Notes: a model not told the origin generated them from the sequence alone. A stretch of 34,754 bases of DNA from a virus (IMGVR_UViG_3300017773_000057:1-34754), one strand, 5' to 3'; positions 1 through 34,754 are shown, counted from the stretch's first letter. Numbers and translations are program-made.

Positions 1-1
1 G

Positions 2-754
2 AATGTTCATGGTGAAGCATTTGTTCATATGTTTGATGCTGTCAAAGATATTGACTTAAGAGTTAATGTTAGAGAGGGCAAGAAAAGATATTATGATTCA
101 GAGATTAGAAGATATAAAAATGAAACATATATTCGTAAGCGTTCTACCGGAGAAGTTGGTGACGACCATTATGAAATGGCTTCTATAGTTTGGAGATGGA
201 ATCATCCCGATAACCCTAAAGCACAAGCAAACAAAAGAGGATATCCTAATGATAAACTATGGATGGACTTGATTAGATTCTTTGCTGATTTAGAAAATGT
301 CAACCTTCTCTTGAAAAAAGAGGATGATTTACGAGCAAAACAGATTGAGACTGTAAAAAAACACGATGATTTACAGAAGAAAATCAGAGAAGAACAAAGA
401 AAACGTAGAGATAAAGTTGTTGAAAACATGAATGAGATAAAAATATCTCCTGCATTTACAGCAGCGTGTGAGTATTATGGTGTACCTGTTTTTGTTGCAG
501 AACAGGGTAAAGACTCTTGGGAAGAAAGATTTCTTGGAGATATCAAAGGTAAAATGGTGAAAGGAACAATATTATCAGAAAACCAAATAAGTAAGTTGAA
601 TGAAATATTACTTGGTAAGAAAAAGGATGTTCCGGCAACAGATAAACAAAAGAATTATCTTTTAAGATTGGGGTATGAAGGTGATGTAGATGATATCACT
701 AAGAGTCAAGCAAGTGATGAAATTGGGAAATTAAAAAATAGTAGGTGGTCTTAA
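2..754 (+). CDS. Hypothetical coiled-coil protein, 5' end cut by window
   Basis: The frame is open from base 2 and the first ATG is at 29, so the gene probably begins upstream of the window. The visible part is lysine- and glutamate-rich, with a probable coiled coil at about residues 85-140 counted from the ATG at 29. A C-terminal module of about 45 residues (containing ATDKQKNYLLRLGYEGD) resembles a small C-terminal domain I recall from phage DNA-metabolism proteins; this is recollection, not a search. The position at the head of the accessory block fits an early gene, but no enzymatic motif is visible. Its stop overlaps the next ATG (TAATG), which suggests translational coupling. Function is unknown. 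Confidence 0.75.
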   Translation, partial: NVHGEAFVHMFDAVKDIDLRVNVREGKKRYYDSEIRRYKNETYIRKRSTGEVGDDHYEMASIVWRWNHPDNPKAQANKRGYPNDKLWMDLIRFFADLENVNLLLKKEDDLRAKQIETVKKHDDLQKKIREEQRKRRDKVVENMNEIKISPAFTAACEYYGVPVFVAEQGKDSWEERFLGDIKGKMVKGTILSENQISKLNEILLGKKKDVPATDKQKNYLLRLGYEGDVDDITKSQASDEIGKLKNSRWS

Positions 755-1059
755 TGACTAAAAAGAAAGAAACAAAAGAAGTAAAAGAATTAAAAAAAGC
801 AATGGATAAAACAACAGAAATGTTGAATCAATATGAAGAAGTAGTAAAGAAGCAAACAGCAGATATAGAAATACTACAACAAAGACTGAGTGAAGTAGTT
901 AATGGATATAATTCATTAGTACAAACTCTAGCAAGAACAGAGGCTCAAGCAAGCAGATATGAAGAGACAATTAACATTATGTCTAGTCGTTTAATCGAGA
1001 GTAGAACACAAGGCTTATTATCTAACGCTGAGACCACAGAACAACAAGGAAGTGAATAA
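754..1059 (+). CDS. Small coiled-coil protein
   Basis: This protein of 101 residues is nearly all charged helix (Lys, Glu, Gln) with heptad-like spacing, so a coiled coil is likely over most of its length. I place the start at ATG 754 rather than the GTG at 745, because a GGTGG Shine-Dalgarno-like sequence lies just before 754 and that ATG overlaps the upstream stop. It has no cysteines, membrane segment or catalytic motif. It may oligomerise or act as a scaffold with its neighbour, but that is only a guess from composition. Confidence 0.7.
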   Translation: MTKKKETKEVKELKKAMDKTTEMLNQYEEVVKKQTADIEILQQRLSEVVNGYNSLVQTLARTEAQASRYEETINIMSSRLIESRTQGLLSNAETTEQQGSE

Positions 1060-1061
1060 AG

Positions 1062-1262
1062 ATGTTATTAACAATAATAAATGAAACAGGACACACAGAA
1101 TTAGAAGTAACCCAAGTAGAGGTAATTGAGCAAATCAACGACCATCCTACACATTGGGTCTTTGTAGACGGTGAATTAACTTCAAGAGAAGATATAGCCG
1201 ATGTTAATTGGGATGCCGTAGAAATGGTTGACCTAACCCCTGCAATAGTTGGCGGCTGCTAA
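1062..1262 (+). CDS. ThiS/MoaD-like ubiquitin-fold modifier ending Gly-Gly-Cys
   Basis: This protein of 66 residues has the length and layout of a ThiS/MoaD/SAMP beta-grasp protein: an N-terminal strand (LLTIINETG), a central helix (VEVIEQIND), a strand and turn (WVFVDGELTSRED) and a last strand VDLTPAIVGGC. The end compares well with the MoaD and ThiS tails, which finish in Gly-Gly. Here one extra Cys follows the Gly pair, so the tail would need trimming before E1 activation. A candidate E1 lies at 7008-7607 and a JAMM protease at 8684-9223 on the same strand. Known relatives act as sulfur carriers (thiamine, molybdopterin, tRNA thiolation) or as protein tags (SAMPs in haloarchaea). The fold is assigned by eye; the role as a protein tag is inference. 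Confidence 0.7.
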   Translation: MLLTIINETGHTELEVTQVEVIEQINDHPTHWVFVDGELTSREDIADVNWDAVEMVDLTPAIVGGC

Positions 1263-1350
1263 AGCCCCACTATTTGTAGGATTTTTAGAAGGGTCTTAGT
1301 GGTAACTCTCTCGGTATTGCTAAGACCTTTCACCCATAGGGTGATTTATA
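1263..1350 (+). promoter_or_regulatory. Intergenic leader with two hairpins, one holding the ribosome-binding site
   Basis: Two inverted repeats are visible. GGTCTTAG (1292-1299) pairs perfectly with CTAAGACC (1320-1327); five further pairs, three of them G-U, can extend the stem inward to leave a 10-base loop. Next, TCACCC (1330-1335) pairs with GGGTGA (1339-1344) around an ATA loop. The second stem contains the GGTGATT Shine-Dalgarno for the ATG at 1351, so folding would hide it. No T-tract follows, so it does not look like a simple terminator. It lies upstream of the short gene preceding the ribonucleotide reductase. A regulatory RNA or translational switch is possible but unproven. Confidence 0.45.
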
Positions 1351-1734
1351 ATGGAGTTAAAAGACGATTTAAATTACGCTGATAAAAGAATAATCAAAAC
1401 ATTGTTTGAGTTGTTTGGATGGAATCTAAAGACATTCAAAGAATATGAAAATCTAGCACTTGTTCGTGCTGATTTTTACCCTGTTGGTTATGTTCTTGCT
1501 ATCAGCAATAAAGCAATAATAATTTGTGAAGGTCAGAGTGTTTTTACATATAAGAATAAAGAATATAATGACTTTGAAGAATTATTAAATACAATAGGCT
1601 CTAGGGCTTATTCCACGTTTCCTAATTGGCAGGTAGGAATAGAGAAAGAGTGGACAATTAGAAAGAATGGTAAATGGGTTGGCTCATTTTCAAATCTTTC
1701 TGATATGCCGTATAGAAAACAGGTAAGGTGTTAA
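1351..1734 (+). CDS. Hypothetical protein upstream of ribonucleotide reductase
   Basis: This protein of 127 residues is soluble, with mixed helix and strand and many aromatic residues. The middle (YPVGYVLAISNKAIIICEG) looks like paired beta strands, and the C-terminal part (WTIRKNGKWVG) like a beta hairpin. I do not recognise a family. The start at ATG 1351 is preceded by GGTGATT at 1340-1346, inside a hairpin. The reductase gene begins 3 bases after the stop, so the two are probably co-transcribed and may be functionally linked, but nothing in the sequence proves this. Confidence 0.75.
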   Translation: MELKDDLNYADKRIIKTLFELFGWNLKTFKEYENLALVRADFYPVGYVLAISNKAIIICEGQSVFTYKNKEYNDFEELLNTIGSRAYSTFPNWQVGIEKEWTIRKNGKWVGSFSNLSDMPYRKQVRC

Positions 1735-1737
1735 AAA

Positions 1738-3594
1738 ATGGAGTTAAGTAATAAAATATTATCAGATATAACAGTATATATGAAGTACGCTAAATGGCGT
1801 GAATTAGATTGGAGAAGAGAAACTTGGGATGAGATTTGCGATAGAAATATGCAAATGCACATTAAGAAATATCCTGAGTTAAAGTCAGACATAGAGATGG
1901 TGTATGCCCTTCATGTAAAGACTAGAAAGATTCTTCCCTCTATGAGGTCATTTCAGTTTGCAGGTAAGTCAGTAGAGATTTCACCTAACCGTATATACAA
2001 TTGTGCATATATGCCTGTTGATGACATTGCCTGTTTTTCAGAAGCAATGTTCTTATTACTTGGTGGAACAGGAGTAGGTTATTCTGTTCAAAGACATCAT
2101 GTAATTAAATTACCAGAAATTAGATTACCTAACCCTAACAGAACAAGAAAGATAGTTATCGAAGATTCTATTATGGGATGGGCTGATGCAATCAAAGATT
2201 TGTTCCGTTCATATACAGGAGAGTTAACACAAACACCTAGGTTCATTTATGATGATATTAGACCTAAAGGTGCAAGACTAAAAACAAGTGGTGGTAAAGC
2301 GCCCGGAGCAGCGCCTTTAAAGAAAGCAATGGTTATTATTGAAGGTATTCTTCAGAATAAGACTAACGGTAGTTATCTTACTCCTTTAGAATGCCATGAT
2401 ATATTATGTCATATTGCTGATGCAGTATTATCTGGCGGTATCAGACGAGCAGCAATGATTAGTTTGTTTAGTGCTGATGATTCATCAATGATTAATTGTA
2501 AAGCAGGTCATTTCTGGGAGACTAACCCTCAGAGAGCAAGAGCAAACAATTCAGCAGTAATTCAAAGACATAAGATAAAGAAAGATTTCTTTCTTGATTT
2601 ATGGAAAAAGATAGAAGAAGGTGGTTCAGGAGAACCCGGAGTTTATTTCACTAATGACAAAGATTGGGGAACAAACCCCTGCTGCGAGATAGGATTAAGA
2701 CCGTATCAATTCTGCAACTTGACTGAATTAAATACTTCTAATATAGAAAGTCAACAAGACTTTGAAGAAAGAGCATTAGCAGCAACCTTCTTAGGAACAT
2801 TACAAGCAGGTTATACTGATTTCCATTACCTTAGAGATATATGGAAAGAAACTACTGAAAGAGATGCTTTACTTGGAGTTTCAATGACAGGTTTAGCAAG
2901 CAATAAAGTATCTAATTTAGATATAGTAGGTGTAGTCCATAAGATGAAAGCATACAATGCTGAGATTGCAGAAAAGATAGGAATAAACCCTGCTGCAAGA
3001 TTAACTTGTGTTAAACCATCAGGAACAGCATCATGTGTATTAGGCACATCGAGTGGTATTCATGCTTGGCATTCTGCTTATTATATTAGAAGAGTGCGAG
3101 TTAAAGACAATGAACCTATTTGTAAATATTTAGTAGACAACCATCCTGAATTAGTTCAGAGAGATGTATTTGATGCAGAAGGTCATGTTATAGAAATACC
3201 TCAGAATGCTCCTGCGGGTGCGCTAACAGTAGATGATGAAGATTCGTTTATGTTCCTTGAAAGAGTAAAACACGCATCAACACATTGGGTTCAACCCGGC
3301 CATTCAGACGGTCAGAATAGCCACAATGTTTCTGCTACTGTTTATATTAAAGAAGAAGATTGGGATGCAGTAGGAGAATGGATGTGGCAGAATAGACATT
3401 TCTATAATGGTTTATCTTGTTTCCCTGAGAATCAAAAATATGCACAGGCTCCATTTGAGAAATGCAGTAAAGAAGTATACGATAAGATGATGCAATCTTT
3501 GAAGAATGTAGATTTAACTCAAATTATTGAACATGATGATTCTTCTGATTTCGGGAATGACCCTGCTTGTGCGGGTGGTGCTTGTGAAATCTAA
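1738..3594 (+). CDS. nrdJ: Adenosylcobalamin-dependent (class II) ribonucleotide reductase
   Basis: The enzyme reduces ribonucleotides to deoxyribonucleotides by radical chemistry that uses vitamin B12, and would supply precursors for viral DNA synthesis. Key residues fit the monomeric Lactobacillus RTPR type: Cys89 (NCAYMP), the loop motif NPCCEIG with Asn313, thiyl-radical Cys315 and Glu317, and Cys326 eleven residues later, the same spacing as C408/C419 in RTPR. A C-terminal Cys611/Cys616 pair (ACAGGACEI) fits the shuttle cysteines that accept electrons from thioredoxin-like donors. Other family blocks are GGTGVGYSVQ and CVKPSGTASCVLGTSSGIH. At 618 residues it is shorter than RTPR (about 739) but retains every catalytic cysteine. 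The residue after the thiyl Cys is Cys rather than the usual Gly. Confidence 0.95.
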   Translation: MELSNKILSDITVYMKYAKWRELDWRRETWDEICDRNMQMHIKKYPELKSDIEMVYALHVKTRKILPSMRSFQFAGKSVEISPNRIYNCAYMPVDDIACFSEAMFLLLGGTGVGYSVQRHHVIKLPEIRLPNPNRTRKIVIEDSIMGWADAIKDLFRSYTGELTQTPRFIYDDIRPKGARLKTSGGKAPGAAPLKKAMVIIEGILQNKTNGSYLTPLECHDILCHIADAVLSGGIRRAAMISLFSADDSSMINCKAGHFWETNPQRARANNSAVIQRHKIKKDFFLDLWKKIEEGGSGEPGVYFTNDKDWGTNPCCEIGLRPYQFCNLTELNTSNIESQQDFEERALAATFLGTLQAGYTDFHYLRDIWKETTERDALLGVSMTGLASNKVSNLDIVGVVHKMKAYNAEIAEKIGINPAARLTCVKPSGTASCVLGTSSGIHAWHSAYYIRRVRVKDNEPICKYLVDNHPELVQRDVFDAEGHVIEIPQNAPAGALTVDDEDSFMFLERVKHASTHWVQPGHSDGQNSHNVSATVYIKEEDWDAVGEWMWQNRHFYNGLSCFPENQKYAQAPFEKCSKEVYDKMMQSLKNVDLTQIIEHDDSSDFGNDPACAGGACEI

Positions 3595-3925
3595 ATATCC
3601 GATAACAAGTATTAAAGAATTAGAAATGATAAAGGAAGATTTGATAGCAGTTTGTTCTACTATCGAAACTGTCCTACCTACATTATCTTCTAGATATCAA
3701 GGAAGAAGTTATTCCTATGTAGATAAAAGAACAGCCTTGCTCGCTGTTAATCGAGCAATAGAGGACACTGTTAAAGGTGAACTTGACGTTACAAATCTCT
3801 TACGTTATTTGCGTAGACTTTTTATAGTAAGTGGAAAGGTTACAAATGACGAAGAGTTTGATAAGTTTTTAGTTGAGATGTATCAACTAGCCAAATATAA
3901 AGAAGTGAATAAAGATGAAATGTAA
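3584..3925 (+). CDS. Hypothetical helical protein, GTG start inside reductase end
   Basis: I place the start at GTG 3584, preceded by GGTGGT (3575-3580) and overlapping the last codons of the reductase. The longer reading from ATG 3527 would add a hydrophobic stretch that merely shadows the reductase C-terminus. The resulting protein of 113 residues is mostly helical: an N-terminal helix (SIKELEMIKEDLIAVCSTI), an Arg- and Tyr-rich centre, and two C-terminal helices. It is a compact helical-bundle type without recognised motifs. The tight coupling hints at co-regulation with nucleotide supply. Function is unknown. Confidence 0.6.
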   Translation: MKSKYPITSIKELEMIKEDLIAVCSTIETVLPTLSSRYQGRSYSYVDKRTALLAVNRAIEDTVKGELDVTNLLRYLRRLFIVSGKVTNDEEFDKFLVEMYQLAKYKEVNKDEM

Positions 3926-4346
3926 ATGTGGTAATGAAAAGTTTATGCTAGAATGGGGTAAATTGAAATGTGCAGAATGTGGCACTAGACAATATATACG
4001 ATATTCAGCAGAAGAACATAAAATAATGAAGAACGAAAAACACTATTTCTGGGCAGTATTAACGCCTAAGTTTATAGAAGCAAGAGACAAGCACTTTCCT
4101 GAGATTGAGGATGATGTAATTATAAATATGTGTAAAGACATAGAAAAATATTACAAGGGCAAATGGCCTAAAGTGCATTGTAAAACTACTGCAAGTAAGT
4201 GGAGAGGTAAACATATCTATTGGAGATATAAGTTTAATCCTCATAAAAAACGTGCAGAAGTAGTTATGAGTAATATAACAAATAGTGATAGAATACAAGA
4301 TAGAAGAAAAGAAGAAGTTAAGTTTGTAACGGTGGATTTTAAATGA
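3915..4346 (+). CDS. N-terminal zinc-ribbon protein
   Basis: This protein of 143 residues starts with a zinc ribbon: Cys3/Cys5 (MKCKCGNEK) pairs with Cys19/Cys22 (KCAECGTR), like the N-terminal ribbons of transcription and processing factors. The rest is basic with many aromatic residues (KHYFWAVLTPKFIEARDKHF; KWRGKHIYWRYKF), which suggests nucleic-acid binding. It overlaps its upstream neighbour by 11 bases, and its stop overlaps the next start (ATGA). I do not recognise the C-terminal part. A DNA- or RNA-binding regulator is plausible. Confidence 0.75.
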   Translation: MKCKCGNEKFMLEWGKLKCAECGTRQYIRYSAEEHKIMKNEKHYFWAVLTPKFIEARDKHFPEIEDDVIINMCKDIEKYYKGKWPKVHCKTTASKWRGKHIYWRYKFNPHKKRAEVVMSNITNSDRIQDRRKEEVKFVTVDFK

Positions 4347-4798
4347 ATGAAATGATAATATATAAAGAAAGTAGTAAAAGTAAATTGATAGCAGCATATA
4401 GACAGTATTTAAGAGATGAATTGAATATTAAAATCGAAGAAGAAAATGCTCGCAATAATAGTAAAAAGAGATTAGTAAATAAATATACTAATCTAAAAAG
4501 ACCTGAAATAGATAGTAATCCTATATCTTGGAATAAGTTTAGAAGATTACCTAAATCAGCAATTGTAGTGCATTTGTTTATGGAAGGTTGTAATCCTGAT
4601 TATGTATCTAATTTTGTTATGGAAAAGGAGTCTGCTGCTAAGGATGTAAAAGGTGCTATATTCTGTTTCCATTCTAAAGGTAAAGATAGTAAAAAGGGAT
4701 TCCATTGGTGTAATTCTAAATGTTGTGAGTCATATAAACATCAAACTTATACACGCTTTTTTACTAAAGGGGTGAAGATAAATGACTCTTCCGTATGA
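4343..4798 (+). CDS. Basic protein with C-terminal Cys/His cluster
   Basis: This protein of 151 residues has a Lys/Arg/Asn-rich N-terminal half. The segment PKSAIVVHLFMEGCNPDYVS resembles a helix-turn-helix of the kind that specifies a DNA-binding element. The C-terminal Cys/His cluster (IFCFHSKG, FHWCNSKCCESYKHQ) could bind zinc. GGTGG lies 7 bases before the ATG at 4343. It sits between another zinc-ribbon gene and a large unknown gene. A DNA-binding role is inferred only from composition and motif layout. Confidence 0.65.
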   Translation: MNEMIIYKESSKSKLIAAYRQYLRDELNIKIEEENARNNSKKRLVNKYTNLKRPEIDSNPISWNKFRRLPKSAIVVHLFMEGCNPDYVSNFVMEKESAAKDVKGAIFCFHSKGKDSKKGFHWCNSKCCESYKHQTYTRFFTKGVKINDSSV

Positions 4799-6104
4799 AT
4801 ATAACATAGAGTTTGTAATAAGACAGGTTGATGATAGTGGTAATACACACACCACTAAAACTAGGATTAAATCATCTTATGATATACCACAAGCACAGAA
4901 TTACTCAATGGAAGGACATCAACGTGTTCATCTTAAACTAGATGCTATCGGAAAGAAAAAAGGAGACCCTTTGATTATATCAATGGCTTCTCAAATAAGA
5001 AAGTTTTTTGGTTGGGGTACTAGAAGTAATTATGCATATGCTTCTGCTCCTGATATATTCAAAATACAGATTCATTTTGAAAATGGTGCTATGATGTTCA
5101 TTGAAAAGAAATCACCGTATTACTATTTGATGGGTAATCGTCTCACTAAAAAGAATGTAATGATGCCATTGGCTAGAACAATATTCCATTCGTGCTTTGA
5201 GAAAGATTCTCTTAAGTTGACTGAATATATGTTTAAGATGATAGCATTACCTGAAAATGTTCAGTATGTTCTAGAAAATAGAACACCTTATTGGTTTTTT
5301 GATACAGGAGAACCTGATGAATGGGGTCAAGTACATAGAACAAAAATTGAGGTCAGACTTAATACGAAAATGATTGCCACTCAAAAGGCTGCATTAGAAA
5401 TATCAGATGGTGTATGGTGTCCAATTGATATTGATGACCTTGATAAGTTTGTTAACTATTATTATCATAATCATACTAGAGGTAAGAAATGGGCGTATAA
5501 ATCTCCTAACAAGATTTGGGAAATGTTAGTAGGTACTGCTCCAACAGATGCTCAATCACATCTTATGTTAGAGTTTCTAAGACAGAACAGAACTGATAAG
5601 ATGGTTGAAGATAGAGCAAAGGAATTAATGAAAAGTCTAACTGTTAAATATCCTGATAGAATTAAAATATTAGAAGTACCTGCCAAAGAAGAAGGCAAGA
5701 CAGCAGAAATTATGATAATTAAAGGTAAATTGATGGATTGGATTATTGTAGAGCAACCTTATAAAACTGCAACTCAAAAAGTTAAAACTTATTCCTTTGT
5801 AAGTAAGGAATGTTTAAGCCATGAAATTAGTGAACCTGATGTACTTGAAGGTAGATGTAATTTCAAACAATTTGGTGCGCGTATAGGAATGGTAAAAGGG
5901 CCAATTTGTATTGATAACATCCATACTAATTCTAGTGTTGGAGACCAATATGCTGCTAGAGCATTAGCATTATTGAATGATAAAATTACTGTTGATTTAG
6001 TATATACTATCAAAAAATATGTACCTGTAGTTTGTTATTCTGGTGAAGTAGAATCTAGACTTCCTGATAGTTTAGAAGGTATAGATTGGAATGGGGTATT
6101 GTAA
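4782..6104 (+). CDS. Large hypothetical protein
   Basis: This soluble protein of 440 residues has mixed alpha/beta character, no obvious signal peptide or membrane segment, and no P-loop. Recognisable stretches such as WCPIDIDDLDKFVNYY and SYAYASAPDIFKIQIHFENG-like strands (about residues 75-105) do not match a family I can name. The start has a good Shine-Dalgarno (AGGGGTGAAG) and overlaps the previous gene by 17 bases; the stop overlaps the TFB start. Its place just before the TFB and E1-like genes makes it a candidate partner of either system. I cannot see an E2-type active-site motif with confidence. Confidence 0.75.
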   Translation: MTLPYEYNIEFVIRQVDDSGNTHTTKTRIKSSYDIPQAQNYSMEGHQRVHLKLDAIGKKKGDPLIISMASQIRKFFGWGTRSNYAYASAPDIFKIQIHFENGAMMFIEKKSPYYYLMGNRLTKKNVMMPLARTIFHSCFEKDSLKLTEYMFKMIALPENVQYVLENRTPYWFFDTGEPDEWGQVHRTKIEVRLNTKMIATQKAALEISDGVWCPIDIDDLDKFVNYYYHNHTRGKKWAYKSPNKIWEMLVGTAPTDAQSHLMLEFLRQNRTDKMVEDRAKELMKSLTVKYPDRIKILEVPAKEEGKTAEIMIIKGKLMDWIIVEQPYKTATQKVKTYSFVSKECLSHEISEPDVLEGRCNFKQFGARIGMVKGPICIDNIHTNSSVGDQYAARALALLNDKITVDLVYTIKKYVPVVCYSGEVESRLPDSLEGIDWNGVL

Positions 6105-7015
6105 TGCAATGTATGGTGTGTAAAAGCCATAAAAATTATATTGATGATAGATTAGGAGAAAAGGTTTGTGTTGATTGTGGATATGTAATGGTATCTAATA
6201 TATCAGAAGAAACTATTTCTCCTAATCTTCCTAACGATGAGTATAGATTGGGTGATAGAGGTAGTCTAGGTTCTCATATGTCTTTGGTTGGTAATCAATC
6301 TTTGATTAGAAAGTTGAAGAGAACACAAGATGTATTTTCTAAAAAACTAGACTCTAACTTAGTTAAAGGTCAAATGGAATGCAATATGATTTTAAGTCCA
6401 TGGCTTCCAAATAATAATCTTAAGGATAGAGTTCATTCATATTACAAGAGATTCTACTCAGATAGATATACTTGGAGATATACTATCTCAGTTAGAGCAA
6501 CAGCATTAGTATTCTTAGTTTTGAGAGAAAATGGTATTCCTATATCTATTTCTCAATTGTCTAAAGATAACAATGAAGATAAGTTTAGAGTATCAAAAGC
6601 AGTCAGGTACTTTGCTAGACAAATAAACAAACCTTGGTTATTGCATCAAGTGTCTGTTGATAGTTGGGCTGATAAAGTAGCACAGGATTTGTTTAGTAAC
6701 AATAAATTAATTGATGAATCAAGTTTTAGAAACGACTTAAGAGTTGTAACACAATATGTAAGTCAGATAATATCTGATAGAGGATTGTATTTCTCTAAAG
6801 GACACATGGCTTCATGCGTGTGGATAACCTGTTTGTTAAGAACAACAGGTTCATGGCCTGAGTTTACTCAAGCCGAGATTGCTAATAGTTGTAAATGTGG
6901 AACATTAACAATTAGAAACAATAATAATAGCATATATAATATGTTAGCAGTAAACAAAAAAATGCTTAAAGCATTAACCGTAAACAATTTTGTAGCAGGT
7001 GTAAGATATGAATAA
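6104..7015 (+). CDS. tfb: TFIIB-like transcription initiation factor (TFB)
   Basis: This 303-residue protein has the archaeal TFB layout. An N-terminal zinc ribbon uses Cys3, Cys6, Cys22 and Cys25. A B-reader-like segment follows (YRLGDRGSLG; compare the DRG of cellular TFBs), then two helical repeats consistent with cyclin folds (about 85-190 and 200-300). TFB bridges TBP on the TATA box and RNA polymerase, so a viral copy could redirect host polymerase to viral promoters. I chose ATG 6104, which gives the normal ribbon position, over an ATG 18 bases upstream; the stop of the previous gene overlaps it (TAATG). The cyclin domains are divergent, so DNA specificity may differ from the host factor. 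Confidence 0.88.
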   Translation: MQCMVCKSHKNYIDDRLGEKVCVDCGYVMVSNISEETISPNLPNDEYRLGDRGSLGSHMSLVGNQSLIRKLKRTQDVFSKKLDSNLVKGQMECNMILSPWLPNNNLKDRVHSYYKRFYSDRYTWRYTISVRATALVFLVLRENGIPISISQLSKDNNEDKFRVSKAVRYFARQINKPWLLHQVSVDSWADKVAQDLFSNNKLIDESSFRNDLRVVTQYVSQIISDRGLYFSKGHMASCVWITCLLRTTGSWPEFTQAEIANSCKCGTLTIRNNNNSIYNMLAVNKKMLKALTVNNFVAGVRYE

Positions 7016-7607
7016 AAAAGAAGAAAAAAGAAAGATATTAATAATAGGCGTAGGTGGAATAGGGAGTTACTTGACTCCTTTATTACATAAAACAGGGTTG
7101 TATGATTTACATATTGCCGACCCTGATATTGTTGAAGAAAAGAATCTGTATTATCAGAACTTTAACACAAGTCACTTAGGAAAAAAGAAAGTAAATTGTA
7201 TTGTTGAACATGATGTCTTAGGTTTAAGACACATATATCCAATATTAACTGATAGTCAATTAGAAGGTGGATATGATTTAATAATATGTTGTGCAGATAA
7301 CCTAGACGCAAGACGTTTAGTTTATAGGCAAGGGTTTGGAGATAATGCAAAGACTATGTGGTTGGATTTGAGAGCGCAAGGTAGAAATGGTGCATTGATT
7401 AGTTGTCTTGCAGACCCTAAGTTTTCAGATACTTTCCTAGCAGGTGAAGAGGGTTCGTTTAGTTGTCAAGGTGCATCATTTAATGATACAACTCAGAAAC
7501 AAAACTTACACTTTACTCATGTAGCAATAGCGGGTATTGGAGCGCAATGGATTCAAAGATTCTTCAATGAAGAACAAGTAAAAGATAAAATGGTAATAAA
7601 TATATGA
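7008..7607 (+). CDS. E1-like ThiF/MoeB/UbaA-family adenylyltransferase
   Basis: This 199-residue Rossmann-type protein has the ThiF/E1 signature. GVGGIG (14-19) is the nucleotide-binding loop, ADPDIVEEKNLYYQ (37-50) holds the acidic and Asn residues of the family, and ADNLDARR (96-103) matches the conserved D-N-x-x-x-R region. E1 enzymes adenylate the C-terminal glycine of a ubiquitin-like protein and often pass it to a cysteine; Cys153 (SFSCQG) is the best candidate here. It lacks the usual zinc-binding Cys pairs and is shorter than ThiF or MoeB (about 250), so it is a minimal form. The likely substrate is the GGC-ending protein at 1062-1262. Overlap with the TFB gene suggests coupled expression. 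Confidence 0.88.
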   Translation: MNKKEEKRKILIIGVGGIGSYLTPLLHKTGLYDLHIADPDIVEEKNLYYQNFNTSHLGKKKVNCIVEHDVLGLRHIYPILTDSQLEGGYDLIICCADNLDARRLVYRQGFGDNAKTMWLDLRAQGRNGALISCLADPKFSDTFLAGEEGSFSCQGASFNDTTQKQNLHFTHVAIAGIGAQWIQRFFNEEQVKDKMVINI

Positions 7608-7617
7608 AGGTGATTAA

Positions 7618-8205
7618 ATGAGAGGAAAAACGTGGACAGAAGAAGAAAAAACAACAATGATGAACTTAGCAATGTCAACTAATATGACAACACAAGAAGT
7701 AACAGATATGTTGAATGAAAGATATAATAACAAGAGAACAACTAAATCTGTGGAATCTAAAAAGAATAGAGTCCTAGAAGAATTAGGTGTGATTGATAAG
7801 AAAACAAAAGATGTGAATGTAATGACAAAAATAGAAAACAGAAACTCTAGAAAAGGTTGGACAACAGCAGAGGATAGAGTATTAATAGATGAATGGACAG
7901 CAGAAAAAAGAAAGCAAGAGAAAATTGCCACTAAATTGGGTAGAAGTGTAGGTTCTTGTGCTTCTAGGATTTGGAGAATAAAAAAGAATCCTCAGTATTT
8001 TCATGCTTTATTAGATGGAGCAACTGTAAATCTACATCAGATAGAAATGACAGGAGATATGAGTGTTCGTTCTGAGTATGACTTAACAGATAACACTCTT
8101 TTAGATAGAAGTTATAGATGGCTTAAAACAAGAAAAGAAAGAAAGCAACGCAAAAGAAAAGAAAAAATAGAAAGAAAAATAAATAAACTAAGAGGTAGAT
8201 TATAA
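7618..8205 (+). CDS. Two-domain Myb/SANT-like DNA-binding protein
   Basis: This protein of 195 residues has two Myb/SANT-like helical domains: the first at about 3-50 (KTWTEEEKTTMMNLA), the second at about 80-122 (KGWTTAEDRVLIDEW, followed by IATKLGRSVGSCASRIW). The spaced tryptophans, acidic first helix and basic recognition helix are typical. The C-terminus is strongly basic (RKERKQRKRKEK). A GGTGATT Shine-Dalgarno lies at 7610-7616. It overlaps the next gene, which carries a third Myb-like domain close to the second one, so duplication is likely. A viral DNA-binding regulator or DNA-organising protein is the likely role. Confidence 0.8.
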   Translation: MRGKTWTEEEKTTMMNLAMSTNMTTQEVTDMLNERYNNKRTTKSVESKKNRVLEELGVIDKKTKDVNVMTKIENRNSRKGWTTAEDRVLIDEWTAEKRKQEKIATKLGRSVGSCASRIWRIKKNPQYFHALLDGATVNLHQIEMTGDMSVRSEYDLTDNTLLDRSYRWLKTRKERKQRKRKEKIERKINKLRGRL

Positions 8206-8687
8206 TGGCAAAATGGACAAAAGATGAAGAAGAAGAATTGATACAAGGTTGGCCTGTTAAAGAGCATAGAGACTCAATAGCAGAAGAACTTGGTAGAAGT
8301 AAAGCGGCTTGCGCTGCACGTTATCGCAAGTTGATTAAAGAAACACCTGCAAAAGATTTGACAGGCGATGCTTATGTTGAAAAGATTCGACAGATGAAAG
8401 AAGAAGTAGTTGAAGAAGTTAAAGAAGCAATTACTCCAACAAAAGCGGCACAAGAAATTAGTGAAAAGATAACTGAAATCATAGAACAAAATGAAGCAGA
8501 GTTAGTAGCAACTAATGGTAAACTGAAAGAAGTCAAAGAAGAATTGAAGGAAGAACAAATTAGTAATGTGATTGAAGTAATGCAAGAAAACAAAGTAGAA
8601 CCTACTAGAAAAGGTAGTGGTTTCGCTATAAAACTACTACTGTTAGTAGGTCTTTGTGCTACTGTATATTGGATGTGGATGCAATGA
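8205..8687 (+). CDS. Myb-like domain protein with C-terminal membrane anchor
   Basis: The N-terminal 45 residues form one Myb/SANT-like domain (AKWTKDEEEELIQGW, then AEELGRSKAACAARYRKLIK). A long charged helical segment follows (about 60-130), then a C-terminal hydrophobic stretch of about 20 residues (about 140-159, KLLLLVGLCATVYWMW) that looks like a tail anchor with the N-terminus in the cytoplasm. DNA binding combined with membrane anchoring suggests tethering of viral DNA to the membrane. The gene overlaps its neighbours on both sides (TAATG upstream, ATGA downstream). Motifs are directly visible; the tether role is inference. Confidence 0.78.
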   Translation: MAKWTKDEEEELIQGWPVKEHRDSIAEELGRSKAACAARYRKLIKETPAKDLTGDAYVEKIRQMKEEVVEEVKEAITPTKAAQEISEKITEIIEQNEAELVATNGKLKEVKEELKEEQISNVIEVMQENKVEPTRKGSGFAIKLLLLVGLCATVYWMWMQ

Positions 8688-9223
8688 GTAGTTGTGATTG
8701 CTGTAAAGACGGTGAGTTAGAAGTGGAAACCCCAGATTCAGGACTTGCTAAACATATTATGAATAAAGATATTGAATATGACACACAGGTAGTTATAGAA
8801 GATTGGAAAGAACAGATAGAAGAGTCTTATGGATATGATTGGAATATTAAGTTCCACCAAAAGATTTGGGAAATGTCATTGACTGCTTTTGATAAGCCTA
8901 GAGAGGTTCAAGTGGTTATTGATAAAAACCAAAAACTGTTTATTAGTGTAGGTGATGGTAGTTTTGTTTCCTTTGATGGACAAGAAGGTGCATTGAAAGG
9001 AATGAAGTTGCCTTTGCGTGAATGGATTCATACACATCCGTTTGGACAAGCCTATTTCTCAGGAACAGACTTAAGAACTATTTCTATATGGGAACGTTAT
9101 CTAGACTCAGCAACAGTCATAGGTAAAGACGAGGAAATGAAAATATTCTTTAGAGTTGGTAACAATGGTGAACACTTTCAAGAATACTCTCAATATGCTT
9201 GGGTAGGAGATGAAGAAGAATGA
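8684..9223 (+). CDS. JAMM/MPN+ metalloprotease (deubiquitinase-like)
   Basis: The core motif HTHPFGQAYFSGTD fits the JAMM pattern H-x-H-x7-S-x-x-D exactly, with His116, His118, Ser126 and Asp129 as zinc ligands and catalytic residues. The required upstream glutamate could be Glu63 or Glu74; I cannot decide by eye. Relatives include Rpn11 and archaeal HvJAMM1, which remove ubiquitin-like tags, and Mec+, which trims CysO. The N-terminus has an unusual Cys cluster (MSSCDCC). I chose ATG 8684, which overlaps the stop of the anchored Myb gene, over an ATG 30 bases upstream. Together with the E1-like protein and the GGC-ending modifier it completes a minimal tagging set. The JAMM call is firm; the substrate is inferred. 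Confidence 0.88.
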   Translation: MSSCDCCKDGELEVETPDSGLAKHIMNKDIEYDTQVVIEDWKEQIEESYGYDWNIKFHQKIWEMSLTAFDKPREVQVVIDKNQKLFISVGDGSFVSFDGQEGALKGMKLPLREWIHTHPFGQAYFSGTDLRTISIWERYLDSATVIGKDEEMKIFFRVGNNGEHFQEYSQYAWVGDEEE

Positions 9224-9654
9224 TAAGAAGCGTAGTTGTATTAATGATATTATCTACATTACTAGCAGGGTGTGCTGATGCAATACCTGATATACCTAGT
9301 GATGATGAAGTAATAGTGACAGAATGGACAACATTAACAGGTAATTTTACTATGTTAATTGATGATACCAATAATTCTACATATGAGACTGTAGTTATAG
9401 GCAACAGTAGCAAGTGGTTAGTTGTTGAATCTTTTAATTACACAGCAACTCATTTGAGTTTTATAGTAAATAATAATACTGTTATATTTAATAATTATAC
9501 CTTTGATAATATAGGATTCATTTCTCAAAATGGATTATTGTTTCATCAAGGACACGCACCTAACTATGGACAGGCTGAATTGTTTTTCCCTGCGTTTCCT
9601 TATGATATAACTGTTGAATATACAGTAGTGTTTAGAACGGTGAATGGTAGATGA
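9220..9654 (+). CDS. Predicted lipoprotein, Asn-glycosylation-rich
   Basis: This protein of 144 residues has an N-terminal signal segment (MIRSVVVLMILSTLLAGC) ending in a classical lipobox, LLAG before Cys18. Lipid attachment at Cys18 and export to the outer face of the membrane are therefore likely. The mature part is beta-rich and carries several N-x-S/T sequons (NFT, NNST, NSS, NYT, NNT), consistent with archaeal N-glycosylation. It overlaps both neighbours (ATGA). A surface role such as superinfection exclusion or receptor masking is possible but only inferred from location. Confidence 0.8.
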   Translation: MIRSVVVLMILSTLLAGCADAIPDIPSDDEVIVTEWTTLTGNFTMLIDDTNNSTYETVVIGNSSKWLVVESFNYTATHLSFIVNNNTVIFNNYTFDNIGFISQNGLLFHQGHAPNYGQAELFFPAFPYDITVEYTVVFRTVNGR

Positions 9655-10064
9655 CTAGGGCAATAACTGTTAAGTTTCCCGCACCTTTACCTGCTGAAAT
9701 ACCTTGTCCTATTTGTAGTAGAGATGGTAAGTTAGGTAATGGTTGCGTTGCTTGTGATTATGCAGGTAAAATACACATAACAGTTGATGCTAAAATACCC
9801 ATTCAAAGAGCGCATATAATAAAATATGTATCTGATAATATGAGTGCGGTCTCGGCTGAGTTGACTAAATTATATGGTTTAGTTCCCTCAGTTGAGACCA
9901 ATGAAGTTTTAGATACTGAAATGGGGCAATTTGAGATTGTCCAAGTTAGTAGTTTAGGTGGTGCAGTTTGGATAGCAAACAGATTAGATGAGTTTGCCGC
10001 ACCAAGATATTTCTATTCTACACATGAACTTAATATATTTAAGAGTGGTATAGATGGAAGATGA
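9651..10064 (+). CDS. Small protein with DnaJ-like zinc finger
   Basis: This protein of 137 residues has four cysteines near its N-terminus in the arrangement CPIC then GNGCVACDYAGK. This looks like half of a DnaJ-type zinc finger (CxxC...GxGCxxCxxxG). The remainder is alpha/beta with no recognised motif. It follows the lipoprotein gene with a 4-base overlap and ends inside the start of a PC4-like gene. A role in protein or nucleic-acid handling is conceivable. The zinc finger is visible; the rest is unknown. Confidence 0.7.
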   Translation: MTRAITVKFPAPLPAEIPCPICSRDGKLGNGCVACDYAGKIHITVDAKIPIQRAHIIKYVSDNMSAVSAELTKLYGLVPSVETNEVLDTEMGQFEIVQVSSLGGAVWIANRLDEFAAPRYFYSTHELNIFKSGIDGR

Positions 10065-10317
10065 AAGGATAATAGCAAGAATACCTAGGTCTGCAACAAA
10101 TGAATGTTTGATTAAAACGTTTACATATTGGAATAAAAAAGTTGTAGATGTCAGATGGTATTCTGATGGTAAGCCTTCTAGTAAAGGGTTTAGATGTAAT
10201 ATGGATGAGGCGAAAACACTTGCCTTAGCCTTAAATAAAATAATAGGTGATAATAATGAAAAAGATGATGATAAGCAGAAATCTAATGAAGATTTCTTTA
10301 AAAGAAAAATTGAATGA
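10054..10317 (+). CDS. Possible PC4-like ssDNA-binding protein
   Basis: This 87-residue protein has a short four-strand pattern followed by a helix: CLIKTFTYWNKKVVDVRWY, a turn with DGKPSSKGFR, then MDEAKTLALALNKII. That order resembles the PC4/Sub1 fold, a transcription cofactor that binds single-stranded DNA. The C-terminal tail is charged (DNNEKDDDKQKSNEDFFKRK). The assignment rests on pattern alone, so it may be wrong. It overlaps the previous gene by 11 bases and the next gene by about 62 bases in another frame. Confidence 0.5.
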   Translation: MEDERIIARIPRSATNECLIKTFTYWNKKVVDVRWYSDGKPSSKGFRCNMDEAKTLALALNKIIGDNNEKDDDKQKSNEDFFKRKIE

Positions 10318-10528
10318 AGGCACTTTTGTAAGGTCAGAAACTTATGAAAGTATGGCTAGTGTAATGGATAGTTGGCTTGAAGGATTATGTAATGTAATCG
10401 TGGAATGTTATAATGAAACCAACGATAAAAAAATAACTGAAATGCACGTTAAAGAAGCGTATTTCAGAATTAACATGGATAAGAGAATGATAATAGATAA
10501 TATAGGTGAGAAAGATGGAATGCTTTAG
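10256..10528 (+). CDS. Small helical protein, possible histone fold
   Basis: Starting at ATG 10256, with GGTGAT 5 bases upstream, this 90-residue protein has the three-helix spacing of a histone fold. It has a short helix, a VRSETYESMASVMDSW-type start of a long central helix (about 26-52), then KKITEMHVKEAYF, which resembles the loop and third helix (compare archaeal RKTIxxEDIxLA). The basic N-terminus could contact DNA. Another histone-like protein lies at 12202-12669. The gene overlaps the previous one by 62 bases. This is a pattern-based guess that needs profile or structure comparison. Confidence 0.45.
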   Translation: MKKMMISRNLMKISLKEKLNEGTFVRSETYESMASVMDSWLEGLCNVIVECYNETNDKKITEMHVKEAYFRINMDKRMIIDNIGEKDGML

Positions 10529-10679
10529 ATGTAAAAAAGATGTAGAACAACTACTAACAATAGACCAAGAGAAACTTAAAATGAGTATGTGTTTTCCTTG
10601 TGTAGTTAAATGTCTTAGAGATTATAAAAGAAAGACAGCAGAAAAATTAATGAAAGAAGTAATGGGGTTGGATGAATGA
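10515..10679 (+). CDS. 54-residue zinc-ribbon miniprotein
   Basis: A short frame beginning at ATG 10515 encodes 54 residues with two CxxC-type pairs: CFRC at the N-terminus and CFPC in the middle, followed by a further Cys and a basic tail (CLRDYKRKTAEK). Two knuckles 20 residues apart fit a zinc ribbon. The gene overlaps the preceding frame by 14 bases, and its stop overlaps the ligase start (ATGA), so it fills an otherwise empty gap in the gene train. It may modulate transcription or bind nucleic acid. Confidence 0.65.
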   Translation: MECFRCKKDVEQLLTIDQEKLKMSMCFPCVVKCLRDYKRKTAEKLMKEVMGLDE

Positions 10680-12205
10680 CATTAGCAAGGTTTGCTAGAA
10701 TGTGTGAAGTATTAGAATATCAAACTCCTTCACAAAAAGCGTCAACTATCTCAATGAATCTATCTTCGTTTTCTGATAAGACAACAGTAATTAAGATTCT
10801 ATCTAAAGATTATGCTGTCAATAATATTGGTAGCAAAAGAGCAATAACATGGGTTGCACAGTCATTGGGGCTTTTTGAAGATGAAGTGTCAGGTGCGGTT
10901 ACAACATGGGCTGATTTAGGTGAAGGAATGAAACAGATGTTGGATGGAGAAAATACTGATTCAAGTATAAGTATAACTGAGTTTCACGATTTAATTAGTT
11001 TAAATTGTAGTAGGATAGCAGATAATTCATTTAGATTATTTAGCGAAGCATTAAGAAAAATGAGTGCTTTAGAAGTAAAATGGTTTCTAAGATATTGGTT
11101 GCGTAAGCCTAGAAATGGTTGCGGGAATAACGTACCATTGAAGGCAATGGAACTACATTTTGCTGATAATAAAATAGGTGAATATCATTTCTATAATTCT
11201 GCTGCTGAAATATGTAAGGCATTAGATTCAGGTAGAAAACCAGAATGTAAATTAACACATGGTAATTTTGTATCTTCTATGTTGGCTAAGTCATATACAG
11301 GGTCATTGCCTACTCAATATTATATTGATGTAAAGTATGACGGTAATAGATACCAGATACATAAGAAAGGTGAGTCAGTTATTATCTTTAACCGTAAAGG
11401 TAAGGTTGTAACAGAACAGTTTCCAGATGTTATGAAAGAAGTATTAGATTTACAAGTAGATGATTTCATAATTGATACTGAAATCTATCCTGTTAATGCA
11501 GATGGAACACCTGCTGAACACAAGATGTTAGGTAAAAGAGTGCATTCAAAAGATAAGGCTAAAGCAGTAGAAGAATGTGCTGTTAAGATGGTAGCGTTTG
11601 ATTTATTATCATGGAATGGCAGAGTATATCTAGATGATTCGCTAAGGACTAGACTATATCATTTAGGTGATTTATTACCCGATGAAAATATCGCTAAGTC
11701 ATTTCCTGAATGTACCATACAGTCAGCATATAACCAAGCAATATCATTAGGGTTTGAAGGAATAATGATTAAAGATATGAATATGACATATCAGCCGGGT
11801 AAAAGAAGTAAAGGTTGGTTAAAACATAAACCTCCTAGATTTAACTATGATGTAGTTATTACCTCTGCAAAATATGGAGAAGGTAAAAGAGGCAATGTTT
11901 ATGGTACATTTGGTATCGCTGTTAAAGATGGTAATAGTTTCGTTGACGTTGGTAATGTAGGAACAGGTTTTTCCGATGAAGATTTAACCCAACTACATAA
12001 TTCTCTTAGAAAGATAGTAGATTACTATGAAGGCGACACATATTATTTCTTACCTAGAGTGGTGTTAGAAGTAACTTGTGATTTAGTTACTAACGATGCT
12101 AATGGAAATATAGGTTTAAGATTTCCGAGATGTGTAAGAATTAGAAATGATAAATATGTATCAGATATTGATACATTAGAATCTCTCATGGAGCGAACTG
12201 CATGA
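10676..12205 (+). CDS. lig: ATP-dependent DNA ligase
   Basis: This protein of 509 residues carries all main nucleotidyltransferase motifs. Motif I is KYDGNR with the adenylated Lys220; FNRKGK follows at 238; DTEIY is at 267-271; EGIMIK is at 361-366; WLKHKP at 381-386 is motif V. The N-terminal 200 residues correspond to the helical DNA-binding domain of archaeal and eukaryotic ligase I, and the C-terminus to the OB fold. It seals nicks such as those between Okazaki fragments. The length is close to that of archaeal LigI (about 560). It overlaps the zinc-ribbon miniprotein upstream and the histone-like gene downstream. Confidence 0.95.
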   Translation: MTLARFARMCEVLEYQTPSQKASTISMNLSSFSDKTTVIKILSKDYAVNNIGSKRAITWVAQSLGLFEDEVSGAVTTWADLGEGMKQMLDGENTDSSISITEFHDLISLNCSRIADNSFRLFSEALRKMSALEVKWFLRYWLRKPRNGCGNNVPLKAMELHFADNKIGEYHFYNSAAEICKALDSGRKPECKLTHGNFVSSMLAKSYTGSLPTQYYIDVKYDGNRYQIHKKGESVIIFNRKGKVVTEQFPDVMKEVLDLQVDDFIIDTEIYPVNADGTPAEHKMLGKRVHSKDKAKAVEECAVKMVAFDLLSWNGRVYLDDSLRTRLYHLGDLLPDENIAKSFPECTIQSAYNQAISLGFEGIMIKDMNMTYQPGKRSKGWLKHKPPRFNYDVVITSAKYGEGKRGNVYGTFGIAVKDGNSFVDVGNVGTGFSDEDLTQLHNSLRKIVDYYEGDTYYFLPRVVLEVTCDLVTNDANGNIGLRFPRCVRIRNDKYVSDIDTLESLMERTA

Positions 12206-12669
12206 TAGAAGAAGGCAAGTTAACGCTGCTTGGGATTGTTCCATACGATTGTGTCAAAATTGAGAATGGTATAGCCTATCTTAAGAAAGTCGGTGATGAA
12301 ACTAGGGGCAGATTTAAGAAAATGGATGCTGTTTTAGTACCTTACTTTGATGAAGAAAAAGGATTAATAGTACCAAAGAAGTCTTTACCGTCTAGAAAGA
12401 AGATGTTAAGATTTCATTACTTAAAGGCAATTAAAGAAGAGGTTGATTTGCCTTTATCAAATGATTTAGCCTATTTTGTAGCAGAACAGTTGGACACTAT
12501 AATTAGAGAATTAGCAGCAAAAGCACAGCAAAATGCTGAATATAGAAATGATAGTAGAATAACACCTAATCATTGGTACAACCTACAATTAGGTATGCAT
12601 CAAGGAGATGGTTATTGGCCTATACATAGAGAATTAGCAAAAGAATATAAAGAATATTTGAGGGAATAA
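12202..12669 (+). CDS. Candidate histone-fold protein with N-terminal extension
   Basis: This protein of 155 residues has an N-terminal beta-rich part (about 1-60) and a central segment resembling an archaeal histone. Residues 83-110 (starting LPLSNDLAYFVAEQL) would be the start and length of the long second helix, and NDSRITPNHWYNL (117-129) resembles the second loop and third helix (compare RKTITxEDIxLA). The region just before it is basic (SRKKMLRF). Histone folds wrap DNA as dimers or form transcription-factor pairs. It directly follows the ligase gene. Assignment is by eye and remains a hypothesis. Confidence 0.5.
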   Translation: MIEEGKLTLLGIVPYDCVKIENGIAYLKKVGDETRGRFKKMDAVLVPYFDEEKGLIVPKKSLPSRKKMLRFHYLKAIKEEVDLPLSNDLAYFVAEQLDTIIRELAAKAQQNAEYRNDSRITPNHWYNLQLGMHQGDGYWPIHRELAKEYKEYLRE

Positions 12670-12670
12670 A

Positions 12671-13018
12671 ATGAGTGATAAATACGAGATAACTCTTGAG
12701 AGAGTATTAGATGAACATAATGAAGCATACATAATATCTTTTATGTTCTATGCAGAACCCCATACAAGAGATATGCGGATATTAGAAGAAGGCCTACAAC
12801 GGATGTTTGATGGACATATTTATATAAATCTTCTAAAAATAGATGAAGAAGCAGCAAGAGCATTTGATGAAGAACGTGGTTGGAAAATAACATTTATGTT
12901 TACTGAAAAACCAGAGCATGATGAAATGGATATTATATATTTAATAGCATCAGGATTAAAAGAGTTAAGAGTGAAGCATAAATGGATAGAATCTAAGGAG
13001 ATGAAAAAAGATGTTTAG
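12671..13018 (+). CDS. Hypothetical acidic alpha/beta protein
   Basis: This protein of 115 residues has a repeated strand-helix layout: EAYIISFMFYAEP, then a helix (MRILEEGLQRMFDG), then WKITFMFTEKPEHDEMDIIY and a final helix. The two halves, each with an F-M-F strand followed by an acidic turn and helix, could be an internal duplication giving a ferredoxin-like fold. There are no catalytic motifs or cysteines. It lies between the histone-like and LAGLIDADG-like genes. Function is unknown. Confidence 0.7.
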   Translation: MSDKYEITLERVLDEHNEAYIISFMFYAEPHTRDMRILEEGLQRMFDGHIYINLLKIDEEAARAFDEERGWKITFMFTEKPEHDEMDIIYLIASGLKELRVKHKWIESKEMKKDV

Positions 13019-13406
13019 TCACGCTCAGTTAGAAGGAATATTATTATCTATGGCTAAACCTGAAATACATATTTCAAGAGCAAACAATACACAATTAGGT
13101 TATAGAGTAAGAGTAAGAGTAAACTTTAGAGGGAGTAAAGACTTCATCTATGGATTACAACGGACTTTAAATCAAAAAGGTATTGATTGTTCAGCGAAAG
13201 ATTTTGAACACAAAAGTAGACCAAGACCAATATTGACTGTTGGTGGTATGGTTAATCTATGGAAACTATGTAAATTAGTACCTGATTTACCTGATGCAAA
13301 AAATGCTTGGCCTACTTTCAAGAAGGTTGTAGAAATAATTGACAATGGAGAACATCATACTTTACAAGGTTTAGATAAAATCTTACAACTTAAGGGTGAA
13401 ATCTGA
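13011..13406 (+). CDS. Single-domain LAGLIDADG-like protein, probably inactive as nuclease
   Basis: The 131-residue protein follows the layout of one LAGLIDADG domain. It has an N-terminal helix (SHAQLEGILLSMAKPEIHIS), strands (YRVRVRVNFRGSKDF), a helix (IYGLQRTLNQKGI), strands again (PRPILTVGG) and the typical end in which FKKVVEII is followed by a GEH-x-T-x-x-G-L segment. In active endonucleases the first helix ends in an acidic residue that binds metal; here the equivalent stretch reads SMAKPE, so cleavage seems lost. It may survive as a DNA-binding or regulatory protein. It has a good Shine-Dalgarno (AAGGAG). The family call is by pattern only. Confidence 0.55.
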   Translation: MFSHAQLEGILLSMAKPEIHISRANNTQLGYRVRVRVNFRGSKDFIYGLQRTLNQKGIDCSAKDFEHKSRPRPILTVGGMVNLWKLCKLVPDLPDAKNAWPTFKKVVEIIDNGEHHTLQGLDKILQLKGEI

Positions 13407-13645
13407 TGAATTATTTTCCAGATTTGCCTGATATAGAAGATATAAAAATACTAGAAAACTCTACTTATGAAACATTAAGTGCAGGTTGTAAACAATGTGG
13501 ATATAAACACATTATATTTCAAGCAGCAATTAGTGTTGAATTAGATACTAAGGTATTTTTCTTATCTGTTGAATGTCCTTCATGTGGAGAAGAATATAAA
13601 GACATAATGGCTATGAGGAATAAAAATGAAAAATATGAAAATTAA
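13406..13645 (+). CDS. Zinc-ribbon protein
   Basis: This protein of 79 residues has a classic ribbon: GCKQCGYKH, and about 28 residues later ECPSCGEEYKD, separated by beta-strand-like sequence. The N-terminus is acidic. The start overlaps the stop of the LAGLIDADG-like gene (TGATG). Such small ribbons often act in transcription or as subunits of replication complexes. The next gene encodes a possible clamp-loader partner, so a role in that complex is possible but not shown. Confidence 0.75.
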   Translation: MNYFPDLPDIEDIKILENSTYETLSAGCKQCGYKHIIFQAAISVELDTKVFFLSVECPSCGEEYKDIMAMRNKNEKYEN

Positions 13646-14447
13646 AAGACCTATTATAGTAGTAGGAAAACCAAGTTTAGATACAGAGAAGAGAGCATTA
13701 GAGTTTCTAGGAGATGAACCTATTATAGTTTATGCTAATGAGTTTAATATTATTGATAATTTTAGTATACCAAAAGAAACAGGCATCTTAATTAAAGAAG
13801 TAGACTACAAACCAAATATTGATTTGATAGTTAATACTATGTTAGAATATAGAGGACAGGTAGTATTGACCTCTTATAGTCAAAAAGATGTTAATAAAAA
13901 GATTTACGGGCTTTGTCAGTTAAAGCGTGGTGCTAAGGCATATGTTAATCAACACCACGGAGGTGAGACCGCAGTAAATTATGAATTAAATATATTTGAG
14001 ATGTTCTATGATTATCTAAAAAACTCAGATAGAGAAGAAGTAAGTTATAAACTTAAGAGAAACAAACCTTACGATGAGCAGTTTTTATCATGGCTTACTA
14101 CTAATATGTCTCCTAACAAATTAGCATATATTGATTCTAAAGTTAAAAGAAGATGGTCGCAAGATTATTTTTATGAGTTACTATCGTATTCTCATAATGG
14201 TAAAACGACTAGAAAGGTAATCCCACCTGCTAAGAGAAGTGTATCTAAGATACCTTCTATTTGTAGAAGAGTGGGGTTAAAATCTAACGAAGGTTATATT
14301 TTAGAACAGTTGTTAGAAGACGAAGAGTTCGCCACATTTGTTAAGAAAAAGGTTAACAATGTAGAAAGACGCACACTCAAATTGGGTGAAAAAACAAAAA
14401 AGAAAAAAGTAAAGACTCCTCAAGTGAGAGGATTAAATGAATGGTGA
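13626..14447 (+). CDS. Possible clamp-loader partner with PCNA-binding-like tail
   Basis: This protein of 273 residues lies immediately before, and overlapping the Shine-Dalgarno region of, the RFC small subunit. The N-terminal part (RPIIVVGKPSLDTEKRALEF) begins like a P-loop ATPase strand, but the loop (GKPS) is not a working Walker A, so it may be a decayed ATPase fold. The middle resembles the helical region of polymerase III delta or RFC subunits in size, without firm motifs. The C-terminus is basic (KTKKKKVKTPQVRGLNEW); its end GLNEW matches GLGEWF at the end of the viral polymerase, a PCNA-interaction box. A large-subunit-like loader role is inferred from position and tail. Confidence 0.6.
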   Translation: MKNMKIKRPIIVVGKPSLDTEKRALEFLGDEPIIVYANEFNIIDNFSIPKETGILIKEVDYKPNIDLIVNTMLEYRGQVVLTSYSQKDVNKKIYGLCQLKRGAKAYVNQHHGGETAVNYELNIFEMFYDYLKNSDREEVSYKLKRNKPYDEQFLSWLTTNMSPNKLAYIDSKVKRRWSQDYFYELLSYSHNGKTTRKVIPPAKRSVSKIPSICRRVGLKSNEGYILEQLLEDEEFATFVKKKVNNVERRTLKLGEKTKKKKVKTPQVRGLNEW

Positions 14448-14452
14448 TTAAA

Positions 14453-15358
14453 ATGTTATGGACAGAAAAATATAGACCTAAAAATATGAATGATTTAATG
14501 GGGCAAGAACCCTTCAAATCAGATGCAAAATCATGGAAAGAAGGTATGCCTAATATTATACTATACGGACAAGCAGGCACAGGTAAAACTGCTGCTTCAG
14601 GTATCTTGGCTGATATGATATTAGGTGAACACAGAGCCTTTAATTTCCATGAAATAAACGCTTCTGATGATAGAAGATTAGATGTTGTTAGAAATCTGAT
14701 AAAAGATATTGCGACATCAATGAAAGAAGGAGATGTACCTCATAAAATTATTTTATTAGATGAGATGGATGGTATGACATCTGATGCTCAAAATGCTTTG
14801 AAGAGAATTATGGAAAGATATAGTGGAAATGTTAGATTTATTATTACTTGTAATCATAGACATAAAATAATTTATCCTCTGCAATCACGTTGCGCTCACT
14901 ACAATTTCAAGAGATTGAGTGACGAGCAAGTCAAGTGGGTCTTAGAAAGAATTATGAAAATGGAAGGCGTTTCAGACATAGAACCTGAACAATTGGACAC
15001 CTTTATTAGTGGGTTACAAGGAGATGTTAGACGAGCGATAACTGAATTACAGGCATCGGTTAGTAGTAATACTCCATTAACAATGCAAATAGAAAGAATA
15101 TATGAACTTTATAATGACTTATTAGATTCTATTCTAAATAAAAAATATGAATTAGCCCTTAATCAATTACATGATTTAATACACCTATCGGTAGATATGA
15201 AAACAGTATGTATTTCTTTACACGAAGTGATAATAAAAAAAGAGATTGATAGTAATATTAAGTTTAAATTATTAAGAGTAGTGGGTGAAGCAGAATGGAG
15301 AAGCGGCAACATGACTCCAAAAGTGTTGGCCTCATGGATGATAGGACAGATGATATAA
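14453..15358 (+). CDS. rfcS: Replication factor C small subunit (clamp loader ATPase)
   Basis: RFC opens and loads PCNA onto primed DNA. The protein starts with the family hallmark LWTEKYRPK, which supports ATG 14453 with GGTGAT 4 bases upstream rather than the ATG at 14441. It has a Walker A loop GQAGTGKT (39-46), Walker B LLDEMDG (99-105) and the SRC arginine finger at 143-145, then the C-terminal collar helices. The length of 301 residues fits archaeal RFC-S (about 320). RFC works with a large subunit; the preceding gene is the candidate here. PCNA and polymerase genes follow 2.7 kb downstream. Confidence 0.95.
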   Translation: MLWTEKYRPKNMNDLMGQEPFKSDAKSWKEGMPNIILYGQAGTGKTAASGILADMILGEHRAFNFHEINASDDRRLDVVRNLIKDIATSMKEGDVPHKIILLDEMDGMTSDAQNALKRIMERYSGNVRFIITCNHRHKIIYPLQSRCAHYNFKRLSDEQVKWVLERIMKMEGVSDIEPEQLDTFISGLQGDVRRAITELQASVSSNTPLTMQIERIYELYNDLLDSILNKKYELALNQLHDLIHLSVDMKTVCISLHEVIIKKEIDSNIKFKLLRVVGEAEWRSGNMTPKVLASWMIGQMI

Positions 15359-15645
15359 TGCGTAAAGGATTGGATAAAATCAAAACAGGAGCAATACATT
15401 GGCTTGATGTTAATAGAGACGGTAAAATAAACCGTTCTGATGTTAAGAAGTTAATGATGAGATATGAATGGATTATCATAACAGGATTACTTCTAACAAT
15501 ATTCCCTATGTTAAATGTATTAGGTTATACTAATATAGACTCAGATTTTTTCTGGGCTTTAGCAGGGTTATGTTTAACAGTTGAAGGCATAATAGAATTG
15601 TATTATGAGCAGAAACATTGGGATAAATTAAAGGAGAGAAAGTAA
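15358..15645 (+). CDS. EF-hand membrane protein
   Basis: This protein of 95 residues (from ATG 15358, TAATG overlap) has one full EF-hand or dockerin-type calcium loop, DVNRDGKINRSD, with Asp, Asn, Asp and the final Asp in ligand positions. Two hydrophobic segments follow (about 39-60, WIIITGLLLTIFPMLNVLGY; about 65-85) with a short turn, so two membrane helices are likely. A start at 15337 would add 7 residues. Size and topology resemble holins, and calcium control of a membrane protein would be unusual; both ideas are speculation. Confidence 0.65.
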   Translation: MRKGLDKIKTGAIHWLDVNRDGKINRSDVKKLMMRYEWIIITGLLLTIFPMLNVLGYTNIDSDFFWALAGLCLTVEGIIELYYEQKHWDKLKERK

Positions 15646-15729
15646 ATGACAGAAGAAGAAAGCAGGCAAACCACGCTATATGAGTTTGAATTAGATTCCC
15701 CTAGAAGGGAGGTAAAGCAAAATGAATGA
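15646..15729 (+). CDS. 27-residue peptide with PCNA-interaction (PIP-box) motif
   Basis: A short frame with a strong Shine-Dalgarno (AAAGGAGAG) encodes 27 residues. The core RQTTLYEFE fits the PIP box Q-x-x-L-x-x-F, close to archaeal forms such as QxTLxDFL. A 4-turn acidic and basic flank surrounds it and there is no other domain. Its end overlaps the start of the ssDNA-binding protein gene by 8 bases. It could bind the viral or host sliding clamp and compete with other clients, as the larger TIP inhibitor does in Thermococcales. Expression is not proven. Confidence 0.55.
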   Translation: MTEEESRQTTLYEFELDSPRREVKQNE

Positions 15730-16915
15730 AAAAATAAATGAAGAAATTGCTAGTGCCGCAAGGTTGCTAGAAATGGATATAAATGAAGTGATGACAAAGT
15801 ATGAGAGTATCTGCGAAGATAACTCTTTAACTGAGGATGATTGGAGATTAGGTTTAAGCCTATTCAGACAATGGTTTAGTGGAGCAAGAGCATACGCACA
15901 AGCCCCGCAAAGAGAAGAGAAAACTAACTCTTTAGTTAAAGAAGCCCGTGGGTTTTTCATATCTTTGGATGCAGCAAGAGATATGGCTGCTATGCAAAAT
16001 GAAAGAATAAAGAATGAATATATGATGGATTCAGATACCACATATTCTATGGGTAAAGTAGCAGTAGCAACTAGCACTCAAGAAGGATATGAAGTTAGTC
16101 GTATGTATAATGGTGAAGAACAAGTTAAGGCAGTTACAGCATTGCCAGAAAATAACTTTGAAATTGACATGGGAACATGGATTATACCGTTAGACAGTAT
16201 TGCTAAATATGGTGAAAGAAGAAATCCTAATCACGGTAAACCGCTACCTGCACAGCAATATAGAATGTCAGGAGTATTTATTGGGAGAGTTGATGGTGAT
16301 GAAGGATTGTATTACTTCTCATATAAAGGAGAAGCGTGTAAAGAGTTTACACCTAAAACCTTCACTATGATTGATATGGAAGTTATTAGAGACCAAAACA
16401 ACACAAATAGAATCTACGGATTCAAAACAGGAACACTACAAAGTCTAAGTGTTCTTGATAATGAACATGGTGTTGAAGACTTTAAAAATCTAATAACTGA
16501 ATATGCAGGAGAGAACCTATCAGGTCTTGTTGATTTAGATAGATATCATTCTGGATTAAGCCATAAAAACTATGCAGAAAAGTTTGTTATTACAGACGGT
16601 TCTGTTTCTAGTGTGAACATGGTTCCTAATTCATATGGTACTAGAAGAGTAACAATAACTGATTTGAATGCAGACTTTGATTATGATGGCGGTTCTTGGG
16701 CGGGAACGACTTGTTGGTTCCCTAGTAACGTTGACATTGAGTTTGGTTTAGGTTCTAATGTTATAGTTGTAGGTAGAACATCTTTAGGTAAAAATGAAGA
16801 TGGTACTCCGGGTGATATAACATTAAACGTTAGCGGTATTCTTGTTGTAGAAAATCGAGGGGTTGTAACAGAACCTTTTGATGCAGGCGTAGAAGAAGAT
16901 TTAGATTGGTTCTAA
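15722..16915 (+). CDS. RPA-like single-stranded DNA-binding protein
   Basis: This protein of 397 residues appears to have an N-terminal helical segment (about 1-110), a middle beta domain (about 135-240) and an OB-fold-like C-terminal domain (about 300-385, with GTRRVTITDLNADFD, then TTCWFPSN and ITLNVSGILVVENRG). The last residues are acidic and end in DLDWF, like the protein-docking tips of bacterial SSBs. It would coat unwound viral DNA and recruit partners. GGGAGGT lies 7 bases before the start. Position inside the replication module supports the role; the OB assignment is by pattern. Confidence 0.7.
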   Translation: MNEKINEEIASAARLLEMDINEVMTKYESICEDNSLTEDDWRLGLSLFRQWFSGARAYAQAPQREEKTNSLVKEARGFFISLDAARDMAAMQNERIKNEYMMDSDTTYSMGKVAVATSTQEGYEVSRMYNGEEQVKAVTALPENNFEIDMGTWIIPLDSIAKYGERRNPNHGKPLPAQQYRMSGVFIGRVDGDEGLYYFSYKGEACKEFTPKTFTMIDMEVIRDQNNTNRIYGFKTGTLQSLSVLDNEHGVEDFKNLITEYAGENLSGLVDLDRYHSGLSHKNYAEKFVITDGSVSSVNMVPNSYGTRRVTITDLNADFDYDGGSWAGTTCWFPSNVDIEFGLGSNVIVVGRTSLGKNEDGTPGDITLNVSGILVVENRGVVTEPFDAGVEEDLDWF

Positions 16916-16983
16916 ATGATACTAAACCTTAGTAAGAAGGTATGCTTACCAAATGGGTGCGAAGCCCTAAATAAAGTGATAAT

Positions 16984-17229
16984 ATGTTTACAATAGATAA
17001 TAGAATGATACATGGTACAAGTTTTATAATTTCACTAGATTCGGTGGAGTTTATAACTTGGAGATTAAATGAAGATACGGGGGATTATTGGGTAAAACTA
17101 CATATTCCTTCAGGTAAAGAAATAAGAATAAAAGTAAGTGAAGAAGAATTAAGAAACATAGCAGACGTATGGGCTGCTACTTCAAATATATATTTAAAAA
17201 TAGGTGATAATTATGGGATGGACTTCTGA
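16984..17229 (+). CDS. Small hypothetical beta-rich protein
   Basis: This protein of 81 residues is mostly beta strands (SFIISLDSVEFITWRL, DYWVKLHIPSGKEIRIKV) with a C-terminal helix (EEELRNIADVWAAT). I do not recognise it; the layout recalls small barrel or PH-like single domains. It follows a 68-base spacer, which contains only a weak hairpin (GGGTGCGAAGCCC) and a Shine-Dalgarno-like AAAGTGAT. It overlaps the RecA-like ATPase gene by 17 bases, so co-translation is likely. Confidence 0.65.
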   Translation: MFTIDNRMIHGTSFIISLDSVEFITWRLNEDTGDYWVKLHIPSGKEIRIKVSEEELRNIADVWAATSNIYLKIGDNYGMDF

Positions 17230-18025
17230 GAAGAATAATGAGAATAAAGATGTAATAGATTTTGGTAAAGAACAAGATGAATGGAATAAGAAATATGCAG
17301 AAACTTTTCTAGTTAAAAAGGATAAAAAATCTAGAATGTGTTTAGGCATTTGGGGCGACCCTAAGAATGGTAAAACAGGTTTAGCATTGGATTTTCCAGA
17401 TAGAGAAATATACGTTTTAGATTGGGATAGAGGTGTTGAGTCTACATGGAAAGAACATTATGATGCAACAGATAGAATAAAAATACATTGTCCTATCATT
17501 AGAGATAAAAGTAATGTAATTGATATTCATGCTTCTGAAAGAGAATCGTTAATGTTTGTTAACTTTGTACGTCAAAAGATTGAAGAAGGCGATAAGCCAA
17601 TATTTGTATTTGATGGCGTAGATACTTGGCATGAATCTTGTTTACTAAAGGTAAGTCCTGACCCTAGAAAGGTCGCTAAGATGATGCCTTGGCAATATGG
17701 AGAAAGAAACAAAACTTTCTTTTTCTTAATGGAAGCAGTATACGCTTTAGATTGTGATGTTATTTACATAACCCATAAGACTGAAAATTACCTTGATGGT
17801 AATGTAGTAGGTTATTCTCCTATATGGAAAAATTGGGGCGGTAAATTAGAACAAGAGATTAGAACAGGAACTAAATCTGTTAAAGGGGAATTACAATATG
17901 TAGCACAGTTAGTTGCTAGTAGAACAAATGGTAACTTAGTAGGTACTACATGGGTAACTAGAGAAGGTAGACCTCCAAATGTAGTTTGGAATGGTATTCC
18001 TCAACTACGAGAGGGTAATATATGA
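17213..18025 (+). CDS. RecA/Sak4-like recombination ATPase
   Basis: This protein of 270 residues has a Walker A loop GDPKNGKT (48-55), a Walker B strand PIFVFDGVD (about 129-137) and a strand YITHKTE near 190 matching the sensor region. This is typical of the single-domain RecA-like ATPases (AAA_24/Sak4 type) in phages. Such proteins support strand annealing or exchange together with an SSB, which is encoded just upstream. I use ATG 17213, with GGTGAT at 17203-17208. It overlaps the PCNA gene by 4 bases. ATPase assignment is firm, exact function less so. Confidence 0.82.
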   Translation: MGWTSEKNNENKDVIDFGKEQDEWNKKYAETFLVKKDKKSRMCLGIWGDPKNGKTGLALDFPDREIYVLDWDRGVESTWKEHYDATDRIKIHCPIIRDKSNVIDIHASERESLMFVNFVRQKIEEGDKPIFVFDGVDTWHESCLLKVSPDPRKVAKMMPWQYGERNKTFFFLMEAVYALDCDVIYITHKTENYLDGNVVGYSPIWKNWGGKLEQEIRTGTKSVKGELQYVAQLVASRTNGNLVGTTWVTREGRPPNVVWNGIPQLREGNI

Positions 18026-18813
18026 AAGAGATATTTATAAATAGAAAAAAACTAAGCAACGGAATAGAAGATGTTCTCCTTAAAGGGAGATATAGGGGAG
18101 CATCTTCTTCCAAAGTTGATTTGATTAACCCTAATGTTGCTATATTAATTAATAGTAGAACAGGAATAACGATAGCAAATGCTAATCATTCAATCGCTAC
18201 TATGGTTATAGTTAACATTAATCCTTCAATAGAAGAAGAAAGACACTTTGAACCATGTTGGGTTTATTGTGATGCTGAGAAGGCAATCAAATATCTTAAG
18301 GCTATGAAAGATGATGAAATTATGTTGAAAATAACAGATAGTAAATTAATATTCAACGGTATTGATACACAATTAATGATGCCTTTAAGTATTGAACATT
18401 CAGGTATTTCTGCAATTGCTAAACTTATGATGGCTAAGGTAGACCAACAACATGAAGGGACAACTGCCAAGTTTGGTAATACTACTTTTGATACAGTCGT
18501 TTTACTTGAAGATAGTAAAGACCTCGCTAGAGCAATTAAAGAATGTTCAGTAGTAGGAACTTCTTCGTTTAAGTTAACGTTTGATAAACAAAACCTAGCA
18601 GTATCTTCTTCTAATTTTCAGAATACTGAAACATATAAAACGTATGTAGATTTTACAGGAGCATTCGGTGAAGATGTAGAAGTAGAGTTTTCTGCACCGT
18701 TAGATAAGTTTTGTAAAGGTAGGTTGTATCTTTGTTTAAAGGATATGGCTCCGGTATTAATAATAGGAGCAGATAGAAAATTAATAGTTGCTCCTTATAT
18801 AAGAGATGATTAA
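18022..18813 (+). CDS. pcn: Sliding clamp (PCNA-like)
   Basis: The 263-residue length and repeated beta-alpha-beta layout match PCNA (about 245-250 in archaea). The end APVLIIGADRKLIVAPYIRDD-like stretch corresponds to the C-terminal strand and the AP-x-I tail of PCNA. The middle connecting region (about 130-150) lies between two similar halves. The clamp rings DNA as a trimer and tethers polymerase, ligase and other clients. It is immediately upstream of the polymerase gene, and RFC is encoded nearby. Sequence is divergent, so confidence rests on topology and context. Confidence 0.82.
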   Translation: MKEIFINRKKLSNGIEDVLLKGRYRGASSSKVDLINPNVAILINSRTGITIANANHSIATMVIVNINPSIEEERHFEPCWVYCDAEKAIKYLKAMKDDEIMLKITDSKLIFNGIDTQLMMPLSIEHSGISAIAKLMMAKVDQQHEGTTAKFGNTTFDTVVLLEDSKDLARAIKECSVVGTSSFKLTFDKQNLAVSSSNFQNTETYKTYVDFTGAFGEDVEVEFSAPLDKFCKGRLYLCLKDMAPVLIIGADRKLIVAPYIRDD

Positions 18814-20496
18814 ATGATAATAAATGCAGTAGATAAAAATAAAACAATGTTAATTAGATGGAGAGATGAAAACGGTAAGCGTTTGGAATTAGAAGAGAAA
18901 TATTCTGATTTCAGACCTTACTTTTTCATCCCCTTAATTTCAAGAGAAATAACTAATGTTAGTTATACTGAGTTTGGACAAAAGTATAACATTAGATTAG
19001 AATATGATAACGGAGACGATGAACATCCGTTTATGTCTTTAAATAATGGTAGATTAAAGAAAGTAATGTGGAACACAAATAACCCTGCTCATGCTAGGAT
19101 TCTTAGAAAAGAGTGGTCGTTAACCTTTGAAGCAGATGTACCTTTTCATTACAGATATGCAGTTGATAAGATTCATTCCATACAAGAGTATGACATGAGA
19201 AAGTTTTATTGGGATTTAGAATGGCAACAAGGTGGTGAACATGATGGTGCAATTACTTGTATTTCTTATTACGATTCATATGTAGATAATGACAATGCAA
19301 CAATATATTATTGGTTACCTAAAGAAGAAAGTATGTCGATTAAGGTATCTAAGAACCATGTGTTTTTTCTTAGTGAAAAAGAAATGTTAGAATATTTTGT
19401 TTTTACTATAAACGAGACAGACCCCGATATATTGATATCTTGGTTTGGTTCTACTTTCGATTTACCTAAGTTGTTAGAGAGACTTCATGCTAATGATATA
19501 GACCCTAGACGTTTATCTCCTGTTAATGTTGTTAAAGGAGTTTACTTCAATGAAGGTATTAAACTTAGTAAAGCAGCGAAAGGTTACAGTCCAATAGACC
19601 AACCAATAAAAGGTAGAATATGTTTAAACTTAGACTTAGCATTTGAACGTCAATGGAATGATGCACAAAAAGGTACTCTGCCTTCAATGGCATTGGATTA
19701 TGTAGCAGAATTAGTTTTGGGTGAAAAGAAACTTGTTAGTGAAAAGTTTCCTGATAAGAATGATTTCTTTCAAAGAGGATGGCTTGAAGATACTCAAAGA
19801 TATTTAGACTATGCTCAAGTTGACGTTGACCTTCTAGTTAAATTAGATGAAAAGAATCTTATTAGTGAATCTATATTGTCTTTACAACGTTTACTTGTTG
19901 CTCCCTTTGATGCTTGCTTTTATGCTAGTATGATGGGTGGTATTTATTTCATGCGTAATGCTTGGTGGAAAGCCCCTACCGGAGATAAAGAAGGTGAACG
20001 TGTAGAATATGAAGGTGCTATGATTTATGACCCTTTGAATGAGGGAACAAACGGCCTACATCTAGGTGTAGCAGCATTTGACTTTGCACAGTTGTACCCT
20101 TCTATGATGATAGCAAGAAATATTTCTTGGGAAACTAAATCAACTGAGCCGACTGAGTTTGGAGTTAATATTCTATTACCAAGAGATTTATCAGAAGAGT
20201 CTGAGTTTGATTATAGATATTATAAAACAGATAAGTTAGGTTTGTTGCCGAAGGCTGTTTTAGAACTAAAAGGTCTTAGAGATGAGTATAAACAGATGCG
20301 TGATGATTCTACTTCTAAAGAAGATTATGATAAATATCAAACGATGCAAATGGCAGTAAAACGACTAATGGCGAGTTTTTATGGCTTGGTCGGATATCAA
20401 GGCTTTGGTTGGGCTGACGTAGATTTAGCCGCTAGTATTACTGCTAGTGCTAGAGAAGCAATCAGAATATCTGCATTTAAGGTGATGGAATTATGA
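18814..20496 (+). CDS. polB: Family B DNA polymerase, N-terminal piece (exonuclease, motifs A and B)
   Basis: This first part (560 residues) of a split replicative polymerase has proofreading motifs ExoI YWDLEW (Asp134, Glu136), ExoII FGSTFD (Asp216) and ExoIII YAQVD (Tyr333, Asp337). Polymerase motif A is FDFAQLYPS, with catalytic Asp423, and motif B is KRLMASFYG at 516-524. In motif B the usual Asn is Ala. The frame ends in TGA 36 residues after motif B, just before the position of motif C. The rest is encoded at 20940-21851 after three small genes. The two products must associate to form an active site. The start is adjacent to the PCNA stop. Confidence 0.93.
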   Translation: MIINAVDKNKTMLIRWRDENGKRLELEEKYSDFRPYFFIPLISREITNVSYTEFGQKYNIRLEYDNGDDEHPFMSLNNGRLKKVMWNTNNPAHARILRKEWSLTFEADVPFHYRYAVDKIHSIQEYDMRKFYWDLEWQQGGEHDGAITCISYYDSYVDNDNATIYYWLPKEESMSIKVSKNHVFFLSEKEMLEYFVFTINETDPDILISWFGSTFDLPKLLERLHANDIDPRRLSPVNVVKGVYFNEGIKLSKAAKGYSPIDQPIKGRICLNLDLAFERQWNDAQKGTLPSMALDYVAELVLGEKKLVSEKFPDKNDFFQRGWLEDTQRYLDYAQVDVDLLVKLDEKNLISESILSLQRLLVAPFDACFYASMMGGIYFMRNAWWKAPTGDKEGERVEYEGAMIYDPLNEGTNGLHLGVAAFDFAQLYPSMMIARNISWETKSTEPTEFGVNILLPRDLSEESEFDYRYYKTDKLGLLPKAVLELKGLRDEYKQMRDDSTSKEDYDKYQTMQMAVKRLMASFYGLVGYQGFGWADVDLAASITASAREAIRISAFKVMEL

Positions 20497-20603
20497 AGGT
20501 ATCAAAAAAACAATGTAGATGGTGTGGTGCTAAAATACCAAGAAGTCACCATAGAAGTTATAGGTGTAAAAAATGTCCGACAAAAAATAGAGGTGGTAAT
20601 TAA
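20493..20603 (+). CDS. 36-residue zinc-ribbon miniprotein inside the polymerase split
   Basis: It starts at ATG 20493, overlapping the TGA of the polymerase N-piece, and encodes 36 residues. Two CxxC pairs, CRWC and CKKC, are separated by a basic His/Arg-rich stretch (IPRSHHRSYR), a compact nucleic-acid-binding ribbon. It ends in a GGTGGT run that serves as Shine-Dalgarno for the next gene. It is one of three small genes occupying the gap between the two polymerase halves. Its function is unknown. Confidence 0.6.
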   Translation: MKVSKKQCRWCGAKIPRSHHRSYRCKKCPTKNRGGN

Positions 20604-20869
20604 TGGCAGGTCATAATAAGAATACATATCGTATATTAGCAATAAACCAATTTACTGAAAATCTAAAATCAGGTGAGCATTTTCATATTAGAGAATGTGT
20701 TAATTTTCTTAATACTAGAAAAGCATCAGGTACTAATAGGCCACATAAACAAACACAAACTAAGGCTAGTCAATTAGCCATGTTATTAAAAAGAACAGGT
20801 ATGTTCACAAGTTTAGGTAAAGGTGAATGGAGATTTGACGGAGCATCGTTTAAGGGGATAAAAAAATGA
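20603..20869 (+). CDS. Small winged-helix-like protein inside the polymerase split
   Basis: This basic protein of 88 residues has helix NTYRILAINQFTENLKSG, a second helix with HIRECVNFLNTRK, a third (TKASQLAMLLKRTGMFTSLG) and a short wing-like hairpin (GKGEWRFDG). This is the order of a winged helix-turn-helix. It may bind DNA. Its start overlaps the stop of the zinc-ribbon miniprotein, and GGTGGT lies 7 bases upstream. I see no nuclease motif that would mark it as a homing endonuclease. Confidence 0.65.
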   Translation: MAGHNKNTYRILAINQFTENLKSGEHFHIRECVNFLNTRKASGTNRPHKQTQTKASQLAMLLKRTGMFTSLGKGEWRFDGASFKGIKK

Positions 20870-20943
20870 AAGAAAAAATAACAATTAAAATGATATACAT
20901 CATTGGTAAAATATCAATGGTGATTAGGAGATGGTTTAGATGA
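20866..20943 (+). CDS. 25-residue basic hydrophobic peptide
   Basis: A very short frame (ATG 20866) overlaps both neighbours by 4 bases. Its product contains a hydrophobic stretch (MIYIIGKISMVI) followed by RRWFR, like a small membrane or amphipathic peptide. It occupies the only remaining gap before the polymerase C-piece and contains that gene's Shine-Dalgarno (GGTGAT and AGGAG). It may be translated only as coupling leader. Support is limited to the overlaps. Confidence 0.35.
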   Translation: MKEKITIKMIYIIGKISMVIRRWFR

Positions 20944-21851
20944 AAGTGGTTTATGGACATACAGATTCTATATATGTTCAGATGCCTATGGAAAGAGCAG
21001 ATGAAACATTAGCATTATTAAATACTCATGTTAGAAGTAAGTTTCCTAACCTTCTAGGGTTAAAGGAACATCCTGTTAACTTAGAGTTTGAGAAGTATTA
21101 CAAATCTCTAGGCGTAGGTGTTACTAAAAATAGAAATGCAGGATTAATAATATGGAAGGATGGAATAACCTTAGACGCACCTGAGTTTGTTATGACAGGC
21201 TTTTCTGCAAAGAGAGCATCAATAACTGCTTTAGCAAAAGATATCCAATTAGAAGTATTGAAAATGTGGGTATCAGAAAAGTCTGAGTTTGAAATATCTA
21301 CTTGGTTAAATGAGAAATATAACGATGTAATTTCTGGCAAGATAGATATTGATATGTTAATTAATAGGTCTAGATTTAGACAAGAGCGTTTGACATACAA
21401 ATGTATTGATTGTAATAAACAATATACTTGGGAAGAAGTTGTTGAGATGAGACTTAAACAAGATACATCAACAAACTTTTGTAGTAAATGTGGTCAAGAT
21501 TTAGAGTTAGTAACATTAGGTGGTAAGAAACCTTCAATATCTGCGGGTGTAGAAGGATTGATTTGGAATAACCAAATTAATAAAAATAAAATTGATGACT
21601 CATATTATTATATGAGAGTGTTAGACGACCCTACAAGGAGAGCATACATGAACCCGATTACGGGTAAATATAAACGACCTACTTATATTTCAGCAGAAAA
21701 TAAGGAGACGTTAATGGAGCATACTCCCGATTATAAGCACTATGCAAGTTCTGTAATTAAAAAAGCAGAGCCTATATTTAATGCTATGAATTGGAGTACG
21801 CAAGTGATAGAAAGAGATAGAAATCAAAAAGGATTAGGAGAATGGTTTTAA
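20940..21851 (+). CDS. polB: Family B DNA polymerase, C-terminal piece (motif C, thumb)
   Basis: This 303-residue part begins MKVV and reaches motif C at once: YGHTDS at 5-10, where Asp9 is the catalytic residue and the usual first Asp is His. The palm block TKNRNAGLIIWKDG and helix KRASITALAKDIQLEVL follow. The thumb holds an inserted zinc ribbon (Cys155, 158, 181, 184). The last eight residues QKGLGEWF form a perfect PIP box (Q-x-x-L-x-x-W-F) for clamp binding. Added to the N-piece it totals 863 residues, normal for a family B polymerase. Shine-Dalgarno sequences lie at 20919-20930. Confidence 0.92.
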   Translation: MKVVYGHTDSIYVQMPMERADETLALLNTHVRSKFPNLLGLKEHPVNLEFEKYYKSLGVGVTKNRNAGLIIWKDGITLDAPEFVMTGFSAKRASITALAKDIQLEVLKMWVSEKSEFEISTWLNEKYNDVISGKIDIDMLINRSRFRQERLTYKCIDCNKQYTWEEVVEMRLKQDTSTNFCSKCGQDLELVTLGGKKPSISAGVEGLIWNNQINKNKIDDSYYYMRVLDDPTRRAYMNPITGKYKRPTYISAENKETLMEHTPDYKHYASSVIKKAEPIFNAMNWSTQVIERDRNQKGLGEWF

Positions 21852-22751
21852 ATGACAGAAGAAAATAAAATGAAAGAATATACATACCAATGGCAGCCAG
21901 AACATTATGGTGATGAAAGCAAACCAATATTGAAGATAACAAAATCTTCTTTTGGTTCGTTTCAGTGGTGTCCAAAGAAATATGACTTTAGTTATATTCA
22001 AAGACTACCACAAGATACATCTGAGGCAATGATTAAAGGAACAGTTGTTCACAATAGTAGAGAAGATTTCTTTGAAGAGTTTGATGTTAAAAAAGCAGAA
22101 CATATGACTCACGATGAATTAATACAATATAATATAGGATTACATCCTATTGATGACTATGGCGATATATATAAAATTATATCTACATTTGAGGCTCAAC
22201 GTTTTGTTGAAGCAAGAGATGCAAATAAGATAGACCAATATATACCCGTAGTTAACGAAAAGATGTTAGATGCTGAAATAGTTATACCTTTTGATGCTAA
22301 CCCTAACTGTATATTAGAAAGAGATTATGTTGTTCATCTTCAAGGTATTATTGATAGAATGTTTCTTGATGAAGGCAGTTATGTTCCTATTGAATTAAAA
22401 ACAGGGCCATGGAAAGACTACAAGAAAACAATGATGAGAAAAGAAATGGCTTTCTATAAACTATTAGTAGATAATGCAACGGATGAAAGTCTAAAAGAAG
22501 CAGGTATAGATAGAAATATTCCCATAACTCATTGGGGTTGGTATTATCCTGTATCTAATTATGTGTATATTGAGAATGTAAAAACTTCTAGTGCTAAAGC
22601 AGTCATTAGAGGAATAACTCAATTGCTTAAAGCATATGAAAACAAAGCGTTTGGTGGTGAAGAGTTCCCTGCAAAGTATTATTATAAAACTTGTCAGCAT
22701 TGTAGTTTTCATCCTATATGTGAAAAGGCACAAGAGGAGCAATGGTTATGA
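21852..22751 (+). CDS. Cas4/RecB-like PD-(D/E)xK nuclease with probable Fe-S cluster
   Basis: This 299-residue protein shows the RecB/Cas4 arrangement: Cys40 (FQWCPKKY), His67 (TVVHNSRE), Asp168 (GIIDRM), Glu181-x-Lys183 (PIELKTG) and a C-terminal triplet Cys281, Cys284, Cys290 (CQHCSFHPIC). Four cysteines in these places hold a 4Fe-4S cluster in Cas4, AddB and Dna2. The enzyme would trim DNA ends, as in recombination or in processing of replication intermediates. No CRISPR repeats or other cas genes are near, so it is a free-standing viral nuclease. It follows the polymerase gene without a gap. Confidence 0.9.
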   Translation: MTEENKMKEYTYQWQPEHYGDESKPILKITKSSFGSFQWCPKKYDFSYIQRLPQDTSEAMIKGTVVHNSREDFFEEFDVKKAEHMTHDELIQYNIGLHPIDDYGDIYKIISTFEAQRFVEARDANKIDQYIPVVNEKMLDAEIVIPFDANPNCILERDYVVHLQGIIDRMFLDEGSYVPIELKTGPWKDYKKTMMRKEMAFYKLLVDNATDESLKEAGIDRNIPITHWGWYYPVSNYVYIENVKTSSAKAVIRGITQLLKAYENKAFGGEEFPAKYYYKTCQHCSFHPICEKAQEEQWL

Positions 22752-22807
22752 AGTGGGAAGAATACTTTAGAAGAAAGAAAGAATATAGAAAGAGGAATAA
22801 AAAATGA
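22748..22807 (+). CDS. 19-residue basic peptide
   Basis: A short frame between the nuclease and the next gene overlaps both by 4 bases (ATGA). The product is almost all Lys, Arg, Glu and aromatic residues (MKWEEYFRRKKEYRKRNKK). It may be a real micropeptide or merely a coupling leader. Evidence is limited to position and overlaps. Confidence 0.3.
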   Translation: MKWEEYFRRKKEYRKRNKK

Positions 22808-23190
22808 TAGAAAAAATAGTAAGAGATGAATTAAATACAAGAGTTTGGTCATTTTCAGAAATAGCGAATGTTTCCAATACAATTGAAACATTAACGCAAA
22901 CTGTCTATGATAGATTACCTACAACAGATAAATTAAAATTAGTATGGGATGTAGAAGTTTTTGCTGAAGAGATGACCTTCTTTGGTGAGTTATACACAAA
23001 AACAATAATGGCAGAATTAAGAGTAATGGTTGCTGATATTGTTAAGGATGAATTAAGTAAAGCAAAAGTTGCATTTTCAAAAACAGAAATTAAAATTAAG
23101 GAGGATAATAAAAATGTACCCAAGGGAAGTCTGGGCGGGAAGTCATATAAAAAACGCACCGCAGATGAAAAGAAAGATAGTGAGGAGTGA
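22804..23190 (+). CDS. Hypothetical helical protein overlapping primase start
   Basis: This protein of 128 residues is predominantly helical (about 1-95) with a lysine-rich tail (KIKEDNKNVPKGSLGGKSYK). The last 77 bases overlap the primase gene in another frame, and the tail is therefore partly dictated by that overlap and its Shine-Dalgarno. It has no recognised motif. As the direct neighbour of primase it could be a helper or small-domain partner, but this is conjecture. Confidence 0.65.
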   Translation: MIEKIVRDELNTRVWSFSEIANVSNTIETLTQTVYDRLPTTDKLKLVWDVEVFAEEMTFFGELYTKTIMAELRVMVADIVKDELSKAKVAFSKTEIKIKEDNKNVPKGSLGGKSYKKRTADEKKDSEE

Positions 23191-24106
23191 AAAAGAGTTT
23201 ATTGATTGGATTAACCTATTCAATGGTAAAATGAATTGCTATACAACTGTTTATGATTTTGAACATTATGCAGAAATGGCTAAGGTCGAATCATCGTGTA
23301 TTAAAGATAGAATGTTTTTAGACTTTGATGCTCATGGTGAACCATTAGAAAATGCATGGGTTGACTTTCAAAAAATAGTTAAGTTTCTATTTAATGATAA
23401 TACTCAGTATAGAATGTATTTTAGCGGAAAGGGTTTTCACATAATTGTATTTGGAGAAAAAGCAAATGATATCAGAAGCATTCAAAGTAGTTTTACCAAG
23501 TTGGCTGTTGACTGTCCTACGTTGGATAGAACAGGCATACAAACTAATAGACTTAGGCGTATTCCTAATACTGTTAATCTTAATAGTAATGGGCCATACT
23601 ATTGTACTCCTTTAACTCTTGATGATGTATCATTCGGATTAGAGCATATATTAAGAAAAGCATTGTCAGGTAATTGGCCGATAAAAACATACGGTAGTTC
23701 AAAGAAAAAATGGGATGTTGTTAAACCAATTGAAATGTCAGACATAGAAGTTGTAGCCCCCAAACCTCCGGGCGAATTACCAATATTACCTTGTCTATAT
23801 AATTCTATTATGGTAGAAAATCCGGGTCATTACGCTAGAGTTTATTTAGCACAATGGTATAGAGATATTCTTGCGATAGGGGAAAGAAACATTACAGAAG
23901 ATAAAAAACATGAGATTGCTGCTATTATTCTAGATGAGTTTAAAGCCATAGCATCAAGAGAAAATATATGGTTAGATTGGGATGAATCTATTACTAAAAA
24001 GAATATATGGTTTATCGTTAATGGTGGCTATCATGCTCCGGGGTGTAAGACTACATTAATACCACAGGGATATTGTATTGGTAAATGTTGGAGGTATAAT
24101 GAATGA
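23114..24106 (+). CDS. priS: Archaeo-eukaryotic primase (AEP, PriS-like)
   Basis: This protein of 330 residues has the AEP motifs FLDFDAHG (DxD at Asp70/Asp72), YFSGKGFHI (the sGxGfH nucleotide-binding motif, 103-110) and RLRRIPNT (147-153). The C-terminal part has Cys residues in GCKTTLIPQGYCIGKCW, perhaps a metal site or a PriL-like or PriCT end. It lays down primers for the replisome. I place the start at ATG 23114, preceded by AAGGAGG, because the longer reading from 23069 would extend into the previous gene without a ribosome site. The helicase-like gene follows nearby. Confidence 0.9.
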   Translation: MYPREVWAGSHIKNAPQMKRKIVRSEKEFIDWINLFNGKMNCYTTVYDFEHYAEMAKVESSCIKDRMFLDFDAHGEPLENAWVDFQKIVKFLFNDNTQYRMYFSGKGFHIIVFGEKANDIRSIQSSFTKLAVDCPTLDRTGIQTNRLRRIPNTVNLNSNGPYYCTPLTLDDVSFGLEHILRKALSGNWPIKTYGSSKKKWDVVKPIEMSDIEVVAPKPPGELPILPCLYNSIMVENPGHYARVYLAQWYRDILAIGERNITEDKKHEIAAIILDEFKAIASRENIWLDWDESITKKNIWFIVNGGYHAPGCKTTLIPQGYCIGKCWRYNE

Positions 24107-24789
24107 ACACGCATAAATTAATAATAGACAGCAGAGAAAACTCAGAATTGTTTGGTTTTGTAGAGTTTGAAGCACATCGTTTAATGATTTCATCTGAAAA
24201 GAAATGGTTAGAAATAGGAGATTATGTATATGGTGATATGTGTTTTGAAGCAAAATCCACAGTTGATTTTTTACAGTCTGTAATTAATAAAAGATTATGG
24301 AATCAAATAGATAATATGGATAGACATTTTGAACATTATTTTGTTGTGATTCATGGTTCATTACATGAGGCTATGAACTATCAAAAGTTTACTAATGTTA
24401 ATATGCCGCCTCGTATGATAAAAAGTAAGTTTTATGGTGCGATTGGTAAGATATTATTAGATACTGATTGCCAAGTATTATGGTTAGAAAACTCTAAGAA
24501 AGCAGCAGAAATTATGATTGCGTTATGTAAGATGAGACATATTAATAGAAAAATAATAAGTCCCACTTTATTGAAAAGAATAACAACAGATGATTTAAGA
24601 ACAGATATGCTTTGTTCTATAAAAGGTGTTAGTGAATCTAAGGCTAAGTTGTTAATAAAAGAGTTTGGGTCTATTATGGAAATAGGAGATTCAACTGTAG
24701 AAGAACTCTCAAGAATAGAAGGTATCGGGCCTACTATTGCAGAGAGAATAATAAATGTATTAAATACCGAAGAAAAAGTGATAGTATGA
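24103..24789 (+). CDS. XPF/Hef-like structure-specific nuclease
   Basis: This protein of 228 residues has the ERCC4 nuclease domain: IDSREN (Asp9), GDYVYGDMCFEAKSTVDF with Gly39-Asp40, Glu49, Lys51 and Asp55, equivalent to the GD...ERKxxxD motif (here EAK). The C-terminal part (about 165-225) has a tandem helix-hairpin-helix domain (GVSESKAKLLIKEFGS; IEGIGPTIAERI). Such enzymes cut flaps, forks and recombination junctions. It lacks the helicase part of Hef, like crenarchaeal XPF. It overlaps primase upstream and the helicase-like gene downstream by 4 bases each. Confidence 0.92.
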   Translation: MNTHKLIIDSRENSELFGFVEFEAHRLMISSEKKWLEIGDYVYGDMCFEAKSTVDFLQSVINKRLWNQIDNMDRHFEHYFVVIHGSLHEAMNYQKFTNVNMPPRMIKSKFYGAIGKILLDTDCQVLWLENSKKAAEIMIALCKMRHINRKIISPTLLKRITTDDLRTDMLCSIKGVSESKAKLLIKEFGSIMEIGDSTVEELSRIEGIGPTIAERIINVLNTEEKVIV

Positions 24790-26246
24790 ATATGATAGAT
24801 GAAAATTATGAAGAAGAACTGTATTACAGTTTTATAGACCAAGATAACGAAAAAGTTACCGAATGGATAAGAATGCCTGCGATAGTTAAGAAATACACAG
24901 AAGATGCTGTTAAAGCCTCAAACTTTAATCATGTACCTGCTTCTATGTCTTTCTTTGTATTGTTGGGGCAAATATGTAAAGACATGGTGGCAATCCCTAG
25001 TGGGATTAACGTAGATGATTGTAGAATCCAATTTGCATGGTTACAAACATCGGGAACAGGTAAATCAACATTAACTAATTGGTACTTGCCAATAGTAAGA
25101 GAAACGTTTGATTTAATTAATGCAGAACATGGCACTGATTTCGATATATTTGATGTAACAGATTATACCGATGCAGCGTTAATTGGTTCTATGGAAAAGA
25201 GAAGAGAAGAAGTAGAAGATGAAGATGGCAGAACAAGAACTATAGAAGTTGATGTGCAAATACCCGGTCAATTAAACGGTAGCGGATTAGCAATGTGGGA
25301 TGAGTTTGAATATTCAGGTATCTTTAAACAGTCTCAACATAAAGAACAAGCCGTTGTGTATCTTAATACTTTTATGAATACATTATGGGGAGAGACTTGG
25401 GTAATTAAAAAGAAATTAAAACAAGGAGATGAACCTATAATATGTGAATGTATGCGTTCTATTTATGCTACAACCTATATTCCTAAGATGTTAACTTCAG
25501 TCATAGCAGATAAAGGGGTACTGCAACGTCTATTATTATTCGTTTATGAAGTACCGCAACATCAACAGAAAGACATGAGAAGAAGATTGATTGCTGATTG
25601 GGGTACTATTCAAGATAGAGAAGAACCTAAATTAAAATATGCTAAAAGTTTATTGCATATATACAACGCTTTGAAAGAAAGATATGATGATGTAGGACAA
25701 GACCCATTAAGAGTAATTAGAATTAGTAAAGATGCTAATGATGCATTAAATCAAGAATGTTATGTTATGGAACAATATATTTCTAATAGTAGACAAGAAG
25801 TATTTGATGCTATGGAAACTTTCATTAATAGAATACTAAAACATATTCAAAAGTTGGCTATTTTATGTTGTATTGCAGAGGCTCCTAGTATTCCTGATAA
25901 ATCAAAAAGATTCATAGTTACTCAAAATCACGTACTTCAAGCATCTTATTTAATTCGACAATGCTATAAGTCTCTCGTATCATGGCTTGATGAAGCCCTG
26001 CGTACTGAGCGAAAGTCTGTGGCCGAAAAAGCCAACATTGGAGTGTTTAAAAAAGTGTATTTAGATATGGGTCAACAGACTAAAGACGGATGGGTACATA
26101 AAACAAAACTTTTAGCGACAGTTAGAAAGGAAACAAAGAAGAGTCAAGGAACTATTTACAAATGGTGGGAAAAAGTAGAAGAATATTTTGACACAAATAG
26201 AATAAACAAACAAGTTTATATTAAATTAAAAGAGGAAGAAACATGA
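24786..26246 (+). CDS. Replicative helicase-like P-loop ATPase
   Basis: This protein of 486 residues has Walker A TSGTGKST (88-95) and a Walker B region LAMWDEFEYSG (168-178). The block DYTDAALIGSME and the extended helical middle resemble DUF3987/phage primase-associated helicases. The C-terminal 60 residues (KTKLLATVRKETKKSQGTIY) look like a winged helix. Position after primase and XPF nuclease suggests that it is the replication-fork helicase. I do not see an MCM signature, so the exact family is uncertain. Confidence 0.8.
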   Translation: MNMIDENYEEELYYSFIDQDNEKVTEWIRMPAIVKKYTEDAVKASNFNHVPASMSFFVLLGQICKDMVAIPSGINVDDCRIQFAWLQTSGTGKSTLTNWYLPIVRETFDLINAEHGTDFDIFDVTDYTDAALIGSMEKRREEVEDEDGRTRTIEVDVQIPGQLNGSGLAMWDEFEYSGIFKQSQHKEQAVVYLNTFMNTLWGETWVIKKKLKQGDEPIICECMRSIYATTYIPKMLTSVIADKGVLQRLLLFVYEVPQHQQKDMRRRLIADWGTIQDREEPKLKYAKSLLHIYNALKERYDDVGQDPLRVIRISKDANDALNQECYVMEQYISNSRQEVFDAMETFINRILKHIQKLAILCCIAEAPSIPDKSKRFIVTQNHVLQASYLIRQCYKSLVSWLDEALRTERKSVAEKANIGVFKKVYLDMGQQTKDGWVHKTKLLATVRKETKKSQGTIYKWWEKVEEYFDTNRINKQVYIKLKEEET

Positions 26247-26473
26247 AATGGGAAAATAAATATGTTGTGTTTGATGTATCTAGTGGGCCAAAGGTCGTAG
26301 TAGAAACACTAAACACTTATGGTGCAGATGGTTGGGAATTAGCATCTATGGTCGCTGTTGGTGGTGGCGAAAGATTAGTCGCCTTCTTAAAGAGAAGGTT
26401 TGATATTATAATGCCAGACCCAGAAGGTGAGAAGAAGAAAAAGATATCTCAACTTTGGGGAACTGAGGAGTGA
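26243..26473 (+). CDS. DUF4177-like small protein
   Basis: This protein of 76 residues matches the DUF4177 pattern: strand KYVVFDVSSG, then LNTYGADGWELASMVAVGGG and FLKRR. The family is widespread in bacteria and phages and its role is unknown. The C-terminal tail is charged (PDPEGEKKKKISQLWGTEE). It overlaps the helicase-like gene by 4 bases. Confidence 0.75.
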   Translation: MKWENKYVVFDVSSGPKVVVETLNTYGADGWELASMVAVGGGERLVAFLKRRFDIIMPDPEGEKKKKISQLWGTEE

Positions 26474-26478
26474 TTAAA

Positions 26479-26574
26479 ATGTGGGATAACAGAAAAGGGT
26501 TTTGGAAAAGCGTAAAAAGGTTTGTCCATATAGGTTTTAATTTTGGTGGCGATGGTTTTGGTGATGATGAATGA
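26479..26574 (+). CDS. 31-residue basic/glycine-rich peptide
   Basis: ATG 26479 follows a strong Shine-Dalgarno (GAGGAGTGATT). It encodes 31 residues: a basic, aromatic first half (NRKGFWKSVKRFVHIGF) and a Gly/Asp tail (GGDGFGDDE). Its stop overlaps the exonuclease start (ATGA). The ribosome site makes it more credible than most short frames. Function is unknown. Confidence 0.5.
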   Translation: MWDNRKGFWKSVKRFVHIGFNFGGDGFGDDE

Positions 26575-27164
26575 GTATGTTAGCAATTGATTTAGAAACT
26601 AAAAATCTATCACATGAAATTGGTGGATGGGGTAATACTCATATGTTTAAAGTATCAACTGTTTGTACTTGGGATGGAGATAAAGGCACTATCTATATTG
26701 ATAAAGCAGTTGACGAATTAAACAAAGGTAACATCGAAGTTAAACCTTTATCACAATTAAAGTTTGATTTAGACGACCACTTAGAGAAAGGCGGTGAGTT
26801 GTTAGGCCACAACATAGTAGGGTTTGACCTGCCTGTGTTAAGAGATTCTATGGATATATATTGCATACAAAAATATCTAAACAAAAGAGCATACTTTGAT
26901 ACTAGCAAAGAAATGACTAAATCTTATGGGGAGAGATTTAAGTTAGAAAACCTAGTATCTCATACTCTTGGTGATAACAAAAGTATGGAAAGTGCAGATG
27001 CACCTAAAGTATGGAAAGCAGGTAGATATGCAGAAGTCGCAGAATATTGTTTGAAAGACACAAAGTTAGTTTATGACTTATGGAAATACGGACAAGACAA
27101 TAAAATTGTGAAAGGATATTCCGTAGAGAAAGAAAAAGAAGTAGAAATGGAGGTAGAATGGTGA
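26571..27164 (+). CDS. DnaQ-like 3'-5' exonuclease
   Basis: This protein of 197 residues has the DEDDy motifs: ExoI AIDLETKN (Asp7, Glu9), ExoII GHNIVGFD (Asn81, Asp86) and ExoIII YCLKDTKL (Tyr159, Asp163). It resembles predicted RNase H-like exonucleases of archaea and phages, which degrade single-stranded ends or assist proofreading. The C-terminal tail is Glu/Lys-rich. The polymerase N-piece already has proofreading motifs, so this enzyme is an additional nuclease. Confidence 0.88.
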   Translation: MSMLAIDLETKNLSHEIGGWGNTHMFKVSTVCTWDGDKGTIYIDKAVDELNKGNIEVKPLSQLKFDLDDHLEKGGELLGHNIVGFDLPVLRDSMDIYCIQKYLNKRAYFDTSKEMTKSYGERFKLENLVSHTLGDNKSMESADAPKVWKAGRYAEVAEYCLKDTKLVYDLWKYGQDNKIVKGYSVEKEKEVEMEVEW

Positions 27165-27319
27165 TGACAACAATAGAAGTTATATTATGGATTCTCTTTA
27201 TTCTTACTATGAGTCTTATGTTCTTTGCAGCGTTTGGTGCTGAAAAAGTTTCAAACCAAACAATTGAAGAATATATGGATAATTTAATTAGTGAGGAAAG
27301 GGAAAAAAATGGCCCTTAG
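27164..27319 (+). CDS. 51-residue single-pass membrane protein
   Basis: The frame starting at ATG 27164 (overlapping the stop of the exonuclease) encodes a hydrophobic N-terminal segment (VILWILFILTMSLMFFAAF) and a charged C-terminal half. One membrane helix with N-terminus outside or inside is expected. It overlaps the following zinc-ribbon gene by 11 bases. It could be a small membrane effector, but nothing identifies it. Confidence 0.6.
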   Translation: MTTIEVILWILFILTMSLMFFAAFGAEKVSNQTIEEYMDNLISEEREKNGP

Positions 27320-27470
27320 AGAAAAATGTGGGGTTTGTGAGAAACTAACAATACCTAGAAGAATACTAGGTTTTTATGTGGGTTCTCCACTTAGAGTTAA
27401 GATTTGGGAATGCAGGGAATGTAACGCCCTGTGGTCTGAAAAGGTCTTAACCAAAGTGGAGACCCACTAA
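27309..27470 (+). CDS. 53-residue zinc-ribbon protein, last gene of the rightward train
   Basis: This frame encodes CGVC near the N-terminus and CREC about 25 residues later, separated by basic and beta-prone sequence (RILGFYVGSPLRVKIW). That is a complete zinc ribbon. The stop lies directly before the T-tract terminator, so it is the end of the long transcription unit. Role unknown; DNA or RNA binding likely. Confidence 0.65.
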   Translation: MALREKCGVCEKLTIPRRILGFYVGSPLRVKIWECRECNALWSEKVLTKVETH

Positions 27471-27530
27471 GATTTTTTTTTGGTTTTTTTTCGGTTTTTT
27501 TTATAATTCAAAAACCGACTTTTTTTTGTA
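27471..27530 (+). terminator. T-tract and hairpin terminator between converging gene blocks
   Basis: Three T-runs occur in succession after the last rightward stop. TCGGTTTTT (27491-27499) and AAAAACCGA (27510-27518) form a perfect 9-pair inverted repeat, followed by seven or more Ts (27520-27527). Archaeal RNA polymerase stops at T-tracts, and the inverted repeat may strengthen the signal. As the stem is symmetric and flanked by A/T runs, it may act for both directions. Confidence 0.8.
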
Positions 27531-27540
27531 TTCAGGAAAT

Positions 27541-27659
27541 GATGTAAAATATTACACAAAAAGTTTGCTTAGTTTAAATACACTCAAGAGCCTGCATCGT
27601 TAGTTAATTAACATAGCCTGTATTAATAGGCCTTTAAACTCTAATGTTTAGTTTAACAG
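27541..27659. other. Gene-free spacer between converging blocks
   Basis: The spacer of roughly 120 bases is AT-rich and holds no plausible gene. It has a 10-base palindrome GTTAATTAAC (27603-27612) and loosely repeated pieces such as TTAGTTTAAA/TTTAGTTTAAC and AGCCTG. Part of it is the trailing region of the leftward genes. I see no firm promoter or origin. Confidence 0.5.
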
Positions 27660-28001
27660 TTAATTCCATGGCCCATATGTACGTTCTTTTAATGAGGTTT
27701 TAATCATTTCATCAAAGGTATATATTTTAACGTTCTTTACATTACCCATTTCATAATATACATCTTTAGGAACACCTATTTCTTTTCCTGTTGCTACGTC
27801 TATAACAAAATTATCATTAATTAAAATAAACGCATGGCCGTATTCAACTCCTTCTATACCGCCACCTGTACCTGTAACTGTTGCATGAACTAATTTAGCA
27901 GAGTCTCCCATTTTTTCTCCTTTTTCTATCATCCAATTATAGGCATCAGGATAGCAAGTGCCACCATCATTCTTGCCTTTAATTATATCATACCAACTCA
28001 T
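27660..28001 (-). CDS. Small protein with papain-like Cys-His-Asp arrangement
   Basis: This protein of 113 residues (ATG at 28001, preceded by GGTGAT) has Cys16 (GTCYPDA), His56 (EYGHAFIL) and Asp68 (FVIDVATG) in the order of a papain-like or NlpC-type triad. A similar pattern occurs in small phage proteins of unknown role with a HAWVE-like block. It lies last in the leftward virion module. Peptidase, amidase or transglutaminase-type activity is possible but the fold is assigned by eye. A longer start at 28043 lies inside the upstream gene and is less likely. Confidence 0.6.
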   Translation of the reverse strand: MSWYDIIKGKNDGGTCYPDAYNWMIEKGEKMGDSAKLVHATVTGTGGGIEGVEYGHAFILINDNFVIDVATGKEIGVPKDVYYEMGNVKNVKIYTFDEMIKTSLKERTYGPWN

Positions 28002-28015
28002 TAATATCACCAAAC

Positions 28016-28579
28016 TTATGCAGGTTGTGGTATAGATTCCCAATTACCGATTGTTGTAATATAGTCTCCATATTTTTCATACATTAAGTTTTTGTATTGT
28101 CTCATGTTCATTGGGTTATCTACTAACCAAGTATCAAACCAACCATAATCCCAATGACTATCTTCGGGTATTTCCCACGTTTCTATATCTGCTGTAATTA
28201 AAGTAAATGTATCATCTTTAGCACAATGTTCCCAAACTAAATCTATCACATCTTGACTGTTTTCTATTATAGTTACAGAAGTTACATCGGGATTATCAAT
28301 TAATTTTTGATGTACCATTCCTATACCTAATCCACCTATCAATACATCTCCTGTTGCATTATCCCAAAGTTGTTGATGTTCTCTATATTCAGCATAAGAG
28401 TCTTGCATTATAGGCCAAGGACAACTTTCTTTAGTTAATACGGTGTATTCTTCTGCTGTTTCATTCTTCATCATTAAATATCTTTCCCAATTATAATCTG
28501 TAGTTTGACCGTTAAAATGTCTAATTGCGAAGTCTCCCGAAGTTCCTTCTGGTATTATTACACGTTGTCTTATTGCCAT
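28016..28579 (-). CDS. Spermidine-synthase/methyltransferase-like Rossmann protein
   Basis: This protein of 187 residues has a nucleotide-binding strand and turn DVLIGGLGIG (78-87), an acidic strand end TIIENSQDVIDL (Glu106) and a third motif ITADIETWE (Asp131). This pattern belongs to class I SAM-dependent methyltransferases and to spermidine synthases. The N-terminal part is shorter than in spermidine synthase. It sits between two genes of the tail module, so it may modify a virion component. A TTG start at 28588 is possible; ATG 28579 seems more likely. Confidence 0.65.
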   Translation of the reverse strand: MAIRQRVIIPEGTSGDFAIRHFNGQTTDYNWERYLMMKNETAEEYTVLTKESCPWPIMQDSYAEYREHQQLWDNATGDVLIGGLGIGMVHQKLIDNPDVTSVTIIENSQDVIDLVWEHCAKDDTFTLITADIETWEIPEDSHWDYGWFDTWLVDNPMNMRQYKNLMYEKYGDYITTIGNWESIPQPA

Positions 28580-28584
28580 ATTAA

Positions 28585-29151
28585 TCAACTCACAAAGTCA
28601 TATGTTAAAGTTACCGTACTAGCATTAGTAGTACCGTTAGAATTAGTAGCACTACCTGTAAACTTCAATACAATTTCATCACCTGATGCGGGGTAAGTTA
28701 AACCACCTCTACCTCCACCAAAGGCAATAAGTAATGTTAATCCTACGTCTCCGGTACTAGCATTAGTTTCATCTTGGTCTGTTGAACCGCTAACTAGCAC
28801 AGAAGCACTACAAGAATTACTTAAACTAGAACTGTGAAGTGAACCTCCCCATTGAAAACTTGTTGCGCCTGTTGCACGAATATATCCTTTATATTTTTGA
28901 ACTACTCCGTTTGCACATCCATCATAATGAGTATCAAACTCGTCTACAACTACATTTGTTGAACCTGAACCGCTAGAAAACGAATTACCATCTACTGCCA
29001 TTCCTACATAATTACAATTTGCCTCCTGTGCGAATATAGCATTATTATAATTGCCGGATGCACTTGTAGCAATACTAACACTTGTAGGTGCGGTTGTTAT
29101 TGCCCCTTGTGCTGCTTGTGCAACAACTCCAACTACACCAATAAAACTCAT
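28585..29151 (-). CDS. Virion surface or tail-associated protein
   Basis: This protein of 188 residues is rich in Ser, Thr, Gly and Asn, with beta-strand patterns throughout and an Ala-rich, mildly hydrophobic N-terminus (MSFIGVVGVVAQAAQGAI). Composition is like that of phage fibre-tip and decoration proteins. It begins 5 bases after the tail fibre stop, so it is co-transcribed with the fibre and may be its tip, adaptor or chaperone. No family is recognised. Confidence 0.65.
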   Translation of the reverse strand: MSFIGVVGVVAQAAQGAITTAPTSVSIATSASGNYNNAIFAQEANCNYVGMAVDGNSFSSGSGSTNVVVDEFDTHYDGCANGVVQKYKGYIRATGATSFQWGGSLHSSSLSNSCSASVLVSGSTDQDETNASTGDVGLTLLIAFGGGRGGLTYPASGDEIVLKFTGSATNSNGTTNASTVTLTYDFVS

Positions 29152-29156
29152 TTAAC

Positions 29157-32100
29157 TTAACCTACCAAAATCCAATTATTAGCAGTAACACAAACGAATG
29201 ATGCTAATTCATGGTCTGCTATTGCAGCATTTGTAAACCCTGCAATCATAGAGCAATTAGTGCTATTAAGCGTTATTGAAGCAGCACTGCCTTTATTATT
29301 AATAACAGTATATTGAGTTCCTACTGTACCGTTTGCAGGTAAAGTTAATGTTCCGCCTGTCCAATAAACATATGACCCTGATTGTGCTTCTGTTAATGTT
29401 GTATTACTTGATACTGCTACAACTTGTGCTTTAGATGCAATGCCACCATTAGAATCACCTGTAATCCAAGTAACGCTATTACTACCATCGTGGCTTCCTA
29501 TTGTTAATTGTAAATCTCCTGTATTAGATGCAGCCTCAGTATGAGAACCAATTATAACATTACCATCTCCGGTAGTTAATGAATCTCCGGCTCTAGTTCC
29601 TATTAGTGTATTATTTCTACCTGTTTGAACATTCGTTCCGGCCATAAAACCAAGAGCAACATTTTCAACACCTGTAACGTGAGTACTTGAACTACCTTTT
29701 AATGCTTCAAGTCCTATTGCTATTGAATTACCACCATCTAAATATTCAGCAGAACCATAACCTAATGCTACGGATTGTGTTGAATCTGAATCTAAACCTG
29801 CTCTATAACCTAAAAATACGTTGTAAGAACCTGTACCTATTTGTTGTGCTAAAGAGCCAACAATTACGCTATAACCACCTGTTTGTACCGCACTTGCCGA
29901 TTGATGCCCTATAATTACTGAATCATCAGCAGAAGTAATCGCATCTCCGGCATAGTTTCCAATAACTACGTTCTTTTCTGCACCTGCAACAGAACCACCT
30001 AAAGCATCATAACCAATTGCTATGTTATCATTTTCTGTATCAAAACCATCCCCTGCACCATACCCTATTACAGTATTTCTACTTCCACTAGTAATTGTTG
30101 CACCTGCATTGTAGCCATTAGCGGTATTATTACTTCCTGTATTCAAACCACCTAAAGCATTGAAACCTATTGCTGAGTTATTATCTCCCGAACTTAATAA
30201 TCCTAAAGTTCCTCTTCCAAAACCTGCGTTAAATTGTGAACCACTCATAGAACCGGAAGGACTACCCGCAACAAGAGAATTGCTAACTAGAGCCACGTCT
30301 GATAAATCACTAAGTTGAGAAGCACCGCCACCTGCTGCATCTTCCCAAGCAACACCGCTTCCTGTTGAAGTTAGGATTTGGCCATCACTACCTTGACCGC
30401 CATTTACTTTGAAGTTCTCAGCATCAACTAAACCGAAGAAAGAATCTTTAAACTTAAGAGATGAAGTACCTAAATCAACATCGTTATCGCTTGCCGGATA
30501 TAATTGACCATCTGTAAGATAGACTTGGTAATCTCCACCTGCTTGTAAGCCTAGTCTATCTAATGAATACATATAATTTATTGCGCCTCTAATACTGTCA
30601 CTAGCATTATAGAAGAAAATAGCAGCATTATTAACAGCGTTATTTGTAGCGTCTTTCTTAAAATTAATTCTTGAATATTGTTTATTTATATTTAAACCCG
30701 CACCATCCAAATTAACATCACTTGTGAATGTTTTATCACCTGTAAATGTTTGTGTACCTGCTAATGTAGCATCACCTGTATTAGTAGTGTAACTAAACGA
30801 TTCTATTCTATCATTTATTGCAGCAGAAGTCATTAAAGAAGTATCGTTATCTGCAAATGATTCTGCACTTGTTTGTGCAGTAGTTAATGTAATACCATCA
30901 AATGTAAATCCTGTACCAATAGAAGGTGAAGTTAATGTTTTATTAGTGAGGGTTTGAGTACCTGTTAATGTAGCAACTGTTGAATCAATGTTCAATGTTG
31001 CACTACCACTTGTAGCACCACCACTAAGACCTGTACCTGCAACTACTGCTGTTATATCTCCTGAACCTGAACCAAAGTTTTGTGCTGCTATATAATCATA
31101 AACTGCATCACCATCAACTAAACCTGTATTACCATTTGCTACTGTACCTGCATCAGCCCATGCACCATCACCACGAAGATAAGTTGCTGTTTTACCTGCA
31201 TAACTTACAGGTACTAATCCGGGTTTTCCTTCTGATGAAGCACCTGCGCCTTCAAATCTTGGAATGAATATATCCTTTGTACCACCTAATGTAGTTTTGA
31301 CACCAACAGGAGTTTTAACCCCATTAGTACCTACATCACCCGTTGTATGAGTATCAGCCGTTGTACCTGCATAGCCTCTAACTGTTCCTGTTGTTGTATG
31401 TGCGGAAATACCTGTATAATATATTAATTCGTTTTCTATTAATAATAAACCTCTTGTTGGTAAATTACCTGAAGTACCTGAAGTTAATACTACATCACCG
31501 CTATCACCTAAGTTAGATTGTAATGTAGCAGTTAATTGTCCGTAATCACTTGTAAAAGCACTAACTTTATCGCCTGTTATTGCACTATCGGCTAATTCTG
31601 CTGTATCAATAGCAGCAGCACCTACCTTATCATTAGTAACTGCACCTGTACCTAATCTTGCTTCTGTAATAGCACCCGTTCCTATTCTTGAAGCAGGTAA
31701 AGTTCCTGATGTTAATTTATCAGCATTGATTCCTGATGCTAATTTATCGTTAGCAATAGAACCTGCTAACTGAGCGTTTGTGATTGTACCAGAACTAATC
31801 TGTCCTGCAATTGTATCTGCTGTAATAGTTCCACCTAATGATGTAGCAGAACCTGCAATCGTTATCGCACTATTTGCTAATTTAGCATTGGTAACAGCAG
31901 CATTTGCGATTCTAGCGATTGGTAAAGTTCCGGTTGTTAATTTAGAAGCATCTACCCCACTAGCAATATAAGTATTAGCAATAGTGCCTGTTAAAGCAGC
32001 AGAACCATCAAATGAATGTCCAAAGATAGTTCTAGCGGTTTCTAATGTATCTGCTGTATCTGCTTTACCTGTAACATCTCCTGTTAAACTACCTGTAATT

Positions 32101-34754
32101 GTTGTAGCCTTTAAGTTACCATAACTTGCTATTGTAACATTACCTGCTGTATCTCCTACATCATTTGTTTTAACAACAGCCCAAGTATCTGCTGATTCAT
32201 CCCAGATAAAACCTACATTTTGTTCTGAGCCTCTTTCACCTATTATTCCTATATCAACAGCAGGAGTTCCTGATTGCCCATTAGCCATGTATATTAATGG
32301 GTCTTCAACACTTAATGTTGCAGTATTAACTGTAACTGTGTCTCCACCAACTGTCAAATTACCTGCTATTGTAATTGTATCATTTGCATCACCAAAAGTT
32401 ACTGCTCCTCCTAAATTAGAGTTTAGCGCACTAAGTACATCAGTAGTTGTTGTAGTATTTGTATCAGTATTTGTATCAGTGGCAGCAATAGTTATGTTGT
32501 TAGCATCAGTATGTGTTAATGTAACATTAGAACCTGCTACAAACTTAATGTCCTGAGTGCCTGAACCTGCACCACTTTCTGTTAATCTTAATAATATATC
32601 ATTTGAAGAATCAACAAAAGAAGTAGCATATTCATTTTGAGTATTAGTATTAGTGTCTGATTGATGAGTGTCAATCATACTATGGATGTCAGCAGGTGTA
32701 AATCTTCTAATATCAGTTACAGTTCCATCTGTTCTTTCTTGTGAAGTAATTGCTGAGACTTGGGTATTATACGCAGTTTCTACTTGTGAATTACTTAATT
32801 GAGTATTTGTATTAGTATCGGTAGGTTCCGCCCATGTTCCATCCTTCCTCAAGAATGTATCATTGTGAGTACCACTACCCGCAATAACAAGCCCTGCCGC
32901 GTATGAGTTGCCACTACCCATCGCACTATATGTCGTGTTAGTATCAGTCCAAGGTACATTAACATACATTTTACTGCTATCTAATTCAACAGGATAGTTT
33001 TTACCTGATTCAGTATAACCTATTTTAACTAATCCTAATGTACTACTTGAAGCAGTTGAATAGGTTGTATCGCTTTGATGAGTATCAATCATACTTTTAA
33101 TATCAGAAGGAGCGTATCTTCTAATTCCTGTTTCTGTTCCATTTGTTTTTTCAGTAGAACTTACTTGACTAACTTGAGTGTTATATGCAGTCTCTACTTC
33201 TGAATTACTAAGTTGCGTATCTGTATCTGTATCAGTAGAAGAAATAGTTACAACACCATCTTCTTCTGCTAAAGTAATGTTACTACCTTTCTTTAATCTT
33301 AGTGTTTCAGTTGCAGTTAGAGTATTATTAGCAGCACCATTACCATTTGTATCTAATTCTATTGTTCTAAAAGTATTAGTATCTGTATTAGTGGTATAAC
33401 TTGGATTGGCCCAAACTGCCGTTCCGTCTGATTGGTATTTTAAGAAATTGCCTGTAGCACCACCCGCAGGAATATGTTTGTTTCCTGCTGTTGTTGGATG
33501 AGTATAAACAGTATTGGGTGTATTAACTGAGCCACCTAGAGATATATCAGAACCGTTAATTGTTATACTACTATTAGTTAAAGCACTATTAGCAATGTTA
33601 CTTAGAGTGTTATCACTTGCATCTATTGTTTTATTAGTTAATGTTTGAGCATCAGTTAATTGAACAATGTCGCTATTTGTTATAGAAGTAATCTTAGTTG
33701 CTGTTGCGGCATTACCGCTTGTTGATTGATTCCATGTTGGAGGACTTGTAGCGTTAGTTAGATTAATTGCAGAAGGTGTTCCCAAATTAGGAGTTGTTAA
33801 TACTGCATTAGTAGCAGTTAATACACCACCAAGAGTAAGATTATTAGTTAAATCCCAAGTGTCATCTGATTCATCAAAGATAAGAGATGCTTGAGTTACA
33901 CCATTACCACGATAAATACTTATTCCACTTGTAGCAGCAGTAGCAGTATCAGGAGAACCTTGTGTAGTATTTAATTGTAAAATGTTATCTTCAACTTCAA
34001 CAGTAGCCGTATTAATTGTGCTTGTTGTTCCGCTAACTGTTAAATCTCCTGTTACTGTTAAATCTCCTGCCATAGTTACTGTAACATCGGTAGCATCACC
34101 AATCGTAACACTTTCAGTAATTTGGGGTAATCTTGCTGTTAAGTTTGCTACATTAACATCTATATCTGCACTAGAAGCAGCAGAACCCCAAGAAGGTAAT
34201 CCTGATGCTAATTTTAATACTTGTCCATCAGTACCTTTTGCTAATCTAGCATAAGTACCATTTGCTGCTCTATAATATAAATCACCAGAAGCATCACTTC
34301 CTACATTTATTACAGGGCTTGTTAATGTTTTATTCGTTAATGTTTGTAAGCCTGTTAAGGTTACATCTCCACTACTTGCAGTAGCATTTGCCGCAATACC
34401 GCTAAGTTTTGTTTTTTCAGTAGCGGTATAAGAAGCAGTAACTAAGTTCCAACCACCTGTTCCTGTTGCTGATGCAGAATATACTTTATTACCATCATTA
34501 GTATCTACCCATAAATCACCAATAGATACAGCAGTAGGTGGGTCATCTGAACGGAAGGTTTGAGTTTTTGTCGCCCCATCTTCAAACTCTAAGGTTGTTG
34601 TAGCCGCATTTGCGTTTGTTAAACTAAGAGTTTTAGTATTACCACTAACTGATTTTGTTAATGTAATACTAGCATTCTTTACATCATCATCTCCTAATGT
34701 TGTAGAACCATCTGCCGCTTTAAGATTAGTTCCTAGTCTAGCACCAACAGTTGC
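29157..34754 (-). CDS. Giant tail fibre/adhesin, N-terminus cut by window
   Basis: The leftward frame is open from the last base of the window with no stop and no start codon beyond 34073, so at least 1865 residues are encoded and the N-terminus is outside. The internal ATG at 34073 is therefore not the real start. It carries classical phage fibre repeats: DLTVTGDLTVSGTT, TLTNKTLTSP, and a run of TITNAQL/AVTNDKV-like units. Between about 29500 and 30230, it has YadA-like head repeats (NTVIGYGAG, DNIAIGYDALGG, NSAIGFNALGG). The final 80 residues form a separate tip. Such proteins are trimeric beta-structured fibres that bind the host surface. Virion tail role is secure by type; receptor is unknown. 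Confidence 0.88.
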   Translation of the reverse strand, partial: ATVGARLGTNLKAADGSTTLGDDDVKNASITLTKSVSGNTKTLSLTNANAATTTLEFEDGATKTQTFRSDDPPTAVSIGDLWVDTNDGNKVYSASATGTGGWNLVTASYTATEKTKLSGIAANATASSGDVTLTGLQTLTNKTLTSPVINVGSDASGDLYYRAANGTYARLAKGTDGQVLKLASGLPSWGSAASSADIDVNVANLTARLPQITESVTIGDATDVTVTMAGDLTVTGDLTVSGTTSTINTATVEVEDNILQLNTTQGSPDTATAATSGISIYRGNGVTQASLIFDESDDTWDLTNNLTLGGVLTATNAVLTTPNLGTPSAINLTNATSPPTWNQSTSGNAATATKITSITNSDIVQLTDAQTLTNKTIDASDNTLSNIANSALTNSSITINGSDISLGGSVNTPNTVYTHPTTAGNKHIPAGGATGNFLKYQSDGTAVWANPSYTTNTDTNTFRTIELDTNGNGAANNTLTATETLRLKKGSNITLAEEDGVVTISSTDTDTDTQLSNSEVETAYNTQVSQVSSTEKTNGTETGIRRYAPSDIKSMIDTHQSDTTYSTASSSTLGLVKIGYTESGKNYPVELDSSKMYVNVPWTDTNTTYSAMGSGNSYAAGLVIAGSGTHNDTFLRKDGTWAEPTDTNTNTQLSNSQVETAYNTQVSAITSQERTDGTVTDIRRFTPADIHSMIDTHQSDTNTNTQNEYATSFVDSSNDILLRLTESGAGSGTQDIKFVAGSNVTLTHTDANNITIAATDTNTDTNTTTTTDVLSALNSNLGGAVTFGDANDTITIAGNLTVGGDTVTVNTATLSVEDPLIYMANGQSGTPAVDIGIIGERGSEQNVGFIWDESADTWAVVKTNDVGDTAGNVTIASYGNLKATTITGSLTGDVTGKADTADTLETARTIFGHSFDGSAALTGTIANTYIASGVDASKLTTGTLPIARIANAAVTNAKLANSAITIAGSATSLGGTITADTIAGQISSGTITNAQLAGSIANDKLASGINADKLTSGTLPASRIGTGAITEARLGTGAVTNDKVGAAAIDTAELADSAITGDKVSAFTSDYGQLTATLQSNLGDSGDVVLTSGTSGNLPTRGLLLIENELIYYTGISAHTTTGTVRGYAGTTADTHTTGDVGTNGVKTPVGVKTTLGGTKDIFIPRFEGAGASSEGKPGLVPVSYAGKTATYLRGDGAWADAGTVANGNTGLVDGDAVYDYIAAQNFGSGSGDITAVVAGTGLSGGATSGSATLNIDSTVATLTGTQTLTNKTLTSPSIGTGFTFDGITLTTAQTSAESFADNDTSLMTSAAINDRIESFSYTTNTGDATLAGTQTFTGDKTFTSDVNLDGAGLNINKQYSRINFKKDATNNAVNNAAIFFYNASDSIRGAINYMYSLDRLGLQAGGDYQVYLTDGQLYPASDNDVDLGTSSLKFKDSFFGLVDAENFKVNGGQGSDGQILTSTGSGVAWEDAAGGGASQLSDLSDVALVSNSLVAGSPSGSMSGSQFNAGFGRGTLGLLSSGDNNSAIGFNALGGLNTGSNNTANGYNAGATITSGSRNTVIGYGAGDGFDTENDNIAIGYDALGGSVAGAEKNVVIGNYAGDAITSADDSVIIGHQSASAVQTGGYSVIVGSLAQQIGTGSYNVFLGYRAGLDSDSTQSVALGYGSAEYLDGGNSIAIGLEALKGSSSTHVTGVENVALGFMAGTNVQTGRNNTLIGTRAGDSLTTGDGNVIIGSHTEAASNTGDLQLTIGSHDGSNSVTWITGDSNGGIASKAQVVAVSSNTTLTEAQSGSYVYWTGGTLTLPANGTVGTQYTVINNKGSAASITLNSTNCSMIAGFTNAAIADHELASFVCVTANNWILVG
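29500..30230 (-). repeat. YadA-like head repeats in the tail fibre
   Basis: About a dozen degenerate units of roughly 14-20 residues with the core N-x-A/V-I-G-x-x-A occur in this part of the fibre, e.g. NTVIGYGAG, NIAIGYDALG, NVVIGNYAG and NVALGFMAG. In trimeric autotransporter adhesins such units build left-handed beta-roll heads. Borders are approximate. Confidence 0.75.
32656..32809 (-). repeat. Internal duplication in tail fibre, copy 1
   Basis: This segment encodes SNSQVETAYNTQVS, then a R-T-D-G-T-V-T-D-I-R-R stretch and SMIDTHQSDT. It is clearly related to 33068-33222. The copies differ at many codons, so the duplication is not recent. Both are flanked by Asp-Thr/Asn-Thr runs. Confidence 0.85.
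33068..33222 (-). repeat. Internal duplication in tail fibre, copy 2
   Basis: This segment encodes SNSEVETAYNTQVS, a T-N-G-T-E-T-G-I-R-R stretch and SMIDTHQSDT. It aligns end to end with copy 1 at 32656-32809 at the protein level. Its neighbour region encodes DTDTDTQLSN. Confidence 0.85.

Follow-up and report, generated by a model that had tools for sequence, protein, structure and literature searches.

A putative virus-encoded, E2-less ubiquitin-like tagging module in magroviruses

We found that three genes, encoding a small ubiquitin-like modifier, an E1-like adenylyltransferase and a JAMM protease, are core genes of magroviruses, because they occur together in the same order wherever the contig is long enough. 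We consider it rather probable that the three proteins form a virus-encoded ubiquitin-like tagging module that works without E2, and that the JAMM protease both matures and recycles the modifier. The gene set suggests that these viruses chemically tag their own proteins or those of the host during infection. If this is true, protein tagging belongs to the core functions of viruses that infect archaea, here of viruses whose hosts are among the most abundant archaea of the ocean. The system would also be minimal, with three proteins of 66, 199 and 179 aa open to reconstitution in vitro, and it raises the question of how an Arg-less E1 delivers its modifier to a target without E2. The magrovirus papers PMC10160649, PMC5332604 and PMC5628999 do not mention ThiF, JAB or ubiquitin; an earlier annotation is possible in the first description of magroviruses (Philosof 2017), in Zhou 2023 and in Prabhu 2025.

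The stretch of DNA analyzed here (the window) is a virus record of 34.7 kb (34,754 nt; about 33% G+C) from IMG/VR. It encodes a split family B polymerase, an RFC small subunit, a PCNA-like protein, an ATP-dependent DNA ligase and a TFB; several names in this group were assigned by inspecting the translations and do not rest on family searches. The structural genes are transcribed opposite to the replication and transcription genes, and neither tRNAs nor Rfam families were found in the window. Judged by its gene content against the published description of magroviruses, the window appears to be a fragment of a magrovirus (order Magrovirales). Since this match rests on gene content and a published description, the host is assigned by analogy, and is thought to belong to the Poseidoniales (Marine Group II), which are among the most abundant archaea of the ocean. 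The nearest named phages of the window polymerase are haloarchaeal tailed viruses, with about 25% identity. This polymerase (18814-21851) is divided into two ORFs, and an 88-aa ORF (20603-20869) lies in between.

The features considered in this study are as follows.

1062..1262, + strand: ubiquitin-like modifier precursor, 66 aa, with a predicted ThiS-like beta-grasp, ending ...AIVGG/C (AF2, Foldseek, Pfam ThiS, hhalign)
1251..1259, + strand: predicted JAMM cleavage site, where a removable Cys follows the Gly-Gly (tail survey; HvJAMM1 precedent for cleavage)
1263..1345, + strand: stable RNA hairpins directly 3' of the modifier gene (folding z-scores, window and relatives)
4782..6104, + strand: conserved 440-aa protein between modifier and E1, a candidate partner (in 42 of 45 loci; invariant Cys376 in GPICIDN)
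6104..7015, + strand: TFB-like transcription factor, directly upstream of E1 and overlapping it (Zn_Ribbon_TF, E 5e-4; position kept in 39 of 45 loci)
7008..7607, + strand: E1-like adenylyltransferase, 199 aa, PRTRC/crAss-type ThiF, predicted catalytic Cys153 (Pfam, hhalign, residue map)
8684..9223, + strand: JAMM/MPN+ metalloprotease, 179 aa, with E74, H116, H118, S126 and D129 (motif, profile, Foldseek)

The modifier, the E1-like protein and the JAMM protease

A first-pass annotation had described the modifier gene as a 66-residue ThiS/MoaD-like ORF ending in VGGC. The ORF is present on the + strand, and its acidic product ends in AIVGGC. Because a Cys follows the Gly-Gly, the double glycine is not at the terminus of the window modifier. 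The AlphaFold2 model of the protein (pLDDT 85) has the order beta-beta-alpha-beta-beta-(alpha)-beta, with the elements E2-7, E10-15, H18-27, E31-35, E38-40, H42-45 and E55-60. The top PDB matches of this model by Foldseek were NEDD8, ubiquitin and Ubl domains (probability 0.98-0.99, E about 5e-3), and the best viral matches were Ub-like proteins of phages and giant viruses. Since the E-values are modest (about 2e-3 to 5e-3), we claim a fold and not a kinship. The same annotation had named the lack of a beta-grasp fold as grounds for rejecting its reading; the models predict that the modifier does have this fold.

The Pfam family matched by most members was ThiS (PF02597), with 10 of 44 members and a best E of 8e-4; the window modifier itself had no match to it, nor did the family match anything in 12 large records. 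Aligned with E. coli ThiS by hhalign, the modifier was in register up to the terminal Gly-Gly (P 0.008). Identity among the relatives was 38-100%. In the first alignment, G10, H11, T12, H28, H31, W32, V63, G64 and G65 were invariant, and one later sequence had IIGG in place of VGG. The invariance of the three His residues (H11, H28 and H31) and of W32 is unusual for ThiS or SAMP; a metal site or a binding face is possible.

Lysine makes up 1.1% of the modifier residues, mostly at positions 2-3, compared with 8.8% in the other window proteins. Such poverty would suit a protein that has to keep its activated C-terminus away from its own lysines. E. coli ThiS, however, also has no lysine, so that this trait cannot tell tagging from sulfur transfer. 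With the patterns used, a search of 84,980 genomes gave no cellular relative of the modifier beyond two contigs of one MAG labelled Altibacter, which we take to be misbinned virus sequence.

The C-terminus was then compared among relatives. The Gly-Gly was kept in all 76 distinct modifier sequences (VGG, once IGG), and 70 of them carried a variable tail of 1-9 residues after it, nearly always 1-2. The tails had no consensus and were of about 30 kinds (Y, C, SL, Q, SC, CY, RF and others); E. coli ThiS and MoaD, in contrast, have no such tail and stop at the GG. Such a C-terminus, in which a few variable residues stand behind a conserved double glycine, has the appearance of a processed precursor. 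In SAMP1 fusions, the cut made by HvJAMM1 falls exactly behind the terminal Gly (PMC4443979), and the tail of the viral modifier suggests that the viral JAMM matures it. As to the tailless modifiers, five genomes could be checked, and all of them had an intact JAMM and an intact E1. Because the JAMM is intact there, it probably does more than mature the modifier, and detaching the modifier from its targets would be an obvious further task. We also considered the encoded GGC as a general mimic of CysO-Cys, and rejected it since Cys is only one among about 30 tails.

The E1-like ORF was found on the + strand with the GVGGIG and ADNLDARR motifs that had been reported for it, and its product matched Pfam ThiF with 62 bits (cut-off 28.1). 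Alignment with E. coli MoeB and ThiF showed that the glycine loop, D38, D40, N46, Q50, K61, D97-N98 and C153 are kept; C153 corresponds to MoeB C187 and ThiF C184, D97 to MoeB D130, and K61 to MoeB K86. Of the features compared for the ThiF/MoeB/E1 superfamily, the viral E1 has the GxGGxG loop, the Asp, the Lys, the Asp-Asn pair and the catalytic Cys. The S[FY]SCQ motif around the catalytic Cys was kept in 93 of 93 sequences. None of these 93 viral E1s had the Arg of NLxRQ (MoeB R73), the position being occupied by Tyr (Tyr49 in the window) or rarely by Asn. The viral E1 also has neither the MoeB-like N-terminal Arg segment nor the zinc CxxC pairs. Because these three elements are missing, standard adenylation is not assured.

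The viral E1 scored 27 bits against the UbaA model NF047750, of which the cut-off is 450. In contrast, its profile matched PRTRC ThiF by hhalign with a probability of 99.5 and an E of 5e-23 over 179 columns; against the PRTRC ThiF model TIGR03736, viral E1s scored 39-58 bits (cut-off 144.75). The E1-like proteins of crAss001 (gp76) and of Virus Rctr197k also lack the Arg, and they adjoin or lie near JAB proteins. Judging from these sequence matches, the nearest kin of the viral E1 that we found appear to be proteins of phage and plasmid cassettes, not archaeal UbaA. In Virus Rctr197k, which comes from a methane-oxidizing enrichment, the JAB protease and the Arg-less E1-like protein are a few genes apart (964-1362 and 4013-4636).

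The JAMM ORF is likewise present on the + strand, and the segment HTHPFGQAYFSGTD is, as had been claimed, an exact HxHx7SxxD motif. E74, H116, H118, S126 and D129 were invariant in 51 relatives, and HxHx7SxxD was kept in 93 of 93 distinct JAMM ORFs. Prok-JAB of Pfam was matched by 49 of the 51 relatives, the window protein itself falling below the cut-off. PDB profile matches included AMSH-LP (1e-4) and an archaeal Rpn11-like protein (3e-3). The best Foldseek matches of the model were mostly JAMM proteins (RadC, BubCD, AMSH, Rpn11), with low TM-scores; for both the JAMM and the modifier, the models matched known folds with modest scores. We examined the C-terminal Glu-Glu-Glu of the JAMM as a conserved peptide and set it aside, as in 37 of 56 cases an ATG shares bases with the stop codon (ATGA) and the run may partly be a translation signal.

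Co-occurrence of the three genes in magroviruses

IMG/VR was searched with each protein separately and with a modifier profile (206 relatives), and 128 loci were scanned with profiles. Co-occurrence in related viral genomes had been proposed as a check of the first reading, and it was borne out: all three genes were present in fixed order and on the same strand in 105 of 128 loci, and the exceptions were at contig ends or in shortened stretches. Because several of the 128 loci share one contig, we took a second, independent sample of 63 contigs picked by their DNA polymerase alone, in two sets seeded at opposite ends of polymerase diversity. E1 was found in 55 of these 63 contigs, the modifier in 45, and the JAMM in 36 of the 37 tested, and the misses were on short or truncated contigs.

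The contigs with missing genes were inspected further. In the eight without E1, no more than 12.3 kb of sequence precedes the polymerase, and in the other contigs checked the distance from E1 to the polymerase downstream of it is 10.6-14.1 kb. In view of this range, three of the E1-less contigs, which reach about 12 kb upstream, are borderline and not proven truncations. Where E1 is present and the modifier is missing, the contig continues for 4.3 kb at most, compared with a usual 2.6-8.3 kb. Among the 128 loci and the 63 polymerase-selected contigs, we found no case in which any of the three genes was missing from a contig clearly spanning the region. Each of 12 large records (68-103 kb) contained exactly one ThiF.

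The three genes are under strong purifying selection, the dN/dS in the pairs computed being at most about 0.2 and mostly 0.03-0.1. The identity matrices of the three proteins correlate at 0.60-0.65. These values are consistent with shared descent and add little on function.

Relation to known systems and proposed action

The known systems used for reference are the type 6 operons described by Iyer et al. (PMC1779556), PRTRC, Bil/Bub, SAMP and lambda TAPI/TAPK. The first-pass annotation had matched the three genes to the minimal archaeal SAMP system. As an analogy this holds: like SAMP/UbaA/HvJAMM1 of Haloferax, the viral set combines a predicted beta-grasp Gly-Gly modifier, one E1 without E2 and a JAMM with the catalytic residues of a desampylase in an archaeal setting. 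As a membership it does not hold, in view of the E1 score (27 against 450 bits), the missing Arg and the tailed precursor. The magrovirus set is moreover viral, its modifier has invariant His and Trp motifs, and its E1 falls about 70 aa short of the 270 positions of the UbaA model and lacks the NLxRQ Arg and the zinc pairs.

The E1 is homologous over its full length to those of the PRTRC cassette (ParB-related, ThiF-related; Iyer type 6d, on plasmids) and of the ThiF/JAB pair gp76/gp77 of crAss001, with which it has the WLD and (P/F)SC active-site motifs in common. These cassettes are also carried by mobile replicons and phages, and the JAB protein, PRTRC A, is similar to the magrovirus JAMM (P 4e-4). 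PRTRC ThiF has the Arg, whereas the crAss and magrovirus E1s do not. The modifier was compared with PRTRC protein C as a possible relative and rejected, there being no profile similarity; a counterpart of the E2-like PRTRC_B was not found either.

ThiS/ThiF and MoaD/MoeB resemble the viral pair in the size, fold and Gly-Gly register of the modifier and in the Cys, Asp and Lys positions of E1. They differ in that the magrovirus set is always accompanied by a JAMM, has no sulfur-pathway neighbors and has a tailed precursor. Ubl, E1 and JAB also stand together in Bil/Bub and other Ub-like operons with which bacteria resist phages, and E1-E2 models were the best defense matches of the magrovirus E1 in PADLOC; however, these operons encode an E2 and serve host defense, whereas the magrovirus set, for which no E2 was found, is carried by a virus. 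Lambda TAPI/TAPK likewise pairs a viral Ubl with a JAB protease, but has no E1 and lies among structural genes. Thus the magrovirus set, with a SAMP-like function as we read it, an E1 of PRTRC/crAss type and a modifier of ThiS type, matches no reference system in all tested features.

From these features we infer the following enzymatic steps, in which direction the modifier is passed on, and its targets, which may be viral or host proteins. The JAMM would remove the tail of 1-2 residues from the 66-aa precursor and expose ...VGG-COOH. E1 would adenylate the terminal glycine with ATP and then capture the modifier on Cys153. The activated, lysine-poor modifier would be handed to target proteins with no E2 in between, in the manner of UbaA and the SAMPs, and the same JAMM would later strip it from them. 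Since the JAMM would also remove the modifier, its persistence in tailless genomes would be explained.

A different possibility is a sulfur relay, in which the modifier is a carrier of ThiS/MoaD type, activated by E1 and thiocarboxylated with host sulfur for tRNA thiolation or another thio-product, while the JAMM trims the precursor or releases the product as Mec does from CysO-Cys. The modifier is indeed ThiS-like, lysine-free carriers are typical of ThiS, the encoded ...GGC end presumably resembles a CysO-cysteine adduct, and archaeal SAMPs serve both protein tagging and sulfur transfer. Nevertheless, the tails are of many kinds (Y, SL, Q, RF and others), a terminal Cys being just one of them, the JAMM is retained in tailless genomes, and rhodanese, ATP_bind_3 (TtuA/NcsA) and PALP (CysM) were not found in 16 large magrovirus records, where absence by Pfam does not mean absence of the activity. 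JAB has, in addition, never been found in thiamine and molybdenum operons (Iyer 2006, PMC1779556). We therefore regard the sulfur relay as rather unlikely and favor protein conjugation. No E2 (UQ_con, PF00179) was found in 12 large records either, a point that also counts against the tagging module. With no E2 and none of the three sulfur-pathway families found, direct transfer as in UbaA is favored over a full sulfur pathway of the virus itself; both an E2 and the sulfur-donor functions could nevertheless come from host enzymes.

It is more doubtful still that the viral modifier and E1 mainly disturb the SAMP/UbaA system of the host, for example by competition, with the viral JAMM removing the tags of the host. 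The lack of the canonical ATP-contacting Arg in E1 would suit such a decoy, and JAMM proteases could act on host conjugates. Against it, the other catalytic positions of E1, including the Cys, are all kept under purifying selection, and, apart from the two presumed misbinned contigs, no cellular relative of the modifier was found among the genomes searched. A role in virion morphogenesis without conjugation of the E1 type, with the JAMM processing the modifier as an assembly factor as for lambda TAPI and its JAB/NlpC partner TAPK, seems to us very improbable. Ubl and JAB protease are paired in lambda and T1-like phages (PMC1779556), but E1 is always present in magrovirus loci, and the genes lie next to RNR, TFB and DNA ligase in the replication/transcription arm, apart from the structural genes with their opposite orientation.

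More tentatively than for the tagging module itself, we speculate that abundant tailed viruses of archaea, as an entire order, depend on a complete conjugation cycle of their own (precursor processing, an Arg-less E1, E2-free transfer and JAMM recycling), with a dedicated modifier found in no cellular genome, and that this cycle remodels proteins during infection.

Neighboring genes and the 3' hairpin

A TFB, a Myb-like protein and a lipoprotein had been noted beside the three genes, and all are present: the TFB has a zinc ribbon (E 5e-4), the Myb-like match (E 1e-3) is under the Pfam cut-off, and the lipoprotein has a LAGC lipobox. The 440-aa protein had no match in Pfam, PDB or phages. We considered it as an E2, since its GxICxD with an invariant Cys recalls E2 sites. 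We do not claim it as such, because profile comparison by hhalign gave no match to PRTRC_B (E2-like), and Pfam and PDB gave none. A 241-aa protein (29-754) occurs in 43 of 45 loci and has a very conserved SxVWRWNHPDNPKAQ motif, with no clear family.

The hairpin after the stop codon of the modifier gene had a z-score of -3.07 in the window, and the mean in relatives was -2.73 (n=43) as compared to about -1.0 at two control positions. In most relatives its position and stability are conserved while its sequence is unrelated. The hairpin may terminate or stabilize the modifier transcript, possibly as a 3' end that sets the dosage of the modifier apart from that of the downstream genes.
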